Assembly: GCA_020833055.1 (NCBI GenBank)
Contig: JAJHQZ010000001.1
Coordinates: 1 to 64,000, forward strand
DNA: 64,000 nucleotides
Source: Candidatus Korarchaeum sp.
Lineage (GTDB): Archaea > Korarchaeota > Korarchaeia > Korarchaeales > Korarchaeaceae
Reading direction: 5' to 3'
Made by a program: the position numbers and the translations under genes. This document shows positions 1 through 64,000 of the stretch, in pieces; the stretch's first letter is position 1, and each line of letters opens with the position of its first letter. The notes under the pieces are model-generated. The model was given only the letters and a program-made list of their open reading frames with translations, ran no database searches and was not told where the DNA came from.

Positions 1-107
1 TGGAACATCCCGAAGGACATTCAGGCTCTCAATATAATGCTTTAATAATGCTCGGAGGGGTTTGTGGAAAAGGTTAAATAGGTGTCGTGAGCCGTAATAT
101 ATGTCTC

Positions 108-192
108 GATGAAAAGAGGATTGAAAGTGAGTAGTGCACCACAAAATTGTGGGCTCATATCGGGAGGAGGTTCATGGAAAGAGGATTGAAAG
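108..192 (+). repeat. Relic of two CRISPR-like repeats
   Basis: Two near-identical 20-base units lie at 108-127 and 173-192. Both end in AGAGGATTGAAAG and are 45 bases apart. The 65-base period and the ATTGAAAG end resemble the intact array at 437-749 (period 61-62, end GTTGAAAG), but the units are shorter and differ inside. This looks like a decayed array end or a second repeat type in the same orientation. Bases 1-107 hold nothing I recognise. Confidence 0.45.
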
Positions 193-436
193 AAAGATAA
201 ATGACAGAACCCCTAAAGGGAGATGTCAGGAGATTTATCATTTACGAACCTTTTTCATAATTCATCGGAATTGAGAAATTTCATCCAGTGCTAAGGTCAT
301 TCTTTAACTGTGCATGAGCAAGATGCTTCCGCTGCTCTTTATATACTCGAGCGTCAGGTAGTATAGCAGCGGAGTCGTATCAAAAATATCACCGATAGGA
401 GAGGGGATAGGGGTATAGAGGGGAAGGAGGGCATCG
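193..436 (+). promoter_or_regulatory. Putative CRISPR leader with TATA box and inverted repeat
   Basis: This gene-free stretch lies just upstream of the first intact CRISPR repeat. A TATA-like element (CTTTATATAC, about 338-347) would start transcription near 370, toward the array. A perfect 9-bp inverted repeat flanks it: TCCGCTGCT at 328-336 and AGCAGCGGA at 365-373. The right arm sits at the predicted start site. The repeat's 3' end (GTTGAAAG) implies plus-strand transcription, which fits this placement. An operator or a 5' hairpin is possible; no protein is implied. Confidence 0.5.
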
Positions 437-749
437 GAATCCCGGAAAGGGAGTTGAAAGTCACCAGCGAGTCGAGCTCCCCGGGTCCAAAGATTAAAGA
501 ATCCCGGAAAGGGAGTTGAAAGTTCCCTTCCGTGAAACGCGAGCGATCTTGACGAAATAGAATTCCGGAAAGGGAGTTGAAAGAAAAAATGAGTTCGAGT
601 TATCTCACTGCCCCGCTTCAGAATCCCGGAAAGGGAGTTGAAAGGGATAGCTAGCTTCAGGATAGCCCTGATGCTCTTGATGAATTCCAGAAAGGAGTTG
701 AAAGCTTACCTTCGATAATTGTCCCGAATCCCGGAGAAGAAATTGAAAG
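437..749 (+). CRISPR. Short CRISPR array, six repeats and five spacers
   Basis: Repeats of 24 bases begin GAATCCCGGA and end GTTGAAAG. They lie at 437-460, 499-522, 560-583, 621-644, 682-704 and 726-749. Spacers are 38, 37, 37, 37 and 21 bases long. Repeats 1, 2 and 4 are identical and repeat 3 has one change. Repeat 5 is 23 bases with several changes, and repeat 6 differs in its centre and ends ATTGAAAG. Degeneration at the far end and the 3' motif (the usual archaeal 5' crRNA tag) give plus orientation with the leader on the left. No cas gene occurs in the window, so the array depends on proteins encoded elsewhere or is inactive. Confidence 0.93.
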
Positions 750-865
750 TCACATACTCCGGGGTCCTGAGTGGCGATCATCATGCCCCCGATGGAGTTT
801 CGGATTTAAATAGTCTGAGCTTCCCATTCTCAATGGCCCTCCCATCGAGTTGGGGGCATGACTGC
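750..865 (+). promoter_or_regulatory. tRNA-Arg promoter inside an interrupted inverted repeat
   Basis: A TATA element (ATTTAAATAG, about 804-813) suits transcription of the tRNA-Arg at 866. It lies between the arms of an inverted repeat. TCATGCCCCC (781-790) pairs with GGGGGCATGA (852-861), and GATGG (791-795) pairs with CCATC (842-846), with five unpaired bases on the right side. The right arm ends four bases before the tRNA. No gene is seen here. Confidence 0.5.
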
Positions 866-940
866 GGGCCCGTAGCTCAGCATGGTGAGAGCGTCGGCCT
901 CCGGAGCCGAAGGTCGCGGGTTCGAGTCCCGCCGGGCCCG
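866..940 (+). tRNA. tRNA-Arg(CCG)
   Basis: The sequence folds as a full cloverleaf. The acceptor stem is GGGCCCG/CGGGCCC, the D stem GCTC/GAGC, and the anticodon stem TCGGC/GCCGA with loop CTCCGGA, giving anticodon CCG. The T stem is GCGGG/CCCGC with loop TTCGAGT, and the discriminator is G. It has no intron and no encoded CCA. It reads CGG codons and converges on the 23S rRNA gene, whose processing stem begins 12 bases away. Confidence 0.95.
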
Positions 941-991
941 CTGAAAATAGTAGCGCTCAGCACAGTCAGAGGATTGACCGGTCGGCGTCAG

Positions 992-3900
992 CACGCACTC
1001 GGGCTTTGGGAGGGGTAGGCTGAGGCAGTCCGCCGGAGCTCCTGCCTTACACCACCCCCCCATCGAACGGGTCTTCTACCCGCGCCCTAACCCCACTAGG
1101 GGCGAGGCCGCCTATTTTCGGGGGCCGCTTCGGGCTTAGATGCTTTCAGCCCTTATCGGCTGGGGCGCGGCTACCCGGCGCCGCCCTCTCGGACGACCGG
1201 TACACCGGAGGCCCCGGCACCCCGTTCCTTTCGTACTGAGGGTCCCTTCCCCTCAGGCGGCCTTGCAGCCCCAACAGGGAGAAACCGAACTGGCTCGCGA
1301 CGTTCTGAACCCAGCTCACGTTCCCCTTTGATGGGCGAACATCCCCACCCTTGGAGGCTGCTGCACCTCCAGGATGGGCAGTGCCGACGTCGGGGAAGCA
1401 AGCGGCGGGGCCGATGGGGACTCTCGCCCGCCACAGCTCCGTTACCCCTGGGGTAACTTTTTTGTCGTACCCGGCCCTCACCGAGAGGGCTCGAGTGTTC
1501 GCTAGGCCCGGCTTTCACCCCTGGATCCCACGCTCTTAGGGATCCAGTCAGGCGAGCTTTTGGCCTTGCCCTCTACGGCGGGTTTCTGTCCCGCCTGAGC
1601 TCGCCTTAGGGCGCCCCTGATACCTTTGCAGGGGCGTGCCACCCCAGCCAAACTGCCCACCTGGCCCTGTCCCGCCGGAGCGGTTAGTGATACAGCTGGA
1701 GAAGGGCGGTGTTCCATCGTCGCTTCAGCCACCCCCTCGAGGGTAGCCACATCGCTCCCGCCTACCCTCTGCATCCCCAGCTGTACCACAAGACCAGGCT
1801 GCAGTGAAGCTCCACAGGGTCTTCTCTCCCCGTTGGGGCGTCCCGGTCTGTGCACCGGGATGCGGGTTCACCGGCCCGCGGGAGGGGACAGCGGGCACCT
1901 CGTTAAGCCATTCATGCACGCCGATTTTTATTCGGCAAGGCATATGGCTACCTTTCCCCCGGAGGTCCCCCGAGGGGACCTGCCGTTAAGAGAGTCAGAG
2001 TTACTCCCGGCTTTCACCGGCCCTTCACCCCGTTGTACCGGGGCTTCAGGTACCGGCATTGGCCAGGCCTCATCCCCCGTACACACCCTTGCGGGCTCGC
2101 GGGGAACTATGTTTTTGTTAAACAGTCGGGCGCCCCTTGTCACTGCGACCTGCGGACCCCCTTTCGGAGGAACGCAGGCACCCCATCTCCCGAAGTTACG
2201 GGGCCAATTTGCCGAGTTCCCTCTCCCGCGTTAGGACCGAGAGGCCTTAGGCCTTCTCAGCCAGCGCACCTGTGTCGGTTCTCGGTACGGGCACCGGGGA
2301 TCGCTCCCCACCCCCTTTTCAAGGTCCCCAGGCATCGGCCGAAGGCCCCTAAAGGGGCCCCCATCACGCCTTCAGCCGCCTCTCACCATTACGGTTCTCA
2401 GCGGCCTTAAGCGCTTGGACGGGTCGCCCGCCTCAGCGGGCCCCCGCTCAGCCTAGCCCGAGGCGTCAGGGGTGGGGCCTGCGTCGCCGCCTACCCCGGT
2501 GGCGCCGGAATATTAACCGGCTTCCCTTTCGGCGGCTACCAGTTGGGTGCCGCCTTAGGACCGGCTGACCGCCGGCTGACGAAGCATTGCCGGCGAACCC
2601 TGGCGCTTCCGGCCGTGGGGATTCTCACCCCACTTCGCTGCTACTACCGCCGGGATCTGCAACACGCACCGGTCCACCGGAGCTCACGCCCCGGCTTCCG
2701 CCCGGTGCGCGCGCCCGCCTACCCAGCGTCCCACTGGGACGCTGCCGGGGTATCGGTGCCTGGCTTCAGCCCCGACTCATTTTCGGGGCCTCCCTCCTCG
2801 GCGGGTGAGCTTTTACGCACTCTTTAAAGGATGGCTGCTTCTAAGCCTACCTCCCCGCTGTCTTAGGAGGGAGACGCCCTTCGGATTTCGGCACTTAGCC
2901 AGGACTTAGGGACCTTAACCCCGGTCTGGGTTGTTCCCCTCTCGGCGACGGAGCTTCCCCCCGTCGCCCGGCTCCCCGCTTCTACGGGGGAGGCGCATTC
3001 GGGGTTCGAGAGGGTGGCGGGGCGGAGCCCCTTACCCACCCAATCGTTGCCCTACCACGCCCCCACCCTCCGCGGAGGCCCTCCTGCGAGAGGCTTCGGC
3101 GGGAACCGGCTATTGCCGGGCTAGATTGGTCTTTTGCCCCTACTCCCGGGTCACGGGAGGGATCTGCACCTCACCACCCCTATCGGGCCTCCACCGGGCT
3201 CGCGACCCGGCTTCGCCCTGCCCAGGAGTAGATCGCCCGGCTTCCGGTCTCACGAGCGTGACTCAGCCCCCTTTCAGAGGCGACCCCCTCGCACCGCTGC
3301 GGGGTCCTCGCTTTCGCTCCGCCTTCGGGCTCCTAGCCCTTAGGCTCGCCACGCCCGTGAACTCCCCGGCGCGTGTTTCAAGACGTACGGGGCGACTCCG
3401 GTCAGCTCCCTCGTACCGACGCCTCGCGGCGTCTTCCTTCGGGAGCTTCAAACCTTGAGAGCCGCCTCTCCTATGACCGCCTGGTTTCAGGCTCTTTTCA
3501 CCCCGCGCCAGCGGTACTTTTCAGCTTTCCCTCACGGTACTCAGTTCGCTATCGGTCTCGGGACGTATTTAGCTTTGGAGGTCGATGACCCCCGGATTCC
3601 CGCGGGTATTCCAACCCGCGGTACTCGGGAGAAGACCGGACCGCTGATGGGTTACGCCTACGGGGCTCTCACCCTCTCTGGCGGGCCGTTCCAGGCCACT
3701 TCGGCTTCCCCACCAGCGGCTCCTGGTCCCCCCTCAACCCCACATCCACCCGCTCTCGCGAGCGGGAGTTCGGTTTGAGCTCCGCCCCTTTCCCTCGCCG
3801 GTACTCAGGGCATCCCTATTGGTTTCTCTTCCTCCCCCTACTGAGATGCTTCAATTCGGGGGGTTCCCGCTCCCTGCCGGGAGCGCCTAGCGGCGGCTAT

Positions 3901-4018
3901 CGCCATTCGGGGATCCCCGGATCTAAGCCTGCCTGCGGCTCCCCGGGGCTTATGGCAGCTTGCCACCCCCTTCATCGGCGCCCGAGCCGAGCCATCCACC
4001 AGGCGGCGTAGCAGCGTG
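992..4018 (-). rRNA. rrl: 23S ribosomal RNA
   Basis: The minus strand carries a full-length archaeal large-subunit rRNA of about 3.03 kb. Its start near 4018 resembles the conserved 5' region (read on minus: CGCCTGGTGGATGGCTCGGC). The terminal helix is visible as GCACGC near the 5' end and GCGTGC at 991-996. The gene is flanked by a long processing stem (952-991 with 4019-4058). No insertion or homing intron is evident from length. Ends are placed by the stems and are accurate to perhaps ten bases. All open frames inside it are spurious. Confidence 0.95.
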
Positions 4019-4146
4019 CTGACGCCGGCCTTCGGCTCCTCTGACTGTGCTGAGCGCTCATCTTTCCTCGCGCTTCAACGAGCGAGGTTTCTCCTCGCTC
4101 GCATCATCCGAGTTCGGATGGTCCCCTACGCGGGTGGTATATTATG
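4019..4146 (-). other. 16S-23S spacer with rRNA processing stems
   Basis: The 128-base spacer holds no tRNA. Bases 4038-4058 pair with 952-972 (21 bp) and 4019-4027 with 983-991 (9 bp), closing a helix around 23S with an internal loop of about ten bases on each side. Bases 4111-4138 form the 3' half of the 16S processing stem. A local hairpin is formed by CGAGCGAGG (4079-4087) and CCTCGCTCG (4093-4101). Together these are the expected cleavage sites for the archaeal splicing-type endonuclease. Confidence 0.85.
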
Positions 4147-5642
<1,496 letters not shown>

Positions 5643-5820
5643 TCAGGAGTACAGCCGCAACCCACCATTCGCGGGGACCATCCGAACTGTCTCGAACATG
5701 AGCCTTTGGCTCATGTTCACATAACCACATTATACTGTACCCACCGCTGGAAGTAGGGTCCTCATACGTCAGGCGTAAGCCTTCATACTCAGACCCCCTG
5801 CCGGGTAGCAGTGGGCCAAG
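5643..5820 (-). other. Pre-rRNA leader with bulge-helix-bulge motif
   Basis: The transcribed leader of the rRNA operon pairs with the spacer downstream of 16S. GGGACCATCCGAACT (5674-5688) pairs with AGTTCGGATGGTCCC (4111-4125). The 4-bp helix CGCG (5670-5673 with 4129-4132) is flanked by 3-base bulges ATT (5667-5669) and CTA (4126-4128), followed by CCACC/GGTGG. This is a canonical bulge-helix-bulge. Just outside it is a perfect hairpin, GAACATGAGCC (5694-5704), loop TTT, and GGCTCATGTTC (5708-5718), whose role I do not know. Confidence 0.85.
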
Positions 5821-5840
5821 CTAAAATAGGGGAGCTCATC

Positions 5841-5850
5841 TATATAAACT
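5841..5850 (-). promoter_or_regulatory. rRNA operon TATA box
   Basis: Read on minus, AGTTTATATA is a strong archaeal TATA element about 200 bases before mature 16S, so transcription should start near 5815. The purine-rich bases just upstream suit a TFB recognition element. From here to 6002 I see no gene; the stretch separates the promoter from the end of argF, which is transcribed in the same direction. Confidence 0.7.
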
Positions 5851-6002
5851 TAGCGTCACGCCTCAAGGTCTCACATTGAAGAATAGCACCCACTAATATT
5901 AGCGAGTGGTCCCTAAGATTTATCATAAGATCCTGTTATATCGTAAAGATAGATCTCTTTCCCTCTCAAAACCTCAATTAAGAGAGACCCCTAGATAAAA
6001 GA

Positions 6003-6932
6003 TTAAGATAGTAAAGCTTCGAGTACTGCTTTAGCTGTATGCAATCTATTCTCTGCTTGTTCAAAGGCTATTGAGTATTCACTATAAGCGACGTCCTCAG
6101 TTATCTCCTCCCCTATATACCAGGGTTGGCAGTGCATGACTTTGACCTTCGGATTCGCTTTCTTAACGATCTCCATGTTAACTTGATAAGGTGGGAAGAC
6201 TTGCATCCTCCTCTCGATATCCTCTACTCCCATGGACTTCCAAGTATCCGTGTATATTATATCGGCGCCCCTAACAGCTTCTACTGGATCCTCTAAAATA
6301 TTCAATGTACCTCCAGTCTCCTCCATTATCTCCTCAACTCTCTTCACGACATCGCTAGATGGCCAGTACTCCTTAGGAGCACCGACAGTGTAATCGTAAC
6401 CCATTAGAGCGGAAGCTACCATCAAGCTGTGATTTGTGTTAGCGCTCCCATCTCCTAAGAAAACTACTTTAACTCTCTTATCGCCGAAGAACTCCTGAAT
6501 TGTGAAGATATCCGCTAATGCTTGGAGGGGATGGAATTTATCGCTGAGTAGATTTATAACTGGGACGCTAGCCCATCTAGCTAGTTCCTCGAGTGTAGAG
6601 TGCTGTTTCACTCTAGCAGCTATAGCGTGCACGAACCTGCTGAGCACTTCAGCAGTGTCCCTTATGCTCTCACCCCTAGCTATCTGAAGGTTCGATATAG
6701 GGAGCTCGAGGAAGACGCCCCCCAGGTCGAATGTAGCGACGCTGATGGAGACTCTGGTCCTCGTCGAGGGTTTCTCGAATATACCAGCTACGTATTTCCC
6801 CTTTAGCAAGTCCTTAGGTACTAAACCATATTTATGCTCCCAAGATCTCCTGAGCAGAGCTCTGAACTCCAGAGGTGTGAGATCTAATAGAGTTAGGAAA
6901 TCCCTCCCCCTGAGGCCCCTTAACGCGGACAT
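6003..6932 (-). CDS. argF: Ornithine carbamoyltransferase
   Basis: This cytosolic enzyme joins carbamoyl phosphate to ornithine to give citrulline, or works in reverse in arginine breakdown. The 309-residue length is normal. The carbamoyl-phosphate loop STRTR is at residues 56-60, HPLQ at 134-137, the ornithine-binding SMG loop (WKSMG) lies in the C-terminal half, and HCQP at 267-270 takes the place of the usual HCLP. The SMG loop and HC[LQ]P distinguish it from aspartate carbamoyltransferase. It starts with ATG and lies 19 bases downstream of ftsY. No other arginine-synthesis gene is nearby, so the direction of the pathway cannot be told from context. Confidence 0.95.
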   Translation of the reverse strand: MSALRGLRGRDFLTLLDLTPLEFRALLRRSWEHKYGLVPKDLLKGKYVAGIFEKPSTRTRVSISVATFDLGGVFLELPISNLQIARGESIRDTAEVLSRFVHAIAARVKQHSTLEELARWASVPVINLLSDKFHPLQALADIFTIQEFFGDKRVKVVFLGDGSANTNHSLMVASALMGYDYTVGAPKEYWPSSDVVKRVEEIMEETGGTLNILEDPVEAVRGADIIYTDTWKSMGVEDIERRMQVFPPYQVNMEIVKKANPKVKVMHCQPWYIGEEITEDVAYSEYSIAFEQAENRLHTAKAVLEALLS

Positions 6933-6951
6933 ACGATCACCTAGGATGGGG

Positions 6952-7824
6952 CTAGCTCCCCAATATAATCTCTACTGCAGCGATGGGATCGAATTCAGCT
7001 ATATCTGAGAAACGTTGACCAGTCCCCAGGAAAAGGACAGGCTTCCCTGAATGTATTGAGGCGAAAAGGGGGACTATGAGGCCTCCAGCATCTACTTTCG
7101 TCACTATAATCGCATCATAACCTACCTCATTGAAGGAATCGCATTGACTCAGGACATCATTCCCCGCGATACCATCTAAAACCAGTACCCTCAAGTCCGG
7201 CTCAACTACCCTGACTATCTTCTTTAGTTCATCTATCAAGTTCCTATTCAAGTAATTCCTGCCAGCAGTATCTATTAAGAGGTGGGAGTAACCTCTCGCT
7301 AATGCCATGTTCATAGCATCGAAGCAGACAGCTGAAGGATCAGAACCCCTCTGCCCTTTGAAAATAGTTATACCCGCGGCCTTGCAATAGCCCTCTAACT
7401 GCTCCCCTGCTGCAGCCCTATAAGTGTCCGCTGAGACTACGAGGACCCTGCTTCCCATATCCTGTAGGTACTTAGCTAACTTGACTATGCTGAGCGACTT
7501 CCCGACTCCGTTGAATCCGAAGAATACTACCCTGAATAACTTCCCCCCTCCCCTCAAATCCTCGATCTTCACAGGTCTCGGAGTGATCTCTAAAATTGAT
7601 TCCCTTACTGCCCTCCTGACGACCTCCCTCGGGTCCCCCTTCGTCTCAACGCCCTCCAGCTTGATTGATACGAGATCTCTCAGTTTCTCGAGCAAGGAAG
7701 GGGGGATCCCTCTGGAGAGGAACTCTATCTCCAATTCATTGAAGGTATTGAGGACATCTCTCTTGCTCCACTTCTTCTTAGCTATACCTAAGGAGCTCAA
7801 TCTATCTATCAAACTACCTAGCAC
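6952..7824 (-). CDS. ftsY: Signal recognition particle receptor FtsY
   Basis: A GTPase that docks ribosome-SRP complexes at the membrane. The 290-residue protein has an N-terminal helical domain and the SRP-GTPase G domain. G1 is GFNGVGKS (103-110), followed by DTYRAAAGEQ, DTAGR, TKVD and a closing GTGQ motif. It lacks the long acidic N-terminal region of many bacterial FtsYs, as is common in archaea. The start is GTG, overlapping the end of the prefoldin gene by 11 bases. The pfdA-ftsY pairing is typical of archaeal genomes. Confidence 0.95.
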   Translation of the reverse strand: MLGSLIDRLSSLGIAKKKWSKRDVLNTFNELEIEFLSRGIPPSLLEKLRDLVSIKLEGVETKGDPREVVRRAVRESILEITPRPVKIEDLRGGGKLFRVVFFGFNGVGKSLSIVKLAKYLQDMGSRVLVVSADTYRAAAGEQLEGYCKAAGITIFKGQRGSDPSAVCFDAMNMALARGYSHLLIDTAGRNYLNRNLIDELKKIVRVVEPDLRVLVLDGIAGNDVLSQCDSFNEVGYDAIIVTKVDAGGLIVPLFASIHSGKPVLFLGTGQRFSDIAEFDPIAAVEIILGS

Positions 7825-8200
7825 GTCTCACCATCCTCTGAGCGTTCTCCAACTCGACTTGGACCTTAGCTAAGTTGTTGCTTATCTCCCTGAGCCCCTC
7901 ATTGACCTCCTCTAACCTCTCTTTCATCTGCTTCAGGGCTTCCTCAGGTCCCATCTTAGCGTAGACATTTCCTCCCATGAGCACTAGCACTTCCCTCGCT
8001 TTAGCTGATTCAACGAAGAGGGAGATGAAAGTCGAGACAGGTAATATTAGCGGACCTATGTTCTCCTCACTGGATTTACTCAATGCCTTTAAAGTCTCTA
8101 TACTCCTCTCTAAATCGCTCTTGAGGAGATTCAACCTATTGTACTCGTCGAGTAAGTACCTATAGAGCGATTGGAGGAAAGCTATATTATCTTCACTCAT
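7814..8200 (-). CDS. pfdA: Prefoldin subunit alpha
   Basis: A subunit of the jellyfish-shaped hexameric chaperone that hands unfolded proteins to the thermosome. The 128 residues show the expected plan: an N-terminal coiled coil (about 1-45), a central beta hairpin region containing GGNVYAKMGPEEA (about 75-88), and a C-terminal coiled coil (90-128). ATG follows a GGTGGT-like ribosome site. It sits between aif6 and ftsY, where the gene usually lies in archaea. The client chaperonin is encoded at 21628-23283. Confidence 0.9.
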   Translation of the reverse strand: MSEDNIAFLQSLYRYLLDEYNRLNLLKSDLERSIETLKALSKSSEENIGPLILPVSTFISLFVESAKAREVLVLMGGNVYAKMGPEEALKQMKERLEEVNEGLREISNNLAKVQVELENAQRMVRRAR

Positions 8201-8220
8201 GATACCACCTAACTACCTTA

Positions 8221-8889
8221 TCAGGGCTCTATTTTAAGCGCTTCCGCTAAGTTCTCTATCTCAACTGGGGTAGTCGGGAACCCGACTAAAGCGCCGGAAT
8301 CGCATGCCACTAACCCCACTCTGACGTAAATGATGCCATCGTTTATAGTCCCCTTCAGGCACTCCACTCCGAGTGTATCCGAGATGCCCTTTAGTTCGGA
8401 GTCATCGACAGACGGTGAGATGAGGCAACCCCTGTTATTAGCGACGACTAAGGAACCTACTACTGGGATCCCTCCCACCCTCCCCCTCATCACTTTCACA
8501 CCGAGTAGCTTCGCTATTATATCGAGCTCCCTATCTGTGAAAGATGGATGGACGATAGCCCCATAATCGTTAGCGACTATATCGTTCCCGAGAGCTGTCA
8601 GCTTCATAGTAGGGAGTATGTGCACTTCTATATCTAGCTTCTCCCTCAGATCCCTGAGCTCCCTCTCCGAGGAGAGGGGTGGGAGGAGCAAGGCCCTACT
8701 ATTAGCTACAGTGAGGACCCCGAGCATCCTGCTCTCATAGACACTAGCTTCGATGAGCTTGAGGTTCAGTTTACTCACTATCTCCTCCAGGGAACGGCTG
8801 ACCCCCTTCGGAGCTAGTAAGTAATTACCAGCGATCCTGAGGTAGATCCCGAGGTTCGGGCTCCCCAGTACCTTGGCCTTTAATATCAT
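8221..8889 (-). CDS. eif6: Translation initiation factor 6 (aIF6)
   Basis: It binds the large ribosomal subunit and blocks premature joining with the small subunit. The protein of about 222 residues shows the five-fold pseudo-repeat of the family, with recurring 'ANxxGxLxxP/S' segments such as VANDYGAIVHPS and VANNRGCLISPS. An upstream in-frame TTG at 8901 exists. I prefer the ATG at 8889 because MILKAKVLGSPNLG matches where family members begin, and a GTGAT site precedes it. It overlaps nothing downstream and follows rpl31e directly. Confidence 0.93.
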   Translation of the reverse strand: MILKAKVLGSPNLGIYLRIAGNYLLAPKGVSRSLEEIVSKLNLKLIEASVYESRMLGVLTVANSRALLLPPLSSERELRDLREKLDIEVHILPTMKLTALGNDIVANDYGAIVHPSFTDRELDIIAKLLGVKVMRGRVGGIPVVGSLVVANNRGCLISPSVDDSELKGISDTLGVECLKGTINDGIIYVRVGLVACDSGALVGFPTTPVEIENLAEALKIEP

Positions 8890-8897
8890 GATATCAC

Positions 8898-9158
8898 TCA
8901 AGCTGGCCAGATAGTCGCTATCTTTCCCTCTTCATCTATCACTACTCTCACTCTAACCTTCCCCGGTGGATTAGAAGCCCCTCTGCTCCAAAGGAGTTCA
9001 TTTAGCTCAGGCCTAACTCTTATCTCGTAATCATTCAATTTAGCGTATCTCCTCACGAGATCCCTTATCATCTTAACAGCCCTAGCTGCTCTCTTCTTAG
9101 CTGGATACTTCGCCCTCAGGAGGATCCCTATATTGAAATTGAAAGTGATTTCCGCCAT
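8898..9158 (-). CDS. rpl31e: Ribosomal protein L31e
   Basis: A small basic protein of the archaeal/eukaryal large subunit near the exit tunnel. The 86-residue product begins MAEITFNFNIGILLRAKYPA and contains the conserved KKRAARAVKMIRDLVRRY helix. A GTG nine bases earlier would add three residues, but the ATG at 9158 has GGTGAT at correct spacing and gives the family's usual start. Order L39e-L31e-aIF6-prefoldin is a classic archaeal cluster. Confidence 0.95.
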   Translation of the reverse strand: MAEITFNFNIGILLRAKYPAKKRAARAVKMIRDLVRRYAKLNDYEIRVRPELNELLWSRGASNPPGKVRVRVVIDEEGKIATIWPA

Positions 9159-9167
9159 AAGGATCAC

Positions 9168-9320
9168 CTAAAGCTGGAGCCTACTCCTCCTCCAATTCCT
9201 TCTCGGCCTTCCCCTGACCCTCCTCCTAGTTTTCACGAAGACCCAAGTCGGGAGCCTCTTATTGCTCTTCATGACACTAGCATACCTGAGTTTACTACTC
9301 AAGAGCCTTTGGGAAGCCAT
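9168..9320 (-). CDS. rpl39e: Ribosomal protein L39e
   Basis: A 50-residue, very basic protein of the large subunit exit tunnel. Translated from the ATG at 9320 on minus, it begins MASQRLLSSKLRYASVMKSN and continues with KRLPTWVFVKTRRRVRGRP, the conserved core of L39e. It stops with TAG at 9168-9170, immediately before the L31e ribosome site. Its small size makes it easy to miss. A GGTGATATT site precedes the start. Confidence 0.95.
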   Translation of the reverse strand: MASQRLLSSKLRYASVMKSNKRLPTWVFVKTRRRVRGRPRRNWRRSRLQL

Positions 9321-9329
9321 AATATCACC

Positions 9330-9650
9330 TCAAACGATCCTTATATTGAAATCCCTCCTCCCCCTCTCAGCTAGACTCGCTAAGAGTGCCTTCAACTCAT
9401 CATCAGTTAGCTTCCTAGTGAGCTTGCCAGCTGAATATAGTTGGATGAGGTATATCTTAACGTCGTTAGCTAACTCAGGTTTAACGAGCTCCACTCTCTT
9501 CAACCTCTGCCATGCATCTGTCGTCAGTAGGGATTTGACTATAGCATCTATCCTCTGAAGCTCCCTAACTTCCTCTTCTCTCTCCCTTCTCTCGCTCATC
9601 TCAGCCAATATCTTCTCTTGAAGCCTCCTTAGGACTTCATCCTCGCTCAT
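9330..9650 (-). CDS. PDCD5/TFAR19-family DNA-binding protein
   Basis: A small helical protein of the archaeal PDCD5 family, implicated in DNA binding and chaperonin interaction in homologues; its exact archaeal role is not settled. The 106 residues include an acidic/basic N-terminal helix (1-30), then ILTTDAWQRL-like and VKPELANDVKIYLIQLY segments that are diagnostic. ATG overlaps the S19e stop by 4 bases. It sits in its usual place between rps19e and rpl39e. Confidence 0.9.
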   Translation of the reverse strand: MSEDEVLRRLQEKILAEMSERREREEEVRELQRIDAIVKSLLTTDAWQRLKRVELVKPELANDVKIYLIQLYSAGKLTRKLTDDELKALLASLAERGRRDFNIRIV

Positions 9651-10102
9651 GGTGGCACCACCTTCCCTGGAGTTATATTCAACTCCCTGATTATCTCACT
9701 AGCTAGCTTATCCAGTAAGGAGATTCCTGCTGGAGTTATCCTCCTCCCTCTGCCCTCTACTTTCTCTACTAGCCCTAGCGACTCAAGTTGCTGGAGTATG
9801 AGCCTTATGACATGCCCGCTCCCTTTAGCGAACCTCTCAGGTCTGACCCCTCTCTTCTTCCTCCCTCCGTACTTAGTGCGGAGCCTCTCTACCCCCACGG
9901 GCTCGCCCCTCAAGTAGAGGGTCCTGAGCAGTGAGGCAGCTCTTATGTACCACCAGTCCTCCTGTATAGGCGGTCTCTCCTTATGAGAACCTGTCTTCGT
10001 GTAATGAGCCCAGTCCGGCGGCTTGATCCCATCGAACTTCTTCAGCTCCTCCTTCAACCTCTCTATCAAGAGGTCCGCTCTCACATCTCTAGCGGTCGGC
10101 AT
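9647..10102 (-). CDS. rps19e: Ribosomal protein S19e
   Basis: A small-subunit protein found in archaea and eukaryotes. The 151-residue product contains the family signatures KPPDWAHYTKTGSHKERPP and a winged-helix core with RTLYLRGEPVGVERLRTKYGG. An in-frame start at 10132 would add ten residues. The ATG at 10102 is preferred because it has GAGGGG four bases upstream and starts MPTARDV, as is usual. It is the middle of a minus-strand operon running from nep1 to argF. Confidence 0.95.
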   Translation of the reverse strand: MPTARDVRADLLIERLKEELKKFDGIKPPDWAHYTKTGSHKERPPIQEDWWYIRAASLLRTLYLRGEPVGVERLRTKYGGRKKRGVRPERFAKGSGHVIRLILQQLESLGLVEKVEGRGRRITPAGISLLDKLASEIIRELNITPGKVVPP

Positions 10103-10144
10103 TTTCCCCTCAAGCAATGCTGTAAGATGCATATAAAACCTTAC

Positions 10145-10450
10145 TCAATAGGGGTGTCTATTCAATCCACCGCACTCCTCACACATAAGCACTATATGGG
10201 GCATCCTCCTAGGCCTGATCCTAACTCTCATATTGATCCCGGGGTAGAGGAACTTCTTACAGTTTCTGCAGTACCTCCAGCTCCACTCCCTGGGTATCCT
10301 GACCCTATACCTCATAGAGATCCTCCTAGCTAGCTCACCGTAGGAGATAGCGAGTTCCTTATCCCTCATGTAAATCTCATCAGCTAAGCTCAAAAGCCTC
10401 TCTATCCTCTGCCTGGCTATGTCCCTCTCCCTCTTCTTATCCCTCCTCAA
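10145..10450 (-). CDS. rnp4: RNase P protein component 4 (Rpp21/Rpr2)
   Basis: A protein subunit of archaeal RNase P, which trims tRNA 5' leaders; it pairs with Rpp29. The 101-residue protein has two N-terminal basic helices followed by a zinc ribbon with ligands C61, C64, C90 and C93 (CRNC and CEEC). The start overlaps the nep1 stop by 4 bases. The RNA subunit is not in this window. Confidence 0.92.
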   Translation of the reverse strand: MRRDKKRERDIARQRIERLLSLADEIYMRDKELAISYGELARRISMRYRVRIPREWSWRYCRNCKKFLYPGINMRVRIRPRRMPHIVLMCEECGGLNRHPY

Positions 10451-11097
10451 GGATCCCAGACCTCCTTATAGTAAGCGTAACTCAAGAGCATCGATATAGC
10501 TACTGATGATGAGAGGGGTCCTCTGTAGAGAGATAACTTGAATTTAGCAAGCCTTTCAACTCTCTCTGAGAACTTCCCATGCGGGAAACATCCGATGATG
10601 AACTTACCGCAATTTAAACTCTTGAGGAAACTTATCGGGTTCAGGAGTTCTCCACTCTCGTCTAGGAGTATTGAGCCATCGGCTATCTCCTCCAACTCTA
10701 GATCTATCTCCCTTATCAATGCCCTCTCCCTACTCTCCCCAACCCATCCCTTCTTCAGGAGTTCAGCCATCAATCCGAGGAACCTCAAGTAATTCCTAGG
10801 CGGCCTAATTGAGGGGGAAAAGCTGAAGATTCTCTCCTCGATTGTGTGCATGTAGAGGGATATCTTCCCCATTGAGTAAAGGGGATGATCCGTGACTGAG
10901 AGAAGAGCTCTATGGACGATATCAGGCCTCCCCTCTTTCTCACCCACCATTTTCCTCATCTTAGGAGGTATAGCATTTATATCTAGCACATCGTAAAGCT
11001 TACCATAGACCTTCTTATAATTAGAGATGACTTCCTCCTTCCTAGCCCAGTCCGGAAGTCTGGATAAGGAGGATTCAACGAGTACCAGCGTCATCAT
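10447..11097 (-). CDS. nep1: rRNA pseudouridine methyltransferase Nep1
   Basis: A SPOUT-class enzyme that N1-methylates a pseudouridine in 16S rRNA and aids small-subunit assembly. The diagnostic segment GRPDIVHRALL lies in the first third and IGCFPHGKFS in the C-terminal cofactor-binding knot. The open frame begins at a TTG at 11118, but a TATA box (ATATATTTAA, about 11119-11128) overlaps that start. This predicts a transcript beginning near 11098, so I place the start at ATG 11097 (MMTLVLVESS), giving a nearly leaderless mRNA. ATGs at 11103 and 11094 are alternatives. Confidence 0.9.
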   Translation of the reverse strand: MMTLVLVESSLSRLPDWARKEEVISNYKKVYGKLYDVLDINAIPPKMRKMVGEKEGRPDIVHRALLSVTDHPLYSMGKISLYMHTIEERIFSFSPSIRPPRNYLRFLGLMAELLKKGWVGESRERALIREIDLELEEIADGSILLDESGELLNPISFLKSLNCGKFIIGCFPHGKFSERVERLAKFKLSLYRGPLSSSVAISMLLSYAYYKEVWDP

Positions 11098-11148
11098 TCC
11101 CATCACACTCACGATCAAGCTTAAATATATGTAACTCGATTATGCCCA

Positions 11149-11222
11149 GCGGCCGTAGTCTAGCCTGGACAGGATGGGGGCCTGCCACGTCCCAGACCCG
11201 GGTTCAAATCCCGGCGGCCGCA
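11149..11222 (+). tRNA. tRNA-Gly(GCC)
   Basis: The acceptor is GCGGCCG/CGGCCGC and the anticodon stem is GGGGC/GTCCC with loop CTGCCAC, giving anticodon GCC. The T arm is CCGGG-TTCAAAT-CCCGG and the discriminator is A. There is no intron and no encoded CCA. It reads GGC/GGT codons. It shares the short intergenic region with the divergent nep1 promoter, and a TATA-like AAATATATG at 11123-11131 would serve the tRNA. Confidence 0.95.
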
Positions 11223-11321
11223 TCAGATTTCAATGTAACGCGTCCTAATGAAACTTTCATCCCCACTATAACTTTCTTATGATAAGTTCTCACACATTTA
11301 ATCGAGATATCCCAATCCTTT

Positions 11322-13460
11322 ATGCGTAGCTCAGTGTTAGCTCTCCTGTTACTCTCGCTCCTGATACCACTAGCCCTCGACAGAGTCAATGAGTGCTCAG
11401 GGAATAGGTGCTCTGGAAGCATAAGCCTGAGCGCGAGCGTCCCCGCAGCGGTGAAGCCCGGTCAACGCATAGATGTCTCAGCTAGTCTAGATGGAGGCTG
11501 TGAGTGCGGTGCCACTTACTCTGGCCCTTACATCAACGCTGAAAATGGAGCCTGTCAGACTTCGAGGAGCGGGACGTACGCATCTGGCTACTGTACCGTA
11601 AGTGATGTGCCCGGGGGCAGCTTCCGTATATGCGCTTCAGGTAGCATAAGCGGGCCACCATGTTATACAGGCGATACTCCGGGGAGCACGGGCCCCCTGA
11701 GTAAGTGTTCCTCCGCAGCTTATATAGTGAGCGTCCCCGATTTCTCAGCATCAGCTAATCCGACGGCTTTGCCCAAGCAGGGCTCTGTAACAATAACGGC
11801 TAGCGGCTTAAGCGCTATAGATGATGGTAAAGGTAGTCTAAGCGTTGTAGCTGACTTCAACGGGAACACTTACACCTTAGCTAAAACCGGATCTGGAAGC
11901 TTCAGTAGCGCGATAAATTACGATATGAGGGACAAGCCCGCAGGAACAATGCAAATAACTGTTACAGCCACCAAGACATACTCAGGAGTCTCCGCCTCTA
12001 AGAGTAAGAGCATAAGCGTCACGCTTCTAGGTTCACCGCCTTCAATAAGCGTAAACGCACCTAACGAAGTTAAGAGAGGGGACGCTATAACGGTAACTAT
12101 AGATGAGCCCGATGGCGATACTGTCACAGCTACGCTGAAGATAGGCGATAAGAGTTACTCTTTAAACAAGGGAAGTAATTCTATAACGATAGATCTGCCT
12201 AAGGGAGAGTATACAGCCTCAGTTCAAGCGAACGATGTGGATGGGAGCTCTAGCAAGAGCTTCAGCATAAGAGTGAGGGGTTCACCACCCTCGGTTACGA
12301 TAGACGCTCCGAATCAGATGAAGAGAGGCGAGGGCTTTACCGTCACTGTGACTGAGGAGGATGGGGATAGCGTTACAGGTACGCTAACTATAGGAGATAA
12401 AACATTCAGTATAGGGAAGGGGAGCAATTCTATAAGGATTCCAGCTGATTTGAGGGCCGGAGATTACACTATCTTAGCTATAGCTAGGGATGAGGATGGG
12501 GGGAGCGAAGCTGAAGCATCATTCACTCTAGTCAATGAGGAGCCTAAAGTCTCAGTGAGCGTGGATAAGACTGAGGCGAAGGTGGGCGAGACTATAACTG
12601 TGACGGTAGAGGCTAGCGATGATTCTCCAGGCCTAAATGTGAGGACTACCATCGGAGATAAGGAATTCAGCGGAACTGGTAGCTTCGAATATACGCCGAG
12701 TAAAGAGGGCACCTTAACGATAAAGGTAGTGGCTACTGATATGGATGGCGTAACTGTGACGAAGGAAGTAAGCGTGGAAGTGACTCCAGGAGGAAGTAGC
12801 TCAGGCGGGGGAGGTGGCAGTTCAGGAGGCTCTTCAAGTGGGGGATCCTCAGGGGGTAGCGGAGGCTCAGGTGGAAGTAGCTCAGGCTCGGGCAATTCAA
12901 GTAGCTCATCAGGTGGCTCTAGCTCAAGCTCGAATAATAGCTCATCAGGTAACTCCTCAGGGGTGAGTGCTAACAGCATTAATAGCGGCACTAGCATGAG
13001 TGCCTCAGGCACCAAACTCAGTGCCTCTAGCACTAACGGGGTAAGGCTGGAGGTACATCCAGAGGAGCCTTACGTGGGAGATGAAGTAACTGTGAAGGTG
13101 TTCTCGCCGTATAAAGGCATGCTCGTCCTGATAAACCCGGAGAAGAGGGAAGTCGCTAACACTGGGCTCACTATACTAAAGTATGTGGTGGATGAGGAAG
13201 GGATTTGGATAGCGAAATACTACTACAATGATGGGAAGCTCAGAGAAGTTAGCTTGAGCTTCACAGTAAAGGCCAGGCCTCCAGTAGAGGCGATCGCAGC
13301 GAATAATACTACGAATAGTAAGCTTGGTAGCTCTTCAGAGCTCGAGGCTTTAAAACTACCCTGCGAAGTCGCAGCTAGGAACGAGTCCTCGATACCCTGG
13401 TACCTGCTAGCGATAACTATGCTCTTCGCAGCTCTAGCGATAAGGAGGTTGAAATTATGA
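11322..13460 (+). CDS. Large repeat-containing surface protein (adhesin-like)
   Basis: A predicted exported, membrane-anchored cell-surface protein of 712 residues. A signal peptide (1-20) precedes a cysteine-rich region (25-129, about ten Cys). Then come a beta-sandwich-like segment (130-237) and three related repeats of about 83 residues (238-320, 321-405, 406-489) with 'GDxhTVTh' and 'A.D.DG' motifs like cadherin/PKD-type modules. A Ser/Gly/Asn linker follows (490-560), another beta module (574-651) and a C-terminal transmembrane helix (692-708) with a short basic tail. It heads an operon whose next genes encode a secretion ATPase and membrane platform. Binding target unknown; adhesin is an inference from architecture. 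Confidence 0.8.
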   Translation: MRSSVLALLLLSLLIPLALDRVNECSGNRCSGSISLSASVPAAVKPGQRIDVSASLDGGCECGATYSGPYINAENGACQTSRSGTYASGYCTVSDVPGGSFRICASGSISGPPCYTGDTPGSTGPLSKCSSAAYIVSVPDFSASANPTALPKQGSVTITASGLSAIDDGKGSLSVVADFNGNTYTLAKTGSGSFSSAINYDMRDKPAGTMQITVTATKTYSGVSASKSKSISVTLLGSPPSISVNAPNEVKRGDAITVTIDEPDGDTVTATLKIGDKSYSLNKGSNSITIDLPKGEYTASVQANDVDGSSSKSFSIRVRGSPPSVTIDAPNQMKRGEGFTVTVTEEDGDSVTGTLTIGDKTFSIGKGSNSIRIPADLRAGDYTILAIARDEDGGSEAEASFTLVNEEPKVSVSVDKTEAKVGETITVTVEASDDSPGLNVRTTIGDKEFSGTGSFEYTPSKEGTLTIKVVATDMDGVTVTKEVSVEVTPGGSSSGGGGGSSGGSSSGGSSGGSGGSGGSSSGSGNSSSSSGGSSSSSNNSSSGNSSGVSANSINSGTSMSASGTKLSASSTNGVRLEVHPEEPYVGDEVTVKVFSPYKGMLVLINPEKREVANTGLTILKYVVDEEGIWIAKYYYNDGKLREVSLSFTVKARPPVEAIAANNTTNSKLGSSSELEALKLPCEVAARNESSIPWYLLAITMLFAALAIRRLKL

Positions 13461-14095
13461 GAGTGAGGAGAGCTCTAGCTTTAGCTCTCATATTTTTAGG
13501 GCTTTTCCTCGCTTATCTGGGTACGAATACACTAGTATGGCATAAAGTGGGCTTCCTCGAAGCTGAGACCTACGAATTACTGGATTGCAACACTACTTAC
13601 GTTAAAGTCACTGGGAATGGAAGCGTATGCTTGAGCCTCTACAGAATAGAAGCTAGGAAGGTAGCTGAAGGCGATAATTTGAGCGTGAAGGCTAAGCTAC
13701 CGATGGTAGTAGCCTCAGATGATGTGAAAATCAATGGAAGAAGCTATAAGCTCGTGGATGGAGCTACCCTACTCTTCAGGACTGAGGAGCTGAATATAGA
13801 GGGTAGAGCTTCAGTTTACGATATCAACTTAGTCAGGGAGAAAGCTAGGGTGGAGGAAGAGGAAGGATGGGAAAAGGTCTACTGCACTCCCGGATCCAAA
13901 ATTTTGTTGAGCGGGGATAACGTGAGATACGAAGCCCAAGCCTATCAGGAATCTCTATTCCCTCCCCTAGGCCTCGCAGTAATAATAGCCGGATTGCTCT
14001 TATCTTTATTGAGAAGGGGCGAGGAGGGAGCTGAAGTTGATAGAAGCAGAGAGGAGAGCGAAGCAGATAGCTCAACAGCTGTTGAGGAGATATAA
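13457..14095 (+). CDS. Bitopic/two-helix membrane protein of the pilus-like locus
   Basis: No family recognised. The 212-residue protein has a transmembrane helix at about 6-27 and another near 172-190. Between them is a domain of about 140 residues, predicted outside, with four cysteines and several N-glycosylation sequons. The tail is charged and cytoplasmic. Its ATG overlaps the adhesin stop (ATGA), and its 3' end overlaps the ATPase gene by 59 bases, so it is translationally embedded in the locus. A structural or coupling subunit is plausible. Confidence 0.75.
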   Translation: MRVRRALALALIFLGLFLAYLGTNTLVWHKVGFLEAETYELLDCNTTYVKVTGNGSVCLSLYRIEARKVAEGDNLSVKAKLPMVVASDDVKINGRSYKLVDGATLLFRTEELNIEGRASVYDINLVREKARVEEEEGWEKVYCTPGSKILLSGDNVRYEAQAYQESLFPPLGLAVIIAGLLLSLLRRGEEGAEVDRSREESEADSSTAVEEI

Positions 14096-15545
14096 GGGGA
14101 GAGCTCTCAAGGTCAGTTTCGAGAGGAGGGGAGCGAGGTTAAGTAAGATAAGGGAGATGTTTCCAAAACCTCTAAATTTTTTTAAGGGTAATAGGGAGCT
14201 GGAGCGGGTTACTAAAGAGCTTTACCTTTTCTTCGCTCTAGATGAAGTGGAGAAGCTCTTAAGGAAGCTCAGGGAGAAGGGGGTCAGGATACCGAGGCCC
14301 AAGATACCCTTCGGAAGGGAGGAGGAGATAGCAACGCTTCAGCTACCTCCTCCCCCTGAGGGAATTGAGATACCCTTCCCCGGAGGGAAGCTCATACTTT
14401 CAGGTAGAGAAGCCGTTTATTACCCTCACAGCTATCCAGATCGCTTGATCCAGGCTCACATCTTAGCGAATATGTTGAAGGGCATATATCCAGCGAGTTA
14501 TGAGGATCAGGGGGATCTGCTCTGGAAGAGCGTCGAGCTCAGGAAAGCTAAAGCTATGGAGTATCTTGAGGAGGTCGGCTGCGAGGATGAGGAATTAGCT
14601 TTAGAGGCAGCGATACGCTCAACTAAGCTCTGGCCCGCTCTAGCCATAATGATGGCTGAGGATGTGACTGAGGGCTACGCTTCCCTCAACTCCCCGCTCA
14701 TACTGGATCACATAATCTACGGGAGGTTCGAAGTGAGGAATTACGTATTCGACGAGGAGGAGTTGGAGAAGTTCAAGACATTTATCGAAGCTGATATCAA
14801 CGCTGGCTTCGATTTCAGGAAGAGCTTAGCTGAGGTAGACATAACTCTAGGGAGTAATAAGTTCAGGATAGCTTTAGATATACCTCCAGCGAGCAGAGGG
14901 GCGTTGGATATAAGGAATTTATCCGCTATATCGAAGCTCTCCCTACCGAGATTGATAAAGCTCGGCAGCATAAAGGAGGAGGAAGCCTCTACTATCCTCA
15001 AGAGTATAGAATTAGGGGAACCTATCTTGATCTTCGGTCGCACTGGCGTCGGGAAGACTACGCTAGCTAACGCCTTGCTCGCCTGCCTCCCTAAGGAGCT
15101 CAGGTTGATAAGCGTCGAGGAGGTCAGAGAGATAGAGGATCTGAGCATTTACGGGATGCATCACAGCCCTTACGAATTCGCTGGGAAGTTCGATTTCATC
15201 CGATTTTTGCTTCACAGGAATCCTGATATCGTATTTTTGGGGGAGATACTGACTAAAGAGGCTGCTGAAGCCTTCAATCTAGCTCATAGCTCCGGTTTAA
15301 GAGTGATAGCTACAACGCATGCTAGGGGCTTTCAGGAGCTCGTGGAGAAGTTCGAAGCTTTCGGGCAGGAGCTGCCCAGGGATACTCTAGCTATAATGAT
15401 GAGGGATAAGAGAGTAGTCGAGATGAGGAGGTGGAACGATGGCTGGCATCCAGTTGATATGAACTTAGAGTACCTCGACTTCTTGAGGAAGCTCAGGGGG
15501 GCTGATACGAATGAGGAAGTCGCTAGGAGGAAGGGCGGAGAGTAA
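14037..15545 (+). CDS. Type II/IV secretion system ATPase (GspE/VirB11/FlaI-like)
   Basis: A cytosolic hexameric ATPase that powers assembly or secretion in type IV pilus-like machines. The 502-residue protein has an N-terminal half of lower conservation and a C-terminal motor with Walker A GRTGVGKTT (about 333-341), an Asp-box segment ISVEEVREIED, Walker B-like NPDIVFLGEI (about 390) and a His-box THARG. The TTG start at 14037 follows GAGGAGGGAG at good spacing. The first ATG (14157) has no usable ribosome site. It partners with the membrane protein encoded immediately downstream. Confidence 0.9.
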   Translation: MIEAERRAKQIAQQLLRRYKGRALKVSFERRGARLSKIREMFPKPLNFFKGNRELERVTKELYLFFALDEVEKLLRKLREKGVRIPRPKIPFGREEEIATLQLPPPPEGIEIPFPGGKLILSGREAVYYPHSYPDRLIQAHILANMLKGIYPASYEDQGDLLWKSVELRKAKAMEYLEEVGCEDEELALEAAIRSTKLWPALAIMMAEDVTEGYASLNSPLILDHIIYGRFEVRNYVFDEEELEKFKTFIEADINAGFDFRKSLAEVDITLGSNKFRIALDIPPASRGALDIRNLSAISKLSLPRLIKLGSIKEEEASTILKSIELGEPILIFGRTGVGKTTLANALLACLPKELRLISVEEVREIEDLSIYGMHHSPYEFAGKFDFIRFLLHRNPDIVFLGEILTKEAAEAFNLAHSSGLRVIATTHARGFQELVEKFEAFGQELPRDTLAIMMRDKRVVEMRRWNDGWHPVDMNLEYLDFLRKLRGADTNEEVARRKGGE

Positions 15546-16422
15546 GACCGTGAAGAGGATAAAGTTAGTCCAGAAATTTGTGATAGGTTACCTAAGCTCT
15601 CCAGCTCTTGGCTTAATGGCTTTGAACAAGTACGGGAGCGTGGCCGTCGAAGGAATAACTGCGAAAAAAGCGGTTTACGATGCCTTAGGTTTCCTCAGGA
15701 AATACTTAGCTGGCTTATTGGAGGGGGCTGAGGAGGAATCGGCTACGAAGGCAGCTCTGACTTTGATCTCGAAGCTCTATGAGGAGGATTTAAAGGCCAG
15801 GAGGAACTGGATAGAGATAGGGATAACTCTATCCTTAGGTTTATCTCTATTCATAGCCTTCCTCAGCTACAGAATAATTATACCTCCCTTCCTCCCCCTC
15901 CTCCTGCTCTCATCCTACCCCCTCATGCCAGGATATAGCGAGCTCAAGATAGAGGATCCGAACATAGCTGATGCTATGGCCAGCGATTTGGAGAGAGGAT
16001 CCGGAGTTGTATACGCTCTGAGGCAGCTCAAATTATATGAAGCTAGCGTAGTAGATGACGCTGAACTACCAGAATATTTCGAGTTCCTGAAAATAGTATC
16101 GGACAGGGAGGCGTTGAAGAATATGATGCGCAGAACTGCTTCAGTACTGAGGGCTTTAAGTGAGATAATAGATGAGTGGAAGGCCAACATAAAATCCACT
16201 CGCATCCTCCTCTTAATTTCCCTCATCGTAGTCGCAGCGATAAACGTAGCCCTCAGCTATATTTTGGGACAGCTGGGCTTAAACACTCCTCAGTCGACCC
16301 TCTTCTCTCTGGGATTAGCGGTAGCTATACTGATATCGAAGCCCCTGGGATATTCAATCCAGGCCGCTGCAGCTTATTCCTCAGCGTTCCTATTAGTCAG
16401 CTACTTCTTCCATCTCTTATAA
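15511..16422 (+). CDS. GspF/TadC-like membrane platform protein
   Basis: The inner-membrane platform on which the ATPase is expected to act. The 303-residue protein has a soluble helical N-terminal region (1-90), two adjacent membrane helices (about 95-140), a cytoplasmic type II secretion F-like helical domain (about 145-225) and two to three further helices (230-303). It has a single F domain, half the size of the archaellum FlaJ protein, so it resembles TadB/TadC more. The ATG lies within the last 35 bases of the ATPase gene. No second F-type gene is nearby. Confidence 0.8.
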   Translation: MRKSLGGRAESKTVKRIKLVQKFVIGYLSSPALGLMALNKYGSVAVEGITAKKAVYDALGFLRKYLAGLLEGAEEESATKAALTLISKLYEEDLKARRNWIEIGITLSLGLSLFIAFLSYRIIIPPFLPLLLLSSYPLMPGYSELKIEDPNIADAMASDLERGSGVVYALRQLKLYEASVVDDAELPEYFEFLKIVSDREALKNMMRRTASVLRALSEIIDEWKANIKSTRILLLISLIVVAAINVALSYILGQLGLNTPQSTLFSLGLAVAILISKPLGYSIQAAAAYSSAFLLVSYFFHLL

Positions 16423-16449
16423 AAAAGAAAAAGAGGAGAAGAGAGCTTT

Positions 16450-16719
16450 CTATTTCCCGGACGTAGTATTCCCTGCGGTAGTCGTAGTATTTGTTGCAGT
16501 CCCTCCTTTACCTCCTCCGAAGAGGATATTATCTATAGAAGCAGTGAGCCAATCGAGGAAATTGTTGAAACTGTTCCATGCATTGCCTACGTCGACCCAC
16601 GCCCTAGCCCCGGCCTCTTGCGCTATCTTCCACGCCCCTTCCGCTAGCATGAGGGGGGCTGAGATTACGAGAGCTACCGTTATCAGGACCAGGAGTATGG
16701 TCTCTATAGTCTGTTGCAT
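16450..16719 (-). CDS. Small pilin-like membrane-anchored protein, opposite strand
   Basis: An 89-residue protein encoded against the operon. Its N-terminus, MQQTIETILLVLITVALVIS, is a membrane helix that aligns position by position with the proteins at 16947 and 17332. The rest is a short Trp-containing helix and a Gly/Thr/Asn-rich tail with N-glycosylation sequons. Small size, N-terminal helix and glycosylation-prone tail suit a major filament subunit, but there is no K/R-G prepilin cleavage motif. It has its own start on the right (about 16720-16822), allowing separate expression. Function unproven. Confidence 0.65.
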   Translation of the reverse strand: MQQTIETILLVLITVALVISAPLMLAEGAWKIAQEAGARAWVDVGNAWNSFNNFLDWLTASIDNILFGGGKGGTATNTTTTAGNTTSGK

Positions 16720-16822
16720 GATAGTATACTTGGTGTAGGAACTTAAAGCTCACTATATTTTTGAAAGAACTTTCTTATTTTCGAGAAACCTTAAGGGTTT
16801 AAACAGTGAGAACTACGCTCTT

Positions 16823-16963
16823 ATGATGAAGCTCATATACTCGCTACTGCTCGGCATGCTCCTAATCCTGATCTCGCTATCATCAGCCCCCCTCTACTAT
16901 CCCTTAGCCGCGGCTCTCTTCTTCGTCCTGCTTTGGAGGGAGTTGAATGATTCTCTCGATTGA
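16823..16963 (+). CDS. 46-residue membrane peptide
   Basis: The ORF starts at ATG 16823 (or 16826) and encodes a hydrophobic peptide beginning MMKLIYSLLLGMLLILISLS, followed by a second hydrophobic stretch ending in WRELNDSLD. Two membrane helices fit. It is the first reading frame of the second half of the locus, and its stop lies inside the next gene (17 bases overlap), suggesting coupled translation. A TATA-like TTTTTG/TTATTT region lies at 16758-16775. I recognise no family. Confidence 0.55.
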   Translation: MMKLIYSLLLGMLLILISLSSAPLYYPLAAALFFVLLWRELNDSLD

Positions 16964-17348
16964 GAAGGTCCTGCTGACGTTGATAGGATTGGCCACGATT
17001 ATCGCGATATTGCCAGCGATAAATCAGGGGATGGCTCAGGTAGCGGAGAAGAGGGATCAGAATTGCCTCAATGTCGCTGCGAGGGCAGTCGATCTAGCTA
17101 TAACTAATAGTATCGGAGGTGGTGTCGCTTCGAGCTACGCATTCCTACCAGTTAGAGTTACGTATAGATGCGAGAACGGAGCTGTATACCTTGAGGCAGG
17201 AAATGCGTCCGCAATTCTAAGCTACCCGTTCCAATTGAGCTGTTCCGGAGAGGCTTACCTTTACGGTAGGTTCGTAGCCTCATGGCGTCGCTCCGCGGAT
17301 GGCTCAGCTATAGTCGAGTTGAGGTGGTCGGGTGGAGGGGAGCATTAG
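16947..17348 (+). CDS. Pseudopilin-like protein
   Basis: A 133-residue protein with an N-terminal membrane helix (about 4-24, starting MILSIEKVLLTLIGLA) and an outer domain predicted to be beta-rich, with four cysteines. The helix begins almost at residue 1 and carries a Glu at position 6, recalling the processed N-terminus of type IV pilins, yet there is no basic prepilin leader. Overlaps on both sides (16823 ORF and 17332 ORF) place it firmly in the operon. A minor pilin or pseudopilin role is an inference. Confidence 0.65.
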   Translation: MILSIEKVLLTLIGLATIIAILPAINQGMAQVAEKRDQNCLNVAARAVDLAITNSIGGGVASSYAFLPVRVTYRCENGAVYLEAGNASAILSYPFQLSCSGEAYLYGRFVASWRRSADGSAIVELRWSGGGEH

Positions 17349-17523
17349 GGGGATACTCTTAGATCTGATGACTTTAGCTATCGTCCTAGCTTTAATAACA
17401 CTCCTGACACTAGCGGATAAGCTCTTCGATGAGAGCGAAGTTGAGGAGATCCTAAAAGCTATAGAGGAAGTTCAAAGGCTGGCTGAGTCCCTAGGGTTAG
17501 ACGCTAGTGGCTATGGTGGTTAA
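17332..17523 (+). CDS. Small membrane-anchored coiled-coil protein
   Basis: A 63-residue product starting at GTG 17332, with a membrane helix (about 5-28) and then an acidic amphipathic helix (KLFDESEVEEILKAIEEVQR). Its start MEGSIRGILLDLMTLA aligns with the N-termini of the proteins at 16947 and 16450. It overlaps the preceding gene by 17 bases. No family recognised. Confidence 0.55.
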   Translation: MEGSIRGILLDLMTLAIVLALITLLTLADKLFDESEVEEILKAIEEVQRLAESLGLDASGYGG

Positions 17524-17524
17524 T

Positions 17525-17593
17525 ATGGATGAACTCGAGCTCTTAATAGTCGTAGCTGCCCTCAGCTTCCTGATAATCTGGGCGTTAGTATGA
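17525..17593 (+). CDS. 22-residue transmembrane micropeptide (putative)
   Basis: From ATG 17525 a 22-codon frame encodes MDELELLIVVAALSFLIIWA plus two residues, essentially one membrane helix with an acidic N-terminus. An in-frame ATG at 17513 would give 26 residues. Its stop TGA overlaps the ATG of the next gene (ATGA at 17590), the same coupling used by the larger genes here. It could be a true subunit or only a coupling frame. Confidence 0.4.
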   Translation: MDELELLIVVAALSFLIIWALV

Positions 17594-17844
17594 GGCTCCT
17601 ATTAGCTCTACTCATAAGCGTTTTCTTGCTCCTCCTCGTATTCCTGAAGCCCATCTTCATCCACCAGGGTTATCAGGTGGAGTGGAAGGAGGAGGCTGCG
17701 TTGAAAGCGTTAGCCCGAGTTAAGGAGCTCGGATATAAGTTACTGATGAACGCGACAGTGAAGGAATGCGGCTCCTCTGAGATAGCTTACTGCCTCATCA
17801 TCCCAGGGCCTAACGGATTTTTGAAAGTCGAGGTGAGGGGATGA
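17590..17844 (+). CDS. Small bitopic pseudopilin-like protein
   Basis: An 84-residue protein: N-terminal membrane helix (about 2-20), then a helix (WKEEAALKALARVKELGYKL) and a short domain with two cysteines (CGSSEIAYC) that could form a disulphide. It is coupled to the next gene by ATGA. No family recognised; its size and topology match the other anchored proteins of the locus. Confidence 0.6.
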   Translation: MRLLLALLISVFLLLLVFLKPIFIHQGYQVEWKEEAALKALARVKELGYKLLMNATVKECGSSEIAYCLIIPGPNGFLKVEVRG

Positions 17845-18635
17845 GGGAAGCCTTGATAGTGCTCTTCGCTTTAACGCTGGCCTTCTTCTTAGTTACTCAT
17901 TATACGCCTCAGGCGGAGTATTATGAGTATAAGGGTATGTTGAGAGCATACTCTTTATATGCTGAGCTCCAGTCCATCGAGCCTAGAGCTCTGATATACG
18001 CTAGGTATAAAGTTGATAGCTTCCTCTACTCAATGAATGGCTCACCCTGCGACTCACTCCCGAGAATAGATGATAATGAGTTCAGGGAAACGATCGCTAG
18101 CGATTTGAGCGATAAGGCCTTCCTTCCATCCATAGATCTGAGCTTCGAAGCCTTCGAAACTCGCGGGGGAGAAAAAGGCTATTTTGGGGAGAGTTGTAGG
18201 AATGGAGGCATAGGCTTCACTGCAAAAGGGAGAGTGAGCATAGAGGATGGATTAACGGGGATAAGGGGGGAGCGTAGCATTGATGCGATGGGATGCCAAG
18301 TGACGGCTTACTACAGGATGAAGAGGGTGCTTGACTGGCTCGAGAGGGATATAAAGGCCGCGGTCCCTAGGTGCTCTAGACATTTAGACTCATCGAATCT
18401 ATCAGCTTTCTTCAGCTGCCTCAAGGAAGCGATAGCGGAGATGAGGAAGGAGTACGCTTCGGAGGATTTGGAGCTCAGGATAAGTTTTAGTCACTTCTAT
18501 TGGTTTGAGGATGAGGAGCCTAGAGTCTATCTGCACTTCTACATAACTCTGAAGGATCCCTACGCAGTCATAATAGCTAACGGGAGGGAGTATAAGGGTT
18601 TCGTGTGCTTGAGGGAGATGGAAATTGGATCCTAG
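17841..18635 (+). CDS. Membrane-anchored extracellular protein of the pilus-like locus
   Basis: A 264-residue protein with an N-terminal hydrophobic helix (about 3-20) and a large outer domain with six to seven cysteines. The domain ends in beta-rich segments (LELRISFSHFYWF, PRVYLHFYITLKD). It is the largest of the anchored proteins and might be a minor or tip subunit, which is an inference from order and topology only. It starts at ATG 17841 (ATGA overlap) and its end overlaps the next gene by 11 bases. Confidence 0.65.
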   Translation: MREALIVLFALTLAFFLVTHYTPQAEYYEYKGMLRAYSLYAELQSIEPRALIYARYKVDSFLYSMNGSPCDSLPRIDDNEFRETIASDLSDKAFLPSIDLSFEAFETRGGEKGYFGESCRNGGIGFTAKGRVSIEDGLTGIRGERSIDAMGCQVTAYYRMKRVLDWLERDIKAAVPRCSRHLDSSNLSAFFSCLKEAIAEMRKEYASEDLELRISFSHFYWFEDEEPRVYLHFYITLKDPYAVIIANGREYKGFVCLREMEIGS

Positions 18636-18861
18636 CTCCCTTTTCTTCGAATATCTGAGAGGAACCATTGCATTCATATTATCTAATTTACGTGAACTTC
18701 TGAGAGGTTTATGTCCCATTATAGAACACCTCTTATCCTTAATGATAATAGTGCTTGTGATAGTAGCAGCGATCCTCAGGCCGCTCTCTGAGAACATTAG
18801 TGAAGAACTTTTAGCACTTGCAACCCTCTTAATTGTGGCGTATATAATCCTCTCAGTTTAA
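18625..18861 (+). CDS. Small two-helix membrane protein, end of operon
   Basis: A 78-residue product with hydrophobic helices at about 36-52 and 62-78, after an amphipathic N-terminal region. The start is TTG at 18625 within the preceding gene; GAGGGAGATGG lies nearby. It closes the locus, three bases from the convergent gene's stop. No family recognised. Confidence 0.55.
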   Translation: MDPSSLFFEYLRGTIAFILSNLRELLRGLCPIIEHLLSLMIIVLVIVAAILRPLSENISEELLALATLLIVAYIILSV

Positions 18862-18864
18862 AGA

Positions 18865-19341
18865 TCATTGGCTGATGATAGATTTAGAGAATGCCCACCT
18901 TATGTAATTGATTACTCTATCCACATCCCTCCTGTCCTTAAACTTCACCTTGAGGCTCTTAAGCGTACCCTTAGGGTCCTCCTCGAGCTCCATAGTCCCG
19001 CCGAGTTCCTCAATCTTCCTAGTTAGGAAGGACCTCACTGGTCTCTCTCTCGAGCTTATGAGAATATTATCATCAGGAATAAAGGAGATCTCACCTCTAT
19101 CCCTATCTAGAGTCAGGCTTCCGAGAAGTCTGCCATCATCAGAGTATAATTTCCTCTCTTCAACATTCTTTCTGACCTCTTTTAGTTTATCTGCTGTCAC
19201 AATAGTTTGTTCTAGAAGGACTTCATCTAGGGATTCTATCATCCTCCTCAGGGATATGAGCTCTCTTTCGAGCTTCTCAGCCCTCCTCTTCAGGAGATCC
19301 CTGAGCATCAATAAATTTTTTATCCTTTCATTCCTCTCCAA
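18865..19341 (-). CDS. Coiled-coil protein of unknown function
   Basis: The 158-residue protein starts with a long charged coiled coil (about 1-65), followed by an alpha/beta domain (LTLDRDRGEISFIPDD to the C-terminus). I do not recognise the family. It overlaps the lysS 3' end by 14 bases and is probably co-transcribed with it. Confidence 0.7.
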   Translation of the reverse strand: MERNERIKNLLMLRDLLKRRAEKLERELISLRRMIESLDEVLLEQTIVTADKLKEVRKNVEERKLYSDDGRLLGSLTLDRDRGEISFIPDDNILISSRERPVRSFLTRKIEELGGTMELEEDPKGTLKSLKVKFKDRRDVDRVINYIRWAFSKSIISQ

Positions 19342-20947
19342 TGACCCTCCTCTCCTCTATGAACTTCTCCCATATCTCCTTAAATCTTTGTACCCCGAGC
19401 CTACTGATCAAGGGTCCCAATCTGGGCCCTTGGGGCTGACCGAGCACCGCTAAGTATATTACTGAGAAGAAGTCCCTGGGTGATACTTCAAACTTTTTAG
19501 CTATTTCGAAAGCTATATTCTGAATCTCATCCGGTCCCATTCCCGGATTTATCCCCTCAATGAAAGTATTTACAGCTTCTAAAGTACTCTTCTTGATTTC
19601 TATCCTCTCCCTGACCCCCCTTCCGAAATATCTGATGTAATTATATGCGTATCTGACGTAATTCTCGAACATAATATCTTTCTCGAGCTCCTCGGGTTTC
19701 AGATCGTAGTACTTAGATATGAGCTCCCTAGCTATCCTCAGGATCTCCTCGAACTCGAGCTCTTGAGGTAGCATGGAGACTACATTTAATACAGCTGAGT
19801 ACCTATATGGAGGAGGTCTCGGGACTCCCTCCATGAGATAAGTGAATTCCATGAGCCTCCTCATCGTTACCCTATCTCTCTCACTCCCGACTCTCTCAAG
19901 CCCGTGATATCTCCTCAAGTTGAGTTCCAACTCATTGATGTAAAGAGGGGATTTTTGGAGAGAGATGCTCCTAGTCCCATGATATCTCTTGAACATCATC
20001 ATCCTTAGAGCTTCTGGAGGTGAAAAATCCATCCACATTTGCGGAGTGATCACATTTCCAGAGCTCTTGCTTATCTTCCTCCCCGTCTTATCTAAGAACA
20101 TCTCATACCTGACGGTTAGGGGTGGTTCATACTCTAAAATCTCTTTAGCTATCCTCGCATTTACTCTGAAGGAATCAGCTATATCTTTCCCATGTGGCTC
20201 AAATACTATTCCTAAGGCCGACCATCTTGCAGCGAACTCCCCCTTCCAAGATAGCTTCCCCTCTCCCCTCAAGTAACTAGCCTCGCCCAAGTGCCCGCAA
20301 CCGCTCACACCCTTGAACCCTTGATCACATTTATAAATGACTTTCCCTTCCTCAGGGATCACTTTTATCACTCTAGTCGTATATATCCTCCCACATTCCT
20401 CGCATTTAGGCCAGTAGTAAACCCACCCCTCCGGTTTGTTCGTGCCGACTTCCTCCCTCACGATCCTATCCACTCTCTCGTTGTTAACTATCAGCTTGCT
20501 GATCTGCTCATCTAAAAGGCCCGATTTATAAGCTTCAGTCCCTGAAATGAAAGTATATTCTATACCGAGCTTCTCCAGAGCGTCCATCAATATAGAGCTC
20601 ATGTGCTCCCCGTAGCTCGTATGACATCCGAAGGGATCTGGTATCTCGCTCACGGGCATCCCTAGGTACTTGCTGTAATCCTCAGGTATGCCAGCGGGAA
20701 CCTTCCTTAAGCCATCTCTATCATCACTGTAAGCTATTAGTTCGCTCTTGTGACCCATGCTCTCTAAAGCTAACTTAACACCATAAGCCCTGAGGGAATC
20801 TCCAACGGATCCTATATGTGGAAATCCGCTAGCTCCTATTCCAGATTCTACCCTTAGGACTCTTAAATTTCTACCTATCCTCCTCTCCCTCTCAATCACA
20901 TTCCTAGCTACTCTATCTATCCAGAACATCGGACCACTTTCACTCAT
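19328..20947 (-). CDS. lysK: Lysyl-tRNA synthetase, class I
   Basis: It charges tRNA-Lys. The class I signatures are present: a HIGH-like HIGS (44-47, in GFPHIGSVGD) and a KMSKS-like KISKS (about 292-296). The 539-residue length suits archaeal class I LysRS, which is unrelated to the class II enzyme of most bacteria. A four-Cys cluster (CEECGRIY...CDQGFKGVSGC) lies between the motifs. ATG start; the coiled-coil gene follows. Confidence 0.95.
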   Translation of the reverse strand: MSESGPMFWIDRVARNVIERERRIGRNLRVLRVESGIGASGFPHIGSVGDSLRAYGVKLALESMGHKSELIAYSDDRDGLRKVPAGIPEDYSKYLGMPVSEIPDPFGCHTSYGEHMSSILMDALEKLGIEYTFISGTEAYKSGLLDEQISKLIVNNERVDRIVREEVGTNKPEGWVYYWPKCEECGRIYTTRVIKVIPEEGKVIYKCDQGFKGVSGCGHLGEASYLRGEGKLSWKGEFAARWSALGIVFEPHGKDIADSFRVNARIAKEILEYEPPLTVRYEMFLDKTGRKISKSSGNVITPQMWMDFSPPEALRMMMFKRYHGTRSISLQKSPLYINELELNLRRYHGLERVGSERDRVTMRRLMEFTYLMEGVPRPPPYRYSAVLNVVSMLPQELEFEEILRIARELISKYYDLKPEELEKDIMFENYVRYAYNYIRYFGRGVRERIEIKKSTLEAVNTFIEGINPGMGPDEIQNIAFEIAKKFEVSPRDFFSVIYLAVLGQPQGPRLGPLISRLGVQRFKEIWEKFIEERRVIGEE

Positions 20948-21015
20948 GAGGGTCCGGGGGGTAAGAAAAGAGAGAATAAGAAATTTTCGGTCAAAAATTT
21001 TGGAAATTCTCCAGC

Positions 21016-21297
21016 TCAGACTTGAGTCATCTCTATCTCTATGACGCTTATGTCCCTCCTGCTCCCATTCTCATCTATTATCTCCTCAGTTCCGGTCCTG
21101 AGGTCTGTGATCTTCAGCTTCCCTGGGAAGTACTTGAGCCTAGTTATCTCAGCTACATCCACCGCCCTCGAGATAGATCTACCTCTCGCCTTCAGCACTA
21201 TCTTCTTCACACCCCTATTTATCTGGAGAGTTGTGGCCATAACATAGTTTATGGCCGGCTTCTTACCAACAAACACTATCCCTTCCTCTGCCACCAT
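21016..21297 (-). CDS. albA: Chromatin protein Alba
   Basis: A small dimeric DNA/RNA-binding protein that coats archaeal DNA. The 93-residue product has VFVGKKPAINYVMA near its N-terminus and the KARGRSISRAVDVAEI helix with the loop that lysine-anchors into the minor groove. The open frame extends to a GTG at 21306, but ATG 21297 has GAGGTGA five bases upstream and fits family length. It lies just before lysS on the same strand, with its own gap on both sides. Confidence 0.95.
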   Translation of the reverse strand: MVAEEGIVFVGKKPAINYVMATTLQINRGVKKIVLKARGRSISRAVDVAEITRLKYFPGKLKITDLRTGTEEIIDENGSRRDISVIEIEMTQV

Positions 21298-21370
21298 GCA
21301 CATCACCTCTTATATCCCCTGCTCTGGAGGGTCGAGGTTACTGAACTTCACCTCTATCTAATTAAAAAAG

Positions 21371-21628
21371 TTACTCTCCCCTCAATAACTCCTCTAGAGC
21401 TATGAGGGATACCTTCTCCCCCTCCCTCCTACCTATCAGAATGGGGAGTCTGCCCTTTTCGAGCTCGAGTTTCGCTAATTCTATAGGATCCGTCAATCCC
21501 TCCGGTATTTCGTTCTCTCCTAAAAAAAGAGGGGATCCGGTAGCGATCTGTTGGGCTCTAACAGATATTATCCTGACCCTCTCGAATTTAGTTAGCCTCT
21601 TAGGGCCCAGCAGATCGCTACTCAACAT
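21371..21628 (-). CDS. rpoK: RNA polymerase subunit K (Rpb6)
   Basis: A small core assembly subunit of archaeal RNA polymerase. The 85 residues include LTKFERVRIISVRAQQIATGSP, the family's core motif, and a C-terminal IELAKLELEKGRLPILI segment. The ATG at 21628 overlaps the thermosome stop (TGATG), implying co-translation; a TTG one codon earlier is less likely. Confidence 0.95.
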   Translation of the reverse strand: MLSSDLLGPKRLTKFERVRIISVRAQQIATGSPLFLGENEIPEGLTDPIELAKLELEKGRLPILIGRREGEKVSLIALEELLRGE

Positions 21629-23283
21629 CAATCACTCTCGCTCTTCTCTCCCTTCTCCTTCTCCTTTCCCTTTCCGGGCTCGAATTTCTTACCAGCCGCT
21701 GCTATTATGTCATCTATCTTCAATATCGTCGTAGCGAATTCAGCAGCGGACTCTATGGCCCTCCTTAACACTCTCTCCGGTTCTATTATGTCCCTCTTGT
21801 ACATATCCTCGACTTCTCCCGTGTATATGTTGAATCCATACTCCTTCTTGCCCTCAGCGTGAGCTTTCCTCAGTTCTGCGAGTTTTATTATAGGATCGTG
21901 ACCTGCGTTCTCTATTAATGTCTTCGGGATAGACTCTAATGCTTCAGCGAACTTCTCAACGACGTTCTGCTCCTTCCCACTCAACTGCACCGCGTAATTC
22001 CTCAGCTTAAGTACTAGATCCATCCAAGCTGCTCCAGCTCCTACTACTATCTTTCCATCCTCTATCACATTTCTAACAACGCTCAGTGCGTCATGGAGGT
22101 TCCTCTCAGCCTCATCTATCACTTGCTTCTCTCCTCCCCTTATGAGTATGCTCACAGCCCTCGGATCCTTGCAACCCTCAACGAATACCATCTTGTCCTC
22201 CCCGACTCTCCTCTCCTCAACGAGCTCAGCGAATCCTAGATCCTTCTCTGATATCTCCTTCACATTAACTACTATCTTAGCCCCCGTGGCCTTAGCTAAC
22301 TTCTCCATATCGGACTTCCTCACTCTCCTCACTGCGAGTATGCCGTGCTTAGCTAAGAAGTGCTGAGCGACGTCATCTATACCCTTCTGGCAGAAGACCA
22401 CATTGGCCCCTGCTGCAGCTATCTTCTCGACGAGTTCTGCGAGCATCTGCTTCTCCTGATCCAAGAATTCCTTGACTTGCGTTGGGGAGGTTACCCTTAT
22501 TTTAGAGGAAATTTCAGGCTTCTTTATCTCTAAAGCGCTCTCTATGAGGGCTATCTTAGCATTCTCAACTCTCTTAGGCATCCTGGGATGTACTACTTCC
22601 TTATCTACTACTATCCCCCTTATCAACTTCGTATCGAAGAGGGACCCTCCTTCCTTCTTCTCCAGCTTTATGTTCTCAAGGTCCACTATCCTCCTACCAT
22701 CCCTCTCCTCAACGACCTGTAATGCAGCGTCAACGACGAGGTCCGCTAAGTAGTCCTGAGCGACCCTTATGGATTTGCTACTCATAGCTATCTTAGCTAT
22801 CTTCTTGAGTAACTCCCTGTCCTTCCAATCCGCTCTCATAGCTATCTCATCTAAGTACTCTATAGCCTTCTCAGCGGCTTTCCTATAACCTGATATTATG
22901 ACCGTCGGGTGGATGCCGAGGTCCAAGAGGTCCTCAGCTTTCGATAGCAATTCGCCAGCCAGTAAAACGACTGTCGTTGTCCCATCTCCAGCCTCTTGCT
23001 CTTGAGACTTCGCTAGATCGACCATCATCTTCGCGGTAGGATGCTCGACTTCTATCTCCTTCATTATAGTCGCTCCATCATGCGTTATTATGACATCTCC
23101 GAATGGATCAACTAGCATCTTCTGCATTCCCTTCGGACTAAGTGAAGTCCTTATAGTATCTGCTATTGCTTTAGCAACTGTTATGTTAAGCCTCAGAGCT
23201 TCTCTCCCTCTCGTCCTAGAGGTACCTTCCTTCAGTATCAGGACGGGTATCGCCCCTCCACCAGCTTCACCCGCGGAGACCAT
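21628..23283 (-). CDS. thsA: Thermosome (group II chaperonin) subunit
   Basis: An ATP-driven protein-folding chaperonin of the cytosol. The 551-residue protein has the nucleotide-binding segments TISPKGMQKMLVD-like (LSPKGMQKMLVD), the AGDGTTTVVLLAGELL motif and a C-terminal GAGAAWMDL loop. The extreme C-terminus is Lys/Glu/Gly-rich (KGKEKEKGEKSESD) instead of the GGM repeats of many thermosomes. Only this subunit gene is in the window; prefoldin alpha is at 7814. A divergent promoter region (23284-23427) is shared with the helicase gene. Confidence 0.97.
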   Translation of the reverse strand: MVSAGEAGGGAIPVLILKEGTSRTRGREALRLNITVAKAIADTIRTSLSPKGMQKMLVDPFGDVIITHDGATIMKEIEVEHPTAKMMVDLAKSQEQEAGDGTTTVVLLAGELLSKAEDLLDLGIHPTVIISGYRKAAEKAIEYLDEIAMRADWKDRELLKKIAKIAMSSKSIRVAQDYLADLVVDAALQVVEERDGRRIVDLENIKLEKKEGGSLFDTKLIRGIVVDKEVVHPRMPKRVENAKIALIESALEIKKPEISSKIRVTSPTQVKEFLDQEKQMLAELVEKIAAAGANVVFCQKGIDDVAQHFLAKHGILAVRRVRKSDMEKLAKATGAKIVVNVKEISEKDLGFAELVEERRVGEDKMVFVEGCKDPRAVSILIRGGEKQVIDEAERNLHDALSVVRNVIEDGKIVVGAGAAWMDLVLKLRNYAVQLSGKEQNVVEKFAEALESIPKTLIENAGHDPIIKLAELRKAHAEGKKEYGFNIYTGEVEDMYKRDIIEPERVLRRAIESAAEFATTILKIDDIIAAAGKKFEPGKGKEKEKGEKSESD

Positions 23284-23427
23284 GGTAGATCACCCCACTT
23301 TAGATATAGAACACTTGTCGACGTACCGAGTATCACTACCCTACGGGTTAAAAAAGATTATCTAGCTGAGGAGCTCATCAACGTAGCGAAGGATCGAGAA
23401 TGAGAGAGGAAAATGGTGAATTTATAG

Positions 23428-26304
23428 ATGAATCCGGAGGAGATTTTTAAATTATTTCCAGAATGCTTGATTTCGGCTATAAGAGATAAAAGGATAACGG
23501 AACTAACTGAAATACAGAGGAAGGGGATTCCGCACGTTATGAGAGGGGAGGATGTCCTCCTAATAGCGCCCACGGGATCAGGAAAAACTGAGGCAGCAAT
23601 ATGGCCAATAATTTCAAGAATCTTAGCTGAAAATGAGAGGATGGGGTTCCTTCTATTGTATATCACCCCTCTGAGAGCTCTGAACAGGGATCTGGAAGAT
23701 AGGATAATTTTCTGGGCATCTAGATGCGGATTGAACGTAGGGGTCAGGCATGGAGATACTTTGAAGTCTGAGAGATTGAAGCAGTCAGAATCTCCACCTG
23801 AGATAATTATAACTACCCCCGAGACCCTCCAGATAATGCTCTCATCACCTAAACTCTCCCTCCACCTCTCGAGGGTGAGGTACGTAGTCATAGACGAAGT
23901 CCATGAACTCCTAGATGATAAAAGGGGTGTTCAACTTTCAATAGCTCTGGAGAGGCTCAGGAGGATGACTGGAAGGGACTTCCAGAGGGTAATGCTCTCA
24001 GCCTCTTTAGGAAATCCCCACTTAGCCCTCGATTTCTTCTCTCACTCGAAGAAGGGAAAGATAGTGACTTCTGGGGAGGAGAGAAAAATGATAATAAGAG
24101 TTATATTTCCAAAGGTCACTGAAGAGGACCTCAAGCTCTCATCAAAGCTCTTACTTGAGCCCGAGGCTGTCTCTAGGGTCAGGGTGCTAGCTGACGCGAT
24201 AAAGTCCTCTAGATCTGCTATAGTCTTCACTAATACGAGGTCGATGGCTGAAGCTTTAGGTTACAGGATGAATAAGATATTCAATGAACTGAAGATACAC
24301 GTCCATCATAGTTCGCTATCTAGGGAAGCCAGAGTTGAGAGTGAGACCCTCCTGAAGATGGGTGAACTATCTGCTGTTATAAGCACTAGCTCGATGGAGC
24401 TGGGGATAGATGTAGGCCACATAGATATGGTCATACAGTACGGATCACCGAAGCAAGCTTTGAAGCTGCTTCAGAGGGTGGGGAGATCGGGCCATGGACC
24501 TCGAGGAGTAGCTAGGGGCCTTATAGTCGCTCAGGATTCTGACGATTTCCTGGAATCTCTCGTCTTATCTAGGAATGCGTTAGAGGGGAAATTAGAGGAG
24601 ATAAGGCCCCTCGAGAAGTCATATGACGTCCTCTATCATACGATCGTCGGGATGCTCCTGAGGGAGAGGGAGCTTAGTGTCAGTGAAATAGTCAAGGTAG
24701 CTAATGGATGCTACCCTTATAGAGATATGAGCCCGGAGGATTGCAGGAGGCTCCTCTCCTTCATGTCCAGGGCTTGGCCTAGGATCGTATGGTACGATGA
24801 GGATCTAGATTCCGTGAGGAGAGCGAGTGAACTGGCCTTCGATTACTTCTTCAATAACGTCTCAACTATACCCGAGACCGTGGGCTACAGCGTAGTTGAT
24901 GAAGTCACTGGGTTCTACATTGGGAAGTTAGATGAGGCCTTCGTCCTCGAATATTTATTCCCTGGAGCTAAATTCGTTTTCAGGGGATCAGTGTGGAGGA
25001 TGAAGAGGATAGAAGGAGGTACTATATATGTGGAACAAGCATTCGATCCAATAGGAGCTATTCCGAGTTGGATAGGTGAGCAATTACCTGTCTCAATGGA
25101 AGTAGCTGCTGAAGTGGGTACGTTGAGGGGTATGGTCGAAGAGGCGTATAGGAGCGGGAAAATGGATGCCCTAATAAATGAGATAATGGAGAAGTATGGA
25201 TTTTCTACAGAGGAGGATATAAGAAGAGCTCTCTCTCCGATATTAGAGCATATAGAGAGCGGATTCCCATTACCCACTGATAAGCGTATCGTTGTGGAGG
25301 ATGTGAGAGGAGGCGTCGTGATCCACTCGACTTACGGCAACTTAGTGAATAGGACGCTGGGCAGAGCGATAGCTCAAGCCCTGTTGAAGCATTTTAAAAT
25401 CTTGGTCAGGGTTTCAGAGGATCCCTACAGGATATTGATATTGGGAGTCTCATCTGAACCTATCATTAACGCAATAAAATCCCTGATGAGTGAGGATGAA
25501 GCGTTCTTCCTAGAGGCTATTGAGAATAGCTCCTTCTTCAGGCTGAGGCTCTTGCACACCCTGAAGAGGATGGGATTGATAAGGGACTACGCTAGCTCGA
25601 AGCTCATAAGCCTCAGCAAGCTGGCGAAAGCTTATGGGGGAACACCGCCGTATGAAGAGGCCCTCCGTGAGACTCTAGTGAAAGATTTCGATGTAGAAGG
25701 CTTAATGAAACTACTCAGATCCATTGAGAGGGGGGAAATAGAAGTAGTTAGATCGGAGAAGGAGGGACCTAGCCCTCTCGCGTTACTAGGACTCGATAGA
25801 TCCGGTCTGCCTCTAGAAGTCATACCTCCTACCGAACTCTCTAGGAGGTTGCTGGAGAACTTTAAGAACAGGATACTATCCCAACAAGTGACCTTAGTGT
25901 GTTCTAATTGTTGGAGTTGGTTCATGGATTCCGATGTGAATAGCTTGATGGAAATAGGAGCGCCTCTATGTCCTAACTGCGGCAGCGGGAGGATAGCTGC
26001 TGTCACTGGTTACTTAGTATCCGAAGCTAAGAGGTATGTGGAGGAATCCAGGCAGAAGGGGAGGCCCTCCGTCGGGAATTGGGAGCTCGCAAATAGGTGC
26101 TACGAATTCGGATTGCTTACTGAGAGATACGGATTATCAGCTTTAGTTGCTATGGTTGCGAGAGCAGTGGATCCCATTGATGTAGAGAAACTCCTATCCG
26201 AAGTTAATGAAGTGAATGAGCGTTTCTTCGAGGCCTTAGCTAAGGTCGAGACAGAAGCAGTTAAGAGGAGGATGATGGGGAGGAAGAAGAGATCTAAGCT
26301 CTAA
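23428..26304 (+). CDS. lhr: Lhr-type DEAD/DEAH-box helicase with zinc ribbon
   Basis: A superfamily 2 nucleic-acid helicase of the large Lhr family, thought to act in DNA or RNA repair. The 958-residue protein has Walker A APTGSGKT (47-54), DEVHE (about 155), motif III SASLG, motif V SSMELGIDVG and motif VI QRVGRSGH. Then follow a winged-helix region and a C-terminal zinc ribbon with CSNC and CPNC (about 826-853). The zinc ribbon separates it from the bare Lhr core. ATG start. Its last 11 bases overlap the convergent hps gene. Confidence 0.92.
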   Translation: MNPEEIFKLFPECLISAIRDKRITELTEIQRKGIPHVMRGEDVLLIAPTGSGKTEAAIWPIISRILAENERMGFLLLYITPLRALNRDLEDRIIFWASRCGLNVGVRHGDTLKSERLKQSESPPEIIITTPETLQIMLSSPKLSLHLSRVRYVVIDEVHELLDDKRGVQLSIALERLRRMTGRDFQRVMLSASLGNPHLALDFFSHSKKGKIVTSGEERKMIIRVIFPKVTEEDLKLSSKLLLEPEAVSRVRVLADAIKSSRSAIVFTNTRSMAEALGYRMNKIFNELKIHVHHSSLSREARVESETLLKMGELSAVISTSSMELGIDVGHIDMVIQYGSPKQALKLLQRVGRSGHGPRGVARGLIVAQDSDDFLESLVLSRNALEGKLEEIRPLEKSYDVLYHTIVGMLLRERELSVSEIVKVANGCYPYRDMSPEDCRRLLSFMSRAWPRIVWYDEDLDSVRRASELAFDYFFNNVSTIPETVGYSVVDEVTGFYIGKLDEAFVLEYLFPGAKFVFRGSVWRMKRIEGGTIYVEQAFDPIGAIPSWIGEQLPVSMEVAAEVGTLRGMVEEAYRSGKMDALINEIMEKYGFSTEEDIRRALSPILEHIESGFPLPTDKRIVVEDVRGGVVIHSTYGNLVNRTLGRAIAQALLKHFKILVRVSEDPYRILILGVSSEPIINAIKSLMSEDEAFFLEAIENSSFFRLRLLHTLKRMGLIRDYASSKLISLSKLAKAYGGTPPYEEALRETLVKDFDVEGLMKLLRSIERGEIEVVRSEKEGPSPLALLGLDRSGLPLEVIPPTELSRRLLENFKNRILSQQVTLVCSNCWSWFMDSDVNSLMEIGAPLCPNCGSGRIAAVTGYLVSEAKRYVEESRQKGRPSVGNWELANRCYEFGLLTERYGLSALVAMVARAVDPIDVEKLLSEVNEVNERFFEALAKVETEAVKRRMMGRKKRSKL

Positions 26305-26917
26305 TAGCGGATAATATCTCCTCAGCTGCCCTCCTAGGATCACTAGCTTTCGTTATCGCTCTTCCAACCATCACGAAATCTACTTTCTTAGCCACGCTCC
26401 TTATAGTGATAGCGTCTATCCCACCAGCTATACCTATCTTTATTCCATGTACTCTTATCTTCTCGAGGATATCGAATTCAGAGAATATACCTTCATCCAC
26501 ACCCTTATGTAGGCATATCCTATCTACATCTAACTCGATGAGCCTCTCGATCCTAGCCTCAGGATCCCTGACGCCTAGAGTATCAGCGATGACTTCCTTT
26601 CCATCCTCCCTAGCCCGTCTAACTGCTTCTCTTATCGTCTCATCAGGAGCTACTGCCATTACACTCATTATATCAGCCCCGGAGGAGAATGCCAGCATAG
26701 CTTCGAGGTATCCAGTGTCCATAGTTTTAGTATCAGCGAATATAATCGCCTCTGGGAACTTCTCCCTGAGGAGCTTAACGGATCTCATGCCCTCAGATTT
26801 TATTAGTGGGGTCCCTGCTTCAAAGTACCTGAAGCCCGCCGATCTAGCCTTCTCAGCGATATCGAGCGCTTCCTCTAGGTGAATGAGGTCCAAGGAGAGG
26901 AAGACCTCGAGTGTCAT
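26294..26917 (-). CDS. hps: 3-hexulose-6-phosphate synthase
   Basis: An orotidine-phosphate-decarboxylase-fold enzyme that interconverts ribulose 5-phosphate plus formaldehyde and hexulose 6-phosphate. In archaea it is mostly used backwards to make pentoses. The 207-residue protein has the metal/substrate motif DTKTMD (62-67), the GADIMSVMA segment and phosphate-binding IAGGI and VMVGRAI loops. The partner isomerase (PHI) is neither fused nor adjacent. A TATA element (TTTTTATTTGG on minus, about 26938-26948) predicts a leaderless transcript from ATG 26917. Confidence 0.88.
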   Translation of the reverse strand: MTLEVFLSLDLIHLEEALDIAEKARSAGFRYFEAGTPLIKSEGMRSVKLLREKFPEAIIFADTKTMDTGYLEAMLAFSSGADIMSVMAVAPDETIREAVRRAREDGKEVIADTLGVRDPEARIERLIELDVDRICLHKGVDEGIFSEFDILEKIRVHGIKIGIAGGIDAITIRSVAKKVDFVMVGRAITKASDPRRAAEEILSAIRA

Positions 26918-26948
26918 AAGTGTATATGCCTTAGACCAAATAAAAATT

Positions 26949-27140
26949 GTGGTGAGCTACTGATCTCCCCGCCCGAAGGGCTCCCTTTAGGGGTTTCACC
27001 GGTCCCCCGCATCTATTCTGGTTTACATCTCTCATCTGCGGGCAATTGGGTGATCAGAGACCCTCATCTGAGAGTATTACTAACTGCAAACCTTCTATAA
27101 ACCTTTCTATCCATCCCAGCCTTAAAGGCGAGGCTTTCAA
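26949..27140 (-). mobile_element. Decayed IS200/IS605-like element (ends only)
   Basis: Read on minus, the left part (from 27140) holds AGTTGAAAGCCTCGCCTTTA with a small palindrome GCCT-TTA-AGGC. The right part holds CCCCTAAAGGGA and GCCC-TTC-GGGC followed by GGGGAG. Such paired palindromes resemble the ends of archaeal IS200/IS605-type elements. One frame near the right end reads ITQLPADERCKPE, stop, MRGTGETPKGSPSGG, which looks like a decayed TnpB C-terminus. No transposase remains. Assignment is from remembered sequence style, not a database match. Confidence 0.42.
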
Positions 27141-27168
27141 CTGTAATAAAATCTAACAACGAACTCTG

Positions 27169-28530
27169 TCAGATCTTCACAAATTTTCTGAACCTCCCGT
27201 AGTTCACAGGGTCCCCTCTCACTCTAACTATGTAATTTGGGAGTAGGGGGGTCCCCTCATCGAAATGTATAGATCTACCGCTAGCATCATAGATACTCAC
27301 GACATCGTAACCGCAGGCCTCCCTGAGAGACGCTACAGTATAGCCTCTCATAGACTCCTCTACACGGAAGGCCAGGTAATGAGGAGAACCTCCTTTGAAA
27401 GTGGGTGGCTTTCTCAGGGACCTGAGATCCCATATCCTCTCTATAACTGAAGCTATTATTTTAGATGCGTTTCCATCCCCGAACGGGTTAGGCGCTCTTT
27501 TAAGTCTCTCTATTAAGTCCGCTTGATAGAGGTACTTCCTAACTAAGGATACTATAGCCGCTGGGTTCGTGCCGGCTATCTCCCCGAAACCCATCTCTAT
27601 GATCTCAGGCCTCTCTGTGTTCTCCCTCAAGATTATACAGGGCCTCTTAAGAGTAACGGCTTCCTCTTGAACTCCCCCAGAGTCAGTCATTATGAGATCC
27701 GAGGAAATAAGAAGCCCTAAGAAATCCAGATAGCCGAGAGGCTCCAGTATCCTGACATTCTTCAGGGACTTCAGTTTATTCCATAGGTCGAATGTCTTGA
27801 GTGCCTTCTGAGTCCTGGGGTGAATTGGCCAGACGAAAGTGATATCATCTAACTCCTCTAGAGCCTTCAATACCCCTATTAACTTATGCTCATATTCAGT
27901 ATTCTCCTTCCTGTGGAGAGTCAAAGTCACTAGGGGCTGAGCTCCGTCAAGGTCGAACTTCTCTAAAGTCCTCTTAGCGGAAACCTTCCTCAGGACCTTA
28001 GTAACGGAGTCCACTATAGTATTCCCACTCAAGAAAGTTGCCTTAGGGGATATGCCCTCTTCCATCAAATTTGAGAAAGCTCTGGATGTCGGTGCGAAAT
28101 TCAATGACGCTAAATGATCGGAGATCCTCCTGTTTATCTCCTCAGGCATCGAGAAATCGTAGCTCCTCAGACCAGATTCCACGTGGATGAAGGGGACTTC
28201 CATCTTAGATGCCGCTATCGCTGTCCCCAAGACGGAGTTAGTATCTCCTAATGCTATCACTCCATCGGGCTCATAACTCTCAATTATCTTTCCAATTTCT
28301 TTCATAACTGCGGATGTTTGTGATACCTGATCATCCGATCCTATATTGAGGTTAACGTGTGGTTCCTCAACTCCCAGCTCCTTGAAGAAAATGCCGCTCA
28401 TTTCCCAGTCGTAATGCTGCCCGGTATGAACTAAGAGAAGTTCCATCTCATTCAGCTTACTCAGGGCTTCATAGAGGGGCGCCATCTTGATTATCTCGGG
28501 TCTGGTCCCCACCGAGATGATCAGCCTCAT
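27169..28530 (-). CDS. wecB: UDP-N-acetylglucosamine 2-epimerase with TrkA-C-like tail
   Basis: It converts UDP-GlcNAc to UDP-ManNAc for surface glycans. From ATG 28530 (MRLIISVGTRPEIIK) the protein has 453 residues. The typical WecB core is about 1-365, with GTRPEIIK, HTGQHYD, ESGLRSYD, THRKEN-like TLHRKEN, and TDSGGVQEEA. A further domain (about 385-453, GYTVASLREACGYDVVSIYD...) resembles the RCK_C/TrkA_C ligand-binding fold. The open frame continues 56 codons upstream, but that part crosses the promoter and lacks family similarity. The divergent atpI promoter shares the 59-base gap. Confidence 0.9.
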   Translation of the reverse strand: MRLIISVGTRPEIIKMAPLYEALSKLNEMELLLVHTGQHYDWEMSGIFFKELGVEEPHVNLNIGSDDQVSQTSAVMKEIGKIIESYEPDGVIALGDTNSVLGTAIAASKMEVPFIHVESGLRSYDFSMPEEINRRISDHLASLNFAPTSRAFSNLMEEGISPKATFLSGNTIVDSVTKVLRKVSAKRTLEKFDLDGAQPLVTLTLHRKENTEYEHKLIGVLKALEELDDITFVWPIHPRTQKALKTFDLWNKLKSLKNVRILEPLGYLDFLGLLISSDLIMTDSGGVQEEAVTLKRPCIILRENTERPEIIEMGFGEIAGTNPAAIVSLVRKYLYQADLIERLKRAPNPFGDGNASKIIASVIERIWDLRSLRKPPTFKGGSPHYLAFRVEESMRGYTVASLREACGYDVVSIYDASGRSIHFDEGTPLLPNYIVRVRGDPVNYGRFRKFVKI

Positions 28531-28589
28531 CCATCTACATGGGAAAAAATCTTTTATTAAATATAGATGCACTGACTTAGGGTGACAGT

Positions 28590-30992
28590 GTGCTGAAACC
28601 CGAGGAGGTCCTGAAGTTCTACGCTTACACGACAAAGATGCACAAGGAGGATCTGGCTTCTGAGCTACTGAAATTCGATGAAGTTCACTTAGAACCACCT
28701 CAAGGGCTTCCCGGTGTGAAGCCTCCTCAAGATGTCGAGTCTAGGGAACTTGAGATGTATGAAGAGATCGTTAGGGCACTAGAGAGAGCCAGTGTACTCT
28801 CGGGAATCCCCTTATCACTTATAGTGAAGTCATCGGAGAGAAGCTCAGCGGGGGGAAATGACAGTAAATCGCTGATCTCGGAACTCGATGACATAGTGGG
28901 AGAATACCTAAAGATTAAAAAAGAGATAGAACTCTCGAAAAAAGCGAAGCATTTATTAAAAGAGAGGTCGGAGAAAATGAAAGAAATTGAGGAAAAATTG
29001 AGCGAGATCGAGGGAAAGATCTTGAGCTATTATAGCGCGGCTCTGGAAGTCGTAGAGGAAGATCCCTCGAAACTCAGGCTCGGAAGGGCCCTTCTAGAGA
29101 TTGATAGGGGATTGTTAAGATCATCTTCCCTCATCAAGATGGCCTCCGATAAATCCCTATCGCTCGAGGATCTCAATGAAGTAATCAAGAACGTCAGGGA
29201 ATCCCTGAAGGAAACTAAGAGTAGGATAAACGAACTCTTGTATGAGGAAAAAGATTTAATAGAAATTTCCAAAATATCTGAGAAAATAGAAGAAATAATG
29301 GGAAAAATGGATTATATTTTAAGTAGAATTGCTGAATGTAATTCTAAGAAGGAGAAGTTAGCTGAGCTCAGAGTAGTAGATTCCTTGTGGAAGAAGATGA
29401 GGGACAGCGTGAAGAGGGTTCCGGAGCTCAGCCCTATAATCGCTGAGAGGGAGCCCGTTATATCGAAGGTCTCCCAACAGATGAGCATGCTGGAGGAGGA
29501 AATTGATGCAATTGATTCTGAGATAAGGGATTTTATCGAAAAAATTTCAGAAGAATTCTCGAATATTAGAAAAGATTTCTCAACGGCTAGGGAGGGTCTC
29601 CTCTCGATAAAAGTGGTAGTCGCTGGTGAGGCTGAGAGGAGGGTGAGCGAACTAATAGAGAATGCGAAGCCCTTGATAGCTGAGAGAGGAAAAATTGAGG
29701 AGGAGATAGAAAATTTAAGCAAATTAGTAGATAAAAATTACATAAAAGACTTGAAGAAAAAGGAAAAAGATCTAAAGAGCAAAATAATTGAGATTTCAGC
29801 TGAGCTAGCTGCTATAGCGCTCAGCCTGAGGGAGAAGGCCTTGATGCAGAGGATCGGGATGCTCATGTATGAGGGAGAGGAGATATGTGTGATATCAGGC
29901 TGGGTTCCCAAATCCAAGAAAGAATCCATCAGGAGAAAGCTTGAAGAGAGACTAGGAGAATTCTTAGCACTCGAGTTCGAGGAGTCTGAATGGGAGGAAG
30001 CTCCCTCGAGGATCAGGATCCCAAATCTGATAAAGCCTATTAGACTCCTCACTCACAAGTTGTACGGTCTTCCATCGGTGAGAGAACTGGATCCGACTTT
30101 CCTCACTGCGATATTCTTCCCCTTGATGTTCGGGATGATGTTCGGGGACCTCGGTCATGGGATAACGCTCGCTCTATTCGGTCTTTTCCTATGGAAGAAG
30201 ACCAGCGGATCTATGAAGGAGCTAGGCGGAATTCTCTTATATTCAGGTATCGCAGCAGCTATCTTCGGCTACCTTTATGGAGCTTTCTTCTTCATGTCGA
30301 TCACTGAGCATCCCATCCTAAGCCCTCTGCATGATACGATGAGATTAATGGCTGTAGCCCTCATATTCGGTGCCCTCCAGATGTCCGTAGGCTTCCTAGT
30401 CAACACCACAAATAAGCTGCTTGAGGGAGACCTCTTCGCTGCCTTCTTAGAGTACAGGGGTCTCATGTCTTTCATAATGTACGCTGGCGCTGTTTATGCA
30501 GCTATCAGGAATAATGCGAGCATAGGGGGGACTTTAAGCGATCCATTATTCCAAGCTATGTCAATACCTCTCATGATAACATGCGTTGCACCTGTAATCA
30601 GATCCGTAAGAGAAGGTCATGGGGTAGGGGAGGGCCTCTCCGAGATGGTATCAACACTTCTAGAGAGCGTATTAGCGCTCTTCAGCAACTCACTCTCTTA
30701 CATAAGGCTTGCTGCATTCGCAGTTATTCATGAAGTCTTCGGTGTACTCACAACTCAGCTGATGTTCGGAAAGGAGGCGATTACTATCAATGAATTGGCC
30801 TCTCTCCTTAGTCCACTAGCGCTCATAGGTTTCTCCTTAATGAATATATTGATCATGGGACTTGAAGGGCTCATTTCATTCATACAAGCGACTAGGCTGA
30901 CGTTCTACGAATTCTTCACTAAGTTCTACAGGGCTTCAGGTAGGGAATTCAGGAGGGCCTCGGAGTTGATTGAGCCACTCGCACCTGAATAA
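28590..30992 (+). CDS. atpI: A-type ATP synthase subunit I (a subunit)
   Basis: The membrane stator subunit that forms the ion half-channels against the c ring. The 800-residue protein has a long cytoplasmic, coiled-coil-rich N-terminal half (1-480). About seven to eight transmembrane helices follow (500-770), with the family's FPLMFGMMFGDLGHG and NSLSYIRLAAFAVIHE motifs, the latter carrying the essential arginine. GTG start after GGGTGAC. It is expressed with atpK on plus, away from the rest of the complex. Confidence 0.95.
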   Translation: MLKPEEVLKFYAYTTKMHKEDLASELLKFDEVHLEPPQGLPGVKPPQDVESRELEMYEEIVRALERASVLSGIPLSLIVKSSERSSAGGNDSKSLISELDDIVGEYLKIKKEIELSKKAKHLLKERSEKMKEIEEKLSEIEGKILSYYSAALEVVEEDPSKLRLGRALLEIDRGLLRSSSLIKMASDKSLSLEDLNEVIKNVRESLKETKSRINELLYEEKDLIEISKISEKIEEIMGKMDYILSRIAECNSKKEKLAELRVVDSLWKKMRDSVKRVPELSPIIAEREPVISKVSQQMSMLEEEIDAIDSEIRDFIEKISEEFSNIRKDFSTAREGLLSIKVVVAGEAERRVSELIENAKPLIAERGKIEEEIENLSKLVDKNYIKDLKKKEKDLKSKIIEISAELAAIALSLREKALMQRIGMLMYEGEEICVISGWVPKSKKESIRRKLEERLGEFLALEFEESEWEEAPSRIRIPNLIKPIRLLTHKLYGLPSVRELDPTFLTAIFFPLMFGMMFGDLGHGITLALFGLFLWKKTSGSMKELGGILLYSGIAAAIFGYLYGAFFFMSITEHPILSPLHDTMRLMAVALIFGALQMSVGFLVNTTNKLLEGDLFAAFLEYRGLMSFIMYAGAVYAAIRNNASIGGTLSDPLFQAMSIPLMITCVAPVIRSVREGHGVGEGLSEMVSTLLESVLALFSNSLSYIRLAAFAVIHEVFGVLTTQLMFGKEAITINELASLLSPLALIGFSLMNILIMGLEGLISFIQATRLTFYEFFTKFYRASGREFRRASELIEPLAPE

Positions 30993-31035
30993 AAATTTAT
31001 TTTTTAAGCTGGATTGTGGAGGGGGTGATCTCACC

Positions 31036-31353
31036 ATGATCTCGAGGAGGAAGCTGGCCCTTTATCTCGCCCTGGGACTCCCGTTGCTGTTGCTCCCGCT
31101 ATCATTCTCTATAGTAGCGGCTCAACAGACAGCTACAGAAGAAATTAGTGGCTTAAAGTTCATAGGTATGGCTCTAGCAATCGTGGGAAGTACTATTGCA
31201 GCAGGTATAGCTTTGTATGGTGTGGCTATCGGAGGAAGCGCCCTTCTGGCTGAGAATCCTAAGGCTTTCACTCAAGTACTGATATTAGGGGGTCTGGCTG
31301 AGGGAGTCGCCGTTTACGGGCTTCTGGTGGCCTTCCTGATAATGGGAGGGTAA
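31036..31353 (+). CDS. atpK: A-type ATP synthase proteolipid subunit K (c ring)
   Basis: The rotor-ring subunit. The 105-residue product has a single helical hairpin (about 40-105). The ion-carrying carboxylate is E89, in GGLAEGVAVYG. Before the hairpin is an extra N-terminal stretch (1-30, MISRRKLALYLALGLPLLLL...VAAQ) with the look of a signal peptide. The open frame begins at 30970, but ATG 31036 has a GGTGATC site and avoids overlap with atpI. It lies 43 bases after atpI. Confidence 0.93.
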   Translation: MISRRKLALYLALGLPLLLLPLSFSIVAAQQTATEEISGLKFIGMALAIVGSTIAAGIALYGVAIGGSALLAENPKAFTQVLILGGLAEGVAVYGLLVAFLIMGG

Positions 31354-31420
31354 TAAACCCTCTCTATTATTTTAGAGTAAGAAAAATTATGAGGATATAG
31401 AAAGAGTATTTATAGATAAA

Positions 31421-32443
31421 TTATTCACCCTTAGGCGATAAGAGTTGATAGAGTATATCCTTGGAGACACCACTTATCCTACCGAAGAGCACAGTCCTGA
31501 GGCTCTGGGACTCCCACTCCGATGAGATCAGGTAAGATATTATGTAAGCCTCGCTCATAGGACTCATCATAGAGATCCTCACCGCTTCTGTATAAGCCCT
31601 CTTGAGTACTGAGTGCTCTATGACCCATGGCTCGCCTACATCTCTCAGGGAGTCCCTGACCTCAATGGATACTTCCCTATATGGAGCTATATTCAGGAGC
31701 TTATCTAAGAAGTCCGACAGATCTCCAGACTGATTAACGGCCTCTAATAACTTCTTGAAAGGGACCCCGGAGAGCGCTCTGATTATGAGGTCATTACTTA
31801 TCCTGAGATACTTAGCCTTGAGTAATAAGCCTAGGGTCATGTTCTCTAAGTAGGAGCGTATTATCTCATATAGGGGAGTGCCCCTCTTGAGGGGTCCGAT
31901 TAAGGAGTCTATGTAAGCCTTAGTCAGTATGAGATCCAGCTCGGATATATTCCTATCTCCAGAGAGCCAGTTCGATACCAAGGATGAGAGCTTCCTTTCC
32001 TCGATGAGATCGAGTAGATCCTCTAACCTCTCCGCCTTCGAGAGCTTAGCGGTATCGTACAAGTAGCCAGGATGAGGTAACAAGCTTACCCTCTCCAATC
32101 TACCGAAGAGCAGTGAGAATACGATCCTTCTGATGTTCTCAAGGTCGTACTTGCTCATGTAGACTCTGAGGATATTCTCCAGGGGGGAAGCTCTCGCTAT
32201 AGATATGAGCTTATTAGCTCTGATGAAGTTGACCCTCATAGTGACCTCCTCTATCTTGACGGGATCCGATAGATCTTCCGGCTTCTCGAAGAAGCCGCCA
32301 TAAGATGTCTGGGATATCTTATCGAAGAGAGCTCTATCATCCTCTATGAATATCCAAGACCTGAGTTCAGATGGATCTATCAAATGGGAGGAAAGGCCGT
32401 GTGTTCTAACTACGAGATACTTTATCTTAGCATTCCTAAGCAT
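31421..32443 (-). CDS. atpC: A-type ATP synthase subunit C
   Basis: The cone-shaped central connector (homologue of V-ATPase d) that seats the axle on the c ring. The 340-residue helical protein has characteristic repeats such as ENILRVYMSKYDLENIRRIV and a middle SELDLILTKAYIDSL. The ATG overlaps the atpD stop (TAATG). It is the last gene of the minus-strand ATPase operon, ending 67 bases from the atpK stop. Confidence 0.9.
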   Translation of the reverse strand: MLRNAKIKYLVVRTHGLSSHLIDPSELRSWIFIEDDRALFDKISQTSYGGFFEKPEDLSDPVKIEEVTMRVNFIRANKLISIARASPLENILRVYMSKYDLENIRRIVFSLLFGRLERVSLLPHPGYLYDTAKLSKAERLEDLLDLIEERKLSSLVSNWLSGDRNISELDLILTKAYIDSLIGPLKRGTPLYEIIRSYLENMTLGLLLKAKYLRISNDLIIRALSGVPFKKLLEAVNQSGDLSDFLDKLLNIAPYREVSIEVRDSLRDVGEPWVIEHSVLKRAYTEAVRISMMSPMSEAYIISYLISSEWESQSLRTVLFGRISGVSKDILYQLLSPKGE

Positions 32444-33060
32444 TACTCTCCCCTCTTTATCTCCCTATACTTCTTGAGCATGATGAACTCCTCAAGGGAT
32501 TCCTCCTCCAGCATCTCCTCTATGTACCTTATAGCGGCCTCATGATCCGGAATGACTATCTTCTCTAAAGCGTTCACTTTCCTCATAGTATCAGCTAGAG
32601 CAGTGGCAATCCTCTCAAACTTAGCTTCAGAATTCACCAAGGGCATCATCTCCCTTATAGCATCAGCGAATTTCCTAGAAGCAGCTATGACTACGGCATT
32701 TAGGGAAGGGGAAGTAGCTAGACTCAGACCGACGACCTTGATCTCTGGTACCTCTACCCCTATCACGCTCCTCACTCTCATCTCCGTGAGGAGAGGGGTC
32801 GTCAATAAAGCAGCTTTCTTCATCTCTTCAGGCCCAGCAGCTGAATAAGCGAGCCTAAGGATCTTATAAGCATCCTCGAGCTTCCTCTCTATATCGCTCC
32901 TCCTCTTGAGATCCGGTATCAGTGACTGGCACTCCCTGACTAACTGGTCCCTCTTCATCTTCAGAGCTTCCACTCCCGACTTGAGGAGCCTTGTCCTCTC
33001 CCTAAGCCTTATCAAAAACCCCTTTGTGGGGAGTACCCTCCCCACGGATCTGAAGCTCAT
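32443..33060 (-). CDS. atpD: A-type ATP synthase subunit D
   Basis: The central axle subunit. The 205 residues form two long coiled-coil helices at the ends (about 10-70 and 150-205). The N-terminal VLPTKGFLIRLRERTRLLKSGVEALKMKRDQL and C-terminal VNALEKIVIPDHEAAIRYIEEMLEEE regions match the family. ATG follows AGGTGATCTC. Confidence 0.95.
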   Translation of the reverse strand: MSFRSVGRVLPTKGFLIRLRERTRLLKSGVEALKMKRDQLVRECQSLIPDLKRRSDIERKLEDAYKILRLAYSAAGPEEMKKAALLTTPLLTEMRVRSVIGVEVPEIKVVGLSLATSPSLNAVVIAASRKFADAIREMMPLVNSEAKFERIATALADTMRKVNALEKIVIPDHEAAIRYIEEMLEEESLEEFIMLKKYREIKRGE

Positions 33061-33064
33061 GAGA

Positions 33065-34462
33065 TCACCTTTCCACTAGGAGCCTCCTCCTCGGGTGGTA
33101 CTTGCTTATGGTCTTCTCACTTATCCTAGTGAGCTCGGACTCCGGGAGGATTGATAGTATGTCCCATGCTATGTTGAGCGTCTCCTCTATAGTTCTCCTC
33201 TCCTTGAAACCCTGGGAAACGAATTCTCTCTCAAACCTCCTGGCAAATTCCAAGTACAGCCTCTCCCTCTGGCTGAGCCCAGCCTCTCCAACTATCTGGA
33301 CGAGCTCTCTAGCCTTGGTTCCCTGGCTATATGCAGCATAAAGTTGATCAGATACTTCCTTGTGATCCTCTCTAGTCTTCCCAGGTCCTATCCCATCCTT
33401 CATCAACCTGCTGAGGCTGGGCAGCACGTTGATAGGTGGATATATCCCCCTGTTATGCAGATCGAGATCCAAGAATATCTGCCCTTCAGTTATGTAACCC
33501 GTGAGATCTGGGATCGGGTGAGTCAAATCCCCTCCGGGCATCGTGAGTATCGGCATGAATGTTATCGAACCTGGTCTACCGATGATCCTACCAGCCCTCT
33601 CGTATATGCTAGCTAGATCGCTGTACATGTATCCCGGATACCCCTTCCTGCTCGGGACCTCTTCTCTAGCTGAGCTGAGTTCTCGTAAAGCTTCGCAGTA
33701 ATTTGTCATATCATCGATTATTACTAGGACATCCATCCCTAGATCAAATGCTAGATACTCAGCTACCGTTAGGGCAACTCTAGGTGTAGTTATCCTCTCA
33801 ATAACAGGATCGTTTGCAAGATTTAGAAAGAGAACAGACCTACTTAAGGCCCCAAATTCCTCAAATTGTCTCCTGAAGAAGAGAACATCGTCATACTTGA
33901 GTCCCACGGCGGCGAATACTATGGAGAATTTCTCCTCCCTCCCGAGGACGACGGCTTGTCTCGCTATCTGAGCAGCGACTTCATTGTGCGGGAGCCCTGA
34001 TTCCGAGAATATAGGCAACTTCTGACCCCTTATCAAACTGAGCATACCATCTATTGCGCTTATCCCTGTCTCTATGAACTCATCGGGGTAATCCCTCTTC
34101 ACAGGGTTTATCGGTGCCCCGTTTATGTCCCTGAAATCCTCCGCCCTTATTTGGGGGCCTCCATCGATGGGCTCACCCGCCCCATTGAAGACCCTGCCGA
34201 GGACTTCATCGGATACAGGTATCTTGAGAGTCGATCCAGTGAACTTGACTATCGCATTAGTATCTAGCCCCTCGGTATCCCCTAGTATCTGTATGACGAC
34301 TTTATCCCTCCCGGCCTCTAGTACCTGGCCGAGCCACTCCCTCCCGTCCTCGGAGTATATCCTGACCACTTCCTCGTAAGCTACGCCCGGAACCCCCCTC
34401 ATTATGACGAGGGGGCCCTTAACTTGATCTATACCTCTGAAAGCGAGTCCTTTGATAGACAT
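33065..34462 (-). CDS. atpB: A-type ATP synthase subunit B
   Basis: The regulatory, non-catalytic nucleotide-binding subunit of the A1 head. At 465 residues it has the expected domains but no Walker A loop; its place is taken by [52 protein letters not shown] is conserved (given here for its position near residues 290-325). Its start immediately follows the atpA stop. Confidence 0.97.
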
Positions 34463-36250
34463 CTACCTCACCTCCGCCAACAGGGATGATATCTCCGCCT
34501 CGAGCTGGGAGATAGCATCCCTCACAGCTGCCTCAAACTCCTCCTCAGGTACGAACTTGAGCCTCCTCAAGAGCCCGAGGGATCTCATCTCAGCTATCTT
34601 AGACATCGGGACGCCCGCCTCTATTAGAGGCTTAGCTCTATCATAGAACTCGAGTAATGTCTTGAGGAGGATCGCTTGCTTCTTGGGGGAACAGTAAGTA
34701 TCGACCTCATGGTACGCACTCTGAACTAAGAATCCCTCCTTTATGAGCTCAGCGGACAGGAGAACGAGTCTGTTCTCGTCGGAAAGGGCTGCCTCACCCA
34801 CTACTCTGGCGACTTCCTCTAAACCAGATGCTGCTTGCAGTAAGGACATAGCTCTCTCCCTGTATTCGATCATATCGTGACCTGTCGCATTTATCCACCA
34901 GTTCCTCAAGGCAGGAGCATATTTTGAGAAGCTTCTAAGCCAATTTATCGATGGGAAGTGCCTCTTAAATGCGAGATCTTTATCGAGAGCCCAGAAAGCG
35001 CCTACATATCTCATCGTGTGCTGAGTCACTGGCTCATTGAGGTCGCCTCCGGAGGGACTGACAGCACCGATTATAGCTATAGAACCTATCTCATCCCTAT
35101 TCCCGATTACCTTAACTCTCCCAGCCCTCTCATAGAAGGAAGCTATGAAGTCCGGCAGATAGGCAGGGAACCCCTTCTCGGATGGTATCTCCTCCAATCT
35201 GGAGCTCAACTCCCTCAGGGCTTCGGCCCATCTCGAAGTAGAATCAGCTGTCAGCACTACGTGAAGTCCCATATCCCTATAGTACTCAGCGTACGTGACC
35301 CCCATGAATATACTAGCCTCTCTCGCGGGCACCGGCATATTGCTAGTATTAGCTATGAGGATACTCCTCTCCAATAATGGCCTCCCCGTCTTGGGATCCA
35401 CTAACTTCGGGAATGTATGGAGAAGGTCTGTCATCTCATTACCCCTCTCCCCGCATCCGACGTAGACGACTACATCAGCATCAGCCCACTTCGATATCTG
35501 ATGTAAAGTGACAGTTTTCCCGGTCCCGAAGCCTCCCGGAACGGCGGAGGTCCCTCCCTTGACTATCGGGAAGAACGTATCTATGACCCTCTGACCAGTG
35601 ATCAAGAGTTCGCTAGGGTCTAATTTCTCTTTGAATGGTCTTGGGTTTCTCACAGGCCATTTTTGATACATCTTAAGCTCCTCTTTTCCTCCAATATGCT
35701 CTATTAGGGCGATCCCTTCCTCTATTGTGTAATCTCCCTCCGGATAAATCTCCAAGACTCTAGCCCTCGGAATATTGGGCGGGAGCATTATCTTATGGTC
35801 TATCGGTCCCTCCTTGACCTTCCCGAGGACATCCCCTTGGTGAATTAAATCGCCCCGCTTCACCTGAGGTACCCAGTGCCACTTCCTATCTCTGGGTAGT
35901 GTCGGGGATTTGATCCCCCTGACTATGAAAGGACCTCCTGCTTTCCCAGCGATTACCTCTAATGGTCTACCGAGTCCATCTAGCACCTGCCCCAGCAACC
36001 CAGGCCCTAGCTCAGCTGAAAGCGGCTCTCCAGTCCTCTCAACAGGCTCTCCTGCTTTAACACCGCCCGTAGGTTCATATACTTGTATGATAGCTCTATC
36101 CCCCTCTATCCTCACGATCTCCCCTATCAGTCTCTCCTCCCCGACGTAAACGACCTCTCTTATTTTCGAGCCCCTCATCCCCTCAGCTATAACGACGGGC
36201 CCCTTCACATGGACTATGACGCCCCTCTCAACATAAGCTTGCTCTAACAT
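34463..36250 (-). CDS. atpA: A-type ATP synthase subunit A (catalytic)
   Basis: The catalytic subunit of the A1 head. The 595 residues include the bulge domain typical of A/V-type enzymes (about 110-195), Walker A GGFGTGKT (about 237-244), GCGERGNEM and SRWAEALRE. There is no intein, unlike some archaeal atpA genes. The order F-H-E-A-B-D-C places it centrally. It starts ATG one base after the atpE stop region. Confidence 0.97.
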
Positions 36251-36874
36251 CTAAATCCCCCCGAAGATCCTCTCAATTATATAAGGCATCTTCCTCTCTA
36301 GATAGCCTCTCAGCCTGCCATCGAAGGTATTGTAATACCTCCTCTCATCTCTAGAATCCCTCAGGATTACCCCACCTATTATCGGCAGGCTCCTAGGATC
36401 GACTTTAACATTCGCACCTAGCTCCCTAGCTATCTCCTCTAGAAGCTCTCTATCCTTCTCCCTCCCGATCAAGTAAATCTCTCCCCCTCCTAGAGCCTTT
36501 ATGCCTTCTAGACAGTAATCCCTCAGGATCTCACGATAGTCCCAGTTAGGATCCTCACCATCAGCTATAGATTGGAGTCTTTCCTGCAATAACCTAATTA
36601 GATCATCGATAATTTCCTTCTTCACTCTTAAAATCCTTTGATTTGCTTCTACTTCAGCAGCACTCTTTCTCCTAGCGATCTCTTCCCTCATCTCCCTCTC
36701 AGCTCTCTCCCTCCTAGCTCTCACTATCTGCTCAGCTTCTCTCTTAGCTGACTCCACTATCTCCCTCGCTCTCCTCCGGGCTTCCCCTAGTATGGCCCCG
36801 GCTCTATCTTCCGCTACCTTCAGGATAGCTCTAACGATAGCTTGAGAATCCGCGACTTCAGTGACTTCACTCAC
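36251..36874 (-). CDS. atpE: A-type ATP synthase subunit E
   Basis: A peripheral stalk subunit. The 207-residue protein has a long, charged N-terminal helix (about 10-95) that pairs with subunit H, and a C-terminal alpha/beta head. ATG overlaps the atpH stop by 8 bases. The neighbours on both sides are ATPase genes. Confidence 0.92.
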   Translation of the reverse strand: MSEVTEVADSQAIVRAILKVAEDRAGAILGEARRRAREIVESAKREAEQIVRARRERAEREMREEIARRKSAAEVEANQRILRVKKEIIDDLIRLLQERLQSIADGEDPNWDYREILRDYCLEGIKALGGGEIYLIGREKDRELLEEIARELGANVKVDPRSLPIIGGVILRDSRDERRYYNTFDGRLRGYLERKMPYIIERIFGGI

Positions 36875-37163
36875 CGTATATCACCTCCCTCAATATCTCA
36901 TCTAAGACCTCTCTCATCCTCTCCATAGCTCTCTTCCTCAATTCCTCAGATCTCTTATTGGCCTCGTTGAGGAGCCTCTCCTCATCCCTCGTTATCTCCT
37001 CCAATAAGGTGAGTTCTATGGGCATCTTCCTCGCTTCCTCTATTATCCTCTTTGCTTCCTCCTCTGCGCTCTCTATTATCCTCTTTGCTTCCTCCTGAGC
37101 GCTTTCTATTATCCTAGAGGCTTCTCTCTCAGCCTCCATTATTAATTCAACTAATCTGGGCAT
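36867..37163 (-). CDS. atpH: A-type ATP synthase subunit H
   Basis: The second peripheral stalk subunit, a right-handed coiled-coil partner of E. The 98 residues are almost all helix with undecad repeats (IIESAQEEAKR, IIESAEEEAKR). These two are encoded by a near-perfect 33-base tandem duplication at 37042-37107. ATG start with GGTGATATC upstream. Confidence 0.85.
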   Translation of the reverse strand: MPRLVELIMEAEREASRIIESAQEEAKRIIESAEEEAKRIIEEARKMPIELTLLEEITRDEERLLNEANKRSEELRKRAMERMREVLDEILREVIYGE

Positions 37164-37172
37164 GATATCACC

Positions 37173-37517
37173 CTAGAACCTCAATTCCTCACTTCCAAGG
37201 GCTCTTGCCAATAAAGAGGATAGTTCCCTCAATCTAACCCCTCTAGATCCCTCCATATCCGGGACAATAGCAAAAATAGGTTTATTTTTACCTCTCCTTA
37301 AGAGATCTTCTCTATAATCACTTATTTCCTCTGCGACCCTTTCATTTACGAAGACCATATGAGGCAGATCGTTTTCGTTCTCCCTGAAGAACTTAATTAG
37401 GGAACTCCTCCCCTTCAGGACCTTGCTAGAAATTCCTATCATCTCGAATGCGAGAGCGAGGATCTCGTCATCAGTTACGGCGATTGGGGAACTGGCTATA
37501 CTTCCCCTTTCACTCAT
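37173..37517 (-). CDS. atpF: A-type ATP synthase subunit F
   Basis: A small central-stalk subunit binding subunit D. The 114-residue protein shows the CheY-like fold pattern: IAVTDDEILALAFEMIGI, MVFVNERVAEEISDYR and IFAIVPDMEGSRG. It is the first gene of the minus operon. A TATA-like TTTTATATTC lies about 37544-37553 on minus, giving a leader of roughly 10 bases. Confidence 0.9.
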   Translation of the reverse strand: MSERGSIASSPIAVTDDEILALAFEMIGISSKVLKGRSSLIKFFRENENDLPHMVFVNERVAEEISDYREDLLRRGKNKPIFAIVPDMEGSRGVRLRELSSLLARALGSEELRF

Positions 37518-37578
37518 GCAGCCACCTCACCAAAAGTGGGGGAAAAGAATATAAAACTGAGTCCCTCACTATAATGCA

Positions 37579-37663
37579 GCGGGGGTGGCCGAGCCGGGAC
37601 AAAGGCGGCGGACTTAAGATCCGCTCCCTTAGGGGTCCGTGGGTTCAAATCCCACCCCCCGCA
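37579..37663 (+). tRNA. tRNA-Leu(TAA)
   Basis: A class II tRNA with a long variable arm (about TCCCTTAGGGGTC). The acceptor is GCGGGGG/CCCCCGC, the anticodon stem is GCGGA/TCCGC with loop CTTAAGA giving anticodon TAA, and the discriminator is A. There is no intron or encoded CCA. It reads TTA/TTG codons. It lies between the divergent ATPase operon and the CYTH gene. Confidence 0.95.
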
Positions 37664-37744
37664 TATCCTTAAGGGAAATCTTATTGTGTTCCCTCAAGCC
37701 GATTCATTGATGAGATAACTAGATGGGATCCTCGCACTATCTCA

Positions 37745-38362
37745 ATGGAGAGTAATTGTAAAAGAGCACCAGATCTATGGGCGGGTGTTTCATCGTTGCT
37801 CGAGAGGGAGGTCAAGCTGAGGGTGAGTCATTCAGAATTCTTGAGATCTTTAGAGTCTTTAGGGTTGAATTATGAGATAATTAGTAGCGATTTCCAGGAA
37901 GATATTTACTTAGATTTCGATGACTGTAGGCTCATGTTGAGCGATGTCGCCCTCAGGATAAGGATAGCGGGGGGAAGCGTCTCAATCACTTACAAGGGTC
38001 CTAGGTCTATCGTGAACGGAGAGAAACTGAGGGAGGAAATAGAAGGGTTTTTAGGCAGTGATACATGCGATTCTATATTAAAGGTCCTCGGTATTTCACT
38101 TAAGTGCCCTAGTGAGTTAGAGAAGGTGATAGAATATCTTAAGGAGTACGGGATCACTGAGAAACTCCGCGTCAGGAAGTTGAGGAGGGAGCTGAGGGTT
38201 AATGGGGTCTCGGGGAGAGTATATTTGGATGTTGTAGAGGGATTGGGGGAGTTCGTAGAAGTGGAGGGGGAAGGGGCTATAGATCTCATCAGGAGATTGA
38301 ATATGACCTGTAGGATAGTTACTCCGAGTTATGCCGATATTTTACATGCTATTGAGCATTGA
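37745..38362 (+). CDS. CYTH-domain protein (CyaB/ThTPase-like)
   Basis: A triphosphate-tunnel metalloenzyme; archaeal members are annotated as class IV adenylate cyclase, but triphosphatase activity is equally possible. The 205-residue protein has the defining EREVKLRV (EXEXK-type) strand at about 21-28, then ALRIRI, ITYKGPR and VYLDVVEGLGEFVEVEGEG. These give the paired acidic and basic tunnel residues. ATG start; the last 21 bases overlap the convergent deaminase gene. Confidence 0.85.
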   Translation: MESNCKRAPDLWAGVSSLLEREVKLRVSHSEFLRSLESLGLNYEIISSDFQEDIYLDFDDCRLMLSDVALRIRIAGGSVSITYKGPRSIVNGEKLREEIEGFLGSDTCDSILKVLGISLKCPSELEKVIEYLKEYGITEKLRVRKLRRELRVNGVSGRVYLDVVEGLGEFVEVEGEGAIDLIRRLNMTCRIVTPSYADILHAIEH

Positions 38363-39649
38363 AGTTACACCTGACCTTTCGAGTAGATCTATTGAGCTTT
38401 TCTCAGCTTCTTCATATATCTTCTCCTCCTCCTTGATCCTGAAACTCCCATCATAGAGCAAGATCTTCCCCTTGACTAGGACGTATTTCACGTCAGTCGA
38501 TTTAGCTGAGTACACTAAATGGGATATCACTGAGTGTAACGGGTTCCACCAAGGGACCTTGGTGTTCAGGAGCACTATATCCGCTTCATAACCCTCCACT
38601 ATCCTCCCTATCTTCCAAGGCAAGTACTCAGCTGGTATCCTAGTTGCCATATCTAGGATCAACTGAGCAGGCATCACAGTGGGATCCATTTTCCTAACTT
38701 TCTGTATTATTGAGGCTGTTTTCATCGTCTCAAACATATCTAAGGAGTTATTGCTAGCGGCTCCATCCGTCCCTAGGGATACTCTAACCCCTCTCTCTAT
38801 CATCTCAGGCACTGGCGCGATCCCTGAGGAGAGCTTGAGGTTACTTACGGGATTGTGTGAGATCAGAGACCCTGATCTAGCTATTATATGGAGATCCTCA
38901 CTATCTGGCCATACAAGATGGGCTAGAACAGTCCTCTTACCTAGAATACCTGCTTCCTCGATGAGCTTGACTGGACTCTTTCCATACTTCCCCTTAATCT
39001 CCTTGACTTCGCCCTCAGTCTCCGATACGTGCATCTGGATCCACGCCCCTGCCCTACTAGCTATCTCAATTAAGTTAGATTGCGAGACAGTGTAAGGGGC
39101 GTGTGGTCCGTAGCAGGGCAGGATTAAGGGGTCATTCATCCATCTACTCACGAAAGAATCCGCTATTTTGAGGCATTCTTCGAAATTTTTACATTCAGGA
39201 GTTCCAAAATCTATTATAGCTGATGCTAGCACACCTCTGACCCCAAATTCCCTGAAAACTTCTGCTATGACATCCTCGAAGAAGTACATATCGAATATCG
39301 TCGTGGTCCCCGTCCTCACGGATTCCAAGATCCCAAGCTCAGTGCCAGCTCTTATATGATGGGGCCTTAAGTTAGCCTCCATCGGCCATATCTTCTCACT
39401 GAGCCAGGGGAAGAGGGGGATGTCGTCAGCCACACCTCTGAATAGTGTCATAGGTATATGAGTGTGCGTATTTATGAGCCCAGGGATCGCAACGAGGTCC
39501 CTTCCATCTATGACCTCATCAGCTGATTCATGCAAATCCCCGATCTTCTCAATTACTCCTTCCTTAATCAAGATATCCTTGTCCCTCAAGATCCTCCTAT
39601 CATCGTCTTGGGTCACTAAGAACTTCAGCCTCTTGATGAGTATCTCCAT
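38342..39649 (-). CDS. mtaD: Methylthioadenosine/S-adenosylhomocysteine deaminase-type amidohydrolase
   Basis: A metal-dependent deaminase recycling MTA/SAH or related adenosines. From ATG 39649 the protein has 435 residues. Metal ligands are visible: HTHIP (H62, H64), QMHVSE, and the GTDGAASNNSLDM segment with the catalytic Asp. The open frame begins at 39733; ATG 39649 follows GGGGATC and removes overlap with the divergent promoter. Specificity among MTA, SAH and 5'-deoxyadenosine cannot be read from sequence alone. Confidence 0.88.
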   Translation of the reverse strand: MEILIKRLKFLVTQDDDRRILRDKDILIKEGVIEKIGDLHESADEVIDGRDLVAIPGLINTHTHIPMTLFRGVADDIPLFPWLSEKIWPMEANLRPHHIRAGTELGILESVRTGTTTIFDMYFFEDVIAEVFREFGVRGVLASAIIDFGTPECKNFEECLKIADSFVSRWMNDPLILPCYGPHAPYTVSQSNLIEIASRAGAWIQMHVSETEGEVKEIKGKYGKSPVKLIEEAGILGKRTVLAHLVWPDSEDLHIIARSGSLISHNPVSNLKLSSGIAPVPEMIERGVRVSLGTDGAASNNSLDMFETMKTASIIQKVRKMDPTVMPAQLILDMATRIPAEYLPWKIGRIVEGYEADIVLLNTKVPWWNPLHSVISHLVYSAKSTDVKYVLVKGKILLYDGSFRIKEEEKIYEEAEKSSIDLLERSGVTSMLNSM

Positions 39650-39711
39650 ACGATCCCCTATGATCACACAAAAACTATTAAATAGAGCTTTCGATGTGAC
39701 TCGTGATAATA

Positions 39712-41268
39712 ATGAGGAGAGCTGCTCTCGCACTGATATTGCTCATCTTAATCCCTTACTTTCAAATAGCTGTCGCGGAAGGGAGGGGCATCTACACATA
39801 CATTTATACTGTCAGGGAGACCGGATGGATCGATATACTCACTAGATTCGAGTCTAACTCATCGGGAAGCAGTTGGGTGCTAGTCCCGAAGTTCCAGAAC
39901 TACTCCCTTAAAGTGGTCTCAGGCTCGATAAAGAGTGAGAAGATAATAGAGAACACGAGTTATTACTTCTATTCAAATTACACATTCTCATATTCCCCAG
40001 GGACCACTATCGAGATTAATTGGAGCTATAGGTTCGGAGCCTTAATAGTCGAACCTAATGGCGCGTTCTTCTCGACACAAATAGGGTTCAATCGGATGGA
40101 TGATGCTCTAATTCTCGTTAAATTACCTAAAATGTACTCAATAAAGGGAGTGGAGCCCTCTGGTTATGCTATCGAGAGCGAGGGAGATTACAATGTCGTG
40201 AAGTATTACTTAAGTGGCATGAGGAACAACACGCTCAGAGTCCTGATATCCTTCGAGACGGGAAAGGCTGAGATGGAGGAGATGAAAGTTGGGAAGCTAA
40301 CAATAGTTTACCCAGCTAGATATCAAGATTTCGCGAGAAATGTAACAAAATATTACGAGAAATCTTTGAAAATGATCCAAGATATAACTTCTCTGAGGGA
40401 GGAGATACCGATAAAGGTTAGCCTATTCGTCCCGGAGAAGATGGAGGACATAACGACGCAAGGCTACACTGGACCTCGCTATACATCGGACGTGATAACT
40501 CAGGGAGAGGTGAATCTCAATATGATGCTCGCTAGGATGCCGGAGTATGAGCTCCCTCTCACGTTGATACACGAGCTCCTCCATCAATACATGCAAGCTG
40601 CGGGCTTGGGCGTGGAGTTGAGGTGGTTCCATGAAGGGTTAGCGCAGTACCTCAGCTTCTTGATAGTGAGGGAGATGGGGATGAACCCTCCAGAGGAACC
40701 GGATAACGATACTGTGAAGCAGATAATGGCTTACACGGGAGGGGATTTCAGCTTCTTGCTCGATTGGAGAGGGGGAGGATTGCCAGGGGATCCCTCCCTC
40801 TACTACTCCGCTAGCTTGATAATAGCTAAAGATCTAGCTAAGAGGTACGGGGATGATATCTATAAGAAGCTATTCTCCGAGATGAGGAAGGATAAAGCGA
40901 CGGTCAATTCGCCCGAGGATCTCCTGAAATATCTGAACAAAGCAACCGGAGAAAATGTCTCAGATTTCTTCAGATCTTATGGCATAATCATCTCCGAGAG
41001 CGCTAAAAGGTCCTCCCTCGTGAGGACAGCTTGGAGTTATGTGAAGCAGACATCCTGGTTCAACCCACTCGCAGGAGTCGCTGCCAAAGTCCTTGAGGAG
41101 GGATCTGAAGATAACGCTATTCTAGCGATTTACTTGACCATATTGGGAGTCCTATCCGAGGCCTTGGGATTAGCGCTTATAATAGCGACTCTCCTATCAA
41201 TTAAAAAAGGAGTTAGAAGATCTTCCCGAGGCTCTCGAGTTGAAGTAGGAGGTTCCACTTCTCAGTGA
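39712..41268 (+). CDS. Membrane-anchored gluzincin metallopeptidase
   Basis: A predicted cell-surface zinc peptidase with an M1/M61-like fold. From ATG 39712 it has 518 residues. A signal peptide (1-22) precedes a beta-rich N-terminal region (25-190), the catalytic domain with HELLH at 287-291 and third ligand E308 in WFHEGLAQYL, and a C-terminal transmembrane helix (about 465-497) with a basic tail. A TATA element (ACTATTAAATAG, about 39674-39685) predicts a leaderless mRNA at this ATG. Its last 56 bases lie antisense to porB. Confidence 0.85.
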   Translation: MRRAALALILLILIPYFQIAVAEGRGIYTYIYTVRETGWIDILTRFESNSSGSSWVLVPKFQNYSLKVVSGSIKSEKIIENTSYYFYSNYTFSYSPGTTIEINWSYRFGALIVEPNGAFFSTQIGFNRMDDALILVKLPKMYSIKGVEPSGYAIESEGDYNVVKYYLSGMRNNTLRVLISFETGKAEMEEMKVGKLTIVYPARYQDFARNVTKYYEKSLKMIQDITSLREEIPIKVSLFVPEKMEDITTQGYTGPRYTSDVITQGEVNLNMMLARMPEYELPLTLIHELLHQYMQAAGLGVELRWFHEGLAQYLSFLIVREMGMNPPEEPDNDTVKQIMAYTGGDFSFLLDWRGGGLPGDPSLYYSASLIIAKDLAKRYGDDIYKKLFSEMRKDKATVNSPEDLLKYLNKATGENVSDFFRSYGIIISESAKRSSLVRTAWSYVKQTSWFNPLAGVAAKVLEEGSEDNAILAIYLTILGVLSEALGLALIIATLLSIKKGVRRSSRGSRVEVGGSTSQ

Positions 41269-42100
41269 TCCTCTTCTCCAACTCCTCAATATCCTCATCC
41301 TTTAATGATTCAAATCTCCCCTGCATACTGAGGAAGTCCCTAATAGGCCTCTTCCTAGGCTTTACAGTTATCCTCAGCTTCCCATTCTCTATCTCATAAA
41401 GAGGCCAGAAGTATGTATCTACAGCGAGTTTCCCAAGCTCGGCTGTCTTCTCGACTGGGAAATCCCATCCAGGGGGGCATGGAGAGAGTATGTGAATGTA
41501 CTTGAATCCCCTCATCTTCTTAGCTTTCTCTAACTTATTCGCGAGGTCAAATGGGTAGCCGACGCTCGCAGTAGCGACGTAGGGCACCCCATGGGCAGCG
41601 ACTATCATAGGCATGTCCTTAGGCATCTCCCTCTTACCCGTGGGCGTAGTCTTCGTCACAGCTCCCTTGGGCGTAGCTCCGGATCTCTGTATTCCCGTAT
41701 TCATGTAGGCCTCATTATCGTAACAGATGTAAATTATGTCCTCCCCCCTCTCGGCCGCCCCGGATAGGGCTTGTATCCCTATATCTACTGTGCCCCCATC
41801 GCCAGCCCAGACTACCACGTTCACATCCTTCCCTTGGAATTTATAAGCTCTGTAAACTCCTGATGCTGCTGCAGCAGCTGCCGCGAAAGCGAAGTTGAGG
41901 ACGGGGGCTGATATCGCGCTCCTAGGGTATGGCGATTGTATTATGCTGAAGCAGCATGCTGGGACTACATACACAGTATTAGGCCCCAGGACCCTTGAGG
42001 CTATCCTGAAAGCTATAGCAGCTCCACATCCAGGGCATGCAGCTGAACCTGGGAGGTAAGAGCTACTCCTCTTCCTGAGATCATGTATCGTGAGGCTCAT
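41213..42100 (-). CDS. porB: 2-oxoacid:ferredoxin oxidoreductase, beta subunit
   Basis: It carries thiamine pyrophosphate and oxidises pyruvate or a related 2-oxoacid to acyl-CoA, passing electrons to ferredoxin. The 295 residues have the PGCGAAIAFR segment, the TPP motif GDGGTVDIGIQALSGAAERGE region and YDNEAYMNTGIQRS. ATGA overlap with porA. The length and ~PORB features favour pyruvate, but the substrate is inferred. Confidence 0.93.
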   Translation of the reverse strand: MSLTIHDLRKRSSSYLPGSAACPGCGAAIAFRIASRVLGPNTVYVVPACCFSIIQSPYPRSAISAPVLNFAFAAAAAAASGVYRAYKFQGKDVNVVVWAGDGGTVDIGIQALSGAAERGEDIIYICYDNEAYMNTGIQRSGATPKGAVTKTTPTGKREMPKDMPMIVAAHGVPYVATASVGYPFDLANKLEKAKKMRGFKYIHILSPCPPGWDFPVEKTAELGKLAVDTYFWPLYEIENGKLRITVKPRKRPIRDFLSMQGRFESLKDEDIEELEKRITEKWNLLLQLESLGKIF

Positions 42101-43323
42101 ATCATCACCTCCTCAGTCAACTCGATCCTCTGATACTCCGGTTTCAGTTTATACCAGTAATAAGGCTTCTTCACTCTCCCAGAAGCTATCCTGCTCACTG
42201 CATCCTTGAACATTGCGATCACATCATTATAAGTGAGATCCCTACCTCCAAGACCACTCACGTAATTCACTATAGGGGGAGCCCCGCTCACGTCGTAGAG
42301 AGAGGATCTGACTTCAGTACCAATGGGCCCGCCTGAACTGAAGGATATGCTCCTATCTATCACTACAACTCCCTTCCTACCCTGCAGGCTCTCCCTGATA
42401 TCGCGGTGCGGGAATGGTCTGAATGATCTCAACTTAAGAAGACCGACGCTTATCCCCTCGTCTCTCATAATATCTACTGCAACTTCAGCCTCGGAGGCTA
42501 GTGTTGCCGAAGTCAATATCACATAATCAGCATCGCTCATCCTGTACTTCATGACAGCAGCTCCATGATACCTTCCGAACTTCTCGCGGAATTCCTCAGC
42601 TACTTCTCCAATCACATCGAGCGCCCTTCTCATCGAGAGATCAATTGACCACCTCATCTCCTGATATTCCTCATCAGGGAGAACTAAACTCCCGAAGCTA
42701 ATAGGATCAGATGGATCTAAGGTCCAAGCCGGTCTGAAGGGAGGGAGGAACTCATCGACATCCTCCTGCCTGGGCACGTTAACTGGCATGAAAGTATGGC
42801 TCAGCACGAATGCATCTAAGCATACCATGAAGGGGAGCATCACATCCGGATGCTCCGCTACTTTGTACATCATTAGTATTGTATCTAGAACCTCTTGATT
42901 CGAAGAGACGTATATCTGCATCCATCCCGTGTCCCTCTGGGACATGGAGTCTTGGTGATCCACGTGTATGTTCCAAGGGGGTCCTAGTGCTCTGTTTACC
43001 ACAGCCATACCTACCGGCGCCCTAGAGCCAGCAGCCCAGTGGAGCACTTCCGACATGTATACAAGACCTTGGCTTGATGTGGCTGTGAAAGTCCTAGCGC
43101 CTGCTGCAGCAGCTCCTATGACAGCTGCCATCGCGCTGTGCTCACTCTCGACCCTTATGTATTCAGCGTCCATGTAACCTGATTCTATGAAGGATGCGAG
43201 ATATTCGACAACGGTTGTTTGGGGGGTTATCGGATAGGCAGCAACTACATTTACTCTAGCTAACTTTGCTGCTAGAGCTGCAGCATGATTACCAGTTATT
43301 ATGCTCCATTCACCTTCAACCAT
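42097..43323 (-). CDS. porA: 2-oxoacid:ferredoxin oxidoreductase, alpha subunit
   Basis: The 408-residue alpha subunit contributes the second part of the TPP site. It has the YPITPQTTVVEYLA start region, EYIRVESEHSAMAA, and TATSSQGLVYMSEVLHWAAG. Overlaps porD by 8 bases and porB by 4, so the order is porD-porA-porB. Confidence 0.93.
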   Translation of the reverse strand: MVEGEWSIITGNHAAALAAKLARVNVVAAYPITPQTTVVEYLASFIESGYMDAEYIRVESEHSAMAAVIGAAAAGARTFTATSSQGLVYMSEVLHWAAGSRAPVGMAVVNRALGPPWNIHVDHQDSMSQRDTGWMQIYVSSNQEVLDTILMMYKVAEHPDVMLPFMVCLDAFVLSHTFMPVNVPRQEDVDEFLPPFRPAWTLDPSDPISFGSLVLPDEEYQEMRWSIDLSMRRALDVIGEVAEEFREKFGRYHGAAVMKYRMSDADYVILTSATLASEAEVAVDIMRDEGISVGLLKLRSFRPFPHRDIRESLQGRKGVVVIDRSISFSSGGPIGTEVRSSLYDVSGAPPIVNYVSGLGGRDLTYNDVIAMFKDAVSRIASGRVKKPYYWYKLKPEYQRIELTEEVMI

Positions 43324-43612
43324 ACTCCCTCACCATCTCTATTGCTTTAGCTGGACAAACATCAGCGCAAACACCACAGCCCTTGCAGTAAGAGAGATCT
43401 ATCATTGGAAAGCCGTTCTCTCCCTCAAAAATGACTTCCTCGGGACAATATAACCAACAGAGCCAACATTTAATGCATTTACTTTCATTTATAATAGGTC
43501 TCTCAACTCTCCATAGACCCGTTTCACCGGAGGATCCCTTTCTAGGCTTCGATATTGGGAGCACTATGGGAACGTCTAGCCCCATCTGATGCACCAATAG
43601 ATAATCGGACAA
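43316..43612 (-). CDS. porD: 2-oxoacid:ferredoxin oxidoreductase, delta (ferredoxin-like) subunit
   Basis: A 98-residue electron-transfer subunit with two 4Fe-4S motifs, each C-x2-C-x2-C-x3-C: CIKCWLCWLYCP and CKGCGVCADVCP. It starts the por operon; a TATA-like ATTAAATTTATTT lies about 43622-43636 on minus. The gamma subunit gene is not adjacent. Confidence 0.93.
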   Translation of the reverse strand: MSDYLLVHQMGLDVPIVLPISKPRKGSSGETGLWRVERPIINESKCIKCWLCWLYCPEEVIFEGENGFPMIDLSYCKGCGVCADVCPAKAIEMVREYG

Positions 43613-43669
43613 TCAAGTAAATAAATTTAATCATCTATATTCGATAAAACAAAATGAGGAGTAGGGGGA

Positions 43670-43924
43670 TCAGTAAGCCCCCGTACCACTCCTAGCCGGT
43701 CTCCTCTCAACTACTTCCTCTTTCACTATCAGTTTCCTATTCTCGAATTGTAGCTGAAGGGTCTCGCCTGCCAGGGCCCCCGGTTTGACGCTCACCTCTA
43801 TCGGGTGCTCATCCCTCATCGGGTAGTAGATCTTCCAAACATTCGCCCTCAGGCCGGGTCTCTTCTCATCTAGGAACTCGAGGATTCGATCAGTCATTGG
43901 GACACCAACTCTCCTAGCCGCCAT
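43670..43924 (-). CDS. Small basic/acidic protein of unknown function
   Basis: The 84-residue product begins MAARRVGVPMTDRILEFLDE and has a predicted beta-rich C-terminal half (ETLQLQFENRKLIVKEEVV). I recognise no family. ATG 43924 has GAGGTGA five bases upstream; an in-frame GTG at 43933 is less likely. It has a strong promoter: TTTTTATATAG on minus at 43979-43989. An inverted repeat, AGTGC-6-GCACT, sits at 43941-43956 near the predicted transcript start. It lies 57 bases before porD and may be monocistronic. Confidence 0.7.
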   Translation of the reverse strand: MAARRVGVPMTDRILEFLDEKRPGLRANVWKIYYPMRDEHPIEVSVKPGALAGETLQLQFENRKLIVKEEVVERRPARSGTGAY

Positions 43925-44140
43925 ACCTGTCACCTCGCATAGTGCTGTAATGCACTCAGCTAACTCTTACGGAAGTCACTATATAAAAACGTTGATCCCG
44001 TTAGTACTGACGCAATTAACGTCGAGCTTAGATGGGGATTGGGATACTCCACCTCTAGTTATCCCGAGAATGAGAAATTATTCGAGGGTTTCCCGAAAAA
44101 ATATCGAAAAGGATTTATTAACGTCCCTCTAATTGTGACT

Positions 44141-45007
44141 ATGAGCACAGTGCCCTTCTCCTTCCTCGCGCTGAGGGACTCTTACGAGGAGTCTAAATAC
44201 GTTGTAGTAGCGGTACCTTATGACTCAACGGAGAGTTGGGCTAGGGGGACGAGATTCGGACCCATGGCGATAATTGAAGCGTCTAGGTACATGGATCCTT
44301 ATGATATCGAGCTCAAAAGGTTCGTGAATGAGATGGGGATCCATACTATTTTCGAGCTCCCGGTCCTCGGGAAACCCGTTAGTTCTATGATAGAGATCGT
44401 AGAGACCACTGTCAGGAGGTTGAGAGGAGATGGGAAGATACCCGTGCTTCTGGGCGGGGAGCATACGATATCCTTCCCCGCTTTAAGAGCATTGAGCCAT
44501 GAGGTCGATTCTATCGTAATATTAGATGCCCATCCCGATTTCTATGATGAATATGAGGGAAATAGGGTCTCTCACGCTACGGTATGCAAGAGGATGAGCG
44601 AACTCGTAGGAGATATCATACTGATAGGAGTGAGAACGATGGATCTAGATGAAGTCAAAAATATTAATGAAACTAATTCTATTAGTATATTATTTTCCGA
44701 AGAAATAGAGAAAGGCTTGGAAATTCTGAATAGAATAGAGGGGAAGAGGGTCTACCTGAGCGTCGATATCGACGTATTAGATCCCCCTCAAGTCCCTTGC
44801 ATCGGTAACCCGGAACCCGGAGGGCTCAGCTACAAGCAGGTCTTAGAGGTGATGAGGAGAGTAATGGAGTTGAGTGATGTGAGGTGCATGGATTTCGTCG
44901 AGTTCGCTCCATGTCCAGGGATGAGATCAGACTCTTTCTTAGTTGCTAGGCTTGTCCAGAAGGCCATAGGATATCACTCCCTTTACTCTTGGTATGATGA
45001 GCTCTGA
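44141..45007 (+). CDS. speB: Agmatinase / arginase family protein
   Basis: A manganese ureohydrolase, probably converting agmatine to putrescine and urea. From ATG 44141 it has 288 residues with the metal motifs GGEHTIS, DAHPDFYDE and SVDIDVLDP. The frame opens at 44039, but a TATA (GGATTTATTAA, about 44110-44120) predicts transcription from 44141, a leaderless start. Agmatinase is favoured over arginase, as is usual for archaeal polyamine synthesis; this is not provable here. The last 69 bases are antisense to the next gene. Confidence 0.88.
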   Translation: MSTVPFSFLALRDSYEESKYVVVAVPYDSTESWARGTRFGPMAIIEASRYMDPYDIELKRFVNEMGIHTIFELPVLGKPVSSMIEIVETTVRRLRGDGKIPVLLGGEHTISFPALRALSHEVDSIVILDAHPDFYDEYEGNRVSHATVCKRMSELVGDIILIGVRTMDLDEVKNINETNSISILFSEEIEKGLEILNRIEGKRVYLSVDIDVLDPPQVPCIGNPEPGGLSYKQVLEVMRRVMELSDVRCMDFVEFAPCPGMRSDSFLVARLVQKAIGYHSLYSWYDEL

Positions 45008-45490
45008 GACAGCCCCTATGAATAGTATCTCAACCCACGCTTTCAAGAGGATACCGTATACGATAGCATCGGTCAACCAGTTCGATATCTGAGGGGCGAA
45101 GATAGGTATCCACAATTTGAATGTAGCCCATGTGAAGAGGCTCTCAGGCACATATCCTAATGCCAAGGCTATGATAGGCCTCCTAATCCTTTTGGCTAGG
45201 ATACCTGTGAAGAGACCTGTCATCGCCTTTCCAGGGAATATCAAGGATCCGATGAGAGGCCCCAGGCCTCCCATGAGTCCGAACCTGATGAAAGGCACTA
45301 TTGAGATGAGTAGACCGACTAACGTGGCCCAGAGGGGGCCGAGTACATAAGCTCCGATGACAGTGGCAATATGCGACATATCTACCGCTATTTGAGGGTG
45401 TATATTACCTAAAAACATCGATATAATTGCTAAAATATTTCCTAAAGCCCCGAGTATTGCTGAAATAGAGACATATCTCACGTGAGTCAT
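44939..45490 (-). CDS. ECF-transporter S-component-like membrane protein
   Basis: A predicted vitamin- or metabolite-binding membrane subunit. The 183-residue protein has about six hydrophobic helices. Its pattern (early ALGNILAIISMFLG, then HIATVIGAYVLGPLWATLVGLL and GGLGPLIGSLIFPGKA) is typical of ECF S components. No ATPase or T component is adjacent, so a shared energising module would be needed. ATG 45490 is preferred over 45517 because a TATA (AATATTTAG, about 45509-45517) overlaps the longer form. Confidence 0.65.
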   Translation of the reverse strand: MTHVRYVSISAILGALGNILAIISMFLGNIHPQIAVDMSHIATVIGAYVLGPLWATLVGLLISIVPFIRFGLMGGLGPLIGSLIFPGKAMTGLFTGILAKRIRRPIIALALGYVPESLFTWATFKLWIPIFAPQISNWLTDAIVYGILLKAWVEILFIGAVSELIIPRVKGVISYGLLDKPSN

Positions 45491-45542
45491 GAGGACCCCG
45501 GGACCTAAATATTTCAAAAATAAAAAGTTTTCTTTTATGCAA

Positions 45543-46637
45543 TTATCTGATGAGCTCTAGCTCCTCTATCATCGTCCTCACTAATTCCCTCAACCCTCTA
45601 CCATCCAATGCTGAAACTGGTATAAGTGGCACATCTCTGCCAACTATATCAATTATCAATTTCTCCTTCCTCTCTATATCGGAGTCGCTCACGAGATCCG
45701 CCTTATTCGCTGCTATTATCATGCTCTCCTCTCCCTTACCCAACTCCCTCAGTATCCTCAGATCTTCTTTCAATTTTATTTTCAATAACTCGTCTTTATC
45801 AGATATATCTAAAACTAAAATTTGCTTATCTGAGTATTTAATGTCAAGAAGATTGAGTTTAAATGAAGCAATTAACTTAGGATCTAGGTCTATCACGAAG
45901 CCTATTGTGTCAACTATGTATATCTTTTCCCCCTTGATCCCGGCGTATTTACTCGATAAAGTAGTGAAAGGTTTGTCACTCACTGGCTTATTGAACCCTG
46001 TGAGCGCATTGAAGATACTGGTCTTTCCAGCGTTATAATAACCCGTGAGGACCGCTATTTTGGCCCCATCATCTATCCTCTTCAGGATTTCCAACTCCTT
46101 TTGCTTACTCAACTTCTCTATCTTATCATTCAATATCTTGATCCTCTTCTGCATAGCCCTTATCTGTCTATGATACGCATACTCCCCTCCCCCCTTGAAA
46201 CCAGCTCTCATTCGCTTGTATTTTATCGAAGCTGAGAGCTTAACGTATGGGAAATGCTTCTTGAGAGATGCTAACTCTATCTGTAGCTTAGATAAGATAT
46301 CACTAGCTGCTTCTCTGAATATCATGAGAGTTACATCGTATCTATCGAGTACCTCAACCCCAAGCGCTCTCTCGAGGTTCCATTTCTGTTTACTCGTTAT
46401 GTTATTGTATAGGACGAACACATCAGGATCCAACTTCCTCACTTTCTCCTTTATTTCATTTATTTTCCCCTTCCCGAAGACGAAATCTACGGATTCTCTC
46501 TCCCTCACTTGAACTATCCTCTCTACGATCCTATAGCCTAGAGCATCGAGCAAGGATTCGAGCTCCCCCATCTTTATCTTGTAGAGATGGTGATCATGGA
46601 CGTCTGTCTTCACCATCCCCGTTATAGCCTTGAGCAT
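45543..46637 (-). CDS. hflX: HflX-type GTPase
   Basis: A ribosome-associated GTPase. The 364 residues include the N-terminal HflX domain (GKGKINEIKEKVRKLDPDV), a central coiled coil with the GGGEYAYHRQIRAMQKRI signature (about 148-165), then G1 GYYNAGKTS, G3 DTIGF and G4 NKAD. ATG after AGGTGGG. It ends 53 bases downstream of the ECF-like gene start. Confidence 0.93.
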   Translation of the reverse strand: MLKAITGMVKTDVHDHHLYKIKMGELESLLDALGYRIVERIVQVRERESVDFVFGKGKINEIKEKVRKLDPDVFVLYNNITSKQKWNLERALGVEVLDRYDVTLMIFREAASDILSKLQIELASLKKHFPYVKLSASIKYKRMRAGFKGGGEYAYHRQIRAMQKRIKILNDKIEKLSKQKELEILKRIDDGAKIAVLTGYYNAGKTSIFNALTGFNKPVSDKPFTTLSSKYAGIKGEKIYIVDTIGFVIDLDPKLIASFKLNLLDIKYSDKQILVLDISDKDELLKIKLKEDLRILRELGKGEESMIIAANKADLVSDSDIERKEKLIIDIVGRDVPLIPVSALDGRGLRELVRTMIEELELIR

Positions 46638-46671
46638 CCCACCTTCCGCGTGAGCCTCATGATAAAGATAT

Positions 46672-48009
46672 TTAACGATTACTCCTGATGAAGGGATTCC
46701 TAGGGATCTCAGTGAGTTCCCTCGGTCCCTTCACAGTAGCATCTATTATCATCTTCCCTTGGGGTAGCCTCAAGATCCTCCTCTCCCCATCTAAATATAT
46801 CTCCCTCAGATTACTGTGATCTAAGGATGAGCCCCTCGCACCGCTTATCATCTTATAATCGTCAGGTATATGCGCCCTCTGAATAACGGCCCTCATCAAC
46901 TCAATGTAATTCGTGACATCGACGTCCTCATCAACTATTATCACTCTCTTCAAGCTTTTATGAGCAGATATTGCCATAAGACCCGCTAGAACTGGTTGAT
47001 CTTCATAAGCCTTCCTTATAGAGATCGCGACTTCCACCCAACCAGCTCCAGCAGGTGTCATAGCTACATCTACAACTTCAGCGACTTCAGATACTCTCTC
47101 CTCGATAAGTGGCTCAACGGGAAGACCCATCAAGAGTTGATGTTCCATCCCAGCTGGGAGAATCGCCTGATATATTGGGTTCTCCCTCATATAAATGGAA
47201 TCTACTGTGAGAACGGGCTGCATCCTCACTATATCCTTCCCTAGTATCTCGTAAAATGGTCCCTCGGGCGCGAGTTCACCGGGCTTTATCCTCCCACAAA
47301 TGACTAATTCCGCTTTCGAAGGTGCCCAAGCATCCAAATCCTCGCATTTAGATATTTCCAATGGTTCTCCTGATATCCCACTAGCTAATGAGAGCTTATC
47401 CTTATCCTCAGCTGGTACAGCAGATGCTATCAACACTTCTACGGGATTTCCTATGGAGACAGCTACCTCTAGATCCTTTCCAGATCTCGAATATTTCTCA
47501 ATGGTCCTACTGAGCTTTCTCCCCTCTACAGCTCTTAAAACGAGTTTATTCTCTGAAATAGGGAGCATCCTATGATAAGAAGACGAGAACCCCCCCTCAT
47601 CCTTGAAGATAACGATAGACGCTGTCATGTAGGGGCCCGGTTCCCCAATGTAATGCCTCAGTATCGGGAGGTCTCTCAAGCTCAATCCGACCCTCTTCCA
47701 CTCAGGGTGAGATTCTACTAGCCTCCCCCCAGAGTCTCTTAGAGATTCCCTTATCCTCTTCTTCAGCTCGTTTATTGATTTCAATCCCATAGAAGCTGCC
47801 AAAACATCTCTGGAGGTAGCGAAACCTCCGAAGATCTTGAAGACAGATTCTCTCCCATCGGCTAACACTGGTCTCTCGAATAATAGGGCCTTTTTGCCAT
47901 CGTACTTGATCAAGTAGGACGCTACTTCGTATTCAACGGAGACAGGATCCTCTATTATCTCTAATAAGCCCCTATCGAGGAGATTACCGATAGCTTCCCT
48001 AAGCTCCAG
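46672..48009 (-). CDS. UbiD-family decarboxylase, probable non-canonical start
   Basis: A prenyl-FMN-dependent decarboxylase family member. In archaea one such protein serves the modified mevalonate pathway, a possible role here. The recognisable part includes VLTVDSIYMRENPIYQAIL and a C-terminal GARGSSLDHSN. The first standard start in frame (TTG 47913) gives 413 residues. However, the frame stays open upstream and encodes LELREAIGNLLDRG...YEVASYLIKY, just like a UbiD N-terminus. No ATG, GTG or TTG exists there; a CTG at 48009 has GGGGGA at good spacing. I therefore extend to 48009 (445 residues), with the start uncertain. Confidence 0.75.
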   Translation of the reverse strand: MELREAIGNLLDRGLLEIIEDPVSVEYEVASYLIKYDGKKALLFERPVLADGRESVFKIFGGFATSRDVLAASMGLKSINELKKRIRESLRDSGGRLVESHPEWKRVGLSLRDLPILRHYIGEPGPYMTASIVIFKDEGGFSSSYHRMLPISENKLVLRAVEGRKLSRTIEKYSRSGKDLEVAVSIGNPVEVLIASAVPAEDKDKLSLASGISGEPLEISKCEDLDAWAPSKAELVICGRIKPGELAPEGPFYEILGKDIVRMQPVLTVDSIYMRENPIYQAILPAGMEHQLLMGLPVEPLIEERVSEVAEVVDVAMTPAGAGWVEVAISIRKAYEDQPVLAGLMAISAHKSLKRVIIVDEDVDVTNYIELMRAVIQRAHIPDDYKMISGARGSSLDHSNLREIYLDGERRILRLPQGKMIIDATVKGPRELTEIPRNPFIRSNR

Positions 48010-48092
48010 ATAGATCCCCCAAAGTAATATTAAGTTAGCTTCACAGATGCACTTAATTATTGATCCCTTGTATAGCGGAGAGGTGGTGTAGC

Positions 48093-49391
48093 ATGTGGAA
48101 ATTCAACGCGAAGACCCATTACATAGCTGAGCTCAAGGATCTAGATGATGGGGAGCACGTCAAGTTAGCTGGATGGATACAGAGGAAGAGTGAGCTCGGA
48201 GGGATAATCTTCATAAGGATGAGGGATGCTACTGGCTCTGTCCAGGTAGTGCTGAGGGAGGGTAACTTATCTGAGCAAGAGATGATAGCTGCTAGAGGAG
48301 CTGGTATAGAAGCCTCTGTAATCGTGGAGGGGAGCCTCAGGAGGGACCCCAGAGCCCCGGGGGGGATAGAGGTAGTAGCATCGAAGTTCATTCCCGTTGG
48401 AAATTCAAAAGATTTTCCAATAAAACCAGGAGTTGGTGAAGAATTTTTATTAGATAACAGACATCTATACATAAGGAGCACGAGGATGAGGAACGCTCTC
48501 CTAATAAGGATGGAAGTGATGAGAGCTGTCGAGGAGTGGTTCATCAAAAATGGGTTCATAAGAGTCGAAGCTCCGACATTCGTTAGTGCAGCTGTAGAGG
48601 GGGGAGCTACACTATTCGAGGTACCTTACTTCGGGAAGAAAGCTTATCTCACTCAAAGCTCCCAATTCTATCTAGAGGCCGCTATATTCTCATTCGAAAA
48701 TGTTTACACAATACAGCCCAGCTTCAGAGCTGAGAAGTCCAGGACGAGGAGACACTTGACTGAGTTCTGGCACGCTGAAGCTGAGATGGCTTGGGCAGAC
48801 CTCAACGGTATGATGGATGTCGTGGAATCCCTAGTAAAGTACGTAGTGGAAAAAGTAGTGGAGAGGGCTTCAGATAAATTAGAAGCCTTGGGGAGGAGGA
48901 TAGAAACTATTGAAGGGAGATTCCCTAGGATAACGTATGATGAAGCATTAGAGTTAGCTAAGAGGAAGGGAGCTGAGATAGAGTGGGGAGAAGATTTCGG
49001 TACGGAAGTTGAGAGGCTCATATCTCTAGAATTCGACTTGCCTGTCTTTGTCACACATTATCCGAAGAAAGCCAAGGCATTTTACCACAAACAAGATCCA
49101 AAGAGACCTGAGGTCGTCTTATGCGCTGACCTCCTTGCTCCTGAAGGGATAGGTGAGATCGTCGGAGGGGGGCAGAGGATAGAGAGCGAGGATGAGTTGA
49201 TATCTAGGATAATTGAGGAAGGTCTAAACCCTGAGGATTATAAGTGGTACATAGACCTCAGGAGATATGGGAGCGTCCCGCACTCAGGGTTCGGCTTGGG
49301 TATAGAGAGGACTATCAGATGGATCGCGGGTCTGCCTCATATAAGGGATGCAATCCCTTTCCCGAGGACGCCCGTGAGACTTTACCCCTGA
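48093..49391 (+). CDS. asnS: Asparaginyl-tRNA synthetase
   Basis: A class II synthetase charging tRNA-Asn. From ATG 48093 it has 432 residues: an N-terminal OB fold (about 10-105), motif 2 FRAEKSRTRRHLTEFW, and motif 3 GFGLGIERTIRW. The EKSRTRRHL form and the ending IPFPRTPVRLYP are of the AsnRS type, unlike archaeal AspRS. The frame opens at 48060, but GGTGGTG precedes 48093. The last 10 bases overlap the convergent xpf gene. Confidence 0.9.
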   Translation: MWKFNAKTHYIAELKDLDDGEHVKLAGWIQRKSELGGIIFIRMRDATGSVQVVLREGNLSEQEMIAARGAGIEASVIVEGSLRRDPRAPGGIEVVASKFIPVGNSKDFPIKPGVGEEFLLDNRHLYIRSTRMRNALLIRMEVMRAVEEWFIKNGFIRVEAPTFVSAAVEGGATLFEVPYFGKKAYLTQSSQFYLEAAIFSFENVYTIQPSFRAEKSRTRRHLTEFWHAEAEMAWADLNGMMDVVESLVKYVVEKVVERASDKLEALGRRIETIEGRFPRITYDEALELAKRKGAEIEWGEDFGTEVERLISLEFDLPVFVTHYPKKAKAFYHKQDPKRPEVVLCADLLAPEGIGEIVGGGQRIESEDELISRIIEEGLNPEDYKWYIDLRRYGSVPHSGFGLGIERTIRWIAGLPHIRDAIPFPRTPVRLYP

Positions 49392-50035
49392 TCCTCTAAT
49401 TTCGTCTCCCTCTCACGGGTGAAGGGGGTGTTGAGGACTTCCCTGAATTTCCTCGCTTTCGCTTCACCTATTAAGCTCTTCAGCTTAGGGAAGTCAGCAT
49501 TGAATATCTCCTTGAGGTTTTTGAACTCGCTCATTAATTTCTCAGCAGATTTCGGGCCTATCGATGGGAAACTGAGGAGAACGGAATAAGCTTCCTCGAA
49601 ACCCCTCACTTTCCTCCTCTTCCTAACTGGTATTATAGACGGCTTATCCCCCTCGACTTTCTTAGCTAAATATGTTAAGAGGTAAGCGGTATCCTCATAA
49701 TCATTGACATGGATGACTGAGACACCTTCTAGCGATAGGCGTGCTAGAGCTCCGAGGTAATGGAACCTCCCCCTTCCATCAAGTCTATATGAACCCTCTA
49801 TGAGTAGTAAGATCCTGCTGCAACATCTAAACATCTCCTCAACTTGATCGAAGAGCCTCCCATCATATATAGATCTTAAGAAGTCCTCTAATGTCTTCCT
49901 TTCAACGCAAACATCCGTCCCTATTAGATAATCAGCTACTTCTATCCTCTTCCTCTCGACTAGCATCCCGTTCCTCCTCAGGAGCTTCTCTATACCTTCA
50001 GGCTCTCTATCATCCATCACTATCCTCAATTCCAC
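49382..50035 (-). CDS. xpf: XPF/Mus81-type structure-specific endonuclease
   Basis: It cuts flapped and branched DNA in repair. The short, helicase-less form has 217 residues. The nuclease domain has DDREP (8-12) and ERKTLED (45-51), and a tandem helix-hairpin-helix follows (FPSIGPKSAEKL, about 155-166). GTG start inside the 3' end of the RPA gene (26-base overlap). I see no clear PCNA-binding box at the C-terminus. Confidence 0.92.
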   Translation of the reverse strand: MELRIVMDDREPEGIEKLLRRNGMLVERKRIEVADYLIGTDVCVERKTLEDFLRSIYDGRLFDQVEEMFRCCSRILLLIEGSYRLDGRGRFHYLGALARLSLEGVSVIHVNDYEDTAYLLTYLAKKVEGDKPSIIPVRKRRKVRGFEEAYSVLLSFPSIGPKSAEKLMSEFKNLKEIFNADFPKLKSLIGEAKARKFREVLNTPFTRERETKLEDQG

Positions 50036-51686
50036 CGACCCCCAACCAGAGTTCCTCTATCTCTCTCATGAGTGAATGGATCTCACTTGAATAGTTGACG
50101 GGCTCTATCTCGTCCAAGACCATCCTCACGAGCCCACCCTCCGTGTAAGTAGCCTTCCCCCTGACGATCACCTCTCTCCCCAATATCTCAGTCGAGAGAG
50201 CATCGATCGGTATCGAGTGGAAGGGTTGGCCTAGCTCATCTGCCCTCCTTATCACGTCCTCAGTGCTCATCCCGAGGAGCCTCTCCGCATTCCTCCCAAA
50301 GACCATCACTTTAGCTACTCCAGTCCCATCATCGAGCGTTAGGCTGAAGTAGAGGAGAGGGATAGCCCCCTCTACAGGACCGCAATTCGGACAGTTATAA
50401 GCTCCGTATTCATAACTGACTCTAGTCCCGCAAAGCGGGCAGTGCCAGGAGACCTTAGCTTCCTCAGAGATCCCTATAATCGTTCCCCTGAATTCCCTGA
50501 AGCCATCGGAGGACTCCCCTATCGGGACCCTCTTATATTTGAAGGATTTCGCGATCTTCTCTATGTTCTCAATCTTCCTATCAAATATCTCGATGATCTC
50601 AAGGTTCCCAGACTTACTTAGCGAGAGTATATCGTCATATCTCCTGAATATAGGACCTACTTTCATTACGAATGGCGGCTCAATGCCCCTAAGTAGATCG
50701 ACCCACTTATCCCAGACTCTCAATATCGCTAACTCTCCATCCATCTCAATTAGAATATCTAAGAACTTCTTTCCAGAGAGTGAAGTTTCTTCTTGGAATT
50801 TGTAGAGAACTGTTACTTCTACTGTCTTAATACCCCCTTCTACATATACAGAGCTCCTCAGTGTCGAATGAAGTTCGATAGAATCCTCCCTAGTGATAAC
50901 TTTGAAGTTCTTGAGCGTCACTAGATTACCTGGCTGGAGGCCCTCGGAGTAAGAAGCTTTATCCCCCCAGAAGAGGACCCTAATCGTACCACCGTCCTCC
51001 CCTTGAACTATCGCCGATGCCCTCCTCCCCTTCCTCCCATCTTCCCTCATGAACTCCGATACTGGGAATACCCTCACTACGGTCCCCCTGAAGTCTATCT
51101 CCTCCCCCTCCCTCCCGTAAATCTCTTCAGTGTTCACTATTACCTCATTAACAGGTGCCACCCCTCTCGAGATCACTTCTACCTTCGAATCCGAACCTAC
51201 GTGGATTACGACTCTTCCGCCCCTGCTACCGACTCTAACGTCGCTCAAGAGGATCTCATCACCCTCCCTCAGTTCCCCTCTTTTCACCTCATCTACGAGG
51301 CTCTGAGACCATATTATCACATCTACCTGAGCGTGATCGTCTGAGATCCTGAGCTCAGCTCTCTCAGATCTCTCTCCGCTCTTATTAACGTACTCTATTA
51401 TTCCATATACTTTGGAGATCTTACCCCTGACGGAAGCCTTCCTCATCCCAGGGACCAGCTTATCTAATCTGATCAGGGGCTTCCTTACTGCCTCTGTTGA
51501 TATCTCGACCCCAAGCTCCATTGCGATGAGGGAAAGGGCCCCATCAGGTTTTATCAAACCGCCCATCTCCTTTATATACTCCTCAACTTTCCTCAAGATC
51601 TCATCTAGTCCTACATGAGCGGCATCTGAGATATACTTAGCTCTCCTCATGAACTCCTCATCATAACTCAAGTCCAGCACCCTCAA
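50010..51686 (-). CDS. rpa: Replication protein A (single-stranded DNA-binding)
   Basis: It binds single-stranded DNA in replication and repair. The 558 residues contain several OB folds (about 65-165, 175-275, 290-380, 430-520) and a zinc finger CPLCG...CPNCG at about 412-434, as in euryarchaeal-style RPA, unlike the short crenarchaeal SSB. ATG start overlapping rtcA's end by 26 bases. The neighbours xpf and rtcA suggest a nucleic-acid processing operon. Confidence 0.9.
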   Translation of the reverse strand: MRVLDLSYDEEFMRRAKYISDAAHVGLDEILRKVEEYIKEMGGLIKPDGALSLIAMELGVEISTEAVRKPLIRLDKLVPGMRKASVRGKISKVYGIIEYVNKSGERSERAELRISDDHAQVDVIIWSQSLVDEVKRGELREGDEILLSDVRVGSRGGRVVIHVGSDSKVEVISRGVAPVNEVIVNTEEIYGREGEEIDFRGTVVRVFPVSEFMREDGRKGRRASAIVQGEDGGTIRVLFWGDKASYSEGLQPGNLVTLKNFKVITREDSIELHSTLRSSVYVEGGIKTVEVTVLYKFQEETSLSGKKFLDILIEMDGELAILRVWDKWVDLLRGIEPPFVMKVGPIFRRYDDILSLSKSGNLEIIEIFDRKIENIEKIAKSFKYKRVPIGESSDGFREFRGTIIGISEEAKVSWHCPLCGTRVSYEYGAYNCPNCGPVEGAIPLLYFSLTLDDGTGVAKVMVFGRNAERLLGMSTEDVIRRADELGQPFHSIPIDALSTEILGREVIVRGKATYTEGGLVRMVLDEIEPVNYSSEIHSLMREIEELWLGVGGIEDSDG

Positions 51687-52707
51687 CTTCTATTACCGTT
51701 GGTAATCCCACACCACCTTGGACTGTGAACTTAACCGGGAGGAATCTCTTAACGAGCCATATATTACTTTCAGCATGTAGCGTCAGCTTCGATATTCCCA
51801 CTCTAGATCTCCCCTTAGCTAAAGCGAGATAGGGGATTATCATATCACCCATATGACTATCGAACGCCATACCCGCTCTTATTTCCTCTAAGAGCTTTGA
51901 AGCAGCATTCCTACCGACGATCTCACTCGGCTTACCCTTCTCCCCTAGTTCATCGGCCCCTATCCTGGGGTTGGAATCTGTCCAAAGGACTATGCCAGCC
52001 CCTGGACCTAAATGCCCGTCCTCAGACCACTCCTCCTCTATCTCAACTCTCAACCCCTCCTTCCTAAGCGTATCGATAGCTGAGGAGGATATCCTCTCCA
52101 CGACACTCTTCGGAAGCTTGACAGCATGGCATCTCCCTAAGACTCTATCGAACTTCTCCCCTCTCACTTTATCTATCGAGATCAGAGTAGATGGCTCTAT
52201 ATAGAGCTCGACGATACCGCCTCCCCTCGGGTAGTGCCCTCTCCTCACTAACTTTAGCTCAGCTCTCACACCGAGAGGAGCTAGATTCTTGAGGAAGACT
52301 TCCGCCATATAATCGATGGGCGGCGCTAATGGGACATCAGTTCCCCCTTTGATCCTCAGAGAGATCTCCTCCTCCGAGCTCATACAAGCTGGTAGTATTG
52401 CTTGTATGATCAAGCTTATGCTCCCAGCGGTCCCTATGTCTATCTCAAAGTTACCTCCAGTCATCCTCCTAGGTATGAACCTCAGCTTAGTCGATCCTAC
52501 CTCATCACCTTCCACAATAGCTCTAGTTATCTTAGCTAAAGCCCTTACAGCGTTCAAATGCTGCGGTCTCAGACCTGGATTTGCCCTCTTAACTCTTATA
52601 TTGTATATCTCGACTGGTTTCATCGTTACTGATGAGAGGGCTATAGCATACCTCAGGAGGGACCCTCCTCCCTCCCCATAACTCCCGTCTATCTTGATGA
52701 ATTCCAT
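51661..52707 (-). CDS. rtcA: RNA 3'-terminal phosphate cyclase
   Basis: It makes 2',3'-cyclic phosphate ends on RNA using ATP. The 348-residue protein has DGSYGEGGGSLLRYAIALS, RPQHLNAVRALA, an ATP-binding GGG-type C-terminal region and the likely nucleotidylated histidine in LTLHAESNIW. ATG at 52707; the divergent ogt gene starts 66 bases away. No RtcB is in the window. Confidence 0.93.
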   Translation of the reverse strand: MEFIKIDGSYGEGGGSLLRYAIALSSVTMKPVEIYNIRVKRANPGLRPQHLNAVRALAKITRAIVEGDEVGSTKLRFIPRRMTGGNFEIDIGTAGSISLIIQAILPACMSSEEEISLRIKGGTDVPLAPPIDYMAEVFLKNLAPLGVRAELKLVRRGHYPRGGGIVELYIEPSTLISIDKVRGEKFDRVLGRCHAVKLPKSVVERISSSAIDTLRKEGLRVEIEEEWSEDGHLGPGAGIVLWTDSNPRIGADELGEKGKPSEIVGRNAASKLLEEIRAGMAFDSHMGDMIIPYLALAKGRSRVGISKLTLHAESNIWLVKRFLPVKFTVQGGVGLPTVIEVEGAGLEL

Positions 52708-52772
52708 ACATGTGACCCTCTCCGCTCTGCTTTATATAGCGCATTCCTATATCTGCTCATGAGAGGTCGAGT

Positions 52773-53378
52773 ATGGGGATAAGTTACGAGATTTTCTCAA
52801 TAGGAAGCTCATTCATAGGAATCGCTGGGGCAAATGGGGTAATCTACTGCAATACAATACCACTGAAGAGCAAAAAAGAAGCTGAGAGAGACCTAATTAA
52901 AAACTGTAGAACTGCTTGGCCAGATCTCACATTAGAGAGGGGCTCTGTAAATTGTGAGAGAGTAGCAATAAAAATATATAGAATTTTCTCAGGCAAGAAT
53001 GAAGATACTTCCGATATAATATTAGCAAATCACAATAACAGAAAATTTCAAGAAGTTCTCAATACGATCTCTCTCATCCCCTGGGGTATGTTCACGACCT
53101 ACGGCGAGATCGCGAGAGTTACAGCTACATCCCCGAGGACCGTTGGACTTTACGCATCTAGGAATCCCTTCCCGCTCATAGTCCCCTGCCATAGAGTAGT
53201 TAGGGGGGATATGAGAGTAGGGGGATACAGTTATGGGGATTATTTGAAGGCCCAGCTCCTCATCAAGGAGGGTGTTGAGGTAGACCTCAGTAGAATGAGA
53301 GTTAACCCCAATAAGCTTATCAGGGCCTCCGATCTGAAACGGATGAGGGAGGTGCGGAGTCATGTTAACTCAACCTAA
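52773..53378 (+). CDS. ogt: Methylated-DNA protein-cysteine methyltransferase
   Basis: A suicide enzyme removing alkyl groups from O6-alkylguanine. The 201 residues include a low-conservation N-terminal domain and the active motif PCHRVV (138-143, acceptor C139), with the DNA-binding IPWGMFTTYGEIA helix before it. ATG follows GAGAGGTCG. It overlaps the actin gene by 17 bases. Confidence 0.93.
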   Translation: MGISYEIFSIGSSFIGIAGANGVIYCNTIPLKSKKEAERDLIKNCRTAWPDLTLERGSVNCERVAIKIYRIFSGKNEDTSDIILANHNNRKFQEVLNTISLIPWGMFTTYGEIARVTATSPRTVGLYASRNPFPLIVPCHRVVRGDMRVGGYSYGDYLKAQLLIKEGVEVDLSRMRVNPNKLIRASDLKRMREVRSHVNST

Positions 53379-54645
53379 ACCGGTCTTCGCATCAGATTTC
53401 GGGACCTCCTTCTACAAATTCGGTCCTTGGTGGATGATGAAGACAGGTCCTAGCGTAGTGGAGAACAGAGGGTACTTCCCGAAGATATCCAAGGTCTCAG
53501 CCGAAGTCAGGGGGATCAGTGTGAAGGAAGTTGTCGTCGGAGACGAGGTCTCAGAGTACTTAGAGTCTAGAGCAGATCTATCCAGGCTATATTACCCGAT
53601 GAGGAACGGAGTTATAGATAGGGACGATCAGAGGGGATGGAAAGTCGTCAAGGAGCTCGTGAGATATTCATTACTCAAGCACTATCCTGGGAGAGTCGAT
53701 ACTACTGGGATACCCTTCTCAGGCTTCCTCGTCGTAGCAGCTTTAGCTGCGCAAGCTCCAACTTACATGTATGAGAGGCTCTTCGAGATATACCAAGAGG
53801 TCAACTCGGAGGAGGGAGGGGGTTTGGTCAGGGCTGTTACGATAATACCCCAGCCCCTAGCTGTTGCTATCGCTGAGAAGGCGGTGACATGCGTAGTAGT
53901 GGAGGCTGGTCACGGTAACACGCAAGTGACACCGATAAGCAGGGATGTCATAAGGGCAGCCCTCATACCTCTCAATAGAGGGGGGAGCGATTCGGATAAG
54001 ATAACTGCTCAGATACTGAAAGATCTGGGCTACTCCGATCTAGCTAGGGAGGAGAAGTTCGTCAGGATCTTCAAGGAGATGGCTGGTTTACTCCCACTCG
54101 ACCTCAATAAAGCTATTGAGTGGTCCAAGGACCATCCAGGGGCCCTTCAATCAATATTCAGAATCCCTGGAACCACTGTGGAGATCGATATGGGAGAAAA
54201 AGCATGGCAGAGGTTCTTGATAGGTGAGTTCTTCTTCAACCCGGGTCATGAGATATTCGAGAGCTATTATTCAAGGGGCTTCACTCCTCCGAAGGATACG
54301 CTAATAGGTGGGGAGGTGATCCCGGGGAACGTGACGCTAGCTGAAGCGATCAAACTCTCTATATCGAAGACACCGGTTGAGCTCCAAACATCTATCTCTA
54401 GGAGGATAATACTCTCGGGCGGCGCTTTCAATTGGAGTGTCCCGAGGGGTTTAGAAGGAGTAGCGACAGATTCTCCAACTAAATTGAAGCATATGTTGAG
54501 ATCAATAGGTCTCGATGTCGACCCTAAGATGGTCTCAGACCCTCAATTCAGTGTTTGGAGGGGCTCCATAGTTTACGGGATGGCTGTGAGTGAGAGTATA
54601 AGGTGGGATTGGTCGAGGATGGAGGGATGGTATTACTTGAGCTGA
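53362..54645 (+). CDS. Crenactin-like archaeal actin
   Basis: A filament-forming ATPase of the actin superfamily, likely for cell shape. The 427-residue protein has the phosphate-1 loop DFGTSFYKFG (12-21), the phosphate-2 loop EAGHGNTQVTPI (about 183-194) and the adenosine motif ILSGGAFNWS. Length matches crenactin. The arcadin genes often linked to crenactin are absent; the neighbours are ogt and a DUF72 gene. ATG start. Confidence 0.85.
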   Translation: MLTQPKPVFASDFGTSFYKFGPWWMMKTGPSVVENRGYFPKISKVSAEVRGISVKEVVVGDEVSEYLESRADLSRLYYPMRNGVIDRDDQRGWKVVKELVRYSLLKHYPGRVDTTGIPFSGFLVVAALAAQAPTYMYERLFEIYQEVNSEEGGGLVRAVTIIPQPLAVAIAEKAVTCVVVEAGHGNTQVTPISRDVIRAALIPLNRGGSDSDKITAQILKDLGYSDLAREEKFVRIFKEMAGLLPLDLNKAIEWSKDHPGALQSIFRIPGTTVEIDMGEKAWQRFLIGEFFFNPGHEIFESYYSRGFTPPKDTLIGGEVIPGNVTLAEAIKLSISKTPVELQTSISRRIILSGGAFNWSVPRGLEGVATDSPTKLKHMLRSIGLDVDPKMVSDPQFSVWRGSIVYGMAVSESIRWDWSRMEGWYYLS

Positions 54646-55379
54646 GATTCCAAGAGGGACTTGAAGCTCTTAGCACTATCTAAGCTGAAATAGGAGTTAT
54701 TGAAGAGGACGTAATTAGCCTTCATCATATACTCCCTCAAGTACTCCAGCAGCTTGAGGAGGTCCTCCTCCGAATACTTATAACTGTAAACGATCTTCCT
54801 CCCCTTCCTCGATCCGTGGAGCCTGTAATACCTAAAACTCCCGTGAACGGGGACTTCGTATAATGGGTCGACTACATGAGTTATTTCCAAGTCCTCCAAG
54901 ATCCTCTTGAACTCATCCCTTCTCAACCAACTCTCATCTCTTATCTCCCACCCTATCCTAAGCCCTTCATTTATGGACTCGAAGAAATCCCTCGAGTTCT
55001 TGATATTCTCATCAGTCGCTTTGAATGAAGGTGGGCTCTGGAATATCACGAGATCCGAGTTGAGCTCCCTCAGGACTTCCCTGAAGCGATCCCATGCTTC
55101 AAGATTCTTACCAGTCGGTTTGAGAGAACCGTAATCATCGTCCTCAGGTACTCCCGTCTTCCTCCAAATGGCGCTCGATGGATCATGCGTGAAGACCATC
55201 CATGCTTTAACTGAGAACTCGAAGGATTCGCTCCCGACTTCCTCCCTCCATCTCCTCACAGTCTCTAGTCTCGGCAATTTATAGAAGGTCTCCTGAACCT
55301 CCACTAGATCGAATATCTCAGCATATTTCTTCTTAGATATTTGAAAGCCGCAACAACCTACCTTAACGCTCAAACTCAT
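54633..55379 (-). CDS. DUF72 family protein
   Basis: A conserved TIM-barrel-like protein of unproven function. The 248 residues have the family marks VKVGCCGFQ at the start, EVQETFYKLP, EFSVKAW and a C-terminal YYRLHGSR. ATG 55379 is preferred over 55394; a TATA (TTTAAAAGT, about 55400-55408) predicts leaderless transcription there. It is convergent with the actin gene (13-base overlap). Confidence 0.88.
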   Translation of the reverse strand: MSLSVKVGCCGFQISKKKYAEIFDLVEVQETFYKLPRLETVRRWREEVGSESFEFSVKAWMVFTHDPSSAIWRKTGVPEDDDYGSLKPTGKNLEAWDRFREVLRELNSDLVIFQSPPSFKATDENIKNSRDFFESINEGLRIGWEIRDESWLRRDEFKRILEDLEITHVVDPLYEVPVHGSFRYYRLHGSRKGRKIVYSYKYSEEDLLKLLEYLREYMMKANYVLFNNSYFSLDSAKSFKSLLESQLK

Positions 55380-55559
55380 AGCGATCCCTACCATATGATA
55401 CTTTTAAATCGTACGACTAGCTAAAATACTTTAAAAATCGTGGGATGGTCTTGATAATGCTTTTCCGCTCGTTTCCCCGCTCATCTTTTTAAAATATGAG
55501 AGGATAAGATCTTCTGCAGTTACACTACTTTTTTATCGTCCCTCTTATTGGAAAGCCCG

Positions 55560-56795
55560 ATGGAAGAAGTTGAACTCCAATGCAATGAGGGGTTGCTAGT
55601 CAGGACTCCCACAACTATTAAAGTGATCTCCGGGGATGCAGAAGTCTGGGGCGTACCTTTCGAAGAGATAAGACTCCCTCAGGAAGCGATGGATCTCTTA
55701 GTAACGAGTAAGCATGGGGCAAAATTGCATATTACTGGATCGAATTTTATTAAAATAGATCATCCAATTCCCGAGTGGTGGGATAGCATTTTAAAAGAAA
55801 TACCAGATAAAACTGTCATGTTTATCGGGAGAGTGGATTCGGGGAAGAGTTCCTCCATACTCTACCTCGCTAATAAGTTACTTCTAGATGGTACTCGAGT
55901 TTCCATAATCGATTCCGATATCGGGCAATCGGATCTCGGTCCACCGGGAGTGATATCGTCCTCTAACTTGAGGGATCCGGTCTATCAGATGAAGCTCCTA
56001 GATCCGGAGTTCATGTACTTCATAGGGGATAAGAGCCCCAGGGGTCACTTACTCCAAGTTCTAGTAGGCGTATGGGAAGCGTTGAGGAACGTCAAGGAGA
56101 AAACAGTCCTCATTAATACTACAGGTTTTATCGATGGTGCTGCAGCGAGGATGCTCAAGAAACTCAAGATGGAACTAGTGCAACCTGATATCGTAGTACT
56201 CATCGAGAGATCGGAAGGGGAGCTTAAGCATATAGCACGCAATGTACCTACCGGCGCGAAAGTTGTGACTGTGAGGTCGCCCGTGAGGGATCTTCCAAAG
56301 GATAGGGAGTACAGATCCCTATGTAGGAAGGTATTATTCAGGAGGTATCTAGAGGGCGGGAGCAGGAGGTTATTTGACTTGAGGGAAGTTAGAGTCGAGA
56401 ATACTTTCCTGTTCACGGGGAATGAGAGGAGGGAGTACGCCCCATTCCTATCCGAGCTACTGGGGAGCGAGGTGATATGGGTCGAGGAGTCAGCGGATAT
56501 GCTCTTAATACTCACCGAAGGATATGCCGAGAGAGTTAGAGTGAAGAAATTGGGGGATCTGATGAGAAAGGAAGTTAAATGCGCCCCGATTAACGTATAC
56601 AAAAACTTGTATGTCGGTCTAAAGTTTAATAGGAGATGCTCGGGCGTAGGGATAATGGAGTCCTTCGATCCACTAACTGGGAGGGCGGAGATCCTCACGA
56701 GATATGGGGGAGATGTAGATAGCATAATATTCGGGTTCATCAGACTCTCTGAGGATGGTGAGGAACTGGGGGCGAGGGAGGTCGATTCTCCTTGA
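55560..56795 (+). CDS. Clp1/Grc3-family polynucleotide 5'-hydroxyl kinase
   Basis: It phosphorylates 5'-OH ends of RNA or DNA, perhaps in tRNA or rRNA maturation. From ATG 55560 it has 411 residues with an N-terminal beta domain, Walker A GRVDSGKS (90-97), then DSDIGQSDLGPPG (Walker B/lid) and a C-terminal domain. A TTG four codons upstream is in frame. Upstream 55395-55547 contains only promoter-like AT-rich sequence. It fits with the splicing-type endonuclease substrates seen here. Confidence 0.88.
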   Translation: MEEVELQCNEGLLVRTPTTIKVISGDAEVWGVPFEEIRLPQEAMDLLVTSKHGAKLHITGSNFIKIDHPIPEWWDSILKEIPDKTVMFIGRVDSGKSSSILYLANKLLLDGTRVSIIDSDIGQSDLGPPGVISSSNLRDPVYQMKLLDPEFMYFIGDKSPRGHLLQVLVGVWEALRNVKEKTVLINTTGFIDGAAARMLKKLKMELVQPDIVVLIERSEGELKHIARNVPTGAKVVTVRSPVRDLPKDREYRSLCRKVLFRRYLEGGSRRLFDLREVRVENTFLFTGNERREYAPFLSELLGSEVIWVEESADMLLILTEGYAERVRVKKLGDLMRKEVKCAPINVYKNLYVGLKFNRRCSGVGIMESFDPLTGRAEILTRYGGDVDSIIFGFIRLSEDGEELGAREVDSP

Positions 56796-56824
56796 GTTAT
56801 ATAAAGAATTTAGAGGATTTGACA

Positions 56825-58168
56825 ATGAACGGCCTCACGCGAAAGGATAGAAATGCCAGGAGATCGATATTACTCTCGTTCGATAGAGCGATAGCATCTG
56901 TCGATCCCTATAAATCTGTCTCGAGCAGGATATCGGAAGGTTCTATATTCCAGATGAATAAGTCCATAGAGCTGAGCGATTTCGAGGAGATATTCGTCAT
57001 AGGAGCTGGGAAAGCTAGCGGTATGATGGCGAAAGCTGTTGAAGATAAGATAGAGAGGATATCTGAGGGTTGGGTGAATGTACCAGCTAAGACTGAGAAA
57101 GCAGTCAATCTATCGAAGATAAGATTGAATCCAGCTGGTCATCCAATCCCGGATGAGGGAAGCATCAATGGGGCTAAAGAGATGCTGAGGATACTCTCAA
57201 AAGCTGATGAGAGGGATCTCGTCATAGTTTTGATCTCCGGAGGGGGCTCGGCCCTCATGGAGTACCCGATGGAGGGCATAACATTAGAAGATTTGAGAGA
57301 AATGAACAGGCTCCTCGTCCTCAGCGGAGCGGATATAAGGGAGATAAACACAGTTAGGAAGCATGTCTCGAGAGTGAAAGGGGGGAGGTTAGCTGAGGCC
57401 GCTTATCCAGCTAGAGTCGTATCCCTGATAATATCGGATGTGATAGGGGATCCATTAGATACGATAGCATCTGGCCCGACAGCGCCAGATGAGACGACTT
57501 TCCAGGATGCTTGGGAAGTGCTGAGAAATTATTCTTTAGTGGAGAAGATGCCCCAATCAGTCATAAAGGTAATAAAGGATGGTATGGAAGGGAGGATACC
57601 TGAAACTCCAAAGCCTGGGGACCCTATATTCGAGAACGTAACGAATATGATAGTCGCGAATAACCTTAAAGCTGTTCAGACAGCTGAAGGTGTCCTGAGG
57701 AGCCTCGGATATAATACCTTGGTCCTGGGATCCAGAGTTCAGGGGGAAGCGAGGCACATCGGGAAGATGCTCGCGGGACTCGCTTCCTCCATTAAGAACG
57801 AGGGGATCCCACTATCCCCTCCAGCAGCGCTCCTCATGGGAGGGGAGACTACAGTCACTGTGACGGGGGATGGCGTGGGCGGGAGAAATCAAGAGCTAGT
57901 CCTCGGTGCTGTTAGGCAAATAGCTGGGCTAGATGGAGTAGTGATAGCATCTATTGGGACTGATGGGATAGACGGTTCATCAGAAGCTGCTGGAGCTATA
58001 TGCGATGGTCATACGCTCGAGAGAGCTCTGAGGGAGGGGCTAAAGCCAGAGGAGTATCTCAAGAACAATGATTCTTATAGTTTCTTCTCATGGCTCGGCG
58101 ATGCTATAATAACGGGACCCACTCTCACTAATGTCATGGACCTGATGGGAGTAGTAGTAGAAGATTGA
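56825..58168 (+). CDS. gck: Glycerate 2-kinase (MOFRL family)
   Basis: It phosphorylates glycerate to 2-phosphoglycerate in sugar-acid breakdown. From ATG 56825 it has 447 residues: GAGKASGMMAKAVE, the NPAGHPIPDEGS region, ISGGGSALM, and the C-terminal MOFRL domain (GGETTVTVTGDGVGGRNQEL). TTG 56792 would add 11 residues, but a TATA-like TTATATAAAG (56797-56806) lies within them. It ends at the next gene's upstream frame. Confidence 0.88.
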   Translation: MNGLTRKDRNARRSILLSFDRAIASVDPYKSVSSRISEGSIFQMNKSIELSDFEEIFVIGAGKASGMMAKAVEDKIERISEGWVNVPAKTEKAVNLSKIRLNPAGHPIPDEGSINGAKEMLRILSKADERDLVIVLISGGGSALMEYPMEGITLEDLREMNRLLVLSGADIREINTVRKHVSRVKGGRLAEAAYPARVVSLIISDVIGDPLDTIASGPTAPDETTFQDAWEVLRNYSLVEKMPQSVIKVIKDGMEGRIPETPKPGDPIFENVTNMIVANNLKAVQTAEGVLRSLGYNTLVLGSRVQGEARHIGKMLAGLASSIKNEGIPLSPPAALLMGGETTVTVTGDGVGGRNQELVLGAVRQIAGLDGVVIASIGTDGIDGSSEAAGAICDGHTLERALREGLKPEEYLKNNDSYSFFSWLGDAIITGPTLTNVMDLMGVVVED

Positions 58169-58221
58169 TGGATCTTTTTAAGCTAGAGCCCTCTAACTAT
58201 CTGAGTTCGACGGGGAAAATC

Positions 58222-58533
58222 ATGCCAAGGAGAAATCCGAGAGGGGAGGAAGTATCGAAAGGATGGAAAGGTATGAGGGGAAGGAAAGCTAGGGAGAACT
58301 TATATCATGTAAGAATAGATGGGATCACTGGAGGATACTCATCGATAAAACCGGGGGATCTAATAGAGGTCCTCGTGAGATCTGTCAATAGGAGGGGGGA
58401 GGGGGAGGGGATTTACGAGGGGAGGCAGGTCATAATAGCCGGAGCCCCTGATCCAGGAGTGACTGTGAGGGCCAGGATCAGGAAGATCGTGGATGGGAAG
58501 ATCTTCGCGGAGATAGTATATGATGATAGGTGA
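58222..58533 (+). CDS. Small TRAM-domain protein
   Basis: A stand-alone TRAM RNA-binding domain, thought to act as an RNA chaperone in archaea. The 103-residue product has a basic N-terminus (MPRRNPRGEE) and the TRAM core (about 38-100: ITGGYSSIKPGDLIEV, GEGEGIYEGRQVIIAGA, GVTVRARIRKI). The open frame begins at 58165, but ATG 58222 has GGGG upstream and a normal start. It overlaps the regulator by 14 bases. Confidence 0.8.
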   Translation: MPRRNPRGEEVSKGWKGMRGRKARENLYHVRIDGITGGYSSIKPGDLIEVLVRSVNRRGEGEGIYEGRQVIIAGAPDPGVTVRARIRKIVDGKIFAEIVYDDR

Positions 58534-59248
58534 TAGTAGTATAGAGAAGCTCTCAAGGGTCCTTAGAGATCTTGGATTCACGACTTATGAGTCTAAAGTA
58601 TTAGCATGCCTTAGTTTGAGGAGAGAGGCCCTTAAGGTGAGTGAATTGAGTCTTATGACAGGTCTCCCGAGGACTAAGATATATTCAGTGATCTCCTCCC
58701 TCAATGAGGGGGGCTTCGTCAAAGTGCACAATGAGAGACCTCTAAAGGTCTCAGCCCCTCCGCCAAATGAGATGGTATCTCTACTCACTGAAAGAATTAT
58801 CGAAGATGCTAGGGCTAGGTTGAATCTTGTGAGTAAGCTCTACTCCCTGAATTTGGATGAAGGGCTCTGGATACTCGAGGAGTCCGTAATCCCCGTGAGG
58901 GGTGGAAATATCATAAGTAAGATAGCGAAAATAATAATTAATAGTGCGAAGGAGAGGATATATCTTATCATCAGCGAGAGGAATATTCATCGCATACCTA
59001 AATTACCTAGCGTAGATGTAAGAGCTGTAGTGGAGACGTCATCTATACAACCCTACCTAGGGATCCCTAGGGCGAATTGCAGAGTAGTGAGTAAGCATGG
59101 TATATTCTTGGTCTCAAACGAGAGAGCATGCGTGTTCAGCGATGAAGGACTTAAGAGCGGGATTTATGCTTCTGAGGGGCCCCTTTTACTAGCTATCTCT
59201 AATCTTTTTAAAGGACTCTATAGCTCCGGATCACCGATTATAAGCTAA
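58520..59248 (+). CDS. TrmB-family transcriptional regulator
   Basis: A sugar- or metabolite-responsive repressor type. The 242 residues include an N-terminal winged helix (LRDLGFTTYESKVLACLSL...TGLPRTKIYSVISSLNEGGF, described by its edges, about 13-70) and a phospholipase-D-like C-terminal sensor. Full sugar-binding TrmBs are longer, so the effector is unknown. Its operon neighbours (glycerate kinase, TRAM protein) may be targets. Confidence 0.85.
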   Translation: MMIGDSSIEKLSRVLRDLGFTTYESKVLACLSLRREALKVSELSLMTGLPRTKIYSVISSLNEGGFVKVHNERPLKVSAPPPNEMVSLLTERIIEDARARLNLVSKLYSLNLDEGLWILEESVIPVRGGNIISKIAKIIINSAKERIYLIISERNIHRIPKLPSVDVRAVVETSSIQPYLGIPRANCRVVSKHGIFLVSNERACVFSDEGLKSGIYASEGPLLLAISNLFKGLYSSGSPIIS

Positions 59249-59275
59249 TAATACCTATTCAAGGGGGGTGGTCCC

Positions 59276-59650
59276 TTGCCGGAGGAAAGGAATTGTGGAT
59301 GGGAATTAGAGTTATTGAGGGTAAATTCCCTCTTAGATCTCCTGAGATTGGCAGCATCTACGGACTCTGTCTCAGTGTTAATAGAATTCTGGAGCGATTC
59401 CCTCAACGGGAGGGTCATAGGAACTTTCGCAAACAATTACGGGATAACTAAGCTCGATGTCTTCTCATTCACGCTCTACGATGGAGATGATGACGGTGGT
59501 TTCCTAGTTTATAAGGCAGATGAGACAGGAGAGCGTTATGAGTTCTTAAGTGAATTATCTTCGGATAAGATAACCTTCCCGATAGTAAAACTCTCGAAGG
59601 AGCCCAGTTGGTTCTCAGAGAGGATCAAATCGGGTGGTGAGCGGGTATAA
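59276..59650 (+). CDS. Hypothetical acidic protein
   Basis: A 124-residue soluble protein starting at TTG 59276 after GGGGGGTGGT. An N-terminal helix (ELELLRVNSLLDLLRLAAS) precedes beta strands with an Asp-rich stretch (YDGDDDGGF). No family recognised. It appears coupled to the next small gene: its stop lies within that gene's proposed start. Confidence 0.65.
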   Translation: MPEERNCGWELELLRVNSLLDLLRLAASTDSVSVLIEFWSDSLNGRVIGTFANNYGITKLDVFSFTLYDGDDDGGFLVYKADETGERYEFLSELSSDKITFPIVKLSKEPSWFSERIKSGGERV

Positions 59651-60003
59651 GTGGGAAAATATTACTAGTAATTATAGCAGCTCTATTCGCACTCTCAGCA
59701 TTATTAATCAGTTATGAGAAAATTAGCGAATTCGAATCCGGCTTAATTGCTAGGATGGAATGCGAAGAGGGGAGAGTGCGTATCTTACTGGAGAACGATG
59801 CCTCCCCATGCAAGCTATACTACCTCACTATATCGAAAGGAGATAAGATAATCAGAATAATAGAACTGAATGAAATTTTTTATCAGAAGACTAAGGAGAT
59901 AGAATTATATATTGAAGAGAAAGGGGTCGCGATTTCAATAATATTTGATAGGGGGGTCATAGAAGGTCTAACTTGCGGGTCCACGACCCGCTCCCAACCA
60001 TAA
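59647..60003 (+). CDS. Membrane-anchored small protein, unusual start
   Basis: The frame from 59641 encodes GISGKILLVIIAALFALSAL, a clear membrane anchor, followed by a soluble beta-rich domain with three cysteines. The first standard start (ATG 59755) would remove the anchor. Upstream in frame there is no ATG/GTG/TTG before a stop at 59638. An ATA at 59647 overlaps the previous stop (ATAA) and has GGTGAG at ideal spacing; ATT 59671 is another option. Length would be 118 residues. No family recognised. Confidence 0.5.
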   Translation: MSGKILLVIIAALFALSALLISYEKISEFESGLIARMECEEGRVRILLENDASPCKLYYLTISKGDKIIRIIELNEIFYQKTKEIELYIEEKGVAISIIFDRGVIEGLTCGSTTRSQP

Positions 60004-60031
60004 TTTTAATTTAGTCGATACCCCACAGAGA

Positions 60032-60105
60032 GGGGCCGTGGTCTAGCTAGGTAGGATGCCGGCCTCGGGAGCCGGAGGTCCCGGGTTCAAATCCCGGCGG
60101 CCCCA
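60032..60105 (+). tRNA. tRNA-Pro(CGG)
   Basis: The acceptor is GGGGCCG/CGGCCCC, the anticodon stem is CCGGC/GCCGG with loop CTCGGGA giving anticodon CGG, the T arm is CCGGG-TTCAAAT-CCCGG and the discriminator is A. There is no intron or encoded CCA. TATA-like TTTTAATTTA lies at 60004-60013. It is followed 12 bases later by a small protein gene. Confidence 0.95.
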
Positions 60106-60117
60106 TTAGGTGATATT

Positions 60118-60300
60118 ATGCTAGTCTTCATAAAGAATGGGAGGATCAAGGGGAAGATAAAGGATGGAGTTTATTCGCTGGAGATCTTGGAGGGGAAGAT
60201 TATTCTCTCACCAGTTAAGTGGGAGGAGTCCTCTGAACTTAAGATGGATCTCTCATTGGAAGATGTAGATTATATGATAAGGAAGGGGGCTCTCGCTTGA
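60118..60300 (+). CDS. Small protein upstream of PIN toxin (possible antitoxin)
   Basis: A 60-residue protein with an N-terminal beta-rich half (MLVFIKNGRIKGKIKDGVYS) and an acidic helical C-terminus (LSLEDVDYMIRKG). Its position and coupling to the PIN gene (TTGA overlap) fit an antitoxin. No ribbon-helix-helix or clear AbrB motif is visible, so the role is inferred from context only. Confidence 0.6.
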   Translation: MLVFIKNGRIKGKIKDGVYSLEILEGKIILSPVKWEESSELKMDLSLEDVDYMIRKGALA

Positions 60301-60701
60301 GGAGGGCGATAATAGATACGAATGTGCTCATATTTGCCCATTTTAAGGATACTAAGTATCATGAGGAAGCTAGGAGGATTCTCTCATCATTGGAGGAATG
60401 GGTAATACCATTCATAGTATTGGTAGAACTATTTTGGTTCACTAGAGGAGCTGGATTAGACGAAAAGTCGAGGAAGAATCTCCTGCTATCATTACTGATG
60501 AATAAGAGGGTCAGAGTGTCGAATAACGAGCCCGAGGACTTGATAGAGTCCGTGATGTTAGAAGATCCCTTGGAGTTCGAGGACGAGCTGATCCTACAGC
60601 AAGCTGAGAGGGAGGGGCTCCCCATAGTGACATTCGACAACTCCCTAGCGGAGAGGGCTAGGAAGAGAGGAATAAGTGTGATCACTTACAGCAGCAAATA
60701 A
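60297..60701 (+). CDS. PIN-domain ribonuclease (VapC-like)
   Basis: A probable RNA-cleaving toxin of the VapC type. The 134 residues have the acidic active-site pattern: D7 in IIDTN, E44 in VLVELFW, a central acidic pair in FEDELILQQA and D119 in TFDNSLAERA. TTG start overlapping the upstream stop. Its last 16 bases overlap the convergent transporter gene. Confidence 0.85.
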   Translation: MRRAIIDTNVLIFAHFKDTKYHEEARRILSSLEEWVIPFIVLVELFWFTRGAGLDEKSRKNLLLSLLMNKRVRVSNNEPEDLIESVMLEDPLEFEDELILQQAEREGLPIVTFDNSLAERARKRGISVITYSSK

Positions 60702-62014
60702 TATAGATTCAAGGATAAAGTCAAAATTATCCATACGATTAAGCCGATCTTCATAAAATCTAGGAACTTAAATTCGAACTTATCCCTCAATGCGGAGTAT
60801 GTGAGGAGAGAGGGCACTGAGGCTATCGGCGTCGCTATCCCCCCTAAGCCAACGGAGATCAGGAAAACCCACCAAAGCTCGTAGTAGCCAGTCAGGCTCA
60901 CTAGTTCATCTATGACGGGTATCATCACAGCCGCGTAAGGTATGTTATCGACTAATGCTGAGACGAGGGATGAGAGCCACGCTATAAGCGTCGTTAGGAT
61001 GTATGGGTTCCCATGAGTTGATTTAGAAATAATCTGAGCCAATAAATAGAGGATACCGACTTTTTCCAAGCTTCCGGAAAAGATCAGGATGCTCCCGAGG
61101 AAAATGAGGAGATCCCAGTTAACCTCCCTGAGTATGGGAGCCATCCTCCTACCGCCTATTATCATCAGTAAGGTCGCACCGTAGAGAGCCGAGGCGCTGG
61201 GACTTATCCCAGTGATATCCTGAAGGAGGAAAAGTAAAAGGACAAGAGTTAATACTAAAATACTGATTATAAGGAAGCTATTTTTCTCTATTTTCGGCTT
61301 TTCTTTGTCATTTTTATTCCCTATTTCGAATGTCATCTCCCTCCTGAAGAGGGTCATAATTACTGCTAGCGAGATCACATAGATCAGGAGGGTGGGCGGG
61401 CCTATGTTCAAGATGAAGCCTATGAACGAGATCTGAAGGTGGGAGTAAGCCATAATATTAGGAGGGTCTCCTATCGGAGTTAGTAGTCCCCCTAAGTTTG
61501 ATGAGATGCTTAACGCGATTAAGACGGGTACGGTAGCCCTCCCTAAGTTCAGGGTCTCGCAGATACTCAGAGTCATCGGGATTATTATCAGCATAACCGT
61601 TGCATTATCCAGGAGAGCTGATGTTATGAAAGTGAATAAAGATAGAGCTATTGTTAAATGATATATCTTCCTGAACCCAAGGGAGGTGAGGGCTCCAGCC
61701 AATATCGACAAAAACCCGGCCTCTCTAAGAGCCTCAACGATAACCATCATACCGAAAAGGAGCCCTAGAACATCTAGATCTAGGTAATGAATCATATCCT
61801 CCCCTTTCATTATGCCAAGGAACCAGAGGATCAGGAGGCTCGTGAGAGAAACTACAGTTCTGTGCCTGTACTCCATCGCGAGCATGAAGAAAAGGGCTAT
61901 GAATACTAGGATTGTTTGAAGTTGCTTAGGCTCCAAAACGCCATAATCCCTCAGAGGGAAGTAAATTAGCGTGAGGAGAAGTAGTATAACTGGTACTGCA
62001 TAATGCCTCTTCAT
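60686..62014 (-). CDS. ArsB/NhaD-type anion or sodium transporter
   Basis: An integral membrane protein of the ion transporter superfamily, with substrates that could be arsenite, Na+/H+ or organic anions. The 442 residues form about 11-12 helices in two halves, with the re-entrant-loop motifs SSNLGGLLTPIGDPPNIMAY and ALVDNIPYAAVMIPV. The substrate cannot be read. ATGA overlap with the paralogue upstream. Confidence 0.85.
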   Translation of the reverse strand: MKRHYAVPVILLLLTLIYFPLRDYGVLEPKQLQTILVFIALFFMLAMEYRHRTVVSLTSLLILWFLGIMKGEDMIHYLDLDVLGLLFGMMVIVEALREAGFLSILAGALTSLGFRKIYHLTIALSLFTFITSALLDNATVMLIIIPMTLSICETLNLGRATVPVLIALSISSNLGGLLTPIGDPPNIMAYSHLQISFIGFILNIGPPTLLIYVISLAVIMTLFRREMTFEIGNKNDKEKPKIEKNSFLIISILVLTLVLLLFLLQDITGISPSASALYGATLLMIIGGRRMAPILREVNWDLLIFLGSILIFSGSLEKVGILYLLAQIISKSTHGNPYILTTLIAWLSSLVSALVDNIPYAAVMIPVIDELVSLTGYYELWWVFLISVGLGGIATPIASVPSLLTYSALRDKFEFKFLDFMKIGLIVWIILTLSLNLYYLLL

Positions 62015-63261
62015 TCAGACACCCAATTTAACATAACGTAAGCCAATATTATCGTGGGCAGATTCGCTAAGATACTGATCTTCAGGAATCTGAGTATGGA
62101 GATCCCTCTATAGCTTTCTCTAAGTTTCCTCAGAGCTATTATGTTAGCTATCGAGCCCCATGGAGTTAGAGCTGAGCCTATACTACTTCCTACGATCGCC
62201 GCCCACCACAAGTCCCTGCCAGCGTTCAGGGACCTGAGGACGGGAGAGAGGATCGCCACTGCTTCAGCATCATCTATCAACATCGAGAGGCCGATGGATA
62301 CGAAATAAACGTTGAGCTGATTCCTAAAAAGGGACATCTCCTCGAATAGAATTTTAAATCCCCCTATTAAGTTAATAGATTCCGTGGTTAGGAGGAGGGC
62401 CCCTAAGTAGATCAGGGAGGGCCAGTCCACCTCAGTGAATACTTTTGATATCTCATCCCCACCTAAGAAGAGGAGGAAGACTGCCGTAATTCCTATCGCT
62501 AGGCTATCATCAATGCCCAATCTCCTTGAGAAAGGGATTAGTGTGAGCATGAGAATGAGAGAGGTCAATCCGAAGATAAGATACGGATTCTCCCCGCGGA
62601 TCTCGCTCCTCTCAGCTACTTCGCAGTGAAATCTACCGCCTCTCCTCAGTAAAATGAAAAGGACTGAGAGGGAGAGAAGGGTCGATGCCATCGATATCGG
62701 TGCAGCAACGGATAAGAAGTCTAGAAAGCTTATATCACCATTCACTCCGACTATTATATTTGAGATATCCCCCATGAACGTCGCCATCGAACCCAAATTC
62801 GAGGAGATTATGAGGGAGGTAACTAAGTCCCTAGGGTCGAACTCCGGGATACATTCTGCCAGCTTTACAGCTACTAGCACCATATAGAGGAGGACTAAAA
62901 CGTTGCTCAGGATAGCTGAGAGGAGTGCAGTCAGGAGATTCATCATTATGAAGATCCTATTCGGGGATCTCGCCCTCCCTAAGATCCTGTGGGATATCAG
63001 CTCGTAGAACCTCCCCTTGCTCAGGAGCGCCGATAGTACCTCGAGGCCGAAAACTGCTGATACGATCTTTATAATTTCTGTTCTCTCTATAAAAATTTTT
63101 TCTAAATTTAGCGAATATATATTAACTATTATCGCGAGAGATGATATAAATACTAGAGCCTTGTATTCGGGCTTAATTGAGGAGAGAGTGAGCGCTAATG
63201 CGAATATCAGGAGCCCGTAAACCGGGGAGTGAGAGGATACCAGCGGGACTAGAGATTCCAT
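62011..63261 (-). CDS. ArsB/NhaD-type transporter, diverged paralogue
   Basis: A 416-residue integral membrane protein of the same superfamily. Motif positions are kept (SSNLGSMATFMGDISNIIVG; LMIDDAEAVAILSP-like MLIDDAEAVAILSP; GSALTPWGSIANIIA), but the key residues differ from the neighbour: GDISN replaces GDPPN. It is first in the two-gene operon. A pair of distinct transporters or a heterodimer are both possible. Confidence 0.82.
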   Translation of the reverse strand: MESLVPLVSSHSPVYGLLIFALALTLSSIKPEYKALVFISSLAIIVNIYSLNLEKIFIERTEIIKIVSAVFGLEVLSALLSKGRFYELISHRILGRARSPNRIFIMMNLLTALLSAILSNVLVLLYMVLVAVKLAECIPEFDPRDLVTSLIISSNLGSMATFMGDISNIIVGVNGDISFLDFLSVAAPISMASTLLSLSVLFILLRRGGRFHCEVAERSEIRGENPYLIFGLTSLILMLTLIPFSRRLGIDDSLAIGITAVFLLFLGGDEISKVFTEVDWPSLIYLGALLLTTESINLIGGFKILFEEMSLFRNQLNVYFVSIGLSMLIDDAEAVAILSPVLRSLNAGRDLWWAAIVGSSIGSALTPWGSIANIIALRKLRESYRGISILRFLKISILANLPTIILAYVMLNWVSE

Positions 63262-63302
63262 CTCTGATCATTCATAACTCAGAGCTCAAGTAATAATGTT
63301 TA

Positions 63303-63406
63303 TGCCGGGGCCGGGATTTGAACCCGGGACCTCCGGATATCCCAGCGGCGCCGGGGCCCTACCCACTTATGAGTCCGGCGCTCAAACCAGGCTGAGCTAC
63401 CCCGGC
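63303..63406 (-). tRNA. tRNA-Met(CAT), elongator type, with 29-base intron
   Basis: Read on minus: acceptor GCCGGGG/CCCCGGC, D stem GCTC/GAGC, anticodon stem CCGGA/TCCGG, T arm CCGGG-TTCAAAT-CCCGG, discriminator A. The anticodon loop CTCATA-A is split by an intron at 63339-63367, between positions 37 and 38. The splice site forms a bulge-helix-bulge: helix CUCA/UGGG, 3-base bulges UAA and AUA, and inner helix GUGG/CCGC. The GCCGGG start and CTCATAA loop favour elongator Met over initiator. Confidence 0.93.
63339..63367 (-). other. tRNA-Met intron
   Basis: The 29-base intron starts AGTGGGTAGG and ends GCTGGGAT on minus. Removal leaves a standard seven-base anticodon loop. The fold described for the tRNA places both cuts after the second base of each bulge, as the archaeal splicing endonuclease requires. 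The intron is too short to encode anything. Confidence 0.9.
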
Positions 63407-63585
63407 TCTTGCCTTCCTTCACTCCCTCGAATTAATAAACATTATGGGGGGCTCAGTGTGAGCTGGGAACTACATCCCTTCGTTTCGTTGATGTTCGTTC
63501 CTATCATCGCCCCCACTGGATTATTAGCGGTAGGGGAAATAAATTTTTCTCTCCCGTGAGCGACTCTATTCAACATCATTCATTA

Positions 63586-63600
63586 TATATATATATTATG
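63586..63600 (+). promoter_or_regulatory. TATA-rich promoter before the last gene
   Basis: A run of TATATATATATTATG at 63586-63600 lies about 30-45 bases before ATG 63631 and is the likely promoter. The preceding bases 63407-63585 hold no gene I can support. Confidence 0.5.
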
Positions 63601-63630
63601 ATGCGATAATGGGGGACGAGGAGGGTGCAC

Positions 63631-64000
63631 ATGGGGTTCGAGATAGAGGAAGCCCCTGCTGAGGAATATTCATTCAAGGACTACATCCTCCAACCAGCGA
63701 TATTATCCAATAGGATCTTCTCAGCAATTATATCATCTCCCAAACTAAAGTATTGGCTACTAGCTACGATAATAAGCTCTCCTTTCCAAGCATTGGGCAG
63801 CTGGTCAATAATGAGCAAGCTCCTCATAGAGATAAGGGCGTCCGAGGAGCTCCCGGCTGAGACAGTGCAGCTCATGAGGAGCATTATGGATCTAATGCTG
63901 AGGAACCCGCTAATTATTCTCATAGATTCTCTCATCGGCGAGTTACTAGCTGGGATATTCTCAGGAATCGTAATATTCCTAATGGCGAGATTGTTCGTGG
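63631..64000 (+). CDS. Membrane protein, incomplete at window end (Yip1-like?)
   Basis: The frame from ATG 63631 (after GAGGAGGGT) stays open to the window end, at least 123 residues. It begins MGFEIEEAPAEEYSFKDYIL and contains hydrophobic helices near YWLLATIISSPFQALGSW, NPLIILIDSLIGELLAG and IFSGIVIFLMARLFV. The acidic N-terminus and helix layout recall Yip1-domain proteins, but this is a weak resemblance from a partial sequence. Confidence 0.55.
   Translation, partial: MGFEIEEAPAEEYSFKDYILQPAILSNRIFSAIISSPKLKYWLLATIISSPFQALGSWSIMSKLLIEIRASEELPAETVQLMRSIMDLMLRNPLIILIDSLIGELLAGIFSGIVIFLMARLFV

What the first reader, a model, noticed from the sequence alone, without database searches (positions are those of the whole stretch)
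11322..18861. A compact type IV pilus-like surface system with unusual subunits
One plus-strand run of overlapping genes encodes a repeat adhesin, a two-helix membrane protein, a GspE/FlaI-type ATPase, a single-domain GspF-like platform and six or more tiny membrane-anchored proteins. The motor is clear from Walker and His-box motifs. The rest has no family I recognise. No prepilin peptidase, archaellum Fla gene or second F protein is present. Together they could build a thin filament or a short adhesion/secretion device of a kind not yet described.
Basis: partly seen in the sequence, partly recalled or inferred. Interest (0 to 1): 0.78.

Follow-up and report, generated by a model that had tools for sequence, protein, structure and literature searches.

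The report
Archaeal pilus with pre-trimmed building block
This cluster encodes a korarchaeal type IV pilus machine whose main filament protein is encoded without the leader peptide that such proteins are described as always carrying and having cut off, so this filament may be built without the usual processing step.

Summary
The genes are real, intact and under purifying selection. The host is a Korarchaeum-like archaeon (class Korarchaeia). They form a complete type IV filament (T4F) system, conserved across the phylum sample. The ATPase was found in 23 of 26 class genomes, and the small-protein module runs in one fixed order in every genus examined and in a second class.

A prepilin-peptidase homologue exists elsewhere in the genome with its catalytic motifs intact. 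The major pilin is the minus-strand gene at 16450-16719.

The surprise is that pilin. In every relative but one the same protein carries a prepilin leader (MQRRKG|VTGTLEQALL...). In the window's clade (four genomes, including a closed 1.59 Mb chromosome), and separately in one more distant genome, the leader is absent: the initiator Met sits at mature position +1, and in-frame stops lie upstream. One minor pilin is leaderless across the class. A two-helix subunit has lost its Sec-type signal in the same clade.

Verdict: a new variant of a known kind, probably a filament assembled from unprocessed pilins. Protein-level proof is missing, and the retained peptidase is unexplained.

The parts
11322..13460 (+). 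Surface adhesin, 712 aa: N-terminal signal segment, PKD/Ig-like repeats, Ser/Gly-rich linker, C-terminal membrane anchor
   Evidence: Pfam PKD 4.8e-10; homologues directly upstream of the ATPase in most species of the genus
13457..14095 (+). Two-helix membrane protein (212 aa; N- and C-terminal TM, external domain between, acidic cytoplasmic tail)
   Evidence: No family match; conserved between adhesin and ATPase
14037..15545 (+). Assembly ATPase (GspE/TadA/ArlI/VirB11 type), 502 aa, TTG start, overlaps the gene before
   Evidence: T2SSE 3.7e-14; Walker A, HRNPD/GE and TTH motifs conserved in 18 homologues; PDB 2oap 4.2e-22, FlaI 4ii7 1e-20; 23 of 26 class genomes
15511..16422 (+). Membrane platform (GspF/TadB-TadC type), 303 aa, two half-modules in one gene
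   Evidence: T2SSF 1.1e-3, below curated cut-off; columns 7-129 match the first and 149-308 the second half-gene of relatives, E 1.7e-5 and 1.7e-6
16450..16719 (-). Major pilin, 89 aa, leaderless: initiator Met at mature position +1 (M|QQTIETILL), Glu at +6, Asn/Thr-rich tail
   Evidence: Only match of the pilin profile in this genome (7.9e-28); in-frame TAG TGA upstream and no start codon between; leadered orthologues in relatives; dN/dS 0.17
16823..16963 (+). 46-aa membrane peptide, first gene of the minor-subunit module
   Evidence: Small hydrophobic peptide at the same place in the other species of the genus
16947..17348 (+). Minor pilin, 133 aa, leaderless, Glu at +6
   Evidence: 20-member family starting at +1 in nearly all genomes; N-terminus homologous to the pilin; AlphaFold2 pLDDT 89: helix 2-55 plus beta head
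17332..17523 (+). Small monotopic membrane protein, 63 aa, minor pilin-like
   Evidence: Same place in the module across the class
17590..17844 (+). Small monotopic membrane protein, 84 aa, minor pilin-like
   Evidence: Same place in the module; dN/dS 0.06
17841..18635 (+). Large minor pilin-like subunit, 264 aa: TM helix, long helix, two alpha/beta halves
   Evidence: Profile in 23/26 class genomes, 15/15 of the best and in a second class; AlphaFold2 pLDDT 91; no PDB fold match
18625..18861 (+). Two-helix subunit, 78 aa; relatives carry an additional cleavable Sec-type signal that is missing here
   Evidence: Stop codon a few codons upstream; clade members G019/G007 match the mature part of the signal-bearing homologues of G018, G009 and G015 in 2-46 of 2000 shuffles; G000 itself not directly

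Best explanation
The locus encodes the single type IV filament machine of a Korarchaeum-like archaeon. Inferred mechanism: the ATPase (14037-15545) drives the two-module platform (15511-16422), which lifts pilins out of the membrane into a thin filament. A conserved set of pilin-like minor subunits (16823-18635) primes or caps it, and the repeat adhesin with its two-helix partner sits at the tip or base. In this clade the pilin leader has been lost exactly, so translation starts at what was mature residue +1 (Met in place of Val/Ile/Leu). The pilin is then inserted directly as a signal anchor and can be polymerised without prepilin-peptidase cleavage. Shown: gene content, homology, conservation, absence of the leader, purifying selection. 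Inferred: that the protein is made and polymerised as encoded, and that the product is a filament.
For: Motor; no other pilus-type ATPase was found in this genome (the only other match looks like the archaeal PIN-domain family). Platform. Pilin: the profile finds one gene in the genome, this one. Stops lie upstream in G000, G006 and G019. Every other species of the genus with a found pilin has a leader such as MRRRRG|ITGTLEQALL, the other genera of the family and one other family have leaders too, and so does the second class. On the ATPase tree the leaderless species form one clade (support 98/98) plus one separate genome. The minor pilin at 16947 is leaderless across the class and its N-terminus is homologous to the pilin (0 of 5000 shuffles in G009), so the machine appears to accept unprocessed subunits anyway. 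All genes are under purifying selection.
Against: The peptidase homologue is kept in this clade with both Asp motifs, so something is probably still processed. No protein or filament data. Without the basic leader the positive-inside rule would not obviously place the N-terminus in the cytoplasm. Foldseek found no significant PDB match for the two predicted minor subunits.
Confidence: 0.68

Rival explanations
1. An ordinary type IV pilus: the true major pilin is another, leadered gene elsewhere, cut by the orphan A24 peptidase, and the leaderless gene at 16450-16719 is only a minor or base subunit.
For: The peptidase is intact and conserved as an orphan gene in the clade. Archaeal major pilins can be stand-alone genes (PMC4858521).
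Against: The pilin profile finds only this gene in the genome; Class_IIIsignal and Pilin_N find nothing in it, though both models are weak here; in relatives the single orthologue is the leadered pilin.
Confidence: 0.2
2. A short endopilus used for protein secretion or DNA handling (pseudopilus-like) rather than a long surface filament.
For: A rich set of minor subunits, including a large capping-type one; no long filament is documented here.
Against: An adhesin is linked to the motor; the pilin is short and ends in an Asn/Thr-rich tail like those of relatives, as in surface pili; no secreted substrate gene is conserved beside it.
Confidence: 0.2
3. A decaying system: leader loss and loss of the adjacent peptidase are early steps of pseudogenisation in this clade.
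For: A dedicated peptidase gene stands beside the ATPase in other genera and is gone here.
Against: The open reading frames are intact in four genomes and dN/dS is 0.06-0.38, pilin 0.17.
Confidence: 0.05

Closest known systems
Archaeal type IV pili (Archaeal-T4P; Makarova 2016 PMC4858521, Denise 2019 PMC6668835)
   Same: VirB11-type ATPase, platform with T2SSF-like modules, short pilins, several minor pilins, linked adhesin
   Different: Major pilin and one minor pilin have no class III leader; no peptidase at the locus; small subunits match no Pfam, NCBIfam or PHROGs family
Epd / Tad (T4cP) pili
   Same: Very short pilin with no room for a beta head; platform split into two genes in korarchaeal relatives; MinD-like ATPase next to the locus in some relatives
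   Different: Platform is one gene in the window and no MinD/TadZ-like gene at the locus; the ATPase is far below the TadA family cut-off (49.5 of 373 bits)
Archaellum (Arl/Fla)
   Same: Homologous ATPase; FlaF/FlaG are monotopic accessory proteins and FlaF has a partial archaellin domain (PMC4307647)
   Different: No ArlH or other archaellum gene, no archaellin; ATPase 48.6 of 550 bits against the FlaI model
Sulfolobus Bas, Ups and Aap systems
   Same: Crenarchaeal-type T4P with ATPase and platform
   Different: BasE model 21 of 1000 bits; no subunit family match; Ups and Aap not tested one by one

Membership tests
Type IV filament superfamily | Assembly ATPase of the GspE/VirB11 family | tested here: met
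Type IV filament superfamily | Polytopic platform with T2SSF modules | tested here: met
   T2SSF 1.1e-3 (below cut-off); both halves matched to the split platform genes of relatives
Type IV filament superfamily | Pilins with an N-terminal hydrophobic helix and conserved Glu | tested here: met
   Glu at +6 rather than the usual +5
Type IV filament superfamily | Prepilin with class III leader ending in Gly/Ala (described as invariable, PMC10191384) | tested here: not met
   Absent in the window clade and in G002; present in the other relatives
Type IV filament superfamily | Prepilin peptidase | tested here: inconclusive
   None at the locus; one A24 homologue elsewhere in the genome with catalytic motifs; substrate unknown
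Tad / Epd pili | Two separate platform genes | tested here: not met
   One gene in the window; two in G001, G003, G024, G025 and the second class
Tad pili | TadA-family ATPase above curated cut-off | tested here: not met
   49.5 bits against 373
Archaellum | FlaI/ArlI motor above cut-off and an archaellum gene set | tested here: not met
   48.6 of 550 bits; none of the other locus proteins matches an archaellum family
Bindosome (Bas) | BasE ATPase above cut-off | tested here: not met
   21 of 1000 bits
Type IV filament superfamily | A helical filament is formed | not testable with these tools
   needs microscopy

The most novel reading that the evidence does not exclude
A natural type IV filament that has dispensed with prepilin processing. 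The major pilin starts at its mature N-terminus, a minor pilin does so throughout the class, and a two-helix subunit has lost its Sec signal in the same clade, so the machine assembles subunits straight from insertion. Leader loss appears to have happened twice (the window's Korarchaeum clade; G002).
Probability: 0.5. Interest if true: 0.84.

Novelty: new variant of a known kind. Interest (0 to 1): 0.68.

Why it matters
The leader peptide and its peptidase are treated as universal, defining parts of type IV pili (PMC10191384: prepilins 'invariably display' the signal). Closely related species with and without a leader on the same pilin are a natural experiment on why processing exists: membrane targeting, topology, timing, or exposure of the N-terminal amine that pairs with Glu5. 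The system also gives a phylum-wide subunit set, in no protein family library searched here, for Korarchaeia, whose surface biology is little known.

Tried and rejected
The TrbC/VirB2 idea for the last small gene gave only E 1.2 and is not claimed. The second ATPase on C3 was considered as a second pilus motor and rejected: its start looks like the archaeal PIN-domain ATPase family, and its neighbours include translation and ribosomal genes. Absence of any peptidase from the genome, the first idea after reading the locus, was wrong. FlaFind-type matches in the window's 63-aa and 264-aa small proteins are not conserved in relatives and were dismissed. Foldseek gave no significant match for either predicted subunit. 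The first genome-contig scan with one ATPase sequence found nothing; the second, with a profile, found named korarchaeal contigs, then only distant Heimdallarchaeota and bacterial relatives. Non-canonical start codons upstream of the pilin were checked: ATC (G000) or ATT (G006) directly before the ATG would add no leader.

Full report
Observation. One of these, 16450-16719, is on the minus strand. Pfam finds PKD domains in the adhesin, T2SSE in the ATPase (3.7e-14), a sub-threshold T2SSF in the platform (1.1e-3) and nothing convincing in the rest; NCBIfam and PHROGs agree. Between the window and its nearest relative all genes are conserved with dN/dS 0.06-0.38, so they are genes under selection, not chance frames.

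Host. The ATPase search covered 26 genomes of the same class. B14_G2 is treated as Korarchaeota in PMC10469681. G006 is a single contig of 1,590,757 bases, which by my recollection is Ca. Korarchaeum cryptofilum OPF8; I could not check that figure here.

Conservation. The ATPase is in 23 of the 26 class genomes at 36-100% identity. The 264-aa subunit family is in 23 of 26, and in all 15 of the most complete ones, and reaches two genomes of another class. Its neighbours form a module in fixed order: 46-aa peptide, 133-aa, 63-81-aa, 84-93-aa, 264-aa, two-helix protein; the 46-aa peptide was seen only in the genus. The module stands next to the ATPase in the window's clade, in genera g2 and g5, in G002, and in the second class, where the order is ATPase, platform half 1, platform half 2, minor subunits. 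In most other species of the window's genus it sits at a separate place, while adhesin, two-helix protein, ATPase and platform stay together.

Platform. In several relatives the platform is two genes of about 160-230 aa. Profile comparison matches them to columns 7-129 and 149-308 of the one-gene platform (E 1.7e-5 and 1.7e-6). Denise et al. (PMC6668835) describe the same kind of fission for Tad and Epd. So 'single-domain' and 'no second F' are misleading: the window has both halves in one gene.

The pilin. A profile of the minus-strand protein and its relatives finds exactly one gene in the window genome and at least one in 24 of 26 class genomes. In the other species of the genus it reads MQRRKG|VTGTLEQALLIAVTLAFFLG..., MRRRRG|ITGTLEQALL... 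and so on; in g2, g3, g5 and family f3 the leader is longer and ends DERG|V or DESG|L; the second class has SNKG|VSEVIGEALL. In the window the protein is M|QQTIETILLVLITVALV. Its Met lies at +1 of the mature forms and Glu at +6 in the same register. Upstream of the ATG the frame hits TAG TGA eleven codons back with no ATG, GTG or TTG between (G000), a stop five codons back (G006) and three codons back (G019); in G007 the frame is open but does not fit the class III motif. A simplified scan with the FlaFind motif gives no hit for these four or for G002; a few obviously leadered ones (G001, G021, G024) also miss its strict letters. In G002 (another family) a GTG start at +1 with a stop four codons upstream shows a second leaderless case. 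The ATPase tree puts the four species in one clade (98/98) and forces two changes of state, though G002 is a long branch and its genome is only 66% complete. Since the second class and family f3 are leadered, loss is the simplest direction.

Other unprocessed subunits. The 133-aa minor pilin starts at the equivalent +1 position in nearly all 20 homologues (the start is uncertain in G005). Its N-terminus is homologous to the pilin's in the same genome (G009: score 59, shuffle mean 19, 0 of 5000 as high; window 7 of 5000). Its predicted structure is one helix from 2 to 55 and a beta head, pLDDT 89, which is the pilin layout, although Foldseek finds no PDB match. The last gene, 18625-18861, corresponds to a protein that in other species has a Sec-type signal before its two helices. 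The G019 and G007 versions match the mature part of those from G018, G009 and G015 in 2-46 of 2000 shuffles, and stops lie just upstream in all four clade members; the window's own copy is too diverged to show this directly.

Peptidase. PF01478 finds an A24 peptidase in 23 of 26 genomes. In G001, G002, G003, G004, G005 and G024 one stands beside the ATPase. In the window's clade the place after the platform gene is taken by the pilin gene, and only an orphan peptidase remains, on another contig, with both Asp motifs (YDLRDRQVPD, SGEAD). It is conserved in G006, G007 and G019, so it probably works on something. I did not find its substrate: Class_IIIsignal and Pilin_N find nothing in this genome, but these models are weak in this group.

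Mechanism. By homology the ATPase and platform extract pilins from the membrane; the minor subunits prime or cap the fibre; the adhesin provides binding. These steps are inferred from the known superfamily (PMC10191384). The new step is that the pilin needs no cut: Met1 replaces the usual hydrophobic +1 residue and its free amine could still pair with the Glu. How it is oriented without a basic leader is open.

Literature. PMC10191384 says pilins are made as prepilins which invariably display the class III signal. Makarova et al. note archaea with a secretion ATPase but no peptidase (two nanoarchaea, one Nitrosopumilus), which may be related cases. Two searches for leaderless pilins found none; the library lacks most subscription papers, so this is weak evidence of novelty.

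Verdict. New variant of a known kind. Machine identity is near certain; that the leaderless pilin is the working subunit is likely but unproven.

Noticed in passing
L105:8947-9603 (window genome, contig 4, 43.4-44.1 kb): Orphan A24 prepilin-peptidase homologue with both Asp motifs, conserved in G006, G007 and G019; its substrate is unknown although the pilin lacks a leader.
   Followed up: partly
L169:6753-6968 and L052 (G002): A second, apparently independent leaderless pilin in another family, in a 66% complete genome that keeps a peptidase next to the ATPase.
   Followed up: partly
L044 and L045 upstream of the ATPase; L294 and L295 downstream of the minor module: MinD/ParA-like ATPase and polytopic membrane proteins beside the pilus locus in other genera and a second class (TadZ-like?), absent from the window locus.
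   Followed up: no
L202-L204, L209, L211, L212: In other species of the genus the minor-subunit module is preceded by a conserved 458-473-aa secreted protein with a C-terminal anchor, possibly a second adhesin.
   Followed up: no
L303:1161-1493: In the second class a signal-bearing two-helix protein resembling those of other Korarchaeum species lies directly next to the leadered pilin, suggesting it is a true filament or base subunit.
   Followed up: partly
L169:7527-8972: ORF beginning LKVVTFGKIGGGCVDGDSTILT looks like it holds an intein start.
   Followed up: no
window 987-5643 (-): Complete archaeal 23S and 16S rRNA genes; ordinary.
   Followed up: yes
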